Shown here piece after piece: positions 1-64,000 of a stretch of 64,000 bases of DNA. A program made the translations under genes and the position numbers. This DNA comes from Thalassobaculaceae bacterium (GTDB taxonomy: Bacteria > Pseudomonadota > Alphaproteobacteria > Thalassobaculales > Thalassobaculaceae). The notes under the pieces were generated by a model. That model was not told the DNA's origin and did not search any database. It saw nothing but the letters and a program-made list of their open reading frames with translations. The stretch lies in contig JARGOG010000001.1 in the NCBI GenBank assembly GCA_029212785.1, forward strand, positions 110,758 to 174,757. The letters are read 5' to 3'. Numbering within the stretch: position 1 is the stretch's first letter; each line of letters begins with the position of its first letter.

Positions 1-1
1 T

Positions 2-97
2 AATCGGGGCGCGATCCGGTTCTGGGAGCGGATCGGGTTCTCCCGGCTTGCGGCGGCGGGCAGCGGGCGGACCGTCTGGCTCGGTCGGCATTTGTGA
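2..97 (+). CDS. C-terminal fragment of a GNAT-family N-acetyltransferase (5' end outside window)
   Basis: Open frame from the left edge reads NRGAIRFWERIGFSRLAAAGSGRTVWLGRHL*, matching the GNAT C-terminal N-x-G-A-x-x-F-W-E-x-x-G-F pattern. Confidence 0.6.
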   Translation, partial: NRGAIRFWERIGFSRLAAAGSGRTVWLGRHL

Positions 98-163
98 GTA
101 ATCTCGCATTTCCCCTGTAGGCACCCCGCTACAATCGCGTCGGTTGTGGAGGGGAGGGGTGCC

Positions 164-1390
164 ATGACGATCGATCATGAAGGTGTGGCACAGGCCGGGA
201 CTGACGACTGGGATCGCCTTCGGCCCGCCGGTTTGGCCAATGGAGCGGACGGAGCCCCCAACCCGGCGGGAGAGCGTCGTCACCTGGTCGGCGCCAGCCT
301 GACCTCGGCCGCCGGGTCGCTGCCGACCCATCTGCTGCCGGTGACCGTCACCGCTGTCGTCGCCGGAACCTCGGCATCGGCGGAATCGGTTGGCTGGATC
401 GCCTCGGCGCTGCTGCTCGGCCAATTGCTCTCCTCGACCGGATTGCCGCTGCTTGGGGTGACCGTGATCGGGCGGGTGCTGGCCGCCGCCATATCGGTGC
501 TGATGCTGATCGGTCTGGGCCTGTCCGGTCTCGGCGGAGCGGTGGCGTTGATCGGCGGGTGGTTCCTGGTCGGCCTGTGTTGCGGGTGCCTGATGTTCCT
601 CGGCACGGTGGCAGCGGCCCGCTTTGCCACACCGACCCTGGCCTTCACGCTTCGGCTCGGCGTGGTCCTTGTCCTCGCCGGCGCCTGCGCGGCGCTGGTG
701 CAGATTACCGACGCGGGCACCTCGTACAGCGGCTACCTGGTCTGGCTCGCGGTGCCCTTCGCCATTATTCTGGCCATCGGCAACATCCTGTATGCGCCCG
801 CCCCGCCATTGCCGGCGGCCAAGGTCGGAGAGACCGGAAGCCGGCTCGATGCGAAGATGGTGTCAGGCCTCGTCGCCGGCTACGTCACCTTCGTCGGGCA
901 GGTCGGTCTGGTCACCTATGTGCTGCTGTCGGCGGTCGATCGCGGGATTCAGCTGGAGAACGCGGCCTGGACCTTCGCCGCGGTCAAGGTCGGCTCGGGG
1001 GTCTGGCTGATTGCCGCCTCGCGGTTCGCCCGGCCGGGGTCGTCGGCCCTGCGGATGGCGTTTCTTGGCCTGCTGGTGGCCACCGGCGGCTACGGCATGT
1101 CGACGACCGGCGAGACGCTGTACCTGTTCGTGTTCCTGATCGTCTTCCAGATCGCCTTCAATTCGCTCTCGGCGCAGGTGCAGGGCAGCATCGCCGCGCT
1201 GGGGCCGCAGGCCACCGGTCGCTGGATTGCCTGCACGCTGCTGCTCGGCGCGGCATCGGGGCCGCCGCTCCATGGCTGGGCGATCGGCGCCGGGTTGGAG
1301 GCGGAGTTCGTCGCCTTTGCGGTGTCGTCGGCACTTCTGCCGGCGGTGTGGCGTTTGGTCTGCCGGATCGACCGTCCTCGACGGCCCTGA
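164..1390 (+). CDS. MFS-type multi-TM membrane transporter
   Basis: Hydrophobic multi-TM ORF; ATG at 164 preceded by a GGAGGGGAGGGG Shine-Dalgarno. Confidence 0.7.
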   Translation: MTIDHEGVAQAGTDDWDRLRPAGLANGADGAPNPAGERRHLVGASLTSAAGSLPTHLLPVTVTAVVAGTSASAESVGWIASALLLGQLLSSTGLPLLGVTVIGRVLAAAISVLMLIGLGLSGLGGAVALIGGWFLVGLCCGCLMFLGTVAAARFATPTLAFTLRLGVVLVLAGACAALVQITDAGTSYSGYLVWLAVPFAIILAIGNILYAPAPPLPAAKVGETGSRLDAKMVSGLVAGYVTFVGQVGLVTYVLLSAVDRGIQLENAAWTFAAVKVGSGVWLIAASRFARPGSSALRMAFLGLLVATGGYGMSTTGETLYLFVFLIVFQIAFNSLSAQVQGSIAALGPQATGRWIACTLLLGAASGPPLHGWAIGAGLEAEFVAFAVSSALLPAVWRLVCRIDRPRRP

Positions 1391-1457
1391 TCGGGCGCCG
1401 TTGCCGGAGTTTGGACAGTGTTGTATTCATTGACTTGTCCAATCCGCGAGGCACCCC

Positions 1458-2801
1458 ATGACAGTCGATCTCGAAGCCTGGATCCGCGAACGCCGGATCA
1501 CGGAGGTGGAGTGTCTTGTCTCCGATCTTTCCGGCATCGCCCGGGGCAAGATCCTTCCCGCTCAGAAGTTCCTCCGCGCCACCCGGGATCAGGGGCTGCG
1601 CCTACCGGAATCGATCTTCGGCCAGACCGTGACCGGCGAGTATATCGACGAGATCGATCTGGATCCGCGAGCCAGCGACGTCTTCCTGCGCCCCGTCGCT
1701 GAGACCATCCGCATGGTGCCCTGGTATGCCGAACCGACGGCCCAGGTGATCCACGACGCGCATTATTTCGACGGTTCGCCGGTCGATATCGCCGCCCGCC
1801 ACGTGCTGCGCCGGGTGTTGGATCTGTATGCCGAGAAGGGCTGGACGCCGATCGTCGCCCCGGAGCTTGAGTTCTTCCTGGTCAAGGTCAACGAAGATCC
1901 GGACTACCCGCTGGAGCCGCCGGTCGGGCGCTCCGGACGGCCGGAGACCGCGCGCCAGGCTTATGGAATCGACGCGGTGAACGAGTTCGACCCGCTGTTC
2001 GAGGACATCTACGACTACTGCGAGGCGCAGGAGATCGACGTCGACACCCTGATCCACGAGAGCGGGGCGGCGCAGATGGAGATCAACTTCAACCACGGCG
2101 AGGCGATGGCGCTCGCCGACCAGACCTTCCTGTTCAAGCGGACGGTCCGCCAGGCGGCACTCGACCACAAGATCTACGCCACCTTCATGGCCAAGCCCAT
2201 GCAGTACGAGCCGGGCAGCTCGATGCACATGCACATCTCGGTGGTGGACAGCGACTCCGGCCGCAACCTGTTCGCCGACAAGGATGGGGAGAATTCGGAC
2301 TTCTTCCTGAACTTCATCGGCGGTCTGCAGAAATATGTTCCGCCCTCGATGGCGCTGTTCGCACCCTATGTGAACTCCTACCGCCGACTGGTGCCGGATT
2401 CCGATGCGCCGGTGAACGTGCATTGGGGGGTCGACAACCGGACGACCGGATTCCGCGTGCCGGTCTCCCGGCCGGAGAGCCGGCGGGTCGAGAACCGGGT
2501 GCCGGGGGCCGACGCGAATCCCTATCTGGCCTTCGCCGCGTCGCTGGCCTGCGGCTATCTCGGTCTCGTGGAGGAGTTGGAGCCCTCGAAGCCGGTCGAT
2601 GGGAGTGCCTATAACCTGGCGGCAAATCTGCCGCGGCACCTGGAGGACGCGCTGCTGCGCCTCAACCGGTCGAAGCCGTTGCGCGGCATTCTCGGCCAAC
2701 GGTTCGTGAATGTTCTGACCCAGGTGAAGGAGCAGGAGTCGAAAGCCTACCTGCAGGTGATCAGCGCCTGGGAACGCGAGTTTCTGCTGCTGAACGTATA
2801 G
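1458..2801 (+). CDS. puuA: Glutamine synthetase family protein, probable gamma-glutamylputrescine synthetase (PuuA-like)
   Basis: SDLSGIARGKILP N-terminus, PELEFFLV, and NPYLAFAASLACGYLG; neighbours are polyamine genes. Confidence 0.75.
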   Translation: MTVDLEAWIRERRITEVECLVSDLSGIARGKILPAQKFLRATRDQGLRLPESIFGQTVTGEYIDEIDLDPRASDVFLRPVAETIRMVPWYAEPTAQVIHDAHYFDGSPVDIAARHVLRRVLDLYAEKGWTPIVAPELEFFLVKVNEDPDYPLEPPVGRSGRPETARQAYGIDAVNEFDPLFEDIYDYCEAQEIDVDTLIHESGAAQMEINFNHGEAMALADQTFLFKRTVRQAALDHKIYATFMAKPMQYEPGSSMHMHISVVDSDSGRNLFADKDGENSDFFLNFIGGLQKYVPPSMALFAPYVNSYRRLVPDSDAPVNVHWGVDNRTTGFRVPVSRPESRRVENRVPGADANPYLAFAASLACGYLGLVEELEPSKPVDGSAYNLAANLPRHLEDALLRLNRSKPLRGILGQRFVNVLTQVKEQESKAYLQVISAWEREFLLLNV

Positions 2802-2828
2802 GGAAGGGGGCGGCCCCGGCCGTCCCGG

Positions 2829-3023
2829 TCAGGCCGCGTTACGCGTATCCTGGGCTTCCAGTTCGGCAACCATCCGGGCGGTCTCGGCGGCGATCTCGCG
2901 GACCCGCTCAAGCGCATTGCCGTAGGCGCTGGCCAGACCGGCGTCGTGTGCCGCGGCGATCAGCGCGTCGATCGCCTTCGCGTTGGTGATGTCCAGCGGC
3001 TCCTGCATGCCCATATCCGTCAT
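2829..3023 (-). CDS. Small hypothetical protein (64 aa)
   Basis: ORF in the gap between two convincing genes; composition protein-like. Confidence 0.45.
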   Translation of the reverse strand: MTDMGMQEPLDITNAKAIDALIAAAHDAGLASAYGNALERVREIAAETARMVAELEAQDTRNAA

Positions 3024-3178
3024 AGCTGATCCCCGCGCTCCATCTGATTCGATGGACAGTGTGGCGGGTGCGACGTGAACAAACTGTTAACGCCACGCAT
3101 TGCCGTTCAGAAGACTGCCGTTTCCGTCCGCTCGGCGGTATAGTCGCGCTACCTTTCGGCTATCCTGGACACCACCCG

Positions 3179-4549
3179 ATGACCTCCGCCGCACACGCTA
3201 TCGACACCGCCCAGGTTCAACGCCTCGATGCCGCGCATCACTGGCACCCGTTCACCGACACCAAGGCCCTGAACGCCGAGGGATCGCGGGTCATCGTCAA
3301 GGCCGAGGGCAGCCTGCTGTGGGACTCCACCGGCAACGAGATCCTGGACGGCATGGCCGGGTTGTGGTGCGTCAATGTCGGCTATGGGCGTCGAGAGCTG
3401 GCGGATGCCGCGTCGCGGCAGATGATGGAGCTTCCGTACTACAACACGTTCTTCAAGACGACGAACGTCCCGGCGACCGACCTTGCCGCCAAGCTGGCGG
3501 CGCTTACGCCGGAAGGGCTGAACTACGCGTTCTTCGCCAATTCGGGTTCGGAGGCGAACGACACGATCGTGCGGATGGTACGCCATTTCTGGCAGCTGCG
3601 CGGCAAGCCCAACAAGAAGACGCTCATCAGCCGCGAATTCGCCTATCACGGCTCCACCATGATCGCGACCAGCCTCGGTGGCATGACCGCGATGCATAAG
3701 CAGGTCGATATGCCGCTGCCCGGCTTCAGTCATATCCGCCCGCCCTATTTCGTGCGCGACGGCGGCAACATGACCGAAGAGGAGTTCGGCAAGGCCGCCG
3801 CCCAGGCGCTGGAGGAGCGGATCCAGGAACTGGGCGCGGACACAGTCGCCGCCTTTATCGCCGAGCCGATTCAGGGTGCCGGTGGCGTCATCATTCCGCC
3901 GGCGAGCTACTTTCCCGAGATCCAGCGGATCTGCCGCAACCACGACATCCTGTTCATCGTCGACGAGGTCATCACCGGCTTCGGGCGCACCGGGAACTGG
4001 TTCGCCAGCGAGACCTTCGATCTGAAGCCGGACATGATGACCCTCGCAAAGGGCCTGTCGTCGGGCTACGCGCCGATCTCCGCCGTGATGGTGGGCGATC
4101 GGGTGGCCAAGACGCTGATCGAGGAGGGCGGCGAGTTCTATCACGGCTTCACCTATTCGGGGCATCCGGTGGCCTGTGCTGTCGCGCTCGAGAACCTGCG
4201 CATCATCGAGGAGGAGAAACTGGTCGAACGCGTCCGCACCGACACCGGCCCCTACCTCCAGGATGGGTTGCGCTCGCTTGCCGATCATCCGTTGGTCGGC
4301 GACGTGCGGGGCGTGGGCCTGATCGGCGCGGTCGAACTGGTCAAGGACAAGGACGGCCCGGTCTTCTTCGACCCCATCGGCCGGGTCGGAACCATCTGCC
4401 GCGACCATTGCTTCGCCAACAACCTGGTGATGCGCGCGGTGCGCGACGGCATGGTCTGCTCGCCGCCGCTGGTGATCACCCGCGGTGAGATCGACCGGCT
4501 GGTGGACACATTGAGGATCTGCCTCGACAAGACCCTCGCGGATCTCTGA
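3179..4549 (+). CDS. Class III PLP-dependent aminotransferase (putrescine/omega-amino acid:pyruvate type, SpuC-like)
   Basis: [51 protein letters not shown] motifs; start moved to internal ATG 3179. Confidence 0.85.
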
Positions 4550-4657
4550 TCCGAGAGGGGTAGGCGTTTGATTCTGCGGGATTTGGCGACAATGCAATTT
4601 GGACTTGCTTAAAATTCTCTTAATACTCATAGTTAATGGGGAGAGGGATTTACAAGT

Positions 4658-5059
4658 ATGGCCATTGGTTCGACATCTTCGAATGTATCGCTGACTGACC
4701 TGCGGCAGGGCGCTGGCGGGGTGCCGTTCGGTGCGCGAGGATCGATCTCACTTGGCAGCGGTCTGCGCTCCGGTGCTGTCCTGCTGGATGCCGTCGATCG
4801 GGTGGCCAACGAACTCAAGGAAGCGCGCGCGGCGGCGGCCGAGGCGGCACGTGAAGCCGCACGGGCAGAGGCCCGCCTGCAGTCCCTGGAGCAGGGGTCC
4901 ACGCGATCAGACGGTGAAACGCAGGATCAGGCGGCCGTCAATACATCGCGATACGGTCTGAACGACGACGATGCCGAGCGGTCGATCAACGCCGCCCAGG
5001 CAGCCGGCGCCTCCGGTGAAAGTGCCGGACCCGGATCGTTCATCAATCTCGCGGTCTAG
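4658..5059 (+). CDS. Hypothetical protein with Ala-rich helical segment (133 aa)
   Basis: ORF preceded by an AT-rich stretch; ELKEARAAAAEAAREAARAEARLQSLEQ likely coiled coil. Confidence 0.55.
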   Translation: MAIGSTSSNVSLTDLRQGAGGVPFGARGSISLGSGLRSGAVLLDAVDRVANELKEARAAAAEAAREAARAEARLQSLEQGSTRSDGETQDQAAVNTSRYGLNDDDAERSINAAQAAGASGESAGPGSFINLAV

Positions 5060-5081
5060 CATCGGGCCGTCAAAATCCGGC

Positions 5082-5567
5082 TTACTCCGGTAGATCGAGC
5101 CCGTTCTGTTCCGCCTTTTCCAGAAATTCCAGCACTTTCGCCCGCTTTGTGTCGAGTAGAGACTGCGTTGCCGGCAGCTCTTTGATCCACATCCGGATCC
5201 GGTCGAGCACTTTATCCAGGCCTTCATCCTTGAGGACATAGTCGTCGGCACCGGCCTGGAAACTGGCGAGCAATGTTGCCGGCTTACGGCCGCTGGTGGC
5301 GACGATGATTGGGGTGGTCCGGGTGATCTTATGGCGCACCTGAGAAATGAAGCGGTTGCCGCCCTCCCGATGAAACACGCCTGGACGGGTGAATACGCCG
5401 AGATCGACCACGCACAGATCGATCCGCGATCGCTGCATGATGTTGATCGCGTCCGAGGCATCGGTGAAGTTCGTCACAGTCCCAAGGACGCCATCGACTG
5501 CCGCGCGGAACAGCATCGTCTGTATCATGTCGTCTTCAAGCAGCAGGATCTGACGTTCAATCGGCAT
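5082..5567 (-). CDS. Response regulator receiver-domain protein
   Basis: LLEDDMIQTMLFR, VVDLGVF, ADDYVLKDE receiver motifs; start ATG 5567 overlaps the upstream kinase. Confidence 0.8.
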   Translation of the reverse strand: MPIERQILLLEDDMIQTMLFRAAVDGVLGTVTNFTDASDAINIMQRSRIDLCVVDLGVFTRPGVFHREGGNRFISQVRHKITRTTPIIVATSGRKPATLLASFQAGADDYVLKDEGLDKVLDRIRMWIKELPATQSLLDTKRAKVLEFLEKAEQNGLDLPE

Positions 5568-7725
5568 TAGGCTCGGGCCGGCTGTGGGACGGTGACTGTA
5601 GCTCGGAAACCTTGGCGAGAGCGTGGCTGACCAAAGCGGAGATTTCCGCGGTATCGGCGTCCACGAGAGTTCCCCCACCGCGGATCGTTTCCTGATACGC
5701 GCGGCTTAGGGAACTGAGCTTCAGCAGCCCGATGTTCCCGGCGATCGACACCAGTTTGTGCAAGGCCTGTCGTTTATCTTCCAGGCTGACCGTTGGGGCG
5801 GCGATTTGCGCGCCAAGGGATTCGATCTCCTCCCCCGCATGATGCAGGACCATCTGCAGGGTATCCTGCGGCACCAGTTTGGCCAGGGCGGCATAGCGTT
5901 CTTCGCTGAACGGCGGCGTGTCATGGTCCACCGTCGGCGGCGCCGGATGGCTCGACTCCGCCCCGTCGGGAGAAATTGCCCGCAGGACGCCGACGCGTTC
6001 CAGAGCGGCGTAGAATGCCGAACGGTCGATTGGTTTCGTGAGATACCCGTTCATGCCCGCGTCCAGGCAGGCGATCATGTCGGCCCGGGACGCATAGGCG
6101 GTCAGCGCTATGATCGGGACCGACCGGGCTGGCTCGTCGGTGGACGGCCCGCGCACGGTGCGCGTCGCTTCCAGCCCGTCCATGACCGGCATCTCGATAT
6201 CCATGAGGACCGCATCGAACCGGCTTTCGCGGACGGCCTGGACGGCTTCCGCCCCCGTGGCCGCCGTGGCGGTCGCGCAGCCGACCTGTTCCAGGAAGGA
6301 GCAGGCGATCTCGGCGTTTATCTGAACGTCGTCCACGACGAGAACCCGCACCCCGTCGCGGGCGGCGGCATAGGAAACGTCCGGCCCCGGCGCCGGCGAT
6401 GGCGCGGCGGGCGGGCCGTGGGTCGTGGTCGGGATATCCAGCGTCACCGTCGTGCCGACGCCGCGCGTCGAGGTCACGGAGACCGATCCGCCCATGGCCT
6501 GGGTGGCGGCTTGGACAATGGCCATGCCGAGACCGCTGCCCGGGATTGCCGTCGCGCCGAGACGCTCGAAGGGCTCGAAGATCTGATCCGGGCTGTCGCT
6601 GCCGATGCCGATACCGGAGTCGGCCACGGTGATGCGCAGCGCCTCGCCATTCTCGGTGGTCGATATCGTCGCGGCGATTACGACATGGCCGTGCTCGGTG
6701 AATTTGACGGCGTTGGACAGAACGTTGATGAGCGAGCGGCGCAGTCGGGAAATGTCCGTCTCGATGACGACCGCCGGAATACCGGGTTTGGCGATACGGA
6801 GGTCGAGATCCTTGCGCTCCGCTTCCGAACGAATGTCGGCCAACGCGTCGTCGATGATTCCTGGCAGCGAACCGCGCTCGGTTACGGTCTCGACCGGGCC
6901 GGCCTGATACTGGGAGATGTGCAGGATATCGTCGATCAGACGCAGAAGGGATTTCGCCGAGGTGCTCAGCCGGCTCACCCGGTCCGCCTGTTTTCCGTCG
7001 GGCGTGTCGTCACGCAGCAGTTGGGCGTAGCCCAGGATCGCATTCAGCGGCGTGCGGACTTCGTGACTCATCATCGCGATGAACCGGTTGCGCACCGCGA
7101 GCGCCTCGCGCGCCGCCGCCTCGCTCTCCTTGAGCGACGTCACCAGCCGACGGCGATGCATTTCGACGGAGATGAGCAGGCCGAGGATCGCCACGCCGGC
7201 AACGTTGGTCAGGACGACGATCGGGCTGAAGGTGCTCAGAATACGCCAGACGAGATCGGGATCCGGGATCAGAAGCACGGGCGGCAGGGTGAAAAGGGAA
7301 CTGACCGCCGCATAGACCAGGAGCGGAAGGAAGACACGCTCGAATCGATGGCGCTGAATAATGGACCAGGCGACCACGCTGCATCCCGTGACTATCACGA
7401 TGCCTATGAGCCCCGGGACCATGCCGATCCCGCCGATCCAGATTCGCATGAGGAGCGGCGGAAGCGCGGCCACCAGTGCCGTGACCGGCCCACCGAGAAT
7501 GCCGGATAGCAGGAGCGGGCCGCCGCGGGTGTCGAAGAAGACGCCCGGGGCGAACTCGATCGGGATCAGCATGACAAGGGCCGATGCCCCTCCGAGCCCC
7601 AGGCCCAAAATCAACGATCTGGCGAATGGGCTGATGCCGTCGCCGATACGCGGGGTGGCCGTGTAAACGAGCGCCGCAAGGGCAAGAAGCCCGATATTGT
7701 TGATCAGCGGCAGAACGATTTCCAT
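5557..7725 (-). CDS. Membrane hybrid histidine kinase (5TM-LYT-like sensor, HisKA, HATPase, REC, Hpt-like)
   Basis: MMSHEVRTPLNAILGYAQLL H-box, GSGLGMAIVQ G2 box, VLVVDDVQIN..VLMDIEMPVMDG receiver. Confidence 0.85.
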   Translation of the reverse strand: MEIVLPLINNIGLLALAALVYTATPRIGDGISPFARSLILGLGLGGASALVMLIPIEFAPGVFFDTRGGPLLLSGILGGPVTALVAALPPLLMRIWIGGIGMVPGLIGIVIVTGCSVVAWSIIQRHRFERVFLPLLVYAAVSSLFTLPPVLLIPDPDLVWRILSTFSPIVVLTNVAGVAILGLLISVEMHRRRLVTSLKESEAAAREALAVRNRFIAMMSHEVRTPLNAILGYAQLLRDDTPDGKQADRVSRLSTSAKSLLRLIDDILHISQYQAGPVETVTERGSLPGIIDDALADIRSEAERKDLDLRIAKPGIPAVVIETDISRLRRSLINVLSNAVKFTEHGHVVIAATISTTENGEALRITVADSGIGIGSDSPDQIFEPFERLGATAIPGSGLGMAIVQAATQAMGGSVSVTSTRGVGTTVTLDIPTTTHGPPAAPSPAPGPDVSYAAARDGVRVLVVDDVQINAEIACSFLEQVGCATATAATGAEAVQAVRESRFDAVLMDIEMPVMDGLEATRTVRGPSTDEPARSVPIIALTAYASRADMIACLDAGMNGYLTKPIDRSAFYAALERVGVLRAISPDGAESSHPAPPTVDHDTPPFSEERYAALAKLVPQDTLQMVLHHAGEEIESLGAQIAAPTVSLEDKRQALHKLVSIAGNIGLLKLSSLSRAYQETIRGGGTLVDADTAEISALVSHALAKVSELQSPSHSRPEPNAD

Positions 7726-7928
7726 GCAAGAGTCCTCAAGCGCGCCCGTGCGTCGATGTTCACTATCGCCCAGATGGGTAAAAAGATAACGAAAATCGAG
7801 ATAAAATCGCAAACCAGCCGTCAGTTGCGAATGCCGTTCAGCGCCATTGACACTCTAAAGCCCACGCCGTTGAATCCCCTACAATGTTTTGCACCCGCGA
7901 AGGTGCCGTCTCAGGACTGGAGGTTCCG

Positions 7929-9017
7929 ATGACCAAGCGCATATCGACCCAGCGTACTTTTTCCGGCGTCTCCCGCCGGTCGTTCCTCGCCGGGACCGGT
8001 GCGGTTGCGGCTGGTCTGACATTCTCCGGCAAAGGTTTCGCTGCCGAGGAGAAGGTTCTCAACTTCTACAACTGGGATACCTATATCGGCGAGACGACCC
8101 TCGACGATTTCGAGGGCGAGACCGGCGTCAAGGTCAACATGGACCTGTTCGCCGACAACGACGAGTTGTTCGCCAAGCTGAAAGCCGGCAACCCGGGCTA
8201 TGACGTCATCGTGCCGACCAACGATTATGTCGAGCGCATGATCGCCGCCGATATGCTGGTAAAGCTCGACCACGCGAAGATCGCGAACATCAAGAACGTC
8301 GACCCGTCCTTCCTGAACCCGGCCTTCGATCCGGGCCGAGTGTATTCGCTGCCCTATATGTGGGGCTCGATCGGTATCGGCTATCGCAAGAGCCGGGTGA
8401 AGAGCGTGCCGGACAGCTGGAAAGTGCTGTACGACAGCGATGAATACGCCGGCAAGATCGCGCTGTTGGCCGCACCCAGCACGGTGCTGCAGATCGGCTG
8501 CAAGTATCTGGGCCATCCGTTGAACGAGAGCGACCCGGCGGTGCTCGAGAAGGTCGCCGACATGCTCATCAAGCAGAAGCCGAACATCAAGGTCTTCGCC
8601 GAGGACAACGGTCAGGACCTGCTGCTGTCCGGCGAGGTCGACCTGACCATGGAATGGAACGGCGATATCCTGCAGGTGATGGCCGAGGATGACGACATCT
8701 CCTACGCCGTGCCGAAGGAGGGAGGGCTGCTCTGGGAGGACACGCTCTGCATCCCCACCGGGGCGCCGCATCCCGAGAACGCCCACGCCTTCATCAACTA
8801 CATCTTGGACGCCAAGGCCGGCGCGGCGATCGCCGACTTCATCCAGTACGCGACGCCGAACGCGGCGGCCAAGGCGCTGATGTCGGACGAGTACAGGAAT
8901 AATCCGGCGATCTTCCCGACCGACGACGTGATCAAGAATTCCGAGACCGCGATCTACCAGGGCACCGACTACACCCAGCTTGTCGATCGGCTCTGGACCA
9001 AGATCGGCGCCGCCTGA
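7929..9017 (+). CDS. potF: Spermidine/putrescine ABC transporter substrate-binding protein
   Basis: Tat-like SRRSFLAG signal, LNFYNWDTYIGETTLDDFEGETGVKVN, PotD/F-like. Confidence 0.88.
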   Translation: MTKRISTQRTFSGVSRRSFLAGTGAVAAGLTFSGKGFAAEEKVLNFYNWDTYIGETTLDDFEGETGVKVNMDLFADNDELFAKLKAGNPGYDVIVPTNDYVERMIAADMLVKLDHAKIANIKNVDPSFLNPAFDPGRVYSLPYMWGSIGIGYRKSRVKSVPDSWKVLYDSDEYAGKIALLAAPSTVLQIGCKYLGHPLNESDPAVLEKVADMLIKQKPNIKVFAEDNGQDLLLSGEVDLTMEWNGDILQVMAEDDDISYAVPKEGGLLWEDTLCIPTGAPHPENAHAFINYILDAKAGAAIADFIQYATPNAAAKALMSDEYRNNPAIFPTDDVIKNSETAIYQGTDYTQLVDRLWTKIGAA

Positions 9018-9051
9018 CCGGCGCATCTGCAACGACAGCGCGGGGGGTGCT

Positions 9052-9963
9052 GTGGAGGACTGGCGGCGGGGCCGATCCGCATTCTGGCTGATCGGCCTTG
9101 GGCCGACCGTCTGGCTTGTCCTGTTCTTCCTGCTGCCGCTCACCATCGTGTGGCTGTACAGCTTCGCCGAGCTGCGCGGCGTGGTCGATATGGAGGTGAC
9201 GGGCACGCTGTCCAATTACGCCCGCGCCCTTGATCCGCTCTATCTCGAGGTCTTCGGCAAGTCGCTGGTCTTCGCCGGCATCACCACGGGCGTGTCGCTG
9301 GTGGTGGGGTTTCCGGTGGCGCTGGCGATCGTCTTCGCCACGCCGCGCTGGCGCCCGGTCCTGTTGCTGCTGGTGATCCTGCCGTTCTGGACCAATCTGC
9401 TGATCCGCACCTATGCGCTGATCGCGGTACTGCGGGTGCGCGGCTTCGCCAACTTCACGTTGGAATGGTTCTGGGAGCAGTCGACCACGCTGCTCTCGCT
9501 GCTCGGGCTTGGCTCCTATCAGCTCCTGGGGGAGCGGTTCGAGCCGCTTGAGCTGCTGTACAACAACACCGCCGTGATCATCGGCCTGGTCTATGTCCAC
9601 CTGCCGTTCATGGTGCTGCCGCTCTATGCCGCCTTGGAAAAGCTCGACCGCTCGCTGATCGAGGCGGCGCTCGATCTCGGTGCCTCCCAGTGGCGGGCCT
9701 TCCTGACCGTGGTGGTGCCGCTGTCGATGCCCGGCATCATCTCCGGCGCGATCCTGGTGTTCATTCCGGCGCTCGGCTCGTTCCTGACGCCGGACCTGCT
9801 CGGCGGTACCGACAGCCAGATGATCGCCAACGTGATCGAGCGCCAGTTCAAGAGCGCCAATGACTGGCCGTTCGGGGCGGCGCTGTCGTTCCTGCTGATG
9901 TATCTGACCTTCGCGGCCCTGGCGCTCCGCGCCGTGTTCGCCCGCAACGCCGGGGGACTGTGA
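9052..9963 (+). CDS. potH: Polyamine ABC transporter permease
   Basis: Binding-protein-dependent permease; EAALDLGASQWRAFLTVVVPLSMPGI EAA loop; GTG start at 9052 proposed. Confidence 0.85.
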   Translation: MEDWRRGRSAFWLIGLGPTVWLVLFFLLPLTIVWLYSFAELRGVVDMEVTGTLSNYARALDPLYLEVFGKSLVFAGITTGVSLVVGFPVALAIVFATPRWRPVLLLLVILPFWTNLLIRTYALIAVLRVRGFANFTLEWFWEQSTTLLSLLGLGSYQLLGERFEPLELLYNNTAVIIGLVYVHLPFMVLPLYAALEKLDRSLIEAALDLGASQWRAFLTVVVPLSMPGIISGAILVFIPALGSFLTPDLLGGTDSQMIANVIERQFKSANDWPFGAALSFLLMYLTFAALALRAVFARNAGGL

Positions 9964-10796
9964 CCATGGCCCGCACGCCGATCGGCCCGCTGGAATACAC
10001 GCGGCGCACCTGGATGCGCCTGACCTTGCTGGCCACCTTCGTCTTCCTCTATGCGCCGATCGTCACCCTGGTGGCGTTCAGCTTCAACGACAGCCGGCGC
10101 AACATCGTCTGGCGCGGATTCACGACCAAGTATTACGAGAAGGCGCTGGGCAATTCCGACCTGATCGAGGCCTTCGTCAATTCGCTCACCATCGCCTTGC
10201 TGTCGACCGTGATCGCCACGGTGCTGGGGGCCCTGACCGCATTGCTGCTGTGGCGCTTCCGCTTCCCGTTCAAAGCCGGGTACGAGGGGGCGATGGCGCT
10301 GCCGATCGTGATCCCCGAGATCTGCATGGGTGTGGCGATGCTGGCGTTCTTCGCCAAGGTTGGCTGGCCGAGCGGGTTGCCCTGGCCGCTGTCGCTCTCG
10401 GCGATCATCATCGCCCATGTGTCCTTCAGCTTCCCCTTCGTCGCCGTGGTGGTCCGCGCCCGGCTCGCCGGCTTCAACCAGGAACTGGCGGAGGCGGCCC
10501 AGGATTTGGGGGCGAGCGAGTGGCGGGTGTTCTGGGACGTGATGGTGCCGTTCATGCGGCCGGGCTTGGTCGCCGGCGCGTTGCTGGCCTTCACCCTGTC
10601 GCTCGACGATTTCGTCATCACCTTCTTCACCTCCGGCCCGGATACGGTGACCTTCCCGGTCAAGGTCTACTCCATGGTCCGGTTCTCGGTGACGCCGGAG
10701 GTGAATGCCGCCTCCACCGTTCTGATCGTCCTGACCGTGGTGCTGACCGGCATCGCGCTGTGGATGCAGTTCCGCCAGGAGAAGAAATCGTCATGA
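9960..10796 (+). CDS. potI: Polyamine ABC transporter permease
   Basis: EAAQDLGASEWRVFWDVMVPFMRPGL EAA loop; overlaps potH and potG by a few bases. Confidence 0.87.
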   Translation: MTMARTPIGPLEYTRRTWMRLTLLATFVFLYAPIVTLVAFSFNDSRRNIVWRGFTTKYYEKALGNSDLIEAFVNSLTIALLSTVIATVLGALTALLLWRFRFPFKAGYEGAMALPIVIPEICMGVAMLAFFAKVGWPSGLPWPLSLSAIIIAHVSFSFPFVAVVVRARLAGFNQELAEAAQDLGASEWRVFWDVMVPFMRPGLVAGALLAFTLSLDDFVITFFTSGPDTVTFPVKVYSMVRFSVTPEVNAASTVLIVLTVVLTGIALWMQFRQEKKSS

Positions 10797-11923
10797 GCAG
10801 CAGCGGCACCGCCCCCGCCGCCAACAGCGGGTCACCGATCATCGAGGTCTCCGGTCTGTGCAAGCGGTTCGGATCCTTCTCGGCGGTGGAGAACATCGAC
10901 CTGACCATCGGCCGCGGCGAGTTCTTCGCCCTGCTGGGGCCGTCCGGCTGCGGCAAGACCACGCTGCTGCGCATGCTCGCCGGGCTGGAGCTGCCGAGCG
11001 ACGGCACGATCCGCATCGACGGCCAGGACATGTCCTTCGTGCCGGCCAACAAGCGGCCGATCAACATGGTGTTCCAGTCCTACGCCGTGTTCCCGCACAT
11101 GTCGGTGCTGGACAATGTCGGCTACGGCCTGCGGATCGACGGCGTTCCCGGCGACGAAATCAGGCGCCGGGCCGAGGAGGCGCTGGAACTGGTGAAGCTC
11201 GGCGGCTTCGGCGCCCGCCGCCCCGACCAGCTCTCCGGCGGCCAGCGTCAGCGCGTGGCTCTCGCCCGGGCCCTGGTGAAACGTCCCAAGGTGCTGCTGC
11301 TGGACGAGCCGCTGTCGGCGCTCGACGCCAAGCTGCGCGAGGCCATGCGCCTGGAACTGGTGAACCTGCAGGAGACCGTGGGCATCACCTTCGTCATCGT
11401 CACCCACGACCAGTCCGAAGCGCTGTCCATGGCGACCCGGATCGCGGTGATGAACCAGGGTACGGTGCAGCAGATCGCACCGCCGGCCGAGCTTTACGAA
11501 TTCCCGGCGAGCCGCTTCGTCGCCGATTTCATCGGCTCGGTGAACCTGCTCGAGGGCCGGGTCGAGGCCGCGTCCGGCGGCCGCATACGGCTTGCCTGCC
11601 CGGGTATCGCCACGCCGATCGAGATGGAGCAGGACCGCCTGCCCGCCGTCGGCAGCACCGGCTGGGTGGCGTTGCGGCCGGAGAAGATCGACATCACCAA
11701 GGAGCCGCCGGTCGAAGCCGGGATGAACACCGTGTCGGGCAAGGTGGAGGAGATCACCTATCTCGGCGAGACCTCGGTCTATCACGTGCGGATCGCGCCG
11801 GACCTGCCGCTGATGAAGGTGTCGAGCGCCAATCTGGATCGGGTGACGCGGCGCGCCTTCACCTGGGAGGATCCGGTGCACCTGTCCTGGACGTCGTCCT
11901 GCGGAGTGGTCCTGGATCGGTGA
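10793..11923 (+). CDS. potG: Polyamine ABC transporter ATP-binding protein
   Basis: GPSGCGKTT Walker [16 protein letters not shown] signature, LLLDEPLSALD Walker B. Confidence 0.88.
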   Translation: MSSSGTAPAANSGSPIIEVSGLCKRFGSFSAVENIDLTIGRGEFFALLGPSGCGKTTLLRMLAGLELPSDGTIRIDGQDMSFVPANKRPINMVFQSYAVFPHMSVLDNVGYGLRIDGVPGDEIRRRAEEALELVKLGGFGARRPDQLSGGQRQRVALARALVKRPKVLLLDEPLSALDAKLREAMRLELVNLQETVGITFVIVTHDQSEALSMATRIAVMNQGTVQQIAPPAELYEFPASRFVADFIGSVNLLEGRVEAASGGRIRLACPGIATPIEMEQDRLPAVGSTGWVALRPEKIDITKEPPVEAGMNTVSGKVEEITYLGETSVYHVRIAPDLPLMKVSSANLDRVTRRAFTWEDPVHLSWTSSCGVVLDR

Positions 11924-12849
11924 TTGTCGCTGACACCATTGAGGAGGCTGGGGGCGAGACCCGCTGGCTGGACCGTCCCGACGGCATGCTCCTGCGCTAC
12001 GCGGTGTTCGGCCCAGCCGGTAGAGCCGGATGGTGCGTCTTCCTGCCCGGTTACACCGAATTCATCGAGAAGCATCTGGAGACGGTCGGCGACCTGCGCG
12101 CCCGCGGGTTCGGTGTGGTCGTTCTCGACTGGCGGGGGCAGGGATTGTCCGCGCGTTTCCTGCCCGACCGCTCCAAGGGGCATGTCGATACCTTCGACAC
12201 CCATCTGGACGATCTTGACGCGGTGATCGCCGATGCCGGGGTGGTGCAAGCCGGTCCCCTGACCGTGATCGGCCATTCCATGGGCGGGCATCTGTCGATC
12301 TGGTACTGCCGCCGCCGTCCCGAGCGGGTGTCGCGTTGTGTGGCCATCGCGCCGATGATCGGGGTCGCGGCGGTGACTCCGGCGGTTGGCGGGTTGCTGG
12401 CGGTGTTCTGCGCGGTGGGACTGTCCGGGCGGTATGTGTTCGGCGGCGGTCCCTACGGGCCGGAACGCCAGCGCTTCGAGGGTAACCGGTTGACCTCCGA
12501 CCGCGGTCGGTTCGCGCGGACCCATCGGCTGATCGATGCCAACCCCGACCTCGCCGTCGCCGATCCGACCTTCGGGTGGGTCCGGGCCGCCTGGCGGTCG
12601 ATCCAGCTGACCCATGGACCCGGCTGGTTCGAGGAGATCCGCCTGCCGATCCTTGTGGTGCTGGCCGGCCGCGACCGCATCGTCGACAATCGGGCGACGG
12701 AGCGGGCGGTCCTGCGACTGCCCACCGTCACCGAAGTGCGGATGGAGACCGCCGAGCACGAGATCCTCGGCGAAACCGATGCGATCCGCGCCGAGCTGTG
12801 GGCGGCGATCGATGGGTTCCTGGGGACGGATCAGGGCGTCCAGACGTAG
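11920..12849 (+). CDS. Alpha/beta hydrolase (lysophospholipase-like)
   Basis: VVLDWRGQGLS, VIGHSMGGH nucleophile elbow; GTG start at 11920 overlaps potG stop by 4 bp. Confidence 0.8.
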   Translation: MIVADTIEEAGGETRWLDRPDGMLLRYAVFGPAGRAGWCVFLPGYTEFIEKHLETVGDLRARGFGVVVLDWRGQGLSARFLPDRSKGHVDTFDTHLDDLDAVIADAGVVQAGPLTVIGHSMGGHLSIWYCRRRPERVSRCVAIAPMIGVAAVTPAVGGLLAVFCAVGLSGRYVFGGGPYGPERQRFEGNRLTSDRGRFARTHRLIDANPDLAVADPTFGWVRAAWRSIQLTHGPGWFEEIRLPILVVLAGRDRIVDNRATERAVLRLPTVTEVRMETAEHEILGETDAIRAELWAAIDGFLGTDQGVQT

Positions 12850-13304
12850 TTGATGTCGATGGCATCGCGCGTGGTCTCGACGAAGCCGAGGCGCTGGTAG
12901 AACCGGTTCGCCGGGCTGCCGTTCAGCACCGTGATCCGCACCGACTTATCCGCGTGGCGCGCCTCGTCCATCAGCAACCCCATGATCCGGCTGCCGAGGC
13001 CCGATCCTTGGAACGCCGCCGGGATGTAGAGATGTTCGATCTCGATATGGTCGTCGCGTCCATGCACGGTCACGCAGCCGGCGAAGCGGCCGTCGACCTG
13101 GATCAGGCGGGTTTCCTGGGGGCTGAACCCGGCGACGAACCGATCGCGGGCCCGTTCCGGCGTGAACCGGCCGAGCCGTTCCAGCTCACCGCGCATGACC
13201 GCGACCTTGAGATCGACCAGACGGTCGATGTCGTCGCTGGCGGCGGGGGTGAAAACGATCGGCGGGAGAGTCACGGGTTTGGCCCGTTCGTTTTCGGTCG
13301 TCAT
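12831..13304 (-). CDS. GNAT-family N-acetyltransferase
   Basis: EHLYIPAAFQGSGLGSRIMGLLM and NGSPANRFYQRLGFVE motifs. Confidence 0.82.
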   Translation of the reverse strand: MTTENERAKPVTLPPIVFTPAASDDIDRLVDLKVAVMRGELERLGRFTPERARDRFVAGFSPQETRLIQVDGRFAGCVTVHGRDDHIEIEHLYIPAAFQGSGLGSRIMGLLMDEARHADKSVRITVLNGSPANRFYQRLGFVETTRDAIDINYVWTP

Positions 13305-13395
13305 GGGTCCAGTTCTGTACAAGGGTTCAGCTTGGCGCGGATGAGTGCGCACCGTACCATGCGGGCCGATTTGGTCATCATCCAATGGGGTTCGC

Positions 13396-13575
13396 ATGCT
13401 GTTCATTGAAAAGATTATGGCTGCTTTCGCGAGTCTGATTGCGGTCGACCTGATGAAGCTCGACAGCGAAGACGTGGCGCGTGCGCGCCGCGCCCATCTG
13501 GGTGAAAAGGATGTCGTCAACGGTCCGGTCCCGCGGCCGGACGACCGCCAGGTGGTCGTCCGGTTCGGGCGCTGA
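13396..13575 (+). CDS. Small hypothetical protein (59 aa)
   Basis: MLFIEKIMAAFASLIAVDLMKL...; ends immediately before the amidase start (TGACATG). Confidence 0.4.
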   Translation: MLFIEKIMAAFASLIAVDLMKLDSEDVARARRAHLGEKDVVNGPVPRPDDRQVVVRFGR

Positions 13576-13576
13576 C

Positions 13577-14452
13577 ATGGCGCGCCCCGTCACGGTCGCG
13601 GCGACGCAGATGGCGTGCGGCGGGGATGCCGCGGCCAACCTGGACCGGGCCGAAGCCCTGGTGCGTCGGGCGGCCGGGGAGGGAGCGCAGGTCATCCTGC
13701 TCCAGGAACTGTTCGAGACCCTGTATTTCTGCCAGGACCAGGATGCGGGATATTTCAAACTGGCGCGACCGGTCGACGGAAACCCGGTGATCGCCCGCTT
13801 CGCCGATCTTGCGCGGGAGCTGTCGGTGGTGCTGCCGTTCAGCTTCTTCGAGGCGGCGCATAACGCGCATTTCAACAGCCTGGTGATGATCGACGCGGAC
13901 GGCCGGGTGCTGGACCTGTACCGCAAAAGCCATATCCCCGACGGGCCCGGGTATCAGGAGAAATACTACTTCAATCCAGGAGATACCGGGTTCCGGGTCT
14001 GGGACACCGCCTATGGTCGGTTTGGTTGTGCGATCTGTTGGGATCAGTGGTTCCCGGAGGCGGCCCGCGCCATGGCGCTGAGCGGGGCGGAGATGCTGTT
14101 CTATCCTACCGCCATCGGCAGCGAGCCGCCGCCGGCTCCGCCGGTCGACAGCTCGGCCCATTGGCGGCGGGTGATGCAGGGCCATGCCGGCGCCAACCTG
14201 ATGCCGCTGATCGCCAGCAACCGGGTCGGGCGCGAGGTCGGGGCGGCCTCGGAGATCAGCTTCTACGGGACGTCGTTCATCGCCGACGAGACCGGAGCGG
14301 TCGTCGCGGATGCGGGCGGCGCCGACCAGGCGGTGATCATCGCGACCTTCGACCTGGACGCGGTCCGTGCCCGCCGTCTCGGCTGGGGCGTGTTCCGCGA
14401 CCGCCGACCGGACCTCTACGGCGCGATCTCCACCGCCGACGGCGGGCGGTAG
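13577..14452 (+). CDS. aguB: Carbon-nitrogen hydrolase, probable N-carbamoylputrescine amidase
   Basis: Nitrilase fold with ILLQELFETLYFCQ, YRKSHIPDGPGYQEKYYF, FGCAICWDQWFPEAAR. Confidence 0.82.
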   Translation: MARPVTVAATQMACGGDAAANLDRAEALVRRAAGEGAQVILLQELFETLYFCQDQDAGYFKLARPVDGNPVIARFADLARELSVVLPFSFFEAAHNAHFNSLVMIDADGRVLDLYRKSHIPDGPGYQEKYYFNPGDTGFRVWDTAYGRFGCAICWDQWFPEAARAMALSGAEMLFYPTAIGSEPPPAPPVDSSAHWRRVMQGHAGANLMPLIASNRVGREVGAASEISFYGTSFIADETGAVVADAGGADQAVIIATFDLDAVRARRLGWGVFRDRRPDLYGAISTADGGR

Positions 14453-14527
14453 GCGCCAGGCTTTTCTCCGACTCCTTCCCGGTGCCTTGCGCCGGGACCC
14501 GGAGGTCCGTCGGCCAGGGCGCTCGGG

Positions 14528-14824
14528 TCAATCTGTGCGCGTTAGCAGACTCTCGGCCAGCACCGTCCATTCGGCATCGAGATCGCCCTTGGTGCGCGGT
14601 TGGCCGGCGCGGCGGAACCAGTAGCCGGCGTTCATCTCGTCGCCCTCGACCCGGTGCAGGTGGGCGTGGACCCAGGCGGCGTCGGCGCCGTCGTCGGCCT
14701 GCACGGTCTCGTGCGCCGCCTCCCAGTCGCCACGCCCCTGATGCCAGAGGCCGAGGAGGGCGGGACTCAGTCCGGGCGGCGGCATGGCGGCATCCAGGGA
14801 CGCGCGGAACTCGTCGACGGTCAT
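14528..14824 (-). CDS. Hypothetical protein (~98 aa)
   Basis: Protein-like ORF, LWHQGRGDWEAAHETVQ...WVHAHLHRVEGDEMNAGYWFRRAG. Confidence 0.6.
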   Translation of the reverse strand: MTVDEFRASLDAAMPPPGLSPALLGLWHQGRGDWEAAHETVQADDGADAAWVHAHLHRVEGDEMNAGYWFRRAGQPRTKGDLDAEWTVLAESLLTRTD

Positions 14825-14862
14825 CGGTGTCCTCCCGAAAGTGTCGCTTCGTTTCCTCAAGA

Positions 14863-15804
14863 CTAATGCCTCAGCACTTCGATCGCGACGTTCGGGTAGT
14901 CGGTGATGATGCCGTCCACCCCCATCGCGGCCAGGTCCCGGATCTGGGTCGGGTCGTTCACCGTCCAGACATGGACCTCGAGGCCGAGCTTGTGCGCCTC
15001 GGCCAGCGCCTCCGGCGTCAGGTCACGGTGATAGGGCGACCAGATATCGCCATGCAGATAGGCGATGGCGCGGGGCACCGAGCCGCCGAAATCGTCGATA
15101 TCCAACCCACCGAGCCAGGGCGAGGCGCCGGACCGGCCGGCCTCGACGTTGTTCAGCCAATTGCGGGTCGCCGTCAGGTAGGAGGTGCGGATCTCCGGCT
15201 CGAGCTTCTTCACCGCCGCCAAGGTGCGCCAGTCGAAGCTCTGGATGATCGTTCGACGCGCGACCCCGGCGTCGCGGACAACGGCGACGACGGCGGCGGC
15301 GAAGACCTCCGGCGCGACCGTCTCGTCCGGCGCCAGGGGCGAGAGCTTGGTCTCGATGTTAAAGCGCAGGGTTGGCGGTCCCTTGACCGCGGCGAGGGAC
15401 AGAACCTCGGCCAGGGTCGGGACCGGGGTGCCGTCGATGGCGAGCTGATCGGGGAACCGTTTCGCGGTCTTGCCGCCGGGCCGGGCGCGGCCGACATCGA
15501 CCTCATGGATCTCCGCATGGGTCATGGCGTGGATCGCCGTCGGGGTGTCGATCCACTTTCCGCCGATGCGTGCGAGGTCCGGCGACAGGCTCGGATCATG
15601 CATCACGACGACAACGCCGTCGGCGGTGACTCCCGTGTCCAATTCCAGAATGTCGACGCCCAGCGCGATCGCCTCGCGGAAGGCCGGCAGGGTGTTTTCG
15701 GGCAGCAGGCCGCGGGCGCCGCGATGGCCGTGAATATCGACGCCCTGCGCGGGACCCGCGACGAGCGCGGCGAGAACCGGCAGAAACGCGAGTGATTTCC
15801 TCAT
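14863..15804 (-). CDS. Secreted glycerophosphodiester phosphodiesterase
   Basis: Signal peptide; HGHRGARGLLPENTLPAF and ELDTGVTADGVVVVMHDPSL are GDPD motifs. Confidence 0.88.
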   Translation of the reverse strand: MRKSLAFLPVLAALVAGPAQGVDIHGHRGARGLLPENTLPAFREAIALGVDILELDTGVTADGVVVVMHDPSLSPDLARIGGKWIDTPTAIHAMTHAEIHEVDVGRARPGGKTAKRFPDQLAIDGTPVPTLAEVLSLAAVKGPPTLRFNIETKLSPLAPDETVAPEVFAAAVVAVVRDAGVARRTIIQSFDWRTLAAVKKLEPEIRTSYLTATRNWLNNVEAGRSGASPWLGGLDIDDFGGSVPRAIAYLHGDIWSPYHRDLTPEALAEAHKLGLEVHVWTVNDPTQIRDLAAMGVDGIITDYPNVAIEVLRH

Positions 15805-15880
15805 GGGAGTCGTCCTTCCACGCGATGAGCAGCGGGCATTGAGGCGAGATTATGCGCCCTTTGGCAATTGCGTAACTCGA

Positions 15881-15898
15881 TGGTCATCGAAGTGTCAC
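15881..15898 (+). promoter_or_regulatory. Candidate Pho box
   Basis: TGGTCAT-CGAA-GTGTCAC: two GTCA repeats in 11-bp phase with a 4-nt spacer, in the gdpd/ugpB divergent intergenic region. Confidence 0.45.
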
Positions 15899-16044
15899 TC
15901 TGGCGTAATTGTCTCTAATATATGCCTGCGGCGTGTCGAACTCCTGCTGCGCACCTGGGGCCCCATCGCTTTCGCGACCCCCACCCGGCCAGCTCGGCAC
16001 TGGCGACGTCGCCAATGATAAGCAACCTGTACCGGGGGAAGAGC

Positions 16045-17358
16045 ATGTTCAACTCCAAGACGATTCTGGCCGGCATGGCAGGCGCCTTTGCGCTGTCCAT
16101 GGCCAGCGACGCGATTGCTGCCACGGAGATTCAGTGGTGGCACGCGATGGGTGGGCGCAATGGCGAACTCGTGAACGAGATGGCCGAGGGCTACAATGCC
16201 GCGCAGTCCGAATTCAAAGTCGTGCCGGTCTACAAGGGCAACTACACCGAGACCATGACGGCGGCGATCGCGGCCTTCCGCGCCAAGCAGCAGCCGCACA
16301 TCGTTCAGGTGTTCGAGGTCGGCACCGCGACCATGATGGCGGCCGAGGGCGCCGTCTATCCGGTCTATAAGCTGATGGAAGACACCAAGACGCCGTTCAA
16401 TCAGGACGACTACCTGCCGGCCGTGGTCAGCTACTACACCACCCCGGACAACAAGCTGCTGTCGCTGCCGTTCAACAGCTCGACGCCGGTGATGTGGTAC
16501 AACAAGGACGCGCTCGACAAGGCTGGCGTGGACAAGGTGCCGTCGACCTGGAACGAGGTGTTCGACGCATCCGAGAAGCTGGTCGCTTCCGGCATGAAGT
16601 GCGGCTTCTCCTTCGGCTGGCAGTCCTGGGTGATGATCGAGAACTTCTCCGCCTGGCACAACATCCCGATGGGCACCAAGGAGAACGGCTTCGCCGGCTT
16701 CGACACCGAGTTCGTTTTCAACAACGACAACGTTATCAACACTCTGCAGAAGATCGCCGATAGCGGCGAGAAGAAGCTGTTCCAATACGGTGGCCGTCGC
16801 GGCGAGAGCCTGCCGATGTTCACCAACGGCGAATGCGGCATGTGGATGAACTCCTCGGCCTATTACGGCTCGATGGTGTCCCAGGCCAAGTTCAACTTCG
16901 GCCAGACCATGCTGCCGCTGAACACCGACGTGGCGAAGAAGGCGCAGAACTCGATCATCGGCGGCGCCACCCTGTGGGTGCTGCAGGGCAAGCCGGCGGC
17001 CGAATACAAGGGCGTGGCGGAGTTCTTCAACTACATCTCGTCCGCCGAGGTGCAGGCCCGCTGGCACCAGGAGACCGGCTATGTGCCGATCACCACGGCT
17101 GCCTACGAGCTGTCGCAGAAGCAGGGCTTCTATGAGAAGAACCCGGGCACCGACACGGCGATCAAGCAGCTCAGCCTGAACACGCCGACCCCGAACTCCA
17201 AGGGCATCCGCTTCGGCAACTTCGTTCAGGTGCGTGACGCCATCAACGAAGAGATGGAAGCGCTCTGGGCCGGCGATAAGACTGCCAAGCAGGCGATGGA
17301 TACCGCCGTCGAGCGTGGCAACGCGCTGCTGCGCAAGTTCGAGAAGGCCAACGACTGA
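16045..17358 (+). CDS. ugpB: sn-Glycerol-3-phosphate ABC transporter substrate-binding protein
   Basis: ATEIQWWHAMGGRNGELVNEMAEGYNAAQSEFKVVPVYKGNYTETM, UgpB-like. Confidence 0.9.
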   Translation: MFNSKTILAGMAGAFALSMASDAIAATEIQWWHAMGGRNGELVNEMAEGYNAAQSEFKVVPVYKGNYTETMTAAIAAFRAKQQPHIVQVFEVGTATMMAAEGAVYPVYKLMEDTKTPFNQDDYLPAVVSYYTTPDNKLLSLPFNSSTPVMWYNKDALDKAGVDKVPSTWNEVFDASEKLVASGMKCGFSFGWQSWVMIENFSAWHNIPMGTKENGFAGFDTEFVFNNDNVINTLQKIADSGEKKLFQYGGRRGESLPMFTNGECGMWMNSSAYYGSMVSQAKFNFGQTMLPLNTDVAKKAQNSIIGGATLWVLQGKPAAEYKGVAEFFNYISSAEVQARWHQETGYVPITTAAYELSQKQGFYEKNPGTDTAIKQLSLNTPTPNSKGIRFGNFVQVRDAINEEMEALWAGDKTAKQAMDTAVERGNALLRKFEKAND

Positions 17359-17401
17359 AGCCGTCTCCGCGCTCCGGTGGAGTGCGCGTGAACCGATGTG
17401 T

Positions 17402-17430
17402 GGAAGCCGGCGCCGTGGGCGCCGGCTTCC
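17402..17430 (+). promoter_or_regulatory. Intercistronic stem-loop between ugpB and ugpA
   Basis: GGAAGCCGGCGCC-GTG-GGCGCCGGCTTCC: 13-bp perfect arms, 3-nt loop, no T tract. Confidence 0.75.
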
Positions 17431-17455
17431 CGCCTTGCGCTGCGGAGGCTGAGAT

Positions 17456-18337
17456 TTGATCAAGCGTGTGACATTCCGGAACCGGTGGCTGCCGTATCTG
17501 CTGCTGCTGCCGCAGCTTGCCGTGACAGTGGTTTTCTTCCTGTGGCCCGCGGCTCAGGCGCTGTACCAGTCGATGCTGGTCGAGGATGCCTTCGGCCTGT
17601 CGACCGAGTTCGTCTGGTTCGAGAATTTCGAGGAGCTGTTCGCCGATCCGCTCTATCTCGAGGCCTTCTTGAACACGGTCGTCTTCAGCTTCTCCGTCGC
17701 CTTCGTGTCGATGTCCGCCGCCCTGCTGCTGGCGGTGATGGCGGACCGCACGATCAAGGGGACGACCGCTTACAAGACGCTGCTGATCTGGCCCTACGCG
17801 GTGGCCCCCGCCGTCGCCGGCGTGCTGTGGTTCTTCATGTTCAATCCGGTGGTCGGCATCCTCGCCTATGTGCTTCGGGGCGTCGGCTACGACTGGAACC
17901 ACTATCTCGATGGCGGCGACGCGATGACCCTGGTGGTGATCGCCGCCTCGTGGAAGCAGATCAGCTACAATTTCCTGTTCTTCCTGGCCGGCCTGCAGGC
18001 GATCCCGCGTTCGCTGATCGAGGCGGCGGCGATCGACGGCGCCAGTCCGTTCAAGCGATTCTGGACGATCATCTTCCCGCTGCTGTCGCCGACCACCTTC
18101 TTCCTGCTGGTGGTGAACGTGGTCTACGCGTTCTTCGACACCTTCGGCATCATCCACGCCACGACCGAGGGCGGCCCGGCCGGGGCGACGCAGATCCTGG
18201 TCTACAAGGTGTTCAGCGACGGCTTCATCGGCCTCGACCTCGGCGGCTCCGCCGCCCAGTCGGTGGTGCTGATGGCCATCGTGATCGGTCTGACCGTCGT
18301 GCAGTTCCGCTACATCGAGCGCAAGGTCGAGTACTGA
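17456..18337 (+). CDS. ugpA: sn-Glycerol-3-phosphate ABC transporter permease
   Basis: Multi-TM permease; [27 protein letters not shown] loop; TTG start with GGAGG upstream. Confidence 0.88.
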
Positions 18338-19185
18338 TGGTCGAGAATCGCCCCTACCTGACAGTCATCTCTCACCTGATCGTCATCCTCGGCATCGTCA
18401 TCACGGTGATGCCGATCTGGATCACCTTCGTCGCCTCGACCCATCCGATCGAGCACATCATGGACGGTACGATCCCGATGTGGCCGGGCGACCGGTTCTT
18501 CGAGAACTACGCGACCGTGCTTGGATCGGGCGTGGCGGATGCCGGCGGCATTCCGGTCGGCGACATGTTGCTGAACAGCCTGATCATGGCGCTGTCGATC
18601 GCCATCGGGAAGATCGCGATCTCGCTGATCGCCGCCTTCGCCATCGTCTATTTCGATTTCCCGTTCCGCATGACCTGCTTCTGGATGATCTTCATCACGC
18701 TGATGCTGCCGGTCGAGGTGCGCATCCTGCCGACCTTCGCGGTGGTGGCCAACCTGGGCATGCTGAACACCTATGTCGGCCTCAGCCTGCCGTTGATCGC
18801 CTCGGCGACGGCGACGTTCCTGTTCCGTCAGTTCTTCCTGACCGTGCCCGAGGAACTGGCCGAGGCGGCGCGGATCGACGGAGCGGGGCCGCTGAAATTC
18901 TTCAAGGACATCCTGCTGCCGCTGTCGCGCACCAACATAGCGGCATTGTTCGTGATCCTCTTCATCTACGGCTGGAACCAGTATCTCTGGCCTCTGCTGG
19001 TGACGACGGACGAGTCCTTCTACACGGTCGTGATGGGCATCCAGCGCATGACCCAAGCGGCGGAGTCGCTGCCGCTGTGGCATCTGGTCATGGCCACCAC
19101 GATGCTGGCGATGATCCCACCTGTGATCGTCGTGGTGGTGATGCAGAAGCTGTTCGTCAAAGGCCTGGTCGAGACCGAGAAATAG
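18337..19185 (+). CDS. ugpE: sn-Glycerol-3-phosphate ABC transporter permease
   Basis: [28 protein letters not shown] loop; start overlaps ugpA stop (TGATG). Confidence 0.88.
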
Positions 19186-19216
19186 TGGAAACCGAAAAAT
19201 AAGGGAGCGCCGAGCG

Positions 19217-20287
19217 ATGGCGGAATTGCACCTCAACGGTGTTCAGAAAATCTACCCGAACGGCTTCCACGCCATTCACGGGATCGACCTCGACGTCACG
19301 GATGGCGAGTTCATCGTGCTGGTCGGCCCGTCGGGATGCGGCAAGTCCACCCTGCTGCGGATGGTGGCGGGGCTGGAAACCATCTCCGACGGCGCCGTCG
19401 ATATCGGCGGCCGGGTGGTGAACCAGCTTGAGCCGGCGGACCGGGACATCGCCATGGTGTTCCAGAACTACGCGCTCTACCCGCATATGAAGGTCTACGA
19501 CAACATGGCCTACGGCCTGCGCAACCGCGGCATGGCCAAGGACGAGATCGACCGCCGGGTGCGCGAGGCGGCGGGAATCCTGGAGCTGGAGCCGCTGCTC
19601 GACCGTCGCCCGAACCAGCTCTCCGGCGGCCAGCGCCAGCGCGTCGCCATGGGCCGGGCCATTGTGCGCGAGCCGTCGGTCTTCCTGTTCGACGAGCCGC
19701 TGTCCAACCTGGACGCCAAGCTGCGGGTGCAGATGCGCGTCGAGATCAAACGTCTGCAGCGCCGGCTCGGCATCACCAGCCTCTACGTCACCCATGACCA
19801 GGTCGAGGCGATGACCATGGCCGACCGGCTGGTGGTGATGAACGGCGGTCGGGCCGAGCAGATCGGCACCCCGATCGAGCTGTACGACAATCCGGCGACC
19901 ACCTTCGTGGCGACCTTCATCGGCTCGCCGTCGATGAATCTGCTGGAGGGCACGGTCGCCGAGGGAGGGGTATCGGTGGCCCTGGATTCAGGGGCGTCCA
20001 TCGATTTGCCGGACCCGCGCCCGGAGCTGGCCGGCCGGCCGGTGACGCTCGGCGTGCGGCCGGAACACCTGACGCCGACCGCAGACGGCTCCGGCATGAC
20101 CCTGCGCCTGGATCTGGTCGAGCAGCTTGGGGCCGACACCCTGCTGCATGGTCACCTGGATGGCGACGAGCGGCGGCTGGTGACGGTCCGCCTGAACGGC
20201 CATTTCGCGCCGGGCCAGGAGTCGGTGCGGGTGGCGGCGACATCGGCGGTGCATCTGTTCGACCGGGAGAGCGGGGGGCGGATTTAG
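19217..20287 (+). CDS. ugpC: sn-Glycerol-3-phosphate ABC transporter ATP-binding protein
   Basis: [39 protein letters not shown]; MalK/UgpC-type regulatory C-terminus. Confidence 0.9.
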
Positions 20288-20336
20288 CCGGAGTCGCCAT
20301 ATGGGCTTGGCGTGTCTAGTACAGACCTGACATCAA

Positions 20337-20446
20337 CCGACTTCCTGGACGAACCTCGGCCCTGTGCCGGGGGCGATCCAGGACCTTGCCTCGGAACCGT
20401 CAGCACATGGCTCCTGAATCGGCCCCGCGGCCGTCCAGGAAGTCGG
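20337..20446. repeat. Structured intergenic element with 15-bp perfect inverted arms
   Basis: CCGACTTCCTGGACG (20337-20351) and CGTCCAGGAAGTCGG (20432-20446). Confidence 0.6.
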
Positions 20447-20495
20447 AAAGGGGGAGGTGGGGGATCGAGCTTGGTGCTCTCAACCCGCCTATCCG

Positions 20496-20522
20496 GTCGT
20501 CCCGCATTCGTTACGGGATGAC
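20496..20522. repeat. GTCATCCCG-type palindrome
   Basis: GTCGTCCCG-cattcgtta-CGGGATGAC; one G/T-type mismatch between arms. Confidence 0.55.
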
Positions 20523-20531
20523 GGGGAGGCC

Positions 20532-21209
20532 CTACGATTTCGGGCTGGTATCCAACACGCCTTCGGTGATCGGCACGAGATCGACCACGCCGACGGTCTC
20601 CAGCCCGCCGAGCACCGCGTCCACGGCGATGGTCGCCAGGATGATGCCCATGATCCGGCTGATGATGTTGGCGCCAGTCGCCCCCAGGATCGGCTTCAGG
20701 CGCGCCGCCATCAGCAGCAGGATGAGGGTGATCAGCATCACCAGCACCAGCAGAACGGCGGTGAGGCCCTGATCGATCACCGTGTTGGTGTTGTTGTCGG
20801 TCAGCACGACGATGGCCAGCATGGCGCCGGGCGAGGCGATCGACGGGATCGCCAGGGGGAAGACGGCGTTGGCCAAGTGGTCGCGTGCCGCCTCCTTGAT
20901 CTCGAGCTGCGACTTGGGCTCGCCGAAGACCATCATCATGGCGAACAGGAACAGCACGATGCCGCCGGCGATCTGGAACGAGCCGAGCCGCAGGCCGAGG
21001 GCTTCCAGCAGGAATTGGCCGCCGGCCAGGAACAGCATCAGCACGATGGTCGCGATCAGCACGCCGCGGAAGGCGAAGGCCCGGTGCAGGCGACGCGGAA
21101 CGGAACTGGTGGCGTAGTAGAAGACCGGCAGCGTGCCGATCGGGTCGACGACCACGAGGATGGTGATGAAGGCTCGTCCGAGATCAGGCAGGTCAATCAC
21201 GGAGAGCAT
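20532..21209 (-). CDS. MarC-family integral membrane protein
   Basis: FITILVVVDPIGTLPVFYY N-terminus, multi-TM, MarC/UPF0056-like. Confidence 0.82.
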   Translation of the reverse strand: MLSVIDLPDLGRAFITILVVVDPIGTLPVFYYATSSVPRRLHRAFAFRGVLIATIVLMLFLAGGQFLLEALGLRLGSFQIAGGIVLFLFAMMMVFGEPKSQLEIKEAARDHLANAVFPLAIPSIASPGAMLAIVVLTDNNTNTVIDQGLTAVLLVLVMLITLILLLMAARLKPILGATGANIISRIMGIILATIAVDAVLGGLETVGVVDLVPITEGVLDTSPKS

Positions 21210-21300
21210 GCAGCTACGGTCCTCGAGGCTGGGGAAAGAAAAGCTAATCCCATACTAACAATAATCGTGGCGAAAATCAGGGCCAGATGGCCGTTTAGGC

Positions 21301-21338
21301 ATAAATAAAATCCCGGGTCGGCTCTGGAGCCGCCCGGG
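21301..21338 (-). terminator. Rho-independent terminator of the TRAP operon
   Basis: On the minus strand: CCCGGGCGGCTC-CA-GAGCCGaCCCGGG followed by ATTTTATTTAT. Confidence 0.7.
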
Positions 21339-21366
21339 AGGTTGATGTCGGTAATGAAGGCCGCGA

Positions 21367-22401
21367 TCAGGTGTAGCGGTACGGGCGGCCCGCCTTCTCC
21401 ATATCGGAATTGTACTTCTTGAAGATCTCCACGACTTTCGCCTTGACCGGCGACTCTGCGGCGATCTCGTCCCAGAACACCCTGGCGGCGGCCTCGACCG
21501 TGGCCCATTCGGCGTCGGGGATCGTGGTCAGCTCCATCTTGGTGCCGTCGACCCGCAGGCTCGCCTCGCCGCCCCAGTACCAGTACTGGCGATAATAGTG
21601 CGACTGGTCGCAGCACACCCGGAACAGGGTCTGCAGATCCTCCGGGAGCTCTTCCCAGCGGCCCATATTGGCGAAGAAGGACCCGGCCCAGGCGCCGGAA
21701 ATGTTGTTGGTCAGGAAGTAGTTGGTCACGTCGGCCCAACCGACCGTGTAATCCTCGGTGATGCCGGACCAGGCGATGCCGTCGAGCTCTCCGGTCTGCA
21801 CCGCGACTTCGATATCTTCCCACGGCAGGGTGACCGGGACGACGCCGAACTGGGTGAGGAAGCGGCCGGCGGTCGGGAAGGTGAAGACCCGCTTGCCTTC
21901 CAGGTCCTTGAGCGAGCGGATCGGATCCTTGGTGGCGAAGTGACAGGGATCCCAGGCGCCGGCGGAGATGTGCTTCACTCCGACCTTGGAATATTCCTCG
22001 TCCCAGATCTCGGCGAGACCGTACTGGTTGAACAGCACCGGCACATCCAGCGAGTAGCGCGAGCCGAACGGGAAATAACCGCCGAACACCGTCACCTCGG
22101 TCGGCGAGGCCATGCTGTCGTCATCGGACTGGACCGCGTCGATGGTGCCGCGCTGCAGCGCCCGGAACAGCTCGCCGGTCGGCACCAGCTGGTCGGCGAA
22201 GAACAGCTCGATCTGCATGCGGTCGCCCGCGATCTTGTTGAACATGTCGATCGCCGGCTTGATCACGTGCTCGGCCAGTGCCGGACCGGCATAGGTCTGC
22301 ATCCGCCATGTAATGGTGGATTGGGCAATCGCCGGGGTCGCAAGCGCCACGGCGGGGGCGGCCGCGGCGGCACCCTTCAGAAATGTGCGTCTCGTGGTCA
22401 T
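21367..22401 (-). CDS. TRAP transporter substrate-binding protein (DctP family)
   Basis: Tat-like TTRRTFLKGAAAAAP signal; ITWRMQTYAGP..., DctP-type sequence. Confidence 0.87.
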   Translation of the reverse strand: MTTRRTFLKGAAAAAPAVALATPAIAQSTITWRMQTYAGPALAEHVIKPAIDMFNKIAGDRMQIELFFADQLVPTGELFRALQRGTIDAVQSDDDSMASPTEVTVFGGYFPFGSRYSLDVPVLFNQYGLAEIWDEEYSKVGVKHISAGAWDPCHFATKDPIRSLKDLEGKRVFTFPTAGRFLTQFGVVPVTLPWEDIEVAVQTGELDGIAWSGITEDYTVGWADVTNYFLTNNISGAWAGSFFANMGRWEELPEDLQTLFRVCCDQSHYYRQYWYWGGEASLRVDGTKMELTTIPDAEWATVEAAARVFWDEIAAESPVKAKVVEIFKKYNSDMEKAGRPYRYT

Positions 22402-22463
22402 GAAGCCCTCCTAGTCTTTTGGTTGAGGAGGCATGATGACGCGGTTTTGCGGTGCGGCGAAAA

Positions 22464-23789
22464 TTATTTCGCGTAGACCGCTTCCGGCAGCCACAGGGCG
22501 ATCTGCGGGAACACCATCACGAGGGCCAGGGCCATCACCATCACCGCGGCGAAGGGCAGGATCGAGCGGTAGATGTCGCGCAGGCTGATCTCCGGCGGCG
22601 CCATGGCCCGCATCAGGAACAGGTTGTAGCCGAAGGGCGGCGTCATATAGGCGATCTGGGTGGTGATCGTGTACAGCACGCCGTACCAGATCAGATCAAA
22701 GCCGAGCGCCCCGACCAGCGGCACATAGAGCGGGGCGACGATCACCAGCATGGCGGTGTCGTCCAGGAACGTGCCCATCAGGATGAAGCTGAGCTGCATC
22801 AGGATCAGGATCGTCCAGGGGCTGAGGCCCAGCTTGTCGGTGAACAGGTCCTCGATCGCCTTGACCGCGCCGAGCCCGTCGAAGATCGCGCCGAAGCCCA
22901 ACGCCGCCAGAATGATCCACATGAACATGCACGAGATGGCCAGCGTGTTGCGGGTCGTGTTCTCGAAGACCTGACGGGTCATCCGGCCCTTGAGCACGGC
23001 GGCGACGAGGGCGGCGATGGCGCCGATCGCCGAGCTTTCCACCAGCGAGGTCCAACCGTTGACGAACGGCACCATCATGGCGGCGAAGATCGCCAGGGGC
23101 AGCAGACCGGCGCGCAGCAGTCGGAGCTTCTCCGCCATGTCGATCTGGTCGCGCTCGGCCTTGTCGAGGGGCGGGCCGAGGGACGGTTGAACGCGGCATC
23201 GGATATAGATGTAGACGATGAACAGTCCGGCCATCATCAGCCCCGGCATCACCCCGGCGAGCCAGAGTTGGCCGACCGGCTGGCGGGCGATCATCGCGTA
23301 GAGCACCAACACCACCGATGGCGGCACCAGGATGCCGAGCGAGGAGCCCGCCTGGATCACCCCGGTGACCATGATCTTGTCGTAGCCGCGGCGCAGCAGT
23401 TCGGGCAGGGCGATGGTGGCACCGATCGCCATGCCGGCGACCGACAGCCCGTTCATCGCCGAGATCAGCACCATCAGTCCGATCGTGCCGATCGCCAGTC
23501 CGCCGCGCACCGGGCCCATCCACACATGGAACATGCGGTACAGATCGTCGGCGATGCGGCTCTCCGACAGCACATAGCCCATGAAGATGAACATCGGCAG
23601 GGTGAGCAGCGGATACCATTTCATCAGTTTCATCGCCGCGGCGAACGGGATCTCGACCCCGCCGACACCCCAGAGCAGAACCCCGGCGGCCGCGCCGACG
23701 AAGCCGATGGCGCCGAACACCCGCTGACCGGTCATCAGCATCAGCATCATCGAGGCGAACATCAGGGCGGCGATCAGTTCGTAGGACAT
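22464..23789 (-). CDS. TRAP transporter large permease (DctM family)
   Basis: Long multi-TM protein, start ATG 23789; adjacent to small permease and DctP. Confidence 0.87.
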   Translation of the reverse strand: MSYELIAALMFASMMLMLMTGQRVFGAIGFVGAAAGVLLWGVGGVEIPFAAAMKLMKWYPLLTLPMFIFMGYVLSESRIADDLYRMFHVWMGPVRGGLAIGTIGLMVLISAMNGLSVAGMAIGATIALPELLRRGYDKIMVTGVIQAGSSLGILVPPSVVLVLYAMIARQPVGQLWLAGVMPGLMMAGLFIVYIYIRCRVQPSLGPPLDKAERDQIDMAEKLRLLRAGLLPLAIFAAMMVPFVNGWTSLVESSAIGAIAALVAAVLKGRMTRQVFENTTRNTLAISCMFMWIILAALGFGAIFDGLGAVKAIEDLFTDKLGLSPWTILILMQLSFILMGTFLDDTAMLVIVAPLYVPLVGALGFDLIWYGVLYTITTQIAYMTPPFGYNLFLMRAMAPPEISLRDIYRSILPFAAVMVMALALVMVFPQIALWLPEAVYAK

Positions 23790-24409
23790 CACGCCGCTCC
23801 GGGTTGCATTGGGTCGCTGTCGCCCGAGCGTAGGCGGTCGATGTCCTTGAACAGCTCGGCCAGGGCCTGCAGCAGCATCAGCAGGACGCCGAGGCAGAGG
23901 ATCACCTTGATCGGCCAGATCAGCGGCCGCCAGGCGGTGGAACTGCGCTCCATGAAGCCCATCATCCCGGTCGCCGCGTCCGGGCCGCCGGTGACGAAGG
24001 CCCAGAACAGCTCGCCGAAGAAGCCGAACGGCTCCATCCCAAAATAGCCGAGCGAGTAGGCGGTGGAACTGATCGCGCCGTAGAACAGCACGCCGAGATA
24101 GAACATCAGGAACAGCACGGAGAAGCTGTCGATCCAGGCTTTGGTGCGGAGCGACCAGTCGCCGTAGAACAGGTCCATGCGAACGTTGGAGCCGAGCTGG
24201 ATCGAGTAGGGGCCGCCGAGGATGTAATAGGCGACCATCACGAACTGCGCGGTCTCCAGGGTCCACAGGGACGGATCGAAGAAGGTCTTCGAGGCCGAGG
24301 ACCACAGCAGCACGCCCATCAGTGCGAACACCAGGTACATCGCGACCCGCCCGACGGCCCGGTTCATGGCTTCGATGGCGCGCACATACCCGCGCATGAT
24401 GCTCAGCAT
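23789..24409 (-). CDS. TRAP transporter small permease (DctQ family)
   Basis: 4-TM protein directly upstream of DctM, start ATG 24409. Confidence 0.82.
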   Translation of the reverse strand: MLSIMRGYVRAIEAMNRAVGRVAMYLVFALMGVLLWSSASKTFFDPSLWTLETAQFVMVAYYILGGPYSIQLGSNVRMDLFYGDWSLRTKAWIDSFSVLFLMFYLGVLFYGAISSTAYSLGYFGMEPFGFFGELFWAFVTGGPDAATGMMGFMERSSTAWRPLIWPIKVILCLGVLLMLLQALAELFKDIDRLRSGDSDPMQPGAA

Positions 24410-24577
24410 CGGCCCCCTTCGTCGCCGGTCCGCGGCGATCAGCCTATGTGCCGGCCCCCAAATGGGACGACGGCGCAGCGACGTAAGCCGCAGACTTTCC
24501 AGACTATCCAGGCGACCGGGCGTCGGTTCAAGTCCGTTTAGGTCAGCCTGCGTGCCCGAACGGGCGCTCAAGTCGCC

Positions 24578-25078
24578 TCAGCCGACCGATCGCTGCAGCA
24601 CGATCACGTCGATCCACTGGTCGAACTTGTAGCCGATGCGGGCCATGTGGCCGACCTTTTCGAAGCCGAAGGCGGCGTGCAGGGCCTCGGACCCCGACTT
24701 CGGATCGCTGATCACCGCCATCATCTGCTGCCAGGGACCGGCTTCCGCGATCCTCAGCAACTCGCCGAGCAGGGCGCGGCCGATCCCCTGGCGGATCGCG
24801 TCATGGGCGATGTAGATCGAGTTCTCGACCGTGTATCGGTAGGCCGAGCGGGGGCGGTACTTGCCGAGATAGGCGTAGCCGACCACCGCGCCATCGCGCT
24901 CGGCGACGATGTAGGGGAAGCCGGCATCCAGCACGGCGGCGCGGCGGTCGGCCATCTCCGGTTCGCCGGGAGCCTCCTCCTCGAAGGAAGCGGTGCCGTT
25001 GAGGACGTGATGGGTGTAGATCCGGGTGATTGCGGGAATGTCGGAGGGCTCCGACGGGCGGATGGTCACAGCGGTCAT
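24578..25078 (-). CDS. GNAT N-acetyltransferase (phosphinothricin acetyltransferase-like)
   Basis: ITRIYTHHVLNGTASFEEEAP, VGYAYLGKYRPRSAYRYTVENSIYI, GIGRALLGELL. Confidence 0.87.
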   Translation of the reverse strand: MTAVTIRPSEPSDIPAITRIYTHHVLNGTASFEEEAPGEPEMADRRAAVLDAGFPYIVAERDGAVVGYAYLGKYRPRSAYRYTVENSIYIAHDAIRQGIGRALLGELLRIAEAGPWQQMMAVISDPKSGSEALHAAFGFEKVGHMARIGYKFDQWIDVIVLQRSVG

Positions 25079-25145
25079 CGCGGGCTTCCGGAAGTGGATC
25101 TTCGATGGTTCAATCCTGCCACCAATTGGAATGGGAGGACAGATC

Positions 25146-25589
25146 ATGACGGTGATGGAAGCGGGCGTGACGCCGGCGGGCGAGGGGATGGATGGGGTCG
25201 TCTGGTCGATCCTGGGACAGACCTACAAGCCGAAGCAGGAGAGCGAGAGCTGCTTCACCTTCGAGACGCTGTTCCCGACCGGGACCTTCGTGCCGCCGCA
25301 TATCCATGCCAGCCAGGACGAGTTCATCTACATGCTGGACGGCACCTTCGACCTGATGCTCAACGGCCAGAACTGCGGGGCCAACAGCGGCGACCTGATC
25401 CATATGCCGATGGGAATCCCGCACGGGATCTTCAACAACTCGGGTAAGGACGTGAAGGCGCTGTTCTGGGTCTCGCCGGCCCGCTCCCTGCGTCAGCTCT
25501 TCGAGAAGATCCACAACGTCGCCGATCCGGCGGAGGTGGTGCGTCTTGCCGCCCAGCACGAGGTCGAGTTCCTGCCGCCACCGGAGTAA
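25146..25589 (+). CDS. Cupin-domain protein
   Basis: PPHIHASQDEFIYMLDGTFDLML...GDLIHMPMGIPHGIFN cupin motifs. Confidence 0.82.
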   Translation: MTVMEAGVTPAGEGMDGVVWSILGQTYKPKQESESCFTFETLFPTGTFVPPHIHASQDEFIYMLDGTFDLMLNGQNCGANSGDLIHMPMGIPHGIFNNSGKDVKALFWVSPARSLRQLFEKIHNVADPAEVVRLAAQHEVEFLPPPE

Positions 25590-25706
25590 CGGACAGTCCG
25601 GAGGGCGGGATCAACCGACTGGTTGCGATCGTAAACTAGAGAACCGGTTTCCTTTCAGTGCGGGCGGTGTGACACTGACTGTCGCCAAGACAGAAATGTA
25701 ACGGTC

Positions 25707-26225
25707 ATGGTTTCGTATCGCGACCAGCAAGACAATTTCTGGAGTCTTCCAAGCGTTCACATTCCGCTGGATCTGGATCAGGTCGACCGGTTTCCGCTGC
25801 TGGCCCAGGCGCTGGAGGTGTGGCGTCGCGGGGCCGGCGACGGGATTCCGTCGACCATCGATCCGCTCGACATGCCGCCTGCACTGATCAAGGGCATCAG
25901 TCTGATCGAGTGGCGCGAGGATGCCGGCGATTGGTATGTTCGCCTCGCCTCCACCCTGCTGGCCCAGGGGCATGGCGGCCCGCTGACCGGGGCCCGGCTT
26001 GCCGACGGATTAAGGCCGGATCAGGCCGGGCGGATGCGCGAGCGTATCCGGGTCATGCAGGAGAGTGGGCACGCGGCCCTCGACCGGTTCGAGTTCGATG
26101 ATCGAAAAGGCCGCATCTGGTCCTATGTGCGCCTGGCGCTTCCGCTCAGCAGCGACGGAATAAAGCGGGATCGCTACGCACTGATCTTCGATCCCGACAC
26201 TTTCGGCCAGCGGATCGACGGCTGA
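25707..26225 (+). CDS. PAS_5-like domain protein (tandem copy 1)
   Basis: IPSTIDPLDMP..ISLIEW...YVRLASTLLAQGHG..LTGARL resembles PAS_5 family; paralogous to the next gene. Confidence 0.65.
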   Translation: MVSYRDQQDNFWSLPSVHIPLDLDQVDRFPLLAQALEVWRRGAGDGIPSTIDPLDMPPALIKGISLIEWREDAGDWYVRLASTLLAQGHGGPLTGARLADGLRPDQAGRMRERIRVMQESGHAALDRFEFDDRKGRIWSYVRLALPLSSDGIKRDRYALIFDPDTFGQRIDG

Positions 26226-26388
26226 ACCCCGGTCGATCGCGGGATGCGTCGGTGGTCCGTACCTCCCCTGACCGGAGGTCCTCTGCCGTCTGGTTGTGGC
26301 CGACCAGTTAACTCTCTGATTCGGTTGCCTGACCGCGGCATTGCAATTACTGTGGGAATGAAGGTCCTCAGCATTCTGAGTCGGGGCA

Positions 26389-26910
26389 ATGATGTCGTCG
26401 TTGGAGCGCACGTCGGAGCGTCTCTGGGCGTTGCCGAGAGTGCATGTCCCCTTGCCGATCAACCAGATCGCCGAGTTCCCGGTTCTGGATGAATGCCTGA
26501 GCGGGTGGCGGCGGATGGCGACGAATGGCGTTCCTTCCACCATCGATCCGCTCGAAATGCCGGTCGAGGCGATCAGGGCAATCAGTCTGGTCGACTGGGA
26601 AGAGACGCACCAGAGGTGGGTTGTGCGCCTGGCCTCCACTCTCATGAACCAGGGACATGGACAGAGCATGTCCGGCAAGCCCCTGTCCGATGGATTCTCG
26701 CCTGAAGAGTATCCCGGTGTGGTGACACGGCTCGAGGAGATCCTGGGGAGCGGCGAGCCGGACCTGGCGCGTCACGAGTTCACGGATTCCCAGCGCCGCC
26801 GCTGGGCTTATGTCCGGCTTGTGCTGCCGCTGAGCAGCGATGGCGTCAAGCGTGACCGATACTCGGTGATCTACGACCCGGCGACGTTCGGCGAACGGAT
26901 CGGCGCCTGA
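26389..26910 (+). CDS. PAS_5-like domain protein (tandem copy 2)
   Basis: VPSTIDPLEMP..ISLVDWE...VVRLASTLMNQGHG; LPLSSDGVKRDRYSVIYDPATFGERI matches copy 1. Confidence 0.65.
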   Translation: MMSSLERTSERLWALPRVHVPLPINQIAEFPVLDECLSGWRRMATNGVPSTIDPLEMPVEAIRAISLVDWEETHQRWVVRLASTLMNQGHGQSMSGKPLSDGFSPEEYPGVVTRLEEILGSGEPDLARHEFTDSQRRRWAYVRLVLPLSSDGVKRDRYSVIYDPATFGERIGA

Positions 26911-26926
26911 GCGCGGGACGGGACCC

Positions 26927-28192
26927 TCAATCGTTCGCGCGGTTCACGTCGGTCTGGCGGAATTTGGCCAGGGTAGCGTAGCCGCGGACGATGGCTTCCA
27001 GTTCCTCATGGGTTGCCACCTCGTCGAGGGTCTCGAACCCGTCGGGCGCGCGTTCCTCGACGAGGTCAATGACGCCTTCCGGGCCACCGGTCCGATTGTT
27101 GCGCACGATCTCCGCGGTCACCGGCAGGCGCTCGGCCTCGTAGGTCTTGAGCGCGGCTTCCACATCTCCACCGCAGGAGGCGAGCAGCGGCGCGAGGCAG
27201 CGGGCATCGAGGATCGCCTGGCTCGCGCCGTTGGAGCCGACCGGATACATCGGATGGGCGGCGTCGCCGAGGAGGGTCACCCGACCGAAGGACCAGCGCT
27301 CGATCGGGTCGCGGTCGCACATGGGGAATTCGTAGAAATCGACGGTCTTGGTGATCAGGTCGACCGGGTCGATCAGGTCGAGCTCGAACACGCCGTCCAC
27401 ATACTGCATCAGGTCCGCGCGGTCGCCGAGCCGGCTCCAGTTCTCGCGCCTCGGCGGCGGGCGCGTACCGTCGCCGAGCCGGGCGACCACCGCCCAGTTG
27501 ATCAGGGTTTTGCCGGGCGTGTCCGGGTCGTTGTAGATCGGATAGCAGACGAACTTCGCGGTCATGCCGCCGGCTATGATCATCGAGCGGCCGGTCAGGA
27601 AGGGCTCGCCCTCGACCGCCCCGCGCCAGAGCATCAGACCATTCCAGCGCGGCGGCCCTTCGCTGGGATAGAAGGTCTCGCGGATCCTGGAATGGATGCC
27701 GTCGCAGCCGATCAGCACGTCGCCGGTGGCGGAGACACTCGTCGAGGTGTCCCGCCGGTCGAACGTCGCGGTGACCGAGACGCCGTCATCCGCGAAACCG
27801 GTGAGTTGGTGACCGGTATGGACATGGTCGTCGCCGAGACGCTGGCGGACGGCGTCGAGCAGCACCGCCTGCAGTTTGCCGCGATGGATCGAGAATTGCG
27901 GGAAGTCGTAGCCGGCATCGGTGCCACGCAGATCGCGCCAAATCTCCTGGCCGAAGCGGTTCTGGTAGATCAGCTCGTAAGTGCGGATGCCGATCGCGTC
28001 GAGCTGGTCCAGCAGGCCGAGGGCGGCGAGTTCCTTGATGGCATGGGGCAGGGTGTTGATGCCGACCCCGAGCTCGCGGATGGTCTGCGACTGCTCGTAG
28101 ACGTGGGTCTCCATGCCCTGCTCGTGCAGGCTGAGTGCCGTGGCGAGGCCGCCGATGCCGCCGCCGATGATGATCGCCTTCATGCCTGCCAC
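26927..28192 (-). CDS. FAD-dependent monooxygenase (salicylate hydroxylase/UbiH-like)
   Basis: IIGGGIGGLATALSLHEQG dinucleotide fold, VTLLGDAAHPMYPVGSNGASQAILDA GD motif. Confidence 0.87.
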   Translation of the reverse strand: MAGMKAIIIGGGIGGLATALSLHEQGMETHVYEQSQTIRELGVGINTLPHAIKELAALGLLDQLDAIGIRTYELIYQNRFGQEIWRDLRGTDAGYDFPQFSIHRGKLQAVLLDAVRQRLGDDHVHTGHQLTGFADDGVSVTATFDRRDTSTSVSATGDVLIGCDGIHSRIRETFYPSEGPPRWNGLMLWRGAVEGEPFLTGRSMIIAGGMTAKFVCYPIYNDPDTPGKTLINWAVVARLGDGTRPPPRRENWSRLGDRADLMQYVDGVFELDLIDPVDLITKTVDFYEFPMCDRDPIERWSFGRVTLLGDAAHPMYPVGSNGASQAILDARCLAPLLASCGGDVEAALKTYEAERLPVTAEIVRNNRTGGPEGVIDLVEERAPDGFETLDEVATHEELEAIVRGYATLAKFRQTDVNRAND

Positions 28193-28292
28193 TCCCTTCT
28201 GTCTCCCGTTCCGTCCCGGCGCGGGCCCGGCAGTCTCGCCGAGCGCGCGACCGCTGTCACGATGCCCACGGCCGATCGTTCCGTCCCGCCGC

Positions 28293-29426
28293 TCAGACGT
28301 AGCAGGATCGGCACGCCTTCGGGATCCGACCCATCAGATGGGCCCGCCGGAATTCCGCGAAGGCCTCGCCGAACCAGACTTCTTTCATCGAACCGCCATT
28401 CCCGGCGATCTCCATGACGTCCGGATTGCCGATCGTACAGCATGGTACGATCCGCCCGTCCGAGCCGATGAAGGCCCGTTCGAACGGCCAGGGGCAGAGA
28501 TCCGCCGGGCTGCTCGTCGAGTACTTCTCCGTTGTGTGCCAGAACTGAACCCGCACACCGAGTTCCCGGCCGCGTTCGACAAGGGCCCTCAGCTCGACCG
28601 GATCGAGATCATCGGTCACGGTGACGGCGTTGTTCGCCGCTCGCCAGCTCTCCAGGCCCCAATCCACCATTTCCAGCGAGAACACCTGCGACTTGAAACC
28701 GAGAGAGGCCGCGAGATGCACCAGATCGGCAAGCTGGTGGGCGTTGGCGTGCTGCACCACGGTCCACATCTTGGTGCGGGTCTTGCCGGCGGCTGCGAAA
28801 GCGGCATTCAGGTCGGCGACATTGCGTGTGACGCGGTCGAACACGCTGCCCCGGCGGATCGCCTCGTACACATCTGCCGTCGCGCCGTCGATCGAGATCT
28901 GCACTTCGTTCGGGTCGGCCGCGACCAGCTTGGCGATGTGATCGTTCAGGTGCAGCAGGGAGCCGTTGGTCGTCGTGCGCACCCAGATCCGGCGGGCGCG
29001 GGCGTAGCGGATCATCTCGAAATAGGGATCGCGCTGCATCAGCGGCTCGCCCATGCCCTGAAGCTTGATCTCCACCAGTCCGCTCTGCGTGTCGATCAGC
29101 GCCTTGAAGGCGTCGACGGTCATGTCCCCGGCGCGCCGTCCCTTCGGCCACTGGCTCACACTGCACATGGTGCAGCGGAAGTTGCAGCGGCTGACATTCT
29201 CGATGTCGAGCTTGATCGGCAGATAGTCCGGCGCGACCTCCCGGCGCGTCGAGGCCCGATAGCGGCGGTAGTTGCTCCAGCGTCTGCGGTCGGCGCGCAG
29301 ACAGGCTGCCCGTTCGTCCCGATACGCCCGGAGGCCGGCCGCCGGATCGGGGTTCGGCAGGTCGCGCAACCCGGGCGCGGGCGCCATCTCGGCCTCGGTC
29401 TTGGCGGCGATGGGGTGGGGCATCAT
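28293..29426 (-). CDS. Radical SAM protein with SPASM-like C-terminal cysteines
   Basis: CNFRCTMC radical SAM motif; CPWPF...GRIVPCC...CRSCYV C-terminal Fe-S region. Confidence 0.87.
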   Translation of the reverse strand: MMPHPIAAKTEAEMAPAPGLRDLPNPDPAAGLRAYRDERAACLRADRRRWSNYRRYRASTRREVAPDYLPIKLDIENVSRCNFRCTMCSVSQWPKGRRAGDMTVDAFKALIDTQSGLVEIKLQGMGEPLMQRDPYFEMIRYARARRIWVRTTTNGSLLHLNDHIAKLVAADPNEVQISIDGATADVYEAIRRGSVFDRVTRNVADLNAAFAAAGKTRTKMWTVVQHANAHQLADLVHLAASLGFKSQVFSLEMVDWGLESWRAANNAVTVTDDLDPVELRALVERGRELGVRVQFWHTTEKYSTSSPADLCPWPFERAFIGSDGRIVPCCTIGNPDVMEIAGNGGSMKEVWFGEAFAEFRRAHLMGRIPKACRSCYV

Positions 29427-29597
29427 GCGGGCATCCCGAACGTCATCTTCGAATACCGGACTATGGGACCGGGCGGAGCGGACTCGCATTGATGTGAATC
29501 AACAGGACCGGCTTCGGTTCTTTCGCCGGTCGATCCGCTGTCGCCGGCCATGTTAGAAGGCGGTGGGGGACTGGAGGCCGGCTGGGAGACCGATCGC

Positions 29598-30224
29598 ATG
29601 GGCGCGCCCGCCAAGACATCGCCGGCCGCGACACCGGCCGACGATGCCGCGTTCATCGCGGCGCTGAAGGCCGGCGACGAGCGCGCATTCGAGCGGTTGG
29701 TGCGCGACCAGGGCATTCGGCTTCTCGCCCTGGCGCGGCGGATGATGCGGGACGAGGCGACGGCGCAGGATTGTCTGCAGGATGCCTTCCTCTCCGTCCA
29801 CCGGTCGATCGCCGGTTTCGAGCCGCACGGATCGCTCGGCGGTTGGCTGCACCGGATCACCGTCAACGCCTGCCTGATGCGTCTGCGCACCGCCAAGCGT
29901 CTGGCGGAGACGCCGATCGACGATCTGCTCCCCGACTTCAACGGCAACGGCCTGCGCCTTGGCGAGCCCCGTACCGAGATCCGGGATCCGGAGACCGAGC
30001 TCGAGGTGAACCGGGTCCGCCGGTTCGTGCGCGAGAAAATCGACGAGCTGCCCGACGGCTACCGTATCGTATTGCTGCTGCGCGACATTGAAGGATACAG
30101 CACCCGGGAGGCGGCGGAGATGATGGGCATTGCCGAGGGCGCGCTGAAGGTTCGCCTGCATCGCGCCCGGGCGGCGCTGAAGACATTGGTCGAACCGCTT
30201 TGGGACGAGATGGGAAGCTCATGA
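29598..30224 (+). CDS. ECF-type RNA polymerase sigma factor
   Basis: Sigma70 region 2 (DEATAQDCLQDAFLSVHRSI) and region 4 (LLLRDIEGYSTREAAEMMGIAEGALKVRLHRARAAL). Confidence 0.9.
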   Translation: MGAPAKTSPAATPADDAAFIAALKAGDERAFERLVRDQGIRLLALARRMMRDEATAQDCLQDAFLSVHRSIAGFEPHGSLGGWLHRITVNACLMRLRTAKRLAETPIDDLLPDFNGNGLRLGEPRTEIRDPETELEVNRVRRFVREKIDELPDGYRIVLLLRDIEGYSTREAAEMMGIAEGALKVRLHRARAALKTLVEPLWDEMGSS

Positions 30225-30556
30225 TCACGCGTCACAGGCTCAGATGGCGGATCCAGCACTGGCTGGAGGCTCGGCTTCCGGGACTGCTGACCTGCGCCCA
30301 GTTCCAGGAAATGGTCGACGCCTATGTCGATGACGAGTTGGGCCCAGTGGTGCGGGCAACAGTCGATTTCCACATGAAGACCTGCCCGATCTGTCAGCGC
30401 TACGTGATCGCCTACGGCAAGGTCCGCGATTTCGCGGCCGACACCCTGAGTGCGGAAGAGGCCGAAGCGCTGGACGTGGTGCCCGAGGGTCTGGTCACGG
30501 CGATCCTGGCCGCGCGGGGCGTCGGCGGCGCGCGCGGAGGCGGACCGAACAGCTAA
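30221..30556 (+). CDS. Putative zinc-finger anti-sigma factor
   Basis: TCAQFQEMVDAYVDDELG...FHMKTCPICQRYV, H-x3-C-x2-C; 4-bp overlap with sigma gene. Confidence 0.78.
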   Translation: MITRHRLRWRIQHWLEARLPGLLTCAQFQEMVDAYVDDELGPVVRATVDFHMKTCPICQRYVIAYGKVRDFAADTLSAEEAEALDVVPEGLVTAILAARGVGGARGGGPNS

Positions 30557-30629
30557 GGGGGTGCGCCGGGCGCTGGAGCGGACAATACTGGTGTCGAGAC
30601 CGGGATAGATGCAGCACTAGACTGACGCC

Positions 30630-31817
30630 GTGGAAATCCGCTTCCCCATGTGGCTTCGGGTCGTTGATCGGCCTGGGGCAACCGTGTTCGCGACCTTGTC
30701 GGCGACGGAGGCATTCTCGCGGGCACTGGTCGCCGGCGTGATCCCTTTGGAGGCATACCGGCTGCTGGAATCGGCGCGCGACGTCAGCTTCGCCTATACC
30801 TTCATCGGCGTCGTGGCCTTGCTGACCAGTTTCGCCGTTCCGGTGGTGATCCGGGTGATTCGCCGTAAATGGATCTTCAGTGCCGGATGCGCCTTCATGG
30901 TGGCGGCGCCGCTTATGATGCTGGCCGAGACGACGGTGCCGTTCGTCGGCGCTCTGCAGTTCCGCGCCCTGGCGGTAGTCTGCGTCAACATCTCGCTGAA
31001 CCTCTATATCCTCGACTACATCGCCCGGAAGGATTTCGTGACGGCGGAGCCGCGGCGGCTCGCCTTCATGGGAGTGGCCTGGTTCACCGGTCCCGGGCTC
31101 GGTATCTATCTGTACATGACGTTCGGATTGGCCGCCGTCTGCCTGCCAAGTGCCGCCTTCGCGATCATCGCGCTCGCCTATTTCTGGATCCTGCGGATGC
31201 GCGAGGATCCGCGCGTGGCGCCGGCGAAAAAGCGACCCCCTACGCCCTGGGACAATATCCGCCGTTACCTCGCCCAGCCGCGCCTGCGGCTGGCCTGGGC
31301 GATCCCGTTCGCGCGCAGTTCCTATTGGGCGGCGTTCTTCGTCTATCCGCCGCTCTACATCGCCAAGTATGGCGGCGACGAGATGCTGTCGGCGGTGATG
31401 CTGTCGGCCGGGCAGGGGCTGCTGTTCGGCGCGCCGCTGGCAGGTCGGCTGGCGCGGGAACTCGGCATGCGGCGGGTGATCATCCTCGCCTTCATCTTCA
31501 CCGGCACGGTGTGCCTGGTCGCCGGGGTGACACAGCCGTCGCCGGTGGCCGTGGCGATCCTGTTCTTCATCGGCTCGCTGGGGGCGATGACGCTGGACGC
31601 GCTCGGCAACATCCCGTTCCTGCGTTCGGTCCACGCCTATGAACGCTCCGAGATGACCTCGGTATTCCGCACCTATATTGAAGTGTCGCAACTGCTGCCG
31701 GCCGCGATCTACGCGGTGCTGTTGCTGTATTTCCCGCTGTCGTCGGTTTTCGTGGCGCTCGGCGTGCTGCTGCTGGGCACGGCGTGGCTGTCGACCTACC
31801 TGCCGCGACGGTTCTGA
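30630..31817 (+). CDS. MFS transporter
   Basis: Multi-TM ORF of about 395 aa with MFS-like layout. Confidence 0.72.
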   Translation: MEIRFPMWLRVVDRPGATVFATLSATEAFSRALVAGVIPLEAYRLLESARDVSFAYTFIGVVALLTSFAVPVVIRVIRRKWIFSAGCAFMVAAPLMMLAETTVPFVGALQFRALAVVCVNISLNLYILDYIARKDFVTAEPRRLAFMGVAWFTGPGLGIYLYMTFGLAAVCLPSAAFAIIALAYFWILRMREDPRVAPAKKRPPTPWDNIRRYLAQPRLRLAWAIPFARSSYWAAFFVYPPLYIAKYGGDEMLSAVMLSAGQGLLFGAPLAGRLARELGMRRVIILAFIFTGTVCLVAGVTQPSPVAVAILFFIGSLGAMTLDALGNIPFLRSVHAYERSEMTSVFRTYIEVSQLLPAAIYAVLLLYFPLSSVFVALGVLLLGTAWLSTYLPRRF

Positions 31818-31856
31818 GCGTCGGCTGAATATCGTCGGGCAGGTAGAGTCGGGAGA

Positions 31857-32165
31857 TCAGCGGGCGCGGCCGGAGGCAATCTTTCGGGGCTGATCGTTGG
31901 CGGCAGCACTCAGCGTGTCCGGGCCGATCGGCTCGAGCTCGACCACGTCGACCGCGGCGAAAACATTCTCGGCGACCGGGTTGCTGACCTGCTGTGTCTC
32001 GAGGGCGGCGCGCTTGGCGTCGCGATCCTCGCGCACGCTGGATAGAATGGCGGCGGCGATGGGCACGACGGCGCCGATCACGAAGATCAGGCATACGATC
32101 GACAGCAGAAGCGGATCGACGCTTCCGCTCTCGGCAATGTGCAGGTTTTCCGATCCCTGCGGCAT
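31857..32165 (-). CDS. Hypothetical single-TM protein
   Basis: LLLSIVCLIFVIGAVVPIAAAILSS TM segment; start ATG 32165. Confidence 0.55.
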   Translation of the reverse strand: MPQGSENLHIAESGSVDPLLLSIVCLIFVIGAVVPIAAAILSSVREDRDAKRAALETQQVSNPVAENVFAAVDVVELEPIGPDTLSAAANDQPRKIASGRAR

Positions 32166-32483
32166 GGCGCGTTCCTCCTCTTTCCGTCGGGCTGAATGAA
32201 AAATGCCGGCCCCGTTTCCGACGACCGACGCCATAATATAGGAGGGTCGTTCTGAAGCGGTTTGCTCAACCGCGACGCGGATGATCCGCGAACGACACGG
32301 GACGTCGTTTTTACTGTTATTTCTGTCACAGAACTCCGTTACACCACCCTCGTCGCAGGGGCCGGGTCGGCACGGCTCGAGCCCTGTGGCCTACGTACAT
32401 TTTCGGGATGCGTCGCCGCCGGCCCACGGCCGGTTGTGCGGCGCTTTTTCGTCAACGCGCCTGTTTTGGGGAGGCACGGGGTC

Positions 32484-32822
32484 ATGGCTATTCGTTTGGC
32501 GACATTGCCGGTCGATGAAGTTAGGGCGATTGCCGGGATCGCGGGGTTTCCGCGCTGGGCCGGCGGCGTGACCGTGGACGAAGACCTGATCGACCATCAT
32601 CTGGCCAATGACGCCCTGATAGAGCCGGACGATGCGCGCGATCCGAACGCGCCGGTCCCGGCGGCCGAACATGCCGGGCGTGTCGCCTGGCTGGTCCGCC
32701 ACGTGGCGCGGGACGCCTGCTCGCTGACCCTGCGCGACGGCCGGATTCAGGACGGCAACCACCGCCTCGCCGCTGCCATGTACCGTGGCGATGCGCTGAT
32801 CCGCGTCTGCTTCATGGACTGA
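32484..32822 (+). CDS. Small protein with ParB/Srx-like motif
   Basis: LRDGRIQDGNHRLAAAMYRGD resembles the ParB-like DGxHR motif. Confidence 0.6.
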   Translation: MAIRLATLPVDEVRAIAGIAGFPRWAGGVTVDEDLIDHHLANDALIEPDDARDPNAPVPAAEHAGRVAWLVRHVARDACSLTLRDGRIQDGNHRLAAAMYRGDALIRVCFMD

Positions 32823-33714
32823 CGGGTCTTTTCGCCTCTTCCTCCAGCCACGCGACCAGCGCCCTCACCTTGGGCATCGTCAATCGGTCGGCCGGCGCCA
32901 CCAGGTGATAGGCGACGCCGTCGTCGACGGGGGCCAGTTCCGGAAACGGTTCGACCAGCGCATCGGCGGCCAGGGCATCCTGCGCCATGACCCGGTTCTC
33001 GAGCACCACGCCAAGCCCCTGAACGGCCGCCCGCAGCGAATGTGCGGACTGCGAGAAGCGCAGATTGCGGGCGCCCCGTAGTCCGGCCTGCCCGTGGGCG
33101 CGCAGCCATGACGTCCAGCCGGTCAGGCGTTGGTCGGAATGGATCAGCGTGTGATGGGCGAGGTCTGCGGGGCTGCGCAACGGCCGGGGCCCCTGGAGCA
33201 GGTCGGGGGCACACAGCGCCACCAGACGCTCCGACACCAGCCGGTGACTCGCCAACCCGGGCCAGGGGCCCGTGCCGTAGCGGATGCTGGCATCGACCGC
33301 CTCGCGGGCATAGTCGATCGGCCGCGACGTCGCCTCGATTCGCAGATCGACCTCCGGATGGGCGTCGAGGAAACGCGGCAGGCGCGGAAGCAGCCAGATC
33401 TCGGCGAAGCTGGCGGGTGCGGTGACCACGAGCGTGTCGGCCCGGCCGCGCTCGGCGATCTCGGCCGTGGCCGTCCGCAGAGTCTCGAAGGCGGGCGCGA
33501 TCTTCGAGAAATACACCTGACCGGCATCGGTCAAAAGCAGACGGCGATTCAGCCGGTGGAACAGCTTCAGGCCGAGGGTATCCTCCAACACCCGAAGCTG
33601 GTGCGACAGGGCGGAAGGCGTGATCGACAGCGCCTCGGCCGCCCCTTTCACGCTGAGCCGCATGGCGACCGCTTCGAAGGCCCGGAGCGCGGTGAGAGGT
33701 GGCAGCGTGTCCAT
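32812..33714 (-). CDS. LysR-family transcriptional regulator (GcvA-like)
   Basis: LPPLTALRAFEAVAMRLSVKGAAEALSITPSALSHQLRVLEDTLG HTH. Confidence 0.9.
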   Translation of the reverse strand: MDTLPPLTALRAFEAVAMRLSVKGAAEALSITPSALSHQLRVLEDTLGLKLFHRLNRRLLLTDAGQVYFSKIAPAFETLRTATAEIAERGRADTLVVTAPASFAEIWLLPRLPRFLDAHPEVDLRIEATSRPIDYAREAVDASIRYGTGPWPGLASHRLVSERLVALCAPDLLQGPRPLRSPADLAHHTLIHSDQRLTGWTSWLRAHGQAGLRGARNLRFSQSAHSLRAAVQGLGVVLENRVMAQDALAADALVEPFPELAPVDDGVAYHLVAPADRLTMPKVRALVAWLEEEAKRPVSP

Positions 33715-33717
33715 TCG

Positions 33718-33776
33718 CGTCGAAAATCCTCAGCCGAATGTTGCAATAGTATCAGTTGTGACGCTGAATTTCGACG
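33718..33776. promoter_or_regulatory. Imperfect dyad between lysR and phyH (candidate LysR operator region)
   Basis: CGTCGAAA-n4-TCAGC ... GCTGA-a-TTTCGACG. Confidence 0.4.
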
Positions 33777-33846
33777 ATCATACTCGCTCCAAACATGAGA
33801 GGTGCTCAGCCGATAGGGCGGCACCCACGCGATGAGGGAGGATGCC

Positions 33847-34689
33847 ATGGGCAAGATGCTCGATCAGGCTGGAATCGACCGCTACCACAGCGACGGCTAC
33901 GCCTATCCGGTCAGGGTGATGGATGGCGGCGATGCCGCGGCTTTCCGCCGACGGTTCGAGGCCTACGAGACCGCGAATGGCGGCTGGTACGAGCTGTCCA
34001 AGGGACAGAAGCTCTATTTGCTGCAGACCTGGGTGGCGGATCTCGTGCTGCATCCGAAAGTGCTGGACGCGGTCGAGGACGTGCTTGGTCCCGACATCCT
34101 GTGCTGGGGCACCTCGCTATTCGTGAAGGACGCCCACAATCCGGGATTCGTGTCCTGGCACCAGGACGCGACCTATTGGGGGCTCGACCGGCCGGATGTT
34201 GTCACCGCCTGGATCGCGCTGTCGCCGGCGACGCTGGAAAGCGGTTGCATGAAGGTCATTCCCGGCAGTCAGAAATGGGAGCAGATCGAGCACCGCGACA
34301 CGCTGGCCAAGGAGAATCTGCTGACCCGCGGGCAGGAGATGGCGGTCGACGTGAATGAAGACGAAGCGGTGACCATGCCGCTCGCACCGGGCGAGATGTC
34401 GCTGCACCACGTTCTGGTCGCCCATGCCAGCGAGCCGAACCAGAGCGACGACCGGCGCATCGGAGTCGCCGTCCGCTACGTCGCCCCGCATGTGCGCCAG
34501 ATCAACGGCGACAAGGACTCGGCCCTGCTTTGCCGCGGCACCGATACCCATGGCAACTTCATCCACGAGACGGCGCCCAAGGCCGACATGGACGAGGCCG
34601 CCCGCGCCGAGCATGCCCGGATCATGGCCTTCCGCCAGGGCGTTCTCTACAAGGGCGTGGCCGGGAAGCCGGCGCATGTTGCCGTCTGA
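33847..34689 (+). CDS. Phytanoyl-CoA dioxygenase (PhyH)-family Fe(II)/2OG oxygenase
   Basis: VSWHQDA (HxD), ESGCMKVIPGSQ, HASEPNQSDDRRIGVAVRY. Confidence 0.87.
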   Translation: MGKMLDQAGIDRYHSDGYAYPVRVMDGGDAAAFRRRFEAYETANGGWYELSKGQKLYLLQTWVADLVLHPKVLDAVEDVLGPDILCWGTSLFVKDAHNPGFVSWHQDATYWGLDRPDVVTAWIALSPATLESGCMKVIPGSQKWEQIEHRDTLAKENLLTRGQEMAVDVNEDEAVTMPLAPGEMSLHHVLVAHASEPNQSDDRRIGVAVRYVAPHVRQINGDKDSALLCRGTDTHGNFIHETAPKADMDEAARAEHARIMAFRQGVLYKGVAGKPAHVAV

Positions 34690-34915
34690 GCCGGGACACT
34701 TGGCCGACACCTTCTGAGGCGAGGCATTCGAGGCCGATCCCCGTCGCCGCGACGCCGTGCGCCTGGGGGGATGTGGGGGCGGGGGCTGACCGTCGGTCCA
34801 CCGGGGACCTATAGCGATCCGCTATCGCGGCGATCGGACCGAACTCGGTTGAGGCATCGGACCGGTTGGCGTAGGGTTCATCCGTGGATGCGTATCCCAG
34901 ACATAGGATGCCACG

Positions 34916-35458
34916 ATGGCCTACACATTCGAGCAATTCTGCCGCGATGCCCATGACGCTCTGCAAGCCGATCCCGGCCGGGGCGGCAAGGAGAAGGTGC
35001 GTGAGCATCTTGAGGTGCTGCTGCAGAACAACGACTTCGTTACCGAAACGTGCGGCCCCCAGGCCGAAATCGGCGTACACCAGATCTACCGTGATCCGGA
35101 CCTCGATTTCGTCGTGCTGGCCCATATCAACGATGCGCCGCGCCAGTCGCCGCCGCATGATCACGGCTCTTCCTGGGCAATTTACGGCCAAGCGTCCAAA
35201 TATACGGACATGAGCGAGTATCGCCGTCTCGATGGCGGTGCCGGGGCCGGTGAGGCGCGTATCGAAAAAGTGAAGACCTATCGCCTGACGCCCGGCGTTG
35301 CCGGCCTATATGATGTCGGAGCGATACATGCGATCGACTATCCGGAGGGCGCCCGCTTCGTGCGCGTCACCGGAACGGATCTCGGCACCGTCGACCGGTT
35401 GAAGTTCGACATGAGCGGTGGCAAGGCCGAGGTTATTCAGAGCGTTGGGGCAGGCTGA
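34916..35458 (+). CDS. Cupin-fold metal-dependent protein (cysteine-dioxygenase-like)
   Basis: PPHDHGSSWAIYGQ metal-binding HxH and GAIHAIDYPE. Confidence 0.65.
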   Translation: MAYTFEQFCRDAHDALQADPGRGGKEKVREHLEVLLQNNDFVTETCGPQAEIGVHQIYRDPDLDFVVLAHINDAPRQSPPHDHGSSWAIYGQASKYTDMSEYRRLDGGAGAGEARIEKVKTYRLTPGVAGLYDVGAIHAIDYPEGARFVRVTGTDLGTVDRLKFDMSGGKAEVIQSVGAG

Positions 35459-35486
35459 GGACGAGCGGGTGGCGGTTCAGATACCG

Positions 35487-35927
35487 ATGAGGGACGCAGA
35501 GGCGGTCGAATCGCGCATCGAGGATTTGTGCGCCAAACGGGGCCTGCGGATGACCGAGCCACGCCGGGTGATCGCGCGGGTCCTGTCGATGGCGGAAGAT
35601 CACCCCGATGCCGAGGCGCTTTACGATCGCGTGAAGGAGGTCGACCCGACGATCTCGATGGCGACAATTTACCGCACGATGAAGCTTTTCGAGGAGATGG
35701 ACATTGTCTCAAAACGCGATTTCGGCGACGGCCGGGCGCGGTACGAGCCGCAATCGGGGCCGGAAGATCACCACCATCACATGATAGATGTTGAGACCGG
35801 CGAGGTTCTGGAGTTTTATAATCAGGAACTTGAAGATCTGAAGAAGCGGATTGCCCGCGACCTCGGCTTCAATCTTGTGGACCATCACCTGGAGCTGTTC
35901 GGCACGCGCCGGAAGAAACAGCACTGA
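35487..35927 (+). CDS. Fur-family transcriptional regulator
   Basis: KRGLRMTEPRRVIARVL, ISMATIYRTMKLFEEMDIV, DHHHHMIDVETGEVLEF; GTG 35469 also possible. Confidence 0.88.
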   Translation: MRDAEAVESRIEDLCAKRGLRMTEPRRVIARVLSMAEDHPDAEALYDRVKEVDPTISMATIYRTMKLFEEMDIVSKRDFGDGRARYEPQSGPEDHHHHMIDVETGEVLEFYNQELEDLKKRIARDLGFNLVDHHLELFGTRRKKQH

Positions 35928-35940
35928 GCCGGAAGAGATC

Positions 35941-36141
35941 ATGACGGACGTGCGAGAGATCGTCGCCTGTAGCCCGAGTGCAGCCTGTCATCAGGCGGTT
36001 ACGCGTACCTACACCCAGATGCGCGAGAACGGCGTGGATGAGCGTGTGGCATTCGAGGCCGCGCAGAAGGTGTACGCCTGGCACCATCCGGAAGTGCCGC
36101 GCGATCAGGTGCCCTACGTGATCGCCGATTGGCTGCCCTGA
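35941..36141 (+). CDS. Small conserved-looking hypothetical protein (66 aa)
   Basis: Directly downstream of the Fur-like gene, followed by a terminator. Confidence 0.6.
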   Translation: MTDVREIVACSPSAACHQAVTRTYTQMRENGVDERVAFEAAQKVYAWHHPEVPRDQVPYVIADWLP

Positions 36142-36201
36142 CGATCGACGGCGGTGTCGCGCCGGCCCCCCACAGTCAGTTATCTTCATAGATTATTTAC
36201 C

Positions 36202-36226
36202 ATGCCGGCCTAACGCCGGCATTTTT
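36202..36226 (+). terminator. Rho-independent terminator after the Fur-family cluster
   Basis: ATGCCGGC-CTAAC-GCCGGCAT-TTTT: 8-bp perfect arms with a T tract. Confidence 0.85.
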
Positions 36227-36332
36227 GCGTCGAATGATGCCGTTCGAGCAATGCTGCGGTGCAGCATAAACGCTGGATCGGTTGCCGCCCGACACCCATC
36301 TTGTCGTTGTAACGCAAGATGAGGAGGGTCCG

Positions 36333-36521
36333 ATGGCGACCTATCAGAGCTACTACCGGGTCAAGTATCACGACGAGTTCCAGGTCCGCTGGTCCGTCGA
36401 GCAGCAGAACGCCGTCAACGAGATGGCCGGCCGTCCGCCCCGGGCGGTGTCCGGCACGCTCGGCGCCGTCTATGGCGGCACGATCGCCGGCAACGATGCC
36501 GAGGCCGACCGCCGGGGCTGA
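36333..36521 (+). CDS. Small hypothetical protein (62 aa)
   Basis: MATYQSYYRVKYHDEFQVRWSVEQQ...; own upstream GAGGAGGG Shine-Dalgarno. Confidence 0.55.
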   Translation: MATYQSYYRVKYHDEFQVRWSVEQQNAVNEMAGRPPRAVSGTLGAVYGGTIAGNDAEADRRG

Positions 36522-36544
36522 TCCGCAGCCAACACCTCCCAAGC

Positions 36545-36640
36545 CGTTGTCCCGGTATGTCTCCGGACCTGGTCCGGGGCACGGCCGGGGGGCACGGCCG
36601 GGGCCCACGGGCCGCCGGGGCGGGCGCTCCCAGGATGACG
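36545..36640. repeat. Structured GC-rich intergenic repeat
   Basis: CTCCGGACCTGGTCCGGGG dyad, GGCACGGCCGGGG tandem x2 (36578-36603), AGGATGACG half-site. Confidence 0.55.
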
Positions 36641-36648
36641 AAAGCGCG

Positions 36649-37431
36649 TTAGCGCGCCGTCCAGCCGCCATCGACCATGACCGCCGATCCGGTCACCGAT
36701 CCGGACGCCGGTGAGATCAGGTAGAGCGTGGCCGCCGCCACGTCTTCGAGCTGGCCGAGTTCGCCGAGCGCGATGCGCGACAGCGTGTCGGTCCGGAATC
36801 CTTCATCCTCGAAGAACGGCCGCGTCAGCGGCGTCTCCACGAAGGTCGGGCACACCGTGTTGACCCTGATCCCGTCGGATCCGAGGTCCCAGGCCATGGC
36901 CTTGGTCAGCCCTTCGACCGCGTGTTTCCCGGCGCAGTAGACGGTTCGGTTCGGCGCGCCCACATGGCCCATCTGCGACGACATGTTGACGATCGTGCCG
37001 CGGATGCCGGCGGCGATCATCCCTTTGACCACGGCCTGGGCCACGAAGAAGCAGGCCCGCACATTCACGCCGAACAGCCGGTCATAGGTCTCCATCGAGA
37101 CGTCGGTGAACGGCTGCGGCTGGTTGGAGCCGGCATTGTTGACCAACCCGTCGACCGGGCCGATCCGCTCGATGGTGGCCTGCGTGCCGGCGATGTCCGT
37201 CACGTCCTGGACCACGGTCTCCGCCGTCCCTCCGGCCGCCTCGATCTTCGCCTTCACGTGTTCCAGCGGGTCCGCGCTGCGGCTCAGCAGAACCACATGG
37301 GCGCCGGCTTCGGCGATCGCCTCGGCGCAGGCTGCTCCCAGGCCCTTGCCGGCCCCGGTGACCAGGACCCGCTTGCCGTCGAGGCGGAAGCGGTGGGCGA
37401 CGCGGATCGGCCTGTCGTCACCCTCAGGCAT
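36649..37431 (-). CDS. SDR-family oxidoreductase
   Basis: [48 protein letters not shown] (YxxxK). Confidence 0.9.
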
Positions 37432-38719
37432 TTTTGCCTCCATAGCGGCGCACGCGGATATCTGCCTGCTCCTTGTGGCCGGCGAACCCCTCCAGCGCGC
37501 AGAGGCGAGAGCAGACTTCGCCGATCTTCACGCTCGCCTCGTCGCTCAGCACCCGCTGGTAGGTGCAGGTCTTCATGAACTTGCCCACCCAGAGCCCGCC
37601 GGTGTATCGCGCCGCCTTCATCGTCGGCAGGGTGTGGTTGGTGCCGATGACCTTGTCGCCGTAGGACACGTTGGTACGGGGCCCCAGGAACAGCGCGCCG
37701 TAGTTCGTCATCGTATTCAGGAAGAAGTCGTCGTCGGCTGTCATGATCTGGACGTGTTCGCTGGCGATGTCATCGGCCACTTTGGCCATTTCGGCGAGGT
37801 CCTCGCAGACGATCACCTGGCCGTAGTCGCGCCAGGCCTGGCCGGCCACCTCTGCCGTCGACAAGGTTTTGAGCTGGCGTTCGACCTCGGCCATGGTGTC
37901 GCGGGCGAGCTTTTCGGAACTGGTGACCAGGATGGCGGGGGAGGTGGGGCCGTGCTCGGCCTGACCCAGCAGGTCGACCGCGCAGATCTCGCCGTCCACG
38001 GTCTCGTCGGCGACGATCAGGGTCTCGGTCGGTCCTGCGAACAGGTCGATGCCGACCCGCCCGAAAAGCTGGCGCTTGGCTTCGGCGACGAAGGCGTTGC
38101 CGGGTCCCACCAGCATGTCGATGCCGGCGATGGTCTCGGTGCCGAGCGCCATGGCGCCGACCGCCTGGATGCCGCCGAGGCAGTAGATCTCGTCGGCGCC
38201 GCCGAGATGCGGGGCGGCGACGATGGCCGGGTTCGGCCGGCCCTGATAGGGCGGGGCGCAGGTGATGATGCGCTTTACCCCGGCGACCTTGGCGGTCACC
38301 ACGCTCATATGCGCCGAGGCGACGAGCGGGTACTTGCCGCCCGGCACATAGCAGCCGACCGCGTTGACCGGCAGGTTCTTATGGCCGAGCACGACCCCTG
38401 GCATGGTCTCGACCTCGATGTCCTGCAGGGCTGCTTTCTGATGCTCGGCGAAATTGCGAATCTGGCTCTGGGCAAAGCGGATGTCGTCCAGGTCGGATTG
38501 ATCGAGCTCGGCCAGCGCCCGCTCGATCTCCGCCTCGCTCAGACGGAAGCTGTCGGGCGACCACTTGTCGAACTTCTCCGACAGCTCGCGCACCGCGGCG
38601 TCGCCCCGCTTGGCGATATCCGCCAGCGTCGCCTCGACGACGGCGCGGACCTTCGCGTCGTCCTCCTGGCGCTCTTCTTCGGAGCGGGCGGTTTTCAGCC
38701 AGCGGGCCATGGTCGTCAT
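37424..38719 (-). CDS. Histidinol dehydrogenase-family protein (HisD paralog, possibly HpsN-like)
   Basis: [49 protein letters not shown] HisD-fold motifs. Confidence 0.85.
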
Positions 38720-38875
38720 CCTCCACGATCGAATGTCTATCGTGGGGGACCGTGCGCCCGCGGGGGAGCGATTTCAACCGCTTATCGACCGGGCATCGGG
38801 ACCCGGCACGGCCATCGGCGGGCCTGGTCAGGGGGCGAAGCGGGCGCCCCTCCTTGAGGCCGAACGGGGCGTCGT

Positions 38876-39811
38876 TCACTCCGCGGCGTCGCGCCCGCGC
38901 TGGGAGGCCCCCCCGAGCCAGTAGGGCCGGGGTCCGTAGGTTTCGACCAGATAGTCGACGAAGGCGCGAACCTTGGGCGACAGGTGGCGGTTCGAGGGAT
39001 AGACCGCGTAGATCGGCACGTCCTCGCTAACCAGATCGTCGAGAACGGAAACCAGGCGGCCGTTCTGCAGATATTCACCGGCCACATGGGCGGCGAGCAT
39101 GGTCAATCCGGCCCCCGACAGCGCCAGTGCCAGGATCGAATCGCCATGGTTCGTGGCGATTAGGCCGCGCGCCCGGACCACCCGCTCCTCGTCATCGACC
39201 TTGAAGTGCCAGTCGTTGATCGGGCTGCCTGGCTGAAGGGTGATAAGGGCATGGTCGGCCAGATCCTCCGGCCGGGCCGGCACGCCCCATTTTTCCAGAT
39301 AACTCGGCGCGGCCACCAGTTTGCGGTGGTTGGGTGCGAGCTTGCGGGCGATCAGCGAGCTGTCCTTCAACTGGGCGATGCGGATGGCGAGATCCATCCC
39401 TTCCTCGACCAGATCGACCAGCCGGTCGGCGACCAGCAACTGGATCTGCACCTCGGGGAACCGGTCGATAAATCCCGGCAGGTGAGGAGCGACATGGCGG
39501 TGGGCAAAGGTCGAGGGGGCCGTGATCTTCAGCAGCCCGCGCGGCGAGCTATGGGCTGTGGTCACCGCCGCCTCGGCCTCGCCCACATCGGCGAGGATCC
39601 GCTTGCAACGATCATAATAGGCCGAACCGACTTCCGTCAGGCTGACCCGGCGGGTCGTGCGGTTCAGCAGGCGCACCCCCAGCCGGTCTTCCAGGGCAGA
39701 GAGCTGCTTGGAGACAACCGACGGCGACAGGTTCATGTGCCGGGCCGCGCCGGCGAGGCTGTTGTTCTCCACAACAGCGGCGAATATCGACATTCCTGTC
39801 AGTACGTCCAT
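38876..39811 (-). CDS. LysR-family transcriptional regulator
   Basis: MSIFAAVVENNSLAGAARHMNLSPSVVSKQLSALEDRLGVRLLNRTTRRV HTH. Confidence 0.9.
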   Translation of the reverse strand: MDVLTGMSIFAAVVENNSLAGAARHMNLSPSVVSKQLSALEDRLGVRLLNRTTRRVSLTEVGSAYYDRCKRILADVGEAEAAVTTAHSSPRGLLKITAPSTFAHRHVAPHLPGFIDRFPEVQIQLLVADRLVDLVEEGMDLAIRIAQLKDSSLIARKLAPNHRKLVAAPSYLEKWGVPARPEDLADHALITLQPGSPINDWHFKVDDEERVVRARGLIATNHGDSILALALSGAGLTMLAAHVAGEYLQNGRLVSVLDDLVSEDVPIYAVYPSNRHLSPKVRAFVDYLVETYGPRPYWLGGASQRGRDAAE

Positions 39812-39964
39812 ACCGGAACCATCCCCTTGGCCGTCCAGAATTAATTCATCCGGAGCATGAATTCGGTGCCATCTTACTTAATTAAAGTCTACCTGAAAAG
39901 TTTTACATCTCGTCATACCAACGGCGTCAGGCGGCCCAACGCCGGCGCAACCAAGGAGATAGAG

Positions 39965-40228
39965 ATGGCCACCATCGATGTGACGAATGTGCAGAACGGT
40001 GCGGTGCGGACGGGCCCGGCGGCTGCAGCCGACTGGCCGCCGGCCGGTATCCCCTCGAAGGTCATCGATCAGGCAGTGATCCATGGACGGCGCCTGCGCT
40101 CGCAGGCGATTGCCGGTCTGTTCACCGGTCTTGTCCGTTGGGGGATCGCCACCGCCAAGGCAGCGGTCGGGCGCCGGGCCTCGACCAAACTCGGCTGCGG
40201 CGAATGCGGAGACATGATGCGGGCCTGA
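39965..40228 (+). CDS. Small hypothetical protein (87 aa)
   Basis: HGRRLRSQAIAGLFTGLVRWG...KLGCGECGDMM; RBS AAGGAGAT upstream. Confidence 0.55.
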   Translation: MATIDVTNVQNGAVRTGPAAAADWPPAGIPSKVIDQAVIHGRRLRSQAIAGLFTGLVRWGIATAKAAVGRRASTKLGCGECGDMMRA

Positions 40229-40336
40229 ACGTCCTGCGATCCGCCCCGGAGGCGGACACCAAACCATTGGAGACGGCGTCACCCCGGGTGGCGCCGTCGC
40301 TGTTCGCGGGTCGGTCACTGCCGGGCCGGGTCGCGG

Positions 40337-40915
40337 TCACCGAAGACGGCGCACCATCATCGCCAGGACATAGCGGCAGGTCTCGTCCCCATCATTGCGG
40401 TAGGCGTGCCGGCAGGCACCGTCATAGTAGATCGCGTCGCCGGCGATCAGGCGGTGCGGGACATCGTCCAGGGTGACCGTCAACGTGCCGGCCTCGACCA
40501 TCAGATATTCGTGGGACCCCGCCGGATGCGGGCCGTATTCGCCGGTATCGATCCCAGGCGGGACCGTCGTCCGCATCATCTCGAACTCGACTCCGGGAAT
40601 GACCGGGGAGAGTATCCGCCGGGTCCAGCCGCCCGGTCCGGGTACCACGACCTGATCGCCCGATCGCAGGATCACGGCCCGTGCCGGGCTTTCGTCCTCG
40701 ACCAGGCGGGAGATCGACGTTTCGAGCCCGGTGGCGATTCGATGCAGGACCAGCACCGTCGCCGCCTTCTCGCCCCGCTCGACCGATGACAGCATGCTGA
40801 CGCTGATCTCGGCCCGCGCGGCAAGGGCGGCGAGGGTCAGGCTCCGGGCCTTGCGCATGTTCCGGATGCGCCGTCCCAGGGCCGTCAGGTCGAGTGCGGG
40901 ATCGTCGCTTGTCAT
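40337..40915 (-). CDS. XRE-family regulator with C-terminal cupin domain
   Basis: LGRRIRNMRKARSLTLAALAARAEISVSMLSSVERGEK HTH; SHEYLMVEAGTLTVTLDD...GDAIYYDGACRHAYRN cupin. Confidence 0.9.
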   Translation of the reverse strand: MTSDDPALDLTALGRRIRNMRKARSLTLAALAARAEISVSMLSSVERGEKAATVLVLHRIATGLETSISRLVEDESPARAVILRSGDQVVVPGPGGWTRRILSPVIPGVEFEMMRTTVPPGIDTGEYGPHPAGSHEYLMVEAGTLTVTLDDVPHRLIAGDAIYYDGACRHAYRNDGDETCRYVLAMMVRRLR

Positions 40916-40917
40916 CG

Positions 40918-40956
40918 ATTCCTCATTAGTGGAATATATCATCACTATCGAGGAAT
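40918..40956. promoter_or_regulatory. 39-bp concentric dyad, candidate operator of the XRE-cupin regulator
   Basis: ATTCCTC-at-TAGTG-gaatatatcat-CACTA-tc-GAGGAAT; both arm pairs share one centre (40937). Confidence 0.55.
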
Positions 40957-40967
40957 TCGAGGCGCAA

Positions 40968-41666
40968 ATGCGCGGGCGCAAACCGAAGTTCAAACATGTG
41001 AGGGGCCGGGACACGGCGTTCCAGTCCATGCTCGGCCATAACGGCGGCCCACCGCTGCCCTCGGCGGCGGGTTGGAACGCTTTCTGCTGGCGTAAGGCGG
41101 CGGCGCGTGTCCGCAAGGCGCCGACACGGGAGGTGCTGGCGATCCGCCTGCGCCGGGCGGCGGAACTCGGGCTCGACTACAAAACCTATGCCGCCCTCCT
41201 GGCCCATGGGGGCAACTCGCCCCGCACCCTGGTGGTGATGCTGTCCCGCGCGGTGGTCGCGTATGGTCCGTTCGGCCCGGACATCGCCCGTGACGGTGCG
41301 CTCCGTCTACTGGACGCCGCAGCCGCCAAGCTCGCCGCGCTGACGGTGCCCGATATCGTTCTGGTGGTGCCGGCACTGGCCGGCGGCCCGGCCCGCGATG
41401 CCGTGGCCGACGCACTCGACGCGATGGTGCGGTCGATCGGATGGCGCGTTGCCGCCCGCGGTGTCATGCCGGCCGGCGCGCCGCGGGAGGCGGCGGTCTG
41501 GCTGAGCGACAGGCTGACGGATGCGGGGCTGTCGCCGCGGTCCACCCTTTTGATCGCCGATCCGGACGCCCACCTGGACCTTGTGACACGAGCCCGTTTG
41601 CTGGGCCTACTTTCGCCGCAGCGGTACTTTGATCCGCCGCATCGGCCTTCCCGCCTTGAGGAATGA
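40968..41666 (+). CDS. Hypothetical protein with N-terminal LGHNGGPPL motif
   Basis: MRGRKPKFKHVRGRDTAFQSMLGHNGGPPLP...; divergent from the XRE gene. Confidence 0.65.
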   Translation: MRGRKPKFKHVRGRDTAFQSMLGHNGGPPLPSAAGWNAFCWRKAAARVRKAPTREVLAIRLRRAAELGLDYKTYAALLAHGGNSPRTLVVMLSRAVVAYGPFGPDIARDGALRLLDAAAAKLAALTVPDIVLVVPALAGGPARDAVADALDAMVRSIGWRVAARGVMPAGAPREAAVWLSDRLTDAGLSPRSTLLIADPDAHLDLVTRARLLGLLSPQRYFDPPHRPSRLEE

Positions 41667-41670
41667 TTCC

Positions 41671-42816
41671 ATGAAGACCAACCGGCCGCTCGCGCCCGAG
41701 ACCCTTGCCGCCCAGGCGCTCGGCTTCATCGACCCGGAGAACGGCGCCCTGGTGCCGCCGATTCACAGCGCGACGACCTACGAGCGTCCGCCCGGCGGCA
41801 TCGTTGGCCCCGGCTACAACTACACCCGCACCGACAACCCGACCTACGCCCAGGTCGAGGCGCTGCTGGCCCGCCTCGAAGGCGGCGTCGAGGCGCTGGT
41901 CATGGCGTCGGGCATGTCGGCGGTGACCGCACCGTTCCTGGCGCTGAGCCCCGGCGACCACGTGGTGGTGCAGGACGTTCTGTACTGGGGGGTGCGCGCG
42001 TGGCTGAACGACTTCGCCACCCATTGGGGCCTGCGGGTGGAGTATGTGGAGGCGGGCGCGATCGACTCCCTGCGCGCCGCCATGCGGCCGGGTGAGACCA
42101 AGCTAGTCTGGGTCGAGACCCCGGCCAACCCGCTGTGGAATGTGGTCGATATCGCCGCCGCCGCCGAGATCGCGCACGCGGCCGGTGCCCGCCTGGCGGT
42201 CGATTCGACCGTGGCGACTCCGGTGCTGACCCGCCCGCTGGAGCATGGCGCCGACCTGGTCATGCATTCCGCCACCAAGTTTCTGAACGGCCACAGCGAC
42301 GTGCTGGCCGGCGCGCTGATCACGGCCCGCGACGACGAATACTGGCGGCGCATCCGCATGGTGCGCAAGGATCTCGGCATGGTGATCGGCCCGCAGGAGG
42401 CCTGGCTGCTGCTGCGCGGCATGCGCACCCTGCATCTGCGGGTGCGCCGGGCCTGCGAGAACGCACTGGCGATCGCCGAGGCCCTGCAGGCCCATCCCAG
42501 GATCTCTCACGTCCTCTATCCGGGGCTGCCCGACCATCCGGGCCACGCCGTCGCCCGGCGTCAGATGACCGGCGGATTCAGCGGCATGCTGTCGATCCGG
42601 GTGACGGGCGGCAAGGCGGCGGCGCTGGAGACCATGCGGCGGATGGAGGTGTTCACCAGCGCCACCTCGCTCGGCGGTACGGAGAGCCTGGCCGAGCATC
42701 GCCGCTCGACCGAGGGACCGGACTCTCCGGTACCGGACGACCTGATCCGTCTCGCCGTCGGCATCGAGGCGACGGACGATCTGATCGCCGACCTGACCCA
42801 GGCCCTCGATTTCTGA
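41671..42816 (+). CDS. Cys/Met metabolism PLP-dependent enzyme (cystathionine beta-lyase-like)
   Basis: NYTRTDNPTYAQVEALLARLEGG, MHSATKFLNGHSDVLAGAL PLP-Lys motif, TSLGGTESL. Confidence 0.88.
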   Translation: MKTNRPLAPETLAAQALGFIDPENGALVPPIHSATTYERPPGGIVGPGYNYTRTDNPTYAQVEALLARLEGGVEALVMASGMSAVTAPFLALSPGDHVVVQDVLYWGVRAWLNDFATHWGLRVEYVEAGAIDSLRAAMRPGETKLVWVETPANPLWNVVDIAAAAEIAHAAGARLAVDSTVATPVLTRPLEHGADLVMHSATKFLNGHSDVLAGALITARDDEYWRRIRMVRKDLGMVIGPQEAWLLLRGMRTLHLRVRRACENALAIAEALQAHPRISHVLYPGLPDHPGHAVARRQMTGGFSGMLSIRVTGGKAAALETMRRMEVFTSATSLGGTESLAEHRRSTEGPDSPVPDDLIRLAVGIEATDDLIADLTQALDF

Positions 42817-42901
42817 GTTGGGCAGGGGCTGGATAGGGCCCCCGCGGCGACGCCGATCTGCCGGTCGCGTCCGCGCGCGCACGACCGGCGACGCACGGCG
42901 C

Positions 42902-42931
42902 TTGACGACGCGGCCCGGCGGCCCGTAGAAG
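42902..42931 (+). promoter_or_regulatory. Candidate promoter of tRNA-Ser
   Basis: TTGACG - 18 nt - TAGAAG, upstream of the tRNA. Confidence 0.35.
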
Positions 42932-42987
42932 GGGCGCGCATACGCCGTGCGGAGGTCGGGCAACCGGCCTCCGAACGCCCTCCCGGC

Positions 42988-43079
42988 GGAGGGGTGGCCG
43001 AGTGGCTGAAGGCGGCGGTTTGCTAAACCGTTTTAGGGGGAAACCCTTAACGTGGGTTCGAATCCCATCCCCTCCGCCA
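42988..43079 (+). tRNA. tRNA-Ser(GCU), CCA encoded
   Basis: GGAGGGG/CCCCTCC acceptor stem, anticodon loop tttGCTaaa, variable arm AGGGGGAAACCCT, GGTTCGAATCC T arm. Confidence 0.95.
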
Positions 43080-43101
43080 ATTCTGCTTTTGGGCCGCAAT
43101 T

Positions 43102-43329
43102 CCCGCCCAACGCCGTAAAAACAATAGATGTTTCCGGGGTTCGAAACCCTCCGTTCCGGCTATAGGCAAGCTGGTCGTTGAAGGCCAGTTTCAGCACCGC
43201 ATGACGCATGCCGAGCGTGCCATTTTCCCAGCTATCGCAAAGGTTTGCGAGCACTCCGAGGGTGAGTTCGAACATCTCCCCGAAGATCCTGCGCGAGCGG
43301 GCCTTGGTTTCGAACTTCTCGGCCAGCAT
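43102..43329 (-). pseudogene. C-terminal remnant of a large serine recombinase (recombinase-family site-specific integrase)
   Basis: LAEKFETKARSRRIFGEMFELTLGVLANLCDSWENGTLGMRHAVLKLAFNDQLAYSRNGGFRTPETSIVFTALGG matches the recombinase C-terminal pattern; in-frame TGA a few codons upstream and no N-terminal catalytic domain. Confidence 0.75.
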
Positions 43330-43380
43330 GCCTGACCAAAGTCCCGTCGGATGGTCTCAGAGGGCCATGCGCCTGGATAC

Positions 43381-43409
43381 TTGTCTTATCCCCCTGGGGG
43401 GGATATATC
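43381..43409 (+). promoter_or_regulatory. Candidate promoter with operator in its spacer
   Basis: TTGTCT - 17 nt - TATATC; spacer contains TATCCCCC-TGG-GGGGGATA (43387-43405). Confidence 0.6.
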
Positions 43410-43415
43410 CGGTGT

Positions 43416-43694
43416 ATGTCAAACCATGGACCGCACGAATCCCATCCGGCGATCATTAAGCGCCTGAAGCGCGCGGGTGGCCATCTGAACAGCGTGATTG
43501 CGATGATCGAGCAGGGACGCGACTGCATCGACATCGCCCAGCAACTCCACGCCGTCGAGAAGGCCATCACCCAGGCGAAACGCGTGCTGATCCAGGATCA
43601 TATCGACCATTGCCTGGACAGTGTGGTGGGGGGGGCGGGCCCCGCCGCGCCGGCGGAACTCGCCGATTTCAAGACGATCACCCGGTATCTCTGA
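43416..43694 (+). CDS. CsoR/RcnR/FrmR-family metal-sensing repressor (NreA/NcrB-like)
   Basis: HPAIIKRLKRAGGHLNSVIAMIEQGRDCIDIAQQLHAVEKAITQAKRVLIQDHIDHCLD; Cys...His-x3-Cys ligand set. Confidence 0.88.
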   Translation: MSNHGPHESHPAIIKRLKRAGGHLNSVIAMIEQGRDCIDIAQQLHAVEKAITQAKRVLIQDHIDHCLDSVVGGAGPAAPAELADFKTITRYL

Positions 43695-43706
43695 GCGCCA
43701 GGCGCC

Positions 43707-45080
43707 ATGATCTCCGTCCTCGCGCACCCGACCTACAGAAATCTGTTCCTGGCCCAGGTGCTCTCGCTGGCCGGAACCGGGTTGACCACGGTCGCCTTGG
43801 GGCTGCTCGCCTATGATCTGGCGGGTGCCGATGCCGGGCTGGTGCTCGGCACCGCGCTCGCGCTCAAGATGGTGGCCTATGTCGGGGTGGCGCCGGTCGC
43901 GGGTGCGCTCGCCGGGCGGGTTCCGCGCCGGCGGTTCCTGGTGTCGCTGGATCTGTGCCGGGCGCTGATGGTCCTGTGCCTGCCGTTCGTCACCGAGGTC
44001 TGGCAGGTCTATCTGCTCGTCTTCCTCTTCCAGGCCTGTTCCGCGGCGTTCACACCGACATTCCAGGCGACCATTCCCGACGTTCTGGCGGACGAGACGG
44101 ACTATACGAACGCCCTCTCGCTATCGCGTCTCGCCTACGACCTGGAGGCGCTGCTGAGCCCGGTGTTGGCCGGGCTGCTGCTGACCGCCGCCAGCTTCCA
44201 CTGGCTGTTCGTCGGCAACGGTCTGGCGTTTCTCGCGTCGGCGGCGCTCGTGATGTCGGTGATCCTGCCGTCGCGAAACGGTGGAAACGCGGGGCGCCCG
44301 TTCCTTGACCGGGTAACGCGCGGCGCCTGGATATATCTGCACACGCCACGGCTGCGCGGCCTGCTGGCGCTCAGTTTCGCGGTGTCGTCCGCCGGCTCCA
44401 TGGTGATCGTCAACACGGTGGTGCTCGCGCGCCAGACGTTTGGCGGAACCGACCGGGACGTGGCGTTCTTCCTCGCGGCCTATGGCGTCGGGTCGATGGT
44501 CGTGGCGATCCTGCTGCCCAGGATCCTCGACCGGGTCGGTCCGCGGTCGGCGATGCTGGCGGGCGGTCTGGTCCTGACCTTGGTGCTGCCTCTCGGTAGC
44601 CTCGGACTGGATTATGCCGCCGGCCTCGCCCTATGGGCGTGCCTCGGCGCCGGGATGTCGCTCGTGCAAACGCCGTCCGGCCTGCTGCTGCGGCGATCCG
44701 CGCATGAAGAGGATCGCCCGGCGCTGTTCGCGGCGCAATTCGCCCTGTCTCACGCGTGCTGGCTGGTCGCCTATCCCGCCGCCGGCTGGCTCGGGGCGAC
44801 TTTCGGACTGGAGACCACGTTCCTGGTCCTGGCCTGCGGGTCCGGCCTCGGCCTGATCGCGGCGCTGCGGGTCTGGCCCGCATTCGATCCCGTGGTGATA
44901 GAGCATCAGCACGACGATCTCGTCCATTCGCACGGCGAAGCCCATGACGCGCACCATCGCGGGTCCGTTGTCGGGCGGAGCGACGACGTGCCCCATCGGC
45001 ACGCGGCCCTGCGTCACACGCACCCCTTCGTCATCGACGATCACCATCCGGTTTGGCCGGCGGTACGGCGAGCGCGGTAG
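43707..45080 (+). CDS. MFS exporter with His-rich cytoplasmic tail (NreB-like, probable Ni/Co resistance)
   Basis: 12-TM-like MFS; last 61 residues contain 13 His (EHQHDDLVHSHGEAHDAHH...HRHAALRHTH...DDHH). Confidence 0.72.
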   Translation: MISVLAHPTYRNLFLAQVLSLAGTGLTTVALGLLAYDLAGADAGLVLGTALALKMVAYVGVAPVAGALAGRVPRRRFLVSLDLCRALMVLCLPFVTEVWQVYLLVFLFQACSAAFTPTFQATIPDVLADETDYTNALSLSRLAYDLEALLSPVLAGLLLTAASFHWLFVGNGLAFLASAALVMSVILPSRNGGNAGRPFLDRVTRGAWIYLHTPRLRGLLALSFAVSSAGSMVIVNTVVLARQTFGGTDRDVAFFLAAYGVGSMVVAILLPRILDRVGPRSAMLAGGLVLTLVLPLGSLGLDYAAGLALWACLGAGMSLVQTPSGLLLRRSAHEEDRPALFAAQFALSHACWLVAYPAAGWLGATFGLETTFLVLACGSGLGLIAALRVWPAFDPVVIEHQHDDLVHSHGEAHDAHHRGSVVGRSDDVPHRHAALRHTHPFVIDDHHPVWPAVRRAR

Positions 45081-45131
45081 CGGGGCTTCCCGGATATCGA
45101 CACGCCTCTGGTCGCTCCGGCGGGTGTCGAA

Positions 45132-46142
45132 TTAATCGGCCGTCAGCCCCAGTTCACTGGCCAGCAGGGTGTAGCTGTCGCGGCGGGCCTGCTCGTCGTG
45201 GGTCCAGGTGACGATCGCCAGTTCATCGACCCCGGTCTGGTCGGCCAACTCGCGGATCCGATCGGCGACGGCGGGGGCCGGGCCGACGAAAGCGGTGCGG
45301 CGCAATTCCTCGATGCGCGCCTGTTCGGCACCGGAATAGTCGTAGCCCATCGCCACTTCCGGCGGATCCAACGGCAGATACAGGCCGCGGTCCCGGTATA
45401 ACTGCCAGCGGGCGCGAGAACTGTAGTGGTATTGGGCCTCTTCCTCGGTATCAGCGGCCAGCGCCCACACGCAGATTCCGGCATTCGGCGTCGGATGCCG
45501 CGCGCTCGGCTTATAGGTCTGGCGGTAGATGTCGAGGGCTTCCTGGCCGCCCCGACCGTCGGTGAAGAACCAGGCGAAGCTGTAGGGGAGACCGAAATGC
45601 GCTGCGACCTGGGCGCCATAGGTCGAGCTTCCGAGGATCCACATCTGCGGTGCGGTGTCGCCCTTCGGCATCGCCTCGACCACCCGGAAGGGATGGTTCT
45701 CGGTCAGCGGTTCGCCGTGAACCCAGGCCATCAGGTCGGCCACGTCGTTGGGAAACTGCGCCGGTCGCTCGTTCGCCATGGGGTTTAGCGCGAAGGCCGT
45801 GCGGCCGTCCGACCCGGGAGCCCGGCCGAGACCTAGATCGATGCGCCCGGGCGCCAGGGCGTCGAGCACCCGGAACTGCTCGGCGACCTTCAGCGGCGCG
45901 TAGTGCGGCAGCATGACGCCGGCGCTTCCGACCCGCATCCGGGTCGTGTGCGTGGCGATCGCCGCGATCAGGATTTCCGGCGCGGTGCCGACGATGGTGG
46001 GGTGGCTGTGGTGCTCGGACACCCAGAACCTGTGGTAGCCAAGGGTGTCGCAGTGCACCGCGAGGGCCAGGGTATCGCGGATGGCGGCCCCCTGCGGCCG
46101 GCCGGCGGCGGCCACCGACTGGTCGAGAATGGATACGCGCAC
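45132..46142 (-). CDS. LLM-class flavin-dependent oxidoreductase
   Basis: HRFWVSEHHSHPTIVGTAPEILIAAIA, RIDLGLGRAPGSD; LLM-class monooxygenase-like. Confidence 0.88.
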   Translation of the reverse strand: MRVSILDQSVAAAGRPQGAAIRDTLALAVHCDTLGYHRFWVSEHHSHPTIVGTAPEILIAAIATHTTRMRVGSAGVMLPHYAPLKVAEQFRVLDALAPGRIDLGLGRAPGSDGRTAFALNPMANERPAQFPNDVADLMAWVHGEPLTENHPFRVVEAMPKGDTAPQMWILGSSTYGAQVAAHFGLPYSFAWFFTDGRGGQEALDIYRQTYKPSARHPTPNAGICVWALAADTEEEAQYHYSSRARWQLYRDRGLYLPLDPPEVAMGYDYSGAEQARIEELRRTAFVGPAPAVADRIRELADQTGVDELAIVTWTHDEQARRDSYTLLASELGLTAD

Positions 46143-46210
46143 GGGCAGGTCACTCCGGGTGTCGGGCAGGGGACGTCTGGGACGCCGTGGATTTGGCTTG
46201 GCCGCTCAGT

Positions 46211-46984
46211 CTAGCCGTCTTTGACACCCTGGCCCAAGGTCGCGGTGGCGTTGATCGCCAGGAAGCTGCGGATATGGCGCAGCGCGAGCGCGATCTTCCG
46301 GGCGTTCTCCTTCCACGGATAAAGGCTGACCTGGGCGTTCGGCGCGAGCATGGCCGTCTCCATCGCCGTTGCGTAGGGATGCTCGGGGATGTCATCCGGC
46401 AGGACCAGCACCGGTGTGCGGCAGGCACGCACGAAGTCGCGATCGACGGTGAACACGAAATCCGCCCGCTTCGTGTACATGTTGTCGAGAAATTCGGCGA
46501 TCGACTCCAGGGCGACTTCGGGGCGCCGTGCGTGGAATTCCGGCCCCCAACCCCTGCTGTTGTTCTGGTAGAAGATGTCCGGCACGGCGGAGCTGTAGCC
46601 GCTCGGATGCACCAGCACGGCGGAGACGACGCGGTCGCCCGCGCGCTTCAGCATGTTCCAGATCATCGGCCCGCCGATGCAGAAGCCCATCACCATGAAG
46701 CGGTCGATCCCGAGATGGTCCATCAGGCCGAGTTGGTCGTCGGTGAAACCGTCCCACGTCCGCTCGACCTCGAGCGGGCCTTCGGACTGGCCGCCATTGG
46801 CGTTGCGCAGGTCGAGCGCGATGACCCGATAGGTGTCGCTGAAGGTCTCCAGCGGATTGAAGGCATGGGTCGCAAGCCCGGCTATCGTCGCGTTCAGCCC
46901 GCCTCCCGGAATGACCAACAGCGGGGGGCCGGACCCGGCTTCCTCGTAGTGAATCCGGACCGGACCATTTTCAAAGATTGGCAT
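46211..46984 (-). CDS. Alpha/beta hydrolase
   Basis: IHYEEAGSGPPLLVIPGGG, FMVMGFCIGGPMIWN (nucleophile-elbow position is Cys: GFCIGG). Confidence 0.8.
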   Translation of the reverse strand: MPIFENGPVRIHYEEAGSGPPLLVIPGGGLNATIAGLATHAFNPLETFSDTYRVIALDLRNANGGQSEGPLEVERTWDGFTDDQLGLMDHLGIDRFMVMGFCIGGPMIWNMLKRAGDRVVSAVLVHPSGYSSAVPDIFYQNNSRGWGPEFHARRPEVALESIAEFLDNMYTKRADFVFTVDRDFVRACRTPVLVLPDDIPEHPYATAMETAMLAPNAQVSLYPWKENARKIALALRHIRSFLAINATATLGQGVKDG

Positions 46985-47032
46985 AGCGGCTCTCGTTTCC
47001 CGGTGAGGTGATCGGTGCGGTGGCGGCGCTTG

Positions 47033-47683
47033 TCATGGAAGTGCCGAGGTGTAGGGGGCGACGGGGTGCGCCAGGGCTCCGGACTGGATCGGGACGCAGG
47101 CGTCGGGGAAGTCCTGGCGGAAGCGGGCGCCGAGGTCCGCCGCCTTGTCGAGGAATTCTTCCAGCCGGGCCATCGCCCCGGTGGGCAGGTCATGCAGGAC
47201 GATCAGCGTCCAGGGCTGGCTTTGGCACTGCGCGAGCGCCGTCTCGACCCAGCCTTGTGGATCGTCCCAGTCGCGGGGGATGGCGTTCCACAGCACGCAG
47301 GAATACCGCTCGTCCATCAGGTACTCGATCACGGAGCGTTTGAGCAGGCGACCGTCCAGGTTGCCGCCGCCGCCGAACGGCCGGAACAGGCGGGTGGTCA
47401 CGCCAAGCTCCGCGAGCAGGCGGTCGGTCGCGCCGATTTCGGCCTCGGCCACGTCCGTCGCCGGGTTCTCGCCGAGCGGGACCGTATGGGTGAGGGTGTG
47501 GTTGCCGATCCAATGACCATCGGCAAGCGTTGCGTCGATCAGGCCGGCCGCCGCCGGGTGCCTGAGCTTGTTGCCGACGACGAAGAACGTCGCCCGCAGG
47601 CCCCGGTCACGCAGGATGTCGAGCACCTGCGGGGTCACATCGGGATCCGGGCCGTTGTCGAAGGTGAGGGTCAGGTCGAACAT
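47033..47683 (-). CDS. Polysaccharide deacetylase family protein
   Basis: LTLTFDNGPDPDVTPQVLDIL, GNHTLTH, LHDLPTGAM NodB-fold motifs. Confidence 0.87.
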   Translation of the reverse strand: MFDLTLTFDNGPDPDVTPQVLDILRDRGLRATFFVVGNKLRHPAAAGLIDATLADGHWIGNHTLTHTVPLGENPATDVAEAEIGATDRLLAELGVTTRLFRPFGGGGNLDGRLLKRSVIEYLMDERYSCVLWNAIPRDWDDPQGWVETALAQCQSQPWTLIVLHDLPTGAMARLEEFLDKAADLGARFRQDFPDACVPIQSGALAHPVAPYTSALP

Positions 47684-48026
47684 GGTCGGCGGAACTCTCC
47701 GTTGCCAGGACATCGGGCGCGGTCGATGCGGATCCGTTGACGCGGTGCCGTCCCGTGCAGAGGCCGTCCGCACGGTGCCGATCTCCGCTGGAAACCAGGC
47801 CGGATCGCCATATCCCGGACTCCGCGCAGGGGGACTGCGGACGGATTCTGTCACCTCATATTGACAACACGGCCCTGCGGGCGCCACTCCTTGGCCGAAA
47901 CGTGAGCCATGCACTACCATCCGGGCCGGATCGGGAGCGGGGGTCGGACAGTCGCGGACTGGACGTCCCGAGCATCGAAACCGACCGACCCGTGCCGACG
48001 AGTGGAGCCGACTAGGGGAAACGCCT

Positions 48027-49895
48027 GTGAGAAACGCAAAAACAGTACTTATCGACCGCCATCCGGGCCGCTCGGCCCAGACCATCGGGCTTGCCCGCGA
48101 GCTCGGTACCGATCCGGAGCTGATCCACGAGCCGTCCGTCGGCGTCGTCGGCACCAAGGGCGACAGCCAGTGCTATCTGGGCGTCGCCGACAAGGTCGAC
48201 GCGATCCATGCCTGTCTGAAGGACCGCATCGGAAGCGAAGAGGGCAAACTGAAGCTGCGCCTGGTGCAGCCGGAATTCACCATCGCCACCTCCGACGGCA
48301 TCCGCAACGGCACGCGCGAGATGCGTTACTCGCTGATCGGCCGCGAGGTCACCAACGACGCATTGTGCGAGCATCTGGAAGCGACCGGCCTGGCCGGCAC
48401 CATTGCCGTCGTTGCCTGCGATAAGCCGCCGGTCGGCGCGCTTGCCGCCCTGCTGGAGCACAACCAGCCGGCCATCATCATGTCCGACGGCCCGATCCGC
48501 CCGGGCCACGACCCGAACACCGGCGAGGCGCTGGATATCGTCAGCGCCTATCAGGTCGCCGGCAATCCGGACGCCGAGTTCCGCCACCACATCTCCTGCC
48601 ATGCCTGCCCCGGTTTCGGCAGCTGCGGCGGCATGTTCACCTACAACACCATGCAGACCTTCATCGGCGTGGTCGGCCTGCAGCCGCTGCACATGGTGGC
48701 GCCGCCGTCCGATGACCCGCGGCGGCTGACCGAGTTCCCGGCGGAGCTGGTGCAGCATCTGTCCAACATGATCGACGCCGATCTGAAGCCGCGTGACATC
48801 GTGGTGCGCGACTCCCTGCGCAACGCGGTGATCGTCGCCATGGCGATCGGCGGGTCGACCAACGTCACCCTGCACGCGCCGGAGATCGCCCGGGCCGCCG
48901 GCTATGCCGATTTCTGGAAGGAGATCATCACGCCGGAGGAGTTCAACCACTTCTCCCAGCATGTGGTGCCGGTGCTGACCGACGCGCGGCCCTACGGCAA
49001 GTATTCGATGGTCGATATCGACGGCGTCGGTGGCGTCCAGGTGATCGTGCGCGAGCTGCTCGAGGCCGGTCTGTTGAACGGCGACGTCATGACCTGCACC
49101 GGTGAGACTCTGGCCGAGCAGGTCAAGCGCCTGGACACCAAGCCGGTGGACGGCAAGGTGATCTATCCGGTGGAGAAGCCGTACAAGCCGACCGGCGGCC
49201 TGCGGGTGCTCGGCGGCAACCTGTCGCCCGACTTCTCGGCGATTCTCAAGCTGGCCGGGGTCGAGGTCGGGCTGGAGGACAACCGGTTCGTTGGCAAGGC
49301 GCGGGTGTTCGAGGGCGAGGCGGGGCTGCTCGCGGCCCTCGACCAGACGCCGGAGAGCTTCCAGAACAACGACATGATCATCGTGCGCTACGAGGGGCCG
49401 AGCGGGGCGCCGGGCATGCCGGAGATGCTCGATCCGACTTCGCGCATCACCACGCTGTGCCGCGAGCGGGGCATCGCCGTCGGCCTGATGACCGACGCCC
49501 GGTTCTCCGGCGGTTCGGTCGGTCTGGTGATCGGTCATGTGGGACCGGAAGCGGCTCTTGGCGGGCCGATCGCCCTGATCGAGGATGGTGACGAGATCGT
49601 CGCCGACCTGACCACCGACGAGCTGACCTGCACCGCACTGGACGATCCGGCGACCTTGGCCGCGCGGACGGCGAAATGGGAGAAGGAGGTCGCCGACAAT
49701 GGCGGCATCCATCCGAACTGCGGCATCGCCGATACCCGGCTGCTACACCGTGCCCGGCACACGGCCGTGCCGGCCACCCGCGGCGGTGGCCTGCATCCGA
49801 ACCGCGAGGTCTGGGTGCGCGAGCAGCGCATGGCCGACCGCTCCGGCTTCCAGGTGAAGAACAAGTACCGGCCGCACACCGACAAGGCGTTCTGA
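48027..49895 (+). CDS. IlvD/Edd-family dehydratase
   Basis: ACDKPPVGALAAL, HACPGFGSCGGMFTYNTM, RYEGPSGAPGMPEML, GLMTDARFSGGSVGLVIGHVGPEA. Confidence 0.87.
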   Translation: MRNAKTVLIDRHPGRSAQTIGLARELGTDPELIHEPSVGVVGTKGDSQCYLGVADKVDAIHACLKDRIGSEEGKLKLRLVQPEFTIATSDGIRNGTREMRYSLIGREVTNDALCEHLEATGLAGTIAVVACDKPPVGALAALLEHNQPAIIMSDGPIRPGHDPNTGEALDIVSAYQVAGNPDAEFRHHISCHACPGFGSCGGMFTYNTMQTFIGVVGLQPLHMVAPPSDDPRRLTEFPAELVQHLSNMIDADLKPRDIVVRDSLRNAVIVAMAIGGSTNVTLHAPEIARAAGYADFWKEIITPEEFNHFSQHVVPVLTDARPYGKYSMVDIDGVGGVQVIVRELLEAGLLNGDVMTCTGETLAEQVKRLDTKPVDGKVIYPVEKPYKPTGGLRVLGGNLSPDFSAILKLAGVEVGLEDNRFVGKARVFEGEAGLLAALDQTPESFQNNDMIIVRYEGPSGAPGMPEMLDPTSRITTLCRERGIAVGLMTDARFSGGSVGLVIGHVGPEAALGGPIALIEDGDEIVADLTTDELTCTALDDPATLAARTAKWEKEVADNGGIHPNCGIADTRLLHRARHTAVPATRGGGLHPNREVWVREQRMADRSGFQVKNKYRPHTDKAF

Positions 49896-49932
49896 GCCGA
49901 TATCCCGTACAAAACGGTCCGGACGAGGAAAG

Positions 49933-49961
49933 CGGGGCCTGCCGGATGGCGGGCCCCGTTT
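49933..49961 (+). terminator. Rho-independent terminator after the dehydratase gene
   Basis: CGGGGCCTGCC-GGAT-GGCGGGCCCCG-TTT, 11-bp stem including one G-T pair. Confidence 0.7.
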
Positions 49962-49986
49962 AACGATTGCCGCCAGGCGATGCCGA

Positions 49987-52900
49987 TCAGGCGGCGCTGG
50001 CGGTCGATTGAGGGGTGATCTTGAGGTAATTCTTGATTCGGTTCACCGTGTTCGTGCTCATCGCCTCGATTTCCGGTTTGGCCTGTCGGAGCGCCGATCT
50101 GTCTCCGGCATGCGCGCATCGGTTCAGCCGGTCGGCGAGCCGCCCGAGATCCGACACCCCCATGTTCAAGCATTCGCCTTTCAGGGCGTGCATGTCTTGC
50201 GCCAGGAGCGTCAGATCGTCCTTGCTGAGCGCGTCGCCATAGCCCCTGGCGCGCCGGGTGATGCTTTCGCATAGGTCCGTCACGAGGCGGGTGAAGATTT
50301 CCGGCGGCGTAAGCGACCGGATATCGGCGAGCCGCTTATGATCGATCAGATCCGAAAGGGTGTCACGGGCGCCGGTTGCCGAGCCGTCGTCTGCGCTGTC
50401 TTCGGCGCCGCCGCCCAGCGCCGGAGTTTGCTCGACCTCGTCGATTGTCACGCAATCAGCCGCACTACCCCGCCCGTTCAGTGCGGCGGTCTGCAGCACT
50501 TCCAGGAACTCCTCGAAGTCGAGCGGCTTGGTCAGGTAGCGGAAGAAGCCCTGTGCCAGGCCGCGTTCGACCTCATCTCTCATCGCCGCGGCGGTGAGGG
50601 CGATCACCGGAATTGCGGCGGTCTCCGGATTGGCGAGCAAGCGTTCCAGCACCTCATACCCGTTGATATCAGGGAGGTTCAGGTCCAGGACGATTACGTC
50701 CGGACGCGCGTGGAGCGCCTGGATCAGGCCGTCTTCGCCGGTTGTCGCCTCGATGAAGGTCACGTCCGGCAGGCAGCCGACGACGTGTTCGACGATGCGC
50801 ATATTGATCGGGTTGTCCTCGATGCACAGAACGCGGAAGGCGTCGATCGAGTGCGCGTCGATTCTGTCGCTCACCACCGCGGAGCCGGGCGGGCGGGTTT
50901 GGTCGTCCGCGTCATCGGCGCCCGGGAGGCTCATCCAGAAAGTACTGCCGGAGGGATCGGCCGGTTGGTATCCGATCTGGCCGGACATGGCGGCAATCAG
51001 TTTCCTGCTCAGGGCGAGGCCGATGCCGGTGCCCTCGATGCTGCCGTACTCGGCACCCAGGCGGTCAAAGGGGGAGAACAGCCGCGCGGCTTTCGCGGCG
51101 GCGATCCCAGGACCTGAATCGGTGACCAGGATCGTTACCTGGCCGTTCTCCCTTACGGCCTGAAGCCGCACGAAACCGTTCGGGCGGTTGTACTTGATCG
51201 CGTTCGACAGCAGGTTCAGCAACACCTGAATGGCGCGCTGGCCGTCCGCACGCGCGTTGCCGACGGCATCATCGATGTCGAGCTGCAGGTCTATCGACCG
51301 CTGGTCGGCAAGCGGACGGACACTGTCCATCGCCCGGTCGATCATACTGCGCACGCTGACGCTTTGCAGACTGACCTTCATGTGGCCGGACTCGACGGTG
51401 GACAGGTCCAGCACGTCGTTGACCAGGCTGAGCAGCAACTGCCCGCTGGAGACGATGTAGCCGCTGTACTCGCTGACCTGGTCCGTCGACAGCCTCCGGT
51501 CCTTCATCATCTGCAGAATTTCGCCGAAGCCGATGATTGCGTTCAGCGGTGTCCGCAACTCGTGGCTCATGCTCGCCAGGAAGTCGGACTTCGCTTGGTT
51601 GGCGGCGTCGGCGGTATCGCGGGCCTGGCGGATCTCCTCATAGGCCATCTCGCGGTCGGTGACGTCAAACCGAAGGACGACCCTGCCGCCGTCCGAGGTC
51701 GGCCGCTCGACGACTTCGATGGCCCGGCCGTTGATGTGAACGAGGGTGGTCGAATTTGCGGCAACGTGCCGTTCCATGCGCCAGCGAGTCCACGCCTCCG
51801 GATCCTCTCGGGCCTCCTCGACCATGCCCTGCTCAATGGACTGCTTGATGATGGTTTCGAACGTGTCGCCCAGACGCTCGACCGTGCCGATGCCGGTGGG
51901 CTGCTGGGACGGCGCGTTCCTGTAGATCAGCTCGTCCGCCGCATTGAACAGCATGAAGCCGCCCGGCAGAGCGTCGGCCGCGTCCTTCAGCCGTTCCTTG
52001 GCATCGACAAAGTCGGTGATGTCGCGGGCACTGCCGCGGTATCCGGTGAACTTGCCGACCGCGTCGAAGAGCGGGACGCCACTGGTGCGGATCCACCGGA
52101 TGCCGATCGGCGAGCGGCGCGGATACTCGAAATCGGAGAACGGAAGGTGCCGGTCGAGCGCGGTCTGGTGGCTAGAGATTGCTTCCGGGTTCGACATGAG
52201 TTCGGCCGCACACATTTCGAGCCTGCGCTTGCCCAGGTGCCATTCCGAAGAGGTTCCCGAAGCCTGTTCGACGGCTTTCGACATCCACACCATGCGGTGG
52301 TCTGTATCGGTTTCCCAGAACCAGTCGCCTGACGCTTCGGCGAAGTCACGGAACCGGCGCTCATTCTCTCGCAGCCGTTTGCCGAGCATCTCGCGACGGC
52401 GGATCTGCACGACCAGGGCCGCGGCGACGGTGGCGATGATCAGGGTGGTGATGAGCAGTGTCCATAGACCGCTGAGCAACTCGTCGTAGAAGCTGCGGAG
52501 ACCGTCTTGCCGCGTCACGGCCGTTGTCAGGATGAAACGCCGGTCCTGCGTCGTCGCGAAGCCGATGATCCGTTCGTCGCCGCCGTCCGGGTCGGTCGTG
52601 TGGAAGGTTCCTGAAAGCTGTCCGGCCTGCACGGCGGCGACGAGACGGTCGGTCAATGCTGCGGAATCGTGGATCGCCGGGTCTCTCGGTTCCGCGACCA
52701 AGGTCTGCCCGTCGCCGCGGATCATGGTGGCAACCACGTCCAGGCCGAGGCCGGCGGAGTGGAAGACCTGCGAGAAATACGTCGGATCGACCATCCCGTA
52801 GGCGATGCCGGTGAAGGCTCCGTCGGGGCCATTGGTGCGCAGCGCGACACCGATCACCGACATGTCGAGGATCGGGGAGTAGAATGGATCGGTGATGATC

Positions 52901-53346
52901 GGCTGCTGGCTGACCGGGGGGCTGGCGCGCAGCGTCTTGAAGAGGTTGCTCTCGGCGATGTTCACCGGCGGCGCGAGCTTGGCGTAGGAGGTCGCAATCC
53001 GGTCGCCGTTCGCGTCGACCCAGCCGATCGTCTTCAGGACCGGCGATCCGCCATGGACGGCGCGCAGCAGGCGATGGACCGTCTGCGGATCGTCGCCATC
53101 GCTTTCGACTTCGGTTCGGAGGCGGGATACTTCGCGTAGCGCCGATTCAACACCGCCGAATACCCGGGACGCGTGCTGCGCCAGGAGTGTCGAGGTGCTC
53201 AGAAGCGAGTTTTCCACCCTGACGACTTCCGCGTCACGCCTCTGCCACTTGTTGTAGGCGAAAGAGCCGACGAGCAGAATCAGTCCGACCGATGCTCCGA
53301 TCAGGACCTGATAGCTCGGTCGGACACCTTGCCAGGGCAGTGGCAC
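49987..53346 (-). CDS. Hybrid sensor histidine kinase (extracellular sensor, PAS, HisKA, HATPase, REC, Hpt)
   Basis: [71 protein letters not shown]. Confidence 0.88.
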
Positions 53347-53535
53347 GTCCGTCTCTCCTCGTGGGTTTAATGAGGTGACGAATTTGGTACAATTTTATTA
53401 GGATTGCCTTAACGATGGAATCGGCCTGTACCGGGAGGGATTCTGCCCTTCACGACGCCGTTCCGGGGCTACATTCGCGAAATGTCGATGCGGACAGACG
53501 CACCTGGGGCGCATGGCGCTCCGGAACCGGCGGTA

Positions 53536-54474
53536 TCAGCCGTAGTCGACCGGCGTGGCGTCGCGACCGTCGCGGTGCCACTGCCAGTAGGTATCCTTCA
53601 GGCGCGCGGAGACCGGGCCGGGGCGGTCGTTGGACAGGATCGTGCCGTCGATGCGCGAGGCGGGCATCACGCCGCCGGCGGTGGTCGATGTGAAGATCTC
53701 GTCGGCGTTGCGCAGTTCGTCCGCGGTGATCGCCCGGACCTCCCAGGCGATTCCGAGTTCGTCGCAGAGATCGAAGACGGTCTGGCGGGTGATGCCCTCG
53801 AGCGCCCCACGGTCGGGGGAGACGACCGCCCCGTCCTTCACCATGAAGACATTGAAGCCGGGCCCCTCGGTTACCAGACCGTCGGAGTCGAGCAGAATCG
53901 CATTGTCGGCACCGGCATCCTCAGCCTCGAACATGGCGCGAACCAGGTCGCCCCAGTGGAAGTTCTTGATGGTCGGGTCGACGCTTTCAGAGGCGATGCG
54001 CGGGGTCTTGGCGACGATCAGATGCGCTCCGCGTTCCTGCACGTCGGTCGGGATCACGTCGATCCATGGGATGGCATAGGCGTAGAACCGGTTCTGCATC
54101 AGGCTCGGCCGGCGGGGCATCCCGGGCAGAGGAACGCCGCGGGTGGCGATCATCGCCACATAGGCCTCGCGCAGCCCGGACAGGCGGACGCATTCGGTGA
54201 GGATGCCGGCGATCTCCGCGCGGTCATGCGGCAGCGTCATCCGCAATCCGGCGATCGACCGCTCGAACCGGGCGAGGTGATGATCGAGGCGGAAGAAGGC
54301 GCCGCCCCAGACATGGACCACGTCATAGGTCACGTCGGACTTGCCGAAGCCCCAGTCCATGATCGAGATCGACGCCTCACCTGCGGGCACGTAGCTGCCG
54401 TTGACGAAAGCGGCCCCCTTGGAGAAATCGGCGGCGGGGCCGCGGGCGGCGGATACCGGGGTCGGGTCGTTCAT
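53536..54474 (-). CDS. Class IV aminotransferase (branched-chain or D-amino acid type)
   Basis: FVNGSYVPAGEASISIMDWGF, KNFHWGDLVRAMFEAEDAGADNAILLD, TEGPGFNVFMV. Confidence 0.87.
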   Translation of the reverse strand: MNDPTPVSAARGPAADFSKGAAFVNGSYVPAGEASISIMDWGFGKSDVTYDVVHVWGGAFFRLDHHLARFERSIAGLRMTLPHDRAEIAGILTECVRLSGLREAYVAMIATRGVPLPGMPRRPSLMQNRFYAYAIPWIDVIPTDVQERGAHLIVAKTPRIASESVDPTIKNFHWGDLVRAMFEAEDAGADNAILLDSDGLVTEGPGFNVFMVKDGAVVSPDRGALEGITRQTVFDLCDELGIAWEVRAITADELRNADEIFTSTTAGGVMPASRIDGTILSNDRPGPVSARLKDTYWQWHRDGRDATPVDYG

Positions 54475-54641
54475 GGCGGAACCTCATGTGCGCTCGCCAC
54501 AGACTGCCTCCTTCATCGGACAAAGTCATGTCGCAGAGTGAGGCTCGCCTCCTGTGCCTCACGTTGCTGACCGGCCGTCGGTGAGGGTAAAAGGCTGAGA
54601 GCGTTGGACGCCGCTTCGAAGCAGGGATCGATCGACACCGA

Positions 54642-56207
54642 ATGCAAGCGACAGACCACTCCCTTGAGGCGGTGAAATCAGCGGTGATCCGCTCGCCGGA
54701 GGATGCGGCGGCGCTCGCGGGGTTCATGGCGGAGCCTGGCGACGATGCCTCCTGCCGGGTCGCGGCCTGGTTCCACAGATACCTGCGCCTGATCGCATGT
54801 GCGGGACCCGCGGACGCCCTGGCGGTGCGCCGGGCGCTGCAGTCCGCCGACGTGCTGAACCACCGGTCGATCGAGGCGATCGACCTGCCGGGCGTTCTGG
54901 CGGTGCCTGAAACCGCCGGGCTGATGGCGGCAATCCAGTATCTGATCCGAAACGATACCCACCCCGTTCTGGCCAAGGGCTACAGCCGGCGGCTGCCTCT
55001 CGCCGTGCGCGCCAGGATTGCCGTCATGGAGAATCCGATGCCGGCCCGGGTGTCCCATGCCTATGACATCATGAACCTGCGGCGCCTGGGCGCGAGCTGG
55101 CTGTGGCGCTGCGGATTTCTTGACGAGGCCAGGCGTCTGAATCAGGCGACCACCAGCTATCTGGAGCGCGTCCGGCCGGCGGTGAATGGCGACGTGCGGT
55201 ATCTGACGGACTCATGGACCTTCGCGATCGGCCACATCGTTATGCTGGCGCATCTCGCCTACGCCGTCCGTCACGGGATGACGACGTATGGCGGCTTGAA
55301 GATCTTTCAGGGCGCGGTCGCCAACAGGCCGTTGCTCGACATGGTCGACCGGCAGGTCGCTGCACTCGATATCGTTCCCGAGCAGGAGTGCCTTCCGGAA
55401 TCGCATCTGAGCACCGATTTGGAGGTTTTCGGCGATCGGCGTCTCAGTCATTTCGAATTCTATGAGCAGGTGCTCCAGGCGCATCCGCCCGACGGCGGCG
55501 CGCTTCTCAACGCGGAGCCGAGCCAGCACGCCCTCGTCGAACGTCTGTTGGCCGCATGCGGGTTGCCGACCGGGCGTCCGGTTGTGACGCTGCACAACCG
55601 GGAGGCCGGATTTCGGCGCTCACTCGAGGACGGCTCCCGCGACGCGGAGATCGGCAGTTTCCTTCCCGCCATCCGCCTGCTGGTCGCGCGGGGATACACG
55701 GTTGTGCGGCTCGGAGATGCCTCGATGACGCCGCTTCCACAGATCGACGGGGCTTTCGACTATGCCCATTCGCCGCACAAATCGGCGGAACTCGACGTCG
55801 CGCTGATCGCGACGGCGCGGTTCCATATCGGCTCCAGCTCCGGACTGTCCCTGGTCGCCATGCTGTTCGGGGTGCCGACGCTGTTCGTCAACTGGCATCC
55901 GATCCATCTGCTGCCCTTTGGCCGGCGAAACTGGATCGTGCTCAAGGGGTTGCGGGATCTGGCGGATGCGCGGCAACGCATTGCCGCCGCCGACTACCGA
56001 CGTTACGGGTCCTTTGCGCGGGCGGTGCTGGCCGATGAAGGGCTGGCACTCGAGGATTTGACCGCGGAACAGATCGAGGTGGCGGTGGAAGGGTTCCTGC
56101 GATCCTTGGAGACGCCCGACAATCCGGTGGGGTCGGCTAGGCTATGGGCGGCGTCGGACGTGGGTGAGTTGCTCGAACTGCCGCCCGATCAGGTGCGCGT
56201 CGGCTGA
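54642..56207 (+). CDS. Probable glycosyltransferase (TIGR04372-like)
   Basis: RPVVTLHNREAGFRRSLEDGSRDAEIGSFLPAIRLLVARGYTVVRLGD, FHIGSSSGLSLVAMLFGVPTLFVNWHPI. Confidence 0.6.
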   Translation: MQATDHSLEAVKSAVIRSPEDAAALAGFMAEPGDDASCRVAAWFHRYLRLIACAGPADALAVRRALQSADVLNHRSIEAIDLPGVLAVPETAGLMAAIQYLIRNDTHPVLAKGYSRRLPLAVRARIAVMENPMPARVSHAYDIMNLRRLGASWLWRCGFLDEARRLNQATTSYLERVRPAVNGDVRYLTDSWTFAIGHIVMLAHLAYAVRHGMTTYGGLKIFQGAVANRPLLDMVDRQVAALDIVPEQECLPESHLSTDLEVFGDRRLSHFEFYEQVLQAHPPDGGALLNAEPSQHALVERLLAACGLPTGRPVVTLHNREAGFRRSLEDGSRDAEIGSFLPAIRLLVARGYTVVRLGDASMTPLPQIDGAFDYAHSPHKSAELDVALIATARFHIGSSSGLSLVAMLFGVPTLFVNWHPIHLLPFGRRNWIVLKGLRDLADARQRIAAADYRRYGSFARAVLADEGLALEDLTAEQIEVAVEGFLRSLETPDNPVGSARLWAASDVGELLELPPDQVRVG

Positions 56208-56348
56208 GCCCGGATCGAGGGAGGCATGCGTCATTGGGGCCATTCAGTTGGCCGGCCATCTGCAGTAGGACTCTCCCCCAGAGATCAAGAAGCGATGCCC
56301 GCCGCCATCGACGGTCGGGCAAAGAAGAATTCATGGGAGGGTTTGGAC

Positions 56349-56873
56349 GTGCCGCAGGATCACATCACTGCCGAGGCGCTGGTCGATCGCGAGAAGATCA
56401 AGACGCTGAAGGCTCAATATTGCCGGTTCCTCGATACCAAGCAGTGGGAGCGTCTGCGCGGATTGTTTCTGGACGCGGCCACCTTCGAGGGCTTCGGCTC
56501 GGCGCCGACGGGGTCGACCGCGGCCCAGTTCGTCGCCGGCGCCAGCGCCCGGCTGCAGGACGCGCTGACGGTGCATCATTGCCATATGGCGGAGATAGCG
56601 TTCGCCGGCCCGGACCGGGCGCGGGCGGTGTGGGCGATGGTGGATGTGGTCGAGTTTCTCGACGGCAAGGAACCGATCGAAGCGCCGGGTGCCCGCGGCT
56701 TCACGGGCTTCGGCCATTATGAGGACGAATACCGGAGGGTCGACGGCGTCTGGAGATTCGCGTCCAAGCGCCTGTCGCGCATCCGGATCGACCCGATCGG
56801 GCACGATCAGGCGCCGGCGTTCACGAACCGGCTCAAGGCCCATGCCGACTGGGTCGGGTTCGGCGTTTCGTAA
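56349..56873 (+). CDS. SnoaL/NTF2-like fold protein
   Basis: EALVDREKIKTLKAQYCRFLDTKQWERLRGLFLDAATFEG; GTG start proposed. Confidence 0.72.
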   Translation: MPQDHITAEALVDREKIKTLKAQYCRFLDTKQWERLRGLFLDAATFEGFGSAPTGSTAAQFVAGASARLQDALTVHHCHMAEIAFAGPDRARAVWAMVDVVEFLDGKEPIEAPGARGFTGFGHYEDEYRRVDGVWRFASKRLSRIRIDPIGHDQAPAFTNRLKAHADWVGFGVS

Positions 56874-56896
56874 GCGGTTCGGGCGGTGGACGGGTA

Positions 56897-58474
56897 TCAG
56901 GGACTGGCATAGCTCGGTTGCGCCGGCAGCCAGCCGGAATTGGCCAGAACCCGGGCCGCCGGAAGGAAGACCGTCACGCAGGTGCCGACACCGAACTCGC
57001 TGTCCAGAACCAGCTCGCCACCATGCAGCTCGGTCATCCGGCGGGCCAAGGGCAGACCGAGCCCCGTGCCCTTGTGGATGTGGGTCGTCGGTCCTTCCGC
57101 GCGCCCGAACGGCTCGAGCACCTGCGACAGCTGATCGGCCGGGATACCCGCGCCGGTGTCCGAGATGCGAAAGGCGACCCTCGCATCCGGATCGATGCGG
57201 ACATCGATACGGACGTCGCCGCCCGACGACGTGTTCTTCACCGCATTGCTCAGCAGGTTGATCAGGATCTGCTGCATCTTGGTGGTGTCGAGCAGCAGGG
57301 TCAGGCCGTCATCGGCGATCGCGCTGTCGAGTTGAACTCCGCCTTCCTCGGCCAGCGGGCGGATGACACGCAGCGTTTCCGCCACCAGCGAGGCGATGTC
57401 GGTGGGGGCCTCGACCAGGGATTCCCGCCCGACCTCGATCCGGGCGATGTCGAGCAGGTCGTTGATCAGTTTGAGCAGATGCTGGCCGCTATACAGGATG
57501 TCGTCGGCGAATTCCTTGTAGCGGCCCGGCTCGATCTTGCCGAAAAGTTGCCGGCTCATGATTTCCGAGAAACCGATGATCGCGTTGAGCGGCGTGCGCA
57601 GTTCGTGGCTCATGGACCACAGGAACTGGGTCTTCGACTGGTTCGCCAGATCCGCCTGACGCATCGCGGTCTCCAGCTCGGAGGTCCGATCCTGCACCCG
57701 CAGCTCCAGCTCCTGGTTCAGGGCGGCGAGGGCGCTCTCCGATGTCTGGAGTCTCTGGTAGGATTGCCTTATCTGCCGTTCGCGCTCGGTTTCGGTCGTG
57801 ACGAGGCTGTTATAGGCATCGACCACGAGCCCGATCTCGTCGCGGCTGCCCCATTGCACCGTCTCGCGCTTCCCGGATCTGGCGGATCGCAGAATGGTAT
57901 CGGACAGCCGGTTCAACGGGCGCCAGATCAGGAACCGGTAGGAGACTCCGCCGGCAAGCACCGCCGCGAGGAAAGCCACCAGGATGCCGGAGACGCCGAG
58001 CATCACCTCCAGGCCGAGGGCCTCGGCCAGTTCCTTGTCCGTGAATCCGATCCGCAGCGTCCAGTCCCCCTGGTCGTCGATCGGGATGTCGACGTAATGG
58101 CCGGACTGCCCGCTCACACAGCCCTGGGCGGCTGGAATGGCGGACGCCACAGAACCGTCATTCCTCAGCTCCGCGCACAGGAAGGCCCGGTCGGAGGCGA
58201 GGGGCGCGAGAAGATCACGCGCCAGAGTCGGCTTGGCGTAAGCCTGGTGGCGGTCGATGGCGATCGCGGCACGGGCGGCGAGGTTTCCCACGCGCGCCGT
58301 CAGACTCGCGTTGTCGGCATGCCGGATATAGCTGAAGAGCAGCCACGCGCTGGGCAGGGTAATGATCAGGAACGTGATGCTGACGATGGCCAGAAACCGG
58401 ACATGAAGCCGCCGGGACCAGCGGGGCCGCGTCGGGCCTCGCGTATTTCCGCCAAGGGCCTCGGATCCGGTCAC
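56897..58474 (-). CDS. Membrane sensor histidine kinase
   Basis: N-terminal TM; HAMP-like linker; [31 protein letters not shown]. Confidence 0.88.
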   Translation of the reverse strand: MTGSEALGGNTRGPTRPRWSRRLHVRFLAIVSITFLIITLPSAWLLFSYIRHADNASLTARVGNLAARAAIAIDRHQAYAKPTLARDLLAPLASDRAFLCAELRNDGSVASAIPAAQGCVSGQSGHYVDIPIDDQGDWTLRIGFTDKELAEALGLEVMLGVSGILVAFLAAVLAGGVSYRFLIWRPLNRLSDTILRSARSGKRETVQWGSRDEIGLVVDAYNSLVTTETERERQIRQSYQRLQTSESALAALNQELELRVQDRTSELETAMRQADLANQSKTQFLWSMSHELRTPLNAIIGFSEIMSRQLFGKIEPGRYKEFADDILYSGQHLLKLINDLLDIARIEVGRESLVEAPTDIASLVAETLRVIRPLAEEGGVQLDSAIADDGLTLLLDTTKMQQILINLLSNAVKNTSSGGDVRIDVRIDPDARVAFRISDTGAGIPADQLSQVLEPFGRAEGPTTHIHKGTGLGLPLARRMTELHGGELVLDSEFGVGTCVTVFLPAARVLANSGWLPAQPSYASP

Positions 58475-58875
58475 TTGAGCCTCGTCACCCGACCGCTGCC
58501 CATCAATTCCTTGAGAAGCGTGCGGTCGGCTACCGCCGTATGGAAGACCACGTAACTGCGGTCCTGCCGAGCCATGTAGTAGTCGATCGGAACGTTCTTC
58601 CCGTCTTCGTCACGGAAATCGAAGCACAGGACGAAGTGCTCGCCATAGGCGAGGATCATCGGGTGGGCCGTGACCGGATGGAGTTGACGGGCTTCGCCGC
58701 TCTCCCGGTCGATGTACAGCACCGCACCGTCCACCAGGACGCGGTCGATGTGCCGCTGCATCGCGGCTTGCAGTGCCGCCTGATCGTCAAGCGACAGGTT
58801 GGATTCGGCGTCGGCGGAGGGCGCAGCGAAACCGAGGGCCACAGCGAATAGGAGTACAGCCCATATGGACTTCAT
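58471..58875 (-). CDS. Secreted hypothetical protein (134 aa) overlapping the kinase gene
   Basis: Signal peptide MKSIWAVLLFAVALGFAAPSADA; 4-bp overlap with the kinase start. Confidence 0.72.
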   Translation of the reverse strand: MKSIWAVLLFAVALGFAAPSADAESNLSLDDQAALQAAMQRHIDRVLVDGAVLYIDRESGEARQLHPVTAHPMILAYGEHFVLCFDFRDEDGKNVPIDYYMARQDRSYVVFHTAVADRTLLKELMGSGRVTRLK

Positions 58876-58985
58876 AAGTCATCACTCTTCACATGTCTCA
58901 AGGCGCTCCAGGTTAGAGGAAACGCTTTAAGAAACCGTGAAGTCGGCGCCGCTGTACGTCTTTCTATCCGACAGGGTTGTCCGGT

Positions 58986-60347
58986 CTACGCTTTGTTGGA
59001 TGTCAACATTCTCTGGATGGTGGTGACAAGGGCGTCCTCGGCAACCACCTCTTGTTCGCCGCTGGCCAGCGTCTTGACTTGCCAGGTGCCGGCGGCGAAC
59101 TCGTCCTCGCCGGCAACCAGCGCCAGCTTGAAGCCCTTGCGGTCGGCGTATTTGAACTGCTGACCGACCTTGCGTTGCTCGGTCGCGACCTCGGCGCCGA
59201 TGCCCGCCTTGCGCAGGATGCCGGCGATGGTCAGGTAGCGGTCGAGCTTGTCGGGATCGAGCACGGTGACCAGGACCGGCGCGGTCGTTCCCTGTTCGAC
59301 CGGCAGCAGGCCAGCCTCCATCAGGCGGCTCACCAGGCGGGTGAGGCCGATCGAGATGCCGACGCCCGGCAGCTTGCGGCTGGTGTAGAGGCCTGCCAGA
59401 TTCTCGTAACGCCCGCCGGAGCAGATACTGCCGATGGAGGGGTGGTCGACCAGCGTCGTCTCGTAGACCGTGCCGGTGTAATAGCTGAGGCCGCGCGCGA
59501 CGGAGAGGTCGAGGATGAAGGTCTCCGAGGTGAGCCCGAGACTGGCGGCGGCGCGGGCGACGGTGGTCAGTTCCGCCACCCCCTCCTTGTAGGTGTCGTT
59601 CAGGTTGTCGGCCGGTACCAGGGCGAGCAGTTTCCCGATCACCTCCTCCGCCGGTCCGCGCAGCGACACATAGGCCATGATCAGGTCGAGCTGCCTGTCG
59701 ACCAGCGTGTAGGTCTCAGCCAGTTCCTTGCGGATATCGTCCGGGCCGACCTTGTCGATCTTGTCGATCACCCGCATGGCATCGGCAATGGACTCCGTCG
59801 GAATGCCGGTGCCGGACAGGAAGCCTTCCAGAAGCTTGCGGTTGCTCATGCGGATCTGGAACGGCCCGATATTCATTTCCTTGAAGATGCCGTCGATGAT
59901 CGCCGGAATCTCGGCATCGTTGATCAGGCTCAGCGTCTGGTCGCCGACCACATCGATGTCGCACTGGATGAATTCGCGGTAGCGCCCGGCCTGCGCCCGC
60001 TCGCCGCGCCACACCGGCTGGATCTGGTAGCGGCGGAACGGGAAGACCAACTCGCCCGCGTGCTGGGCGACGAAGCGGGCCATCGGCACGGTGAGGTCGA
60101 AGCGCAGGGCGAAATCGGTGTCCTCGCCGCCATCGGCGACCCGGTGCACGCCATAGACCTGGCGGTCGACACTGTCGCCGCCTTCCTTGGCCAGTAGCAC
60201 CTCGCGCAGCTCGAAGGCGGGCGTGCTCAGCGGCACCGCACCGGCCAGTTCGAAATGCTTCTGCACGATCGCGACGCAGCGGTTGAAAGTGATCTGCTCG
60301 GCGGGCAGGAATTCCCGCAGGCCGCTGATGGAACGGGGGCGAATCAT
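58986..60347 (-). CDS. hisS: Histidyl-tRNA synthetase
   Basis: GLREFLP, FDLTVPMARF, RYQIQPVWRGERAQAGRYREFIQCDIDVVG, ARGLSYYTGTVYE, SICSGGRYENL class II aaRS motifs. Confidence 0.94.
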   Translation of the reverse strand: MIRPRSISGLREFLPAEQITFNRCVAIVQKHFELAGAVPLSTPAFELREVLLAKEGGDSVDRQVYGVHRVADGGEDTDFALRFDLTVPMARFVAQHAGELVFPFRRYQIQPVWRGERAQAGRYREFIQCDIDVVGDQTLSLINDAEIPAIIDGIFKEMNIGPFQIRMSNRKLLEGFLSGTGIPTESIADAMRVIDKIDKVGPDDIRKELAETYTLVDRQLDLIMAYVSLRGPAEEVIGKLLALVPADNLNDTYKEGVAELTTVARAAASLGLTSETFILDLSVARGLSYYTGTVYETTLVDHPSIGSICSGGRYENLAGLYTSRKLPGVGISIGLTRLVSRLMEAGLLPVEQGTTAPVLVTVLDPDKLDRYLTIAGILRKAGIGAEVATEQRKVGQQFKYADRKGFKLALVAGEDEFAAGTWQVKTLASGEQEVVAEDALVTTIQRMLTSNKA

Positions 60348-60472
60348 GGTCTGCCGCTTCCCTTGTCGCTGTGCGTGTCGGCGCTCGATTGCACGAAGGC
60401 CCTTGAACTAGAAGTTTGAGCGGGCGGGGGCAATAGCTGAATGGGGGAGTCCCAACGGCATAACTCCCTCAC

Positions 60473-60501
60473 CGTCATCCTGAATTAAGCACAGGATGAC
60501 G
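60473..60501. repeat. GTCATCC-type palindrome
   Basis: CGTCATCCTG-aattaagca-CAGGATGACG, 10-bp perfect arms. Confidence 0.8.
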
Positions 60502-60524
60502 AATTTGCGGTGACATTACATACG

Positions 60525-60550
60525 CCCGTCATCCCGGCTGGGATGACGGG
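60525..60550. repeat. GTCATCC-type palindrome
   Basis: CCCGTCATCCC-GGCT-GGGATGACGGG, 11-bp perfect arms. Confidence 0.85.
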
Positions 60551-60672
60551 GGACGGAGGCTCGGGCGCAGCACTGGAGCGCGCAGCTCTTGATCGGCACG
60601 CAAGACGCGGCGATCATGTTGCGGTGCGGCAGGCCACACGGAAATGCCGATCAGAACGAGCCGGAGGTCTGC

Positions 60673-61506
60673 ATGCCGAAACTCCTCTCCGCCGTGCAGA
60701 TGGACGCCTATCACCGCGATGGGTTCCTGTCCCCCGTGACCGTCATGACGGAGGCGGAAGCCGCCGACTATCGCGCCCGGTTGGAGGCGGCGGAGGCGGC
60801 CTGGCCGGAGGCCATGCAGGGGGCGAACCGCAACAACGCGCATCTGAACCTCAGAGTACTGGATGAGCTGACCCACCACCCCAAGATCCTCGACGCGGTC
60901 GAAGACCTGCTGGGTCCCGACCTCCTGGTCTGCGGCACGGTTCTGTTCATCAAGGAACCGGGAGACCCGGGCTTCGTCAGCTGGCATCAGGACGCGAAAT
61001 ATATGGGGCTGGATCCCTATACGGACGCCACGACCATTTGGCTCGCCCTGTCCCCCGCGACGCTGGAAAGCGGTTGTATGCGCATGTCCCCCGGCAGCCA
61101 TGGGGCCGGGATGCGCGACCATGATGACACCTATCAGGAGACCAATATCCTGACACGCGGCCAGTCCGTCCATGACGTGGATGAAGCGGCAGCCGTCGAC
61201 ACCCCGCTCCGTCCCGGTCAGATGTCGATCCACAATCTGGCCGTGCTCCACGCCTCCTCTCCCAATCGCAGCAGCGACCGGCGGATCGGCTTTGCGGTGC
61301 AGAGCTACCTGAAACCAACGGTGCGCCAGACCCGTGGGGAGACCTTCGTACAGTTGGCGCGCGGCACCGACCCGAACCGGTACCTGCACCATATCGGGCG
61401 CCCCCGGACCGACATGGCACCCGAAGACGTGGCCATGCGCGAAAAGGTCAACGACCTCTGGTCCGATGTTCTCTACCACGGCGCGGACAAACGCCGCGAT
61501 TTCTGA
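60673..61506 (+). CDS. Phytanoyl-CoA dioxygenase (PhyH)-family protein, second copy
   Basis: VSWHQDAKYMGLD, TLESGCMRMSPGSH, HASSPNRSSDRRIGFAVQSY. Confidence 0.87.
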   Translation: MPKLLSAVQMDAYHRDGFLSPVTVMTEAEAADYRARLEAAEAAWPEAMQGANRNNAHLNLRVLDELTHHPKILDAVEDLLGPDLLVCGTVLFIKEPGDPGFVSWHQDAKYMGLDPYTDATTIWLALSPATLESGCMRMSPGSHGAGMRDHDDTYQETNILTRGQSVHDVDEAAAVDTPLRPGQMSIHNLAVLHASSPNRSSDRRIGFAVQSYLKPTVRQTRGETFVQLARGTDPNRYLHHIGRPRTDMAPEDVAMREKVNDLWSDVLYHGADKRRDF

Positions 61507-61531
61507 CGCCCGCCGATGGGGATCCTCTCCA

Positions 61532-61573
61532 CCCGTCATCCCGGCCGAGCGGCGCGACGGCCGGGATGACGGG
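61532..61573. repeat. GTCATCC-type palindrome
   Basis: CCCGTCATCCCGGCC-gagcggcgcgac-GGCCGGGATGACGGG, 15-bp perfect arms. Confidence 0.85.
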
Positions 61574-61650
61574 CCTCGGAGGCGCTAGGGCCCGGGCAAC
61601 GCGGTGCGCTCGCGGGATGACAGGGGGCAGGGGTGGATGGTGGCGCCCGG

Positions 61651-63417
61651 CTACCCCCGCCGCGCCGCCGTCGCCACCGTATCGACCGATCCGTCCGCCG
61701 CGACCACCACGCCGAACGCCTCGGCTGCCGTCTCCACGGTGATTAGCCCGTCGAGCACGTCCTCGGCCACCGCGTGCGGGTCGCGGGTCATCGGGTCGCC
61801 GTAGCCGCCGCCGGCCGGGCCGAGGCAGCGGAAGCGGTCGCCCTTGGCGATGCGCATATGCGGCACCTTGGACGGCAACTCGCGCACCGCGCCGGACGGC
61901 GTGTGCAGCCGCAGCTCGGCCTGCTTGCCGCTGGCGCCGCCATCGAAGCCCCAGGGGGCGAAGCCGTGGCCCTCGCCCTCGACCGAGGCCCCGCCATCGG
62001 CCAGGTACTCGAACTCGCGCACCGAGCCGAGGCCGCCGCGCCACTTGCCGGCGCCGACCACGTTCTCCCGCAGCTCGTAGCGCGAGACCCGCAGGGGCAG
62101 GTGGGTCTCGATATCCTCGATCGGGTTGTTGCGGGTGTTGGCGTAGAGCGTGTCGACCGCGTCCATGCCGTCGCTGCCGTAGCGCCCGCCGTAGCTTCCC
62201 TCGAAGATCTCCATATGGACCCAGTGCTTGCCGGCGTTGAGGCCGGAGAAGGCGATGACCTTCAGGTTACCGATCCCGGCCGACACGTTATGGGGCATCG
62301 CCTGGGCGAGCGCCTTCATCACCGTGTCGGCGAGCTGGTTGCCGGGGCAGAAGCGGGCGATCGTCGGGGCCGGGAACACCGGATTGGCGAGGCATCCCGT
62401 CGGCGCGTTGATGGTGATCGGCCGTGTCAGCCCGTCATTCACCGGGATATGGCCGTGGATCGCGGTGTCGAGCAGGACCGAGCGGATGGTCAGCCAGATC
62501 GCGATATCGGCGGTGCCGACCAGCGGCATGTTGATCGGCGCGTCGTCGACCTGATCCGCCGTACCGGTCAGATCGACCTCGATCTCGTCGCCGCGCACCC
62601 GCAGGGTTACACAGATCGGCAGCTCCTTCTTTTTCGGGTCGGCGGAGTCCAGGAACCCGTCGATATACGTGGTGGCGGAGTAGTCGCCGTCCGGCAGCTT
62701 GGCGATGGCGCCGCGCATCAGCCGCTCGGCGTGGTCCATGGCGCCCTCGCAGGCGGCCTCCAGGGTCTCCACGCCGAAGCGGTCCATCAGTTCCTCGAAG
62801 CGCTTCGCACCAATGCGGGCGGCGGCGATCTGCGCTTCCATGTCGCCGACCACCATGTCCGAGACGCGGATATTGTCGCGCAGGATGTGCCAGACGGGAT
62901 CGACCTTCACCCCTTGGTCATAGACTTTGATCGCCTTGAATTGCAGGCCCTCGGCATAGGCGTCGATGGCGTCGACGATGCCACAGCTTCCCGGGGTCAG
63001 CGCGCCGATATCCAGGTGGTGGGCGGTGGTGCCGGCCCAGGCGATCAGACGCGCGCCGTGGAAGATCGGCACCATGAAGGCGACGTCCGGACCGTGGCTG
63101 GCGCCGGAATAGGCGTCGTTGTGCATGATCACGTCGCCCGCCCGCACGGTCTCCCCGCGTTCGGCCATGATCCGGTTGATGCCCTGGATGTAGCCGGGGA
63201 TCGGTCCGGATTGCAGCGGCGTCGACTGGGCGCTTTCGGCCAGGCCGCGGCCCGTCGCGTCGACCAGGCCGGCGCCGAAATCCTCCGACTCCCGGATGAT
63301 CGAGGAATAGGACATGCGCATCAGCCGATAGCCCATCTCGACGGCGATGTTCTCCAGTGCCCCTTGGACGACGGCGACGGTGACCGGATCGACGGCCGGC
63401 TTGGTCTCGGCGTTCAT
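61651..63417 (-). CDS. hyuB: Hydantoinase B/oxoprolinase family protein
   Basis: DPVTVAVVQGALENIAVEMGYRLMRMSYSSIIRESEDFGAGLVD, GDVIMHNDAYSGASHGPD. Confidence 0.9.
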   Translation of the reverse strand: MNAETKPAVDPVTVAVVQGALENIAVEMGYRLMRMSYSSIIRESEDFGAGLVDATGRGLAESAQSTPLQSGPIPGYIQGINRIMAERGETVRAGDVIMHNDAYSGASHGPDVAFMVPIFHGARLIAWAGTTAHHLDIGALTPGSCGIVDAIDAYAEGLQFKAIKVYDQGVKVDPVWHILRDNIRVSDMVVGDMEAQIAAARIGAKRFEELMDRFGVETLEAACEGAMDHAERLMRGAIAKLPDGDYSATTYIDGFLDSADPKKKELPICVTLRVRGDEIEVDLTGTADQVDDAPINMPLVGTADIAIWLTIRSVLLDTAIHGHIPVNDGLTRPITINAPTGCLANPVFPAPTIARFCPGNQLADTVMKALAQAMPHNVSAGIGNLKVIAFSGLNAGKHWVHMEIFEGSYGGRYGSDGMDAVDTLYANTRNNPIEDIETHLPLRVSRYELRENVVGAGKWRGGLGSVREFEYLADGGASVEGEGHGFAPWGFDGGASGKQAELRLHTPSGAVRELPSKVPHMRIAKGDRFRCLGPAGGGYGDPMTRDPHAVAEDVLDGLITVETAAEAFGVVVAADGSVDTVATAARRG

Positions 63418-64000
63418 CACGTGTCTCCCTTGTTGAGCAGCAGGTTGCCGGCGGCATCGGCCCGCGCGGTCCAGCCCGGCGGGACCACGGTGGTCGTGTC
63501 GGTCTGCAGAATGACCGCGGGGCCGGGGACGTCGGTGTCGAGCGGCAGCTTGAAGCGGTCGAGGAACGCGGTCGGTAGGGCCCGCACGCCGTCGGATGTG
63601 GCGAAGACGGCCTCGCCCTGGTGCACGGTGGCGGTCGCCACATTGTCACCGCCCGGAAAGGCGGGAGGGGCGATCTTCGCCGCCTCGCCCTTGGCGGTGA
63701 CGCGAATGTTGACGATCTCAATCGGGCTGCCGGGGAAAGCGTGGCCGTACTCCGCCTCGTGGGCCTTGGCAAAGGCGTCGAGCACTCGGGCGATACCGCC
63801 ATCGGTCACGGCACCGTCGGGGAAGGCGACGCGCAACTCGTAGCCCTGGCCGACATAGCGCAGATCGCCGGCGCGCCGGTAACTGACGCCAGCGGGATCG
63901 ACCTTGTCAGCGGCGAGCTGGGCGCCGAGATCGGCCTCCATCGCCACGAAGTCTTCGTTCAGGCGCGCCAGGTCGATGTCCGTGGAGACCTGGAATTCGG
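63417..64000 (-). CDS. hyuA: Hydantoinase A/oxoprolinase family protein, C-terminal part (5' end outside window)
   Basis: YRRAGDLRYVGQGYELRVAFP, FAKAHEAEYGHAFPGSPIEIVNIRV; frame stays open to the window edge. Confidence 0.87.
   Translation of the reverse strand, partial: EFQVSTDIDLARLNEDFVAMEADLGAQLAADKVDPAGVSYRRAGDLRYVGQGYELRVAFPDGAVTDGGIARVLDAFAKAHEAEYGHAFPGSPIEIVNIRVTAKGEAAKIAPPAFPGGDNVATATVHQGEAVFATSDGVRALPTAFLDRFKLPLDTDVPGPAVILQTDTTTVVPPGWTARADAAGNLLLNKGDT

Follow-up and report, generated by a model that had tools for sequence, protein, structure and literature searches.

A probable NreA-type operator fills the promoter spacer of a predicted leaderless nreA-nreB operon in a Thalassobaculaceae bacterium

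Repressors of the CsoR/RcnR family differ in their signal, which may be Cu, Ni/Co, persulfide or formaldehyde (PMC5016687). One of them, the nickel repressor NcrB (DUF156) of Leptospirillum ferriphilum, controls an exporter operon and binds the sequence ATCCCCCTGGGGGGGAT, as demonstrated by EMSA, DNase I footprinting and a one-hybrid assay, in the last of which Ni(II) disrupted the interaction; its operator spans +1 to +17 in the 44-nt leader that precedes ncrA (PMC3046157). In Mesorhizobium C089B, the operator of nreAXY (consensus TATCCYCtccrgGRGGATA) occupies the spacer between -35 and -10, TCC-N9-GGA proved essential by operator mutagenesis, loss of the TTG abolished expression, and NreA represses while Ni(II) relieves the repression (PMC12724321, 2025). 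In Agrobacterium carrying a promoter fusion, 5'-RACE placed +1 of this nreA at the A of the AUG, and mutation tests showed that NreA needs C38, H63, H66 and C67 for the Ni response and R17, R20 and Q44 for DNA binding (PMC12724321). The nickel exporter NreB of Achromobacter xylosoxidans 31A is described as an MFS permease with a His-rich C-terminus (Grass 2001, as cited by PMC4186839 and PMC5557971).

In the stretch of Thalassobaculaceae DNA analysed here (the window; 64,000 nucleotides), the NcrB operator recurs letter for letter at 43388-43404, as the inner 17 bp of a dyad directly before a CsoR/RcnR-family repressor gene (Table 1). The dyad also fits the Mesorhizobium consensus and, as in Mesorhizobium nreA, fills the spacer behind a -35 with TTG, whereas the Leptospirillum operator lies within the leader. 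Since the operator sequence was demonstrated for NcrB and the promoter layout for Mesorhizobium, the window combines two proven features. CsoR of Mycobacterium, InrS and RcnR share with this locus the protein family and the type-1 operator logic (G/C tract, inverted flanks), but they are distant in sequence and their known operators differ in the flanks. We consider it very probable that an NreA-type, nickel-responsive repressor uses the dyad as its operator, and that the dyad governs an autoregulated, leaderless nreA-nreB operon with an NreB-like nickel exporter. A preliminary description of this DNA had already proposed a CsoR/RcnR-type operator located in the 17-bp spacer and overlapping the -10. 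The operator type is supported by the adjacent PF02583 gene and by the core shared with the NcrB footprint (PMC3046157), and its placement by a geometry that is conserved in homologues and the same in Mesorhizobium nreA (PMC12724321); upon re-reading of the letters, the positions given for TTGTCT, the dyad, TATATC, the spacer and the ATG were all exact.

Table 1 Features of the putative nreA-nreB locus in the window.
Feature	Position	Strand	Basis
-35 element TTGTCT	43381-43386	+	Letters checked; TTG near-invariant in 24 dereplicated loci picked for this layout; TTG loss in Mesorhizobium
Operator, perfect 19-bp dyad TATCCCCC-TGG-GGGGGATA, contains TCC-N9-GGA	43387-43405		
-10 element TATATC	43404-43409	+	Own TA forms the last bases of the dyad; TA invariant in 24 loci
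Inferred transcription start, A of ATG, 7 nt past the -10	43416	+	Geometry; 5'-RACE of Mesorhizobium nreA
nreA-like CsoR/RcnR-family repressor gene, 92 aa	43416-43694	+	Pfam PF02583, E 1.2e-21; CsoR/InrS relatives; conserved residues
nreB-like MFS permease gene, 457 aa	43707-45080	+	Pfam MFS_1, E 2.7e-31; His at 13 of the 75 C-terminal residues

Both 8-bp arms of the dyad, TATCCCCC (43387-43394) and GGGGGATA (43398-43405), are perfect and enclose TGG (43395-43397), and their TCC (43389-43391) and GGA (43401-43403) place TCC-N9-GGA between the TTG of the -35 and the -10, as in NreA-type spacer operators. With one G/C tract and inverted repeats flanking it, the dyad corresponds to the type-1 operator as defined for the CsoR/RcnR family (PMC12724321). 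The spacer between TTGTCT and TATATC measures 17 nt, and six bases (43410-43415) separate the -10 from the ATG. Both hexamers are weak, agreeing with the consensus at 8/12 positions, and the promoter was thus not reported by a sigma-70 scan in which at least 9/12 were required; our promoter call rests on the comparison between loci and not on the consensus match.

Perfect 8-bp inverted repeats with a loop of 0-7 nt occur 19 times in the window (three of them with a 3-nt loop), a frequency that would allow the dyad to be a chance GC-rich inverted repeat, an RNA hairpin or a terminator. Between 43330 and 43416 it is the sole perfect 8-bp inverted repeat, its specific sequence at up to 3 mismatches matched once in the window versus 0.20 times expected, and its only perfect copy in the 4.92-Mb genome lies at the single CsoR/RcnR-family gene found there. 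As 8-bp inverted repeats are not rare, the weight falls on the recurrence of the dyad ahead of homologous genes from other families, which, as judged from the compared sequences, we regard as the decisive argument against chance. Given that the dyad is kept at a fixed spacing in many families and is identical to the footprinted NcrB site, and that no terminator was called at the dyad, we regard an origin by chance or a role as hairpin or terminator as extremely improbable. The idea that the repressor has further targets in the genome was considered and rejected, as the next-best site (L086, 2 mismatches) falls within the coding frame of a solute-binding protein and matches with 3 mismatches were no more numerous than in a reversed-pattern control; the weaker genome matches to the dyad numbered 5 versus 8 in this control and were thus not in excess.

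The comparison of homologous loci comprised 82 rows, i.e. 80 loci from a genome collection, one same-family relative and the window. A recognisable TATCC...GGATA dyad was present upstream in most of the 82 rows and absent upstream in a few, e.g. L054 and L055. In 40 of the 82, a TTG hexamer adjoins the dyad, so that the -10 starts with the final TA of the dyad, and within these 40 the distance from dyad to start codon is exactly 10 nt in 33 and 9-11 nt in 36. Across 24 dereplicated loci, conservation is seen at the TTG, ATCC, GG and TA positions but not in the 10 nt ahead of the ATG, with the spacing in this set fixed partly by construction, since the loci were picked for TTG and 10-nt spacing (L033, with TTT for TTG, was added by hand); the unselected count is the 33 of 40. 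Owners of spacer-type loci include Rhodobacterales, Rhizobiales and Thalassobaculaceae, among others. The start codons of the homologues correspond to the ATG at 43416, upstream of which no in-frame ATG, GTG or TTG was found before any stop.

The preliminary description had further suggested that the repressor mRNA may be leaderless, starting about 7 nt past the -10. This suggestion agrees with the conserved geometry, in that the 10-nt distance puts the A of the AUG 7 nt past the -10 in 33 of the 40 rows, and with the 5'-RACE in Mesorhizobium: initiation at or next to the A of the AUG, like the Ni response, is measured there and predicted here. The additional claim that no Shine-Dalgarno sequence is evident calls for one qualification: close to the ATG (-12 to -1), pairing with the anti-Shine-Dalgarno sequence is weak (-3.0), but over the last 20 nt before the ATG a G7 tract can pair at -9.5 kcal/mol. 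Such a tract would suit a main start farther upstream, with the same operator and repressor, a leader and the G7 as distant Shine-Dalgarno sequence, and leaders of this sort have counterparts in halomonad and betaproteobacterial homologues, where the same dyad lies 23-39 nt from the start codon (with a Shine-Dalgarno sequence in halomonads), and in the ncrA leader (PMC3046157). The G7 tract, however, stops 13 nt before the ATG, which is too distant for a normal Shine-Dalgarno sequence, and in loci of this geometry the tract is at least 13 nt away; moreover, a coupling of -10 and start predicts just such a fixed distance of 10 nt, and the Mesorhizobium +1 is at the AUG (PMC12724321). We thus hold an upstream start to be improbable and favour the leaderless one. 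In some Rhizobiales members, AGGA follows right after the dyad and could act as a weak Shine-Dalgarno sequence.

The PF02583 (Trns_repr_metal) domain of the 92-aa protein scored 77.3 bits against a curated cut-off of 22.8, and the closest solved chains are CsoR and InrS. The metal residues C37, H62 and C66, which make up the Cys-His-Cys/His metal pocket of PF02583 repressors, and the DNA-contact residues R16, R19 and Q43 are identical in all 82 homologues, and H65 is kept in 79 of the 82. Together, C37/H62/H65/C66/R16/R19/Q43 correspond to C38/H63/H66/C67/R17/R20/Q44 of Mesorhizobium NreA with an offset of one residue, and the position of NreA K91 is R90 here and K or R across all homologues. 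In both organisms the repressor gene comes first, followed by nreX and nreY in Mesorhizobium but by the NreB-like permease gene in the window. The latter begins 12 nt past the repressor stop codon, and the two genes are probably cotranscribed. Its product is 62% identical to MFS transporters on Sinorhizobium plasmids and matched TIGR00900 with an E-value of 5.4e-78, yet under the curated cut-off of this model. Judged by sequence, it has the MFS fold and the His-rich C-terminus of the NreB description, and, going by that description, it shares with A. xylosoxidans NreB the company of an nreA-type gene.

Pocket (NreA-type) and neighbour (NreB-like) make Ni(II) the most likely signal. Taken by themselves, the pocket residues do not determine which metal is sensed, because the Cys-His-Cys pockets of CsoR proteins also serve Cu(I), and neither does the context prove it, because the neighbours of NreA-like proteins vary: 56 of 81 homologous loci have an MFS homologue and 25 are without one in the compared DNA. 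A repressor sensing a signal other than nickel, e.g. Co(II) or Cu(I), that is exported by the MFS protein would be in line with the range of family signals (PMC5016687) and with the weak scores of the protein against the NCBIfam models of RicR, a copper sensor, and FrmR, both far under their cut-offs. Considering that the operator is identical to the site of the Ni repressor NcrB (PMC3046157), that the pocket is the same as in Ni-responsive NreA (PMC12724321) and that the C-terminus is His-rich as in the Ni exporter NreB (PMC4186839), we judge this to be rather unlikely.

In the nickel switch that we propose, the apo-repressor, a tetramer in the CsoR/RcnR family, would sit on TATCC-N9-GGATA and, since the operator fills the spacer and takes in the TA with which the -10 begins, would exclude RNA polymerase for as long as spacer and -10 are occupied. 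Ni(II) entering the inter-subunit C37/H62/C66 pocket would release the repressor, upon which polymerase would initiate at the A of the ATG or next to it, and translation would begin from the leaderless AUG. The same mRNA would thereby give rise to both repressor and exporter, and nickel would be lowered until repression returns.

The layout of the site as such is already known, and only the comparative pattern across lineages exceeds the published case. With the window, the leaderless spacer-operator layout of NreA, measured so far in Mesorhizobium DNA, would reach into another order of the Alphaproteobacteria and, judging from the compared loci, into many families. In three beta- or gammaproteobacterial loci (L030, L058 and L076), the dyad is kept in the spacer and the leaders are about 30 nt long. 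Spacer-filling operator and leaderless repressor start may form a selected NreA module that is widely conserved across orders of the Alphaproteobacteria and among a few others, with beta- and gammaproteobacteria keeping the operator but having the promoter rebuilt with a leader; we see the case for and against this generalisation as evenly balanced. The natural variants, in which the same operator is combined with differing promoter positions and with or without a leader, provide material for asking why autoregulated stress repressors use leaderless mRNAs and, if the pattern is true, a comparison of leaderless with leadered lineages could tell what advantage a metal-stress switch gains from starting without a leader.

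The halomonad loci (L010, L014, L021 and others) carry the dyad 23-30 nt before the start codon, ahead of the Shine-Dalgarno sequence and following an apparent TTGGCA-N18-TAACAT promoter, assigned by eye; in halomonads the promoter thus appears to be arranged differently around this operator, with the dyad after the -10 TAACAT. In Xanthobacteraceae L048, L057 and L062, the repressor gene is preceded by a tandem pair of dyads spaced about 20 nt apart, and in Hyphomicrobiales L036, L038, L051 and L067 a dyad or partial dyad lies 64-83 nt, rather than 10 nt, ahead of the start codon. A same-family genome (L003, ~1440-1510) has an extended dyad, with GCCTTGACCCTATCC recurring in inverted orientation as GGATAGGGTCAAGGC, which brings even the -35 into the palindrome. 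The tree of the repressor homologues (92 columns) was mostly unresolved, with the window protein on a long branch, and the label changes counted on it, 6 for the spacer-10 class, offer a rough guide only. Upstream of the repressor gene lies a tRNA-Ser(GCT) at 42988-43079, with a minus-strand ORF (43033-43329) at its 3' end, whose product shows 38% identity to hypothetical proteins of Phaeobacter plasmids. As we take this product to resemble the C-terminus of a site-specific recombinase, nreA-nreB may have arrived beside the tRNA gene as part of an island of which a remnant is left.
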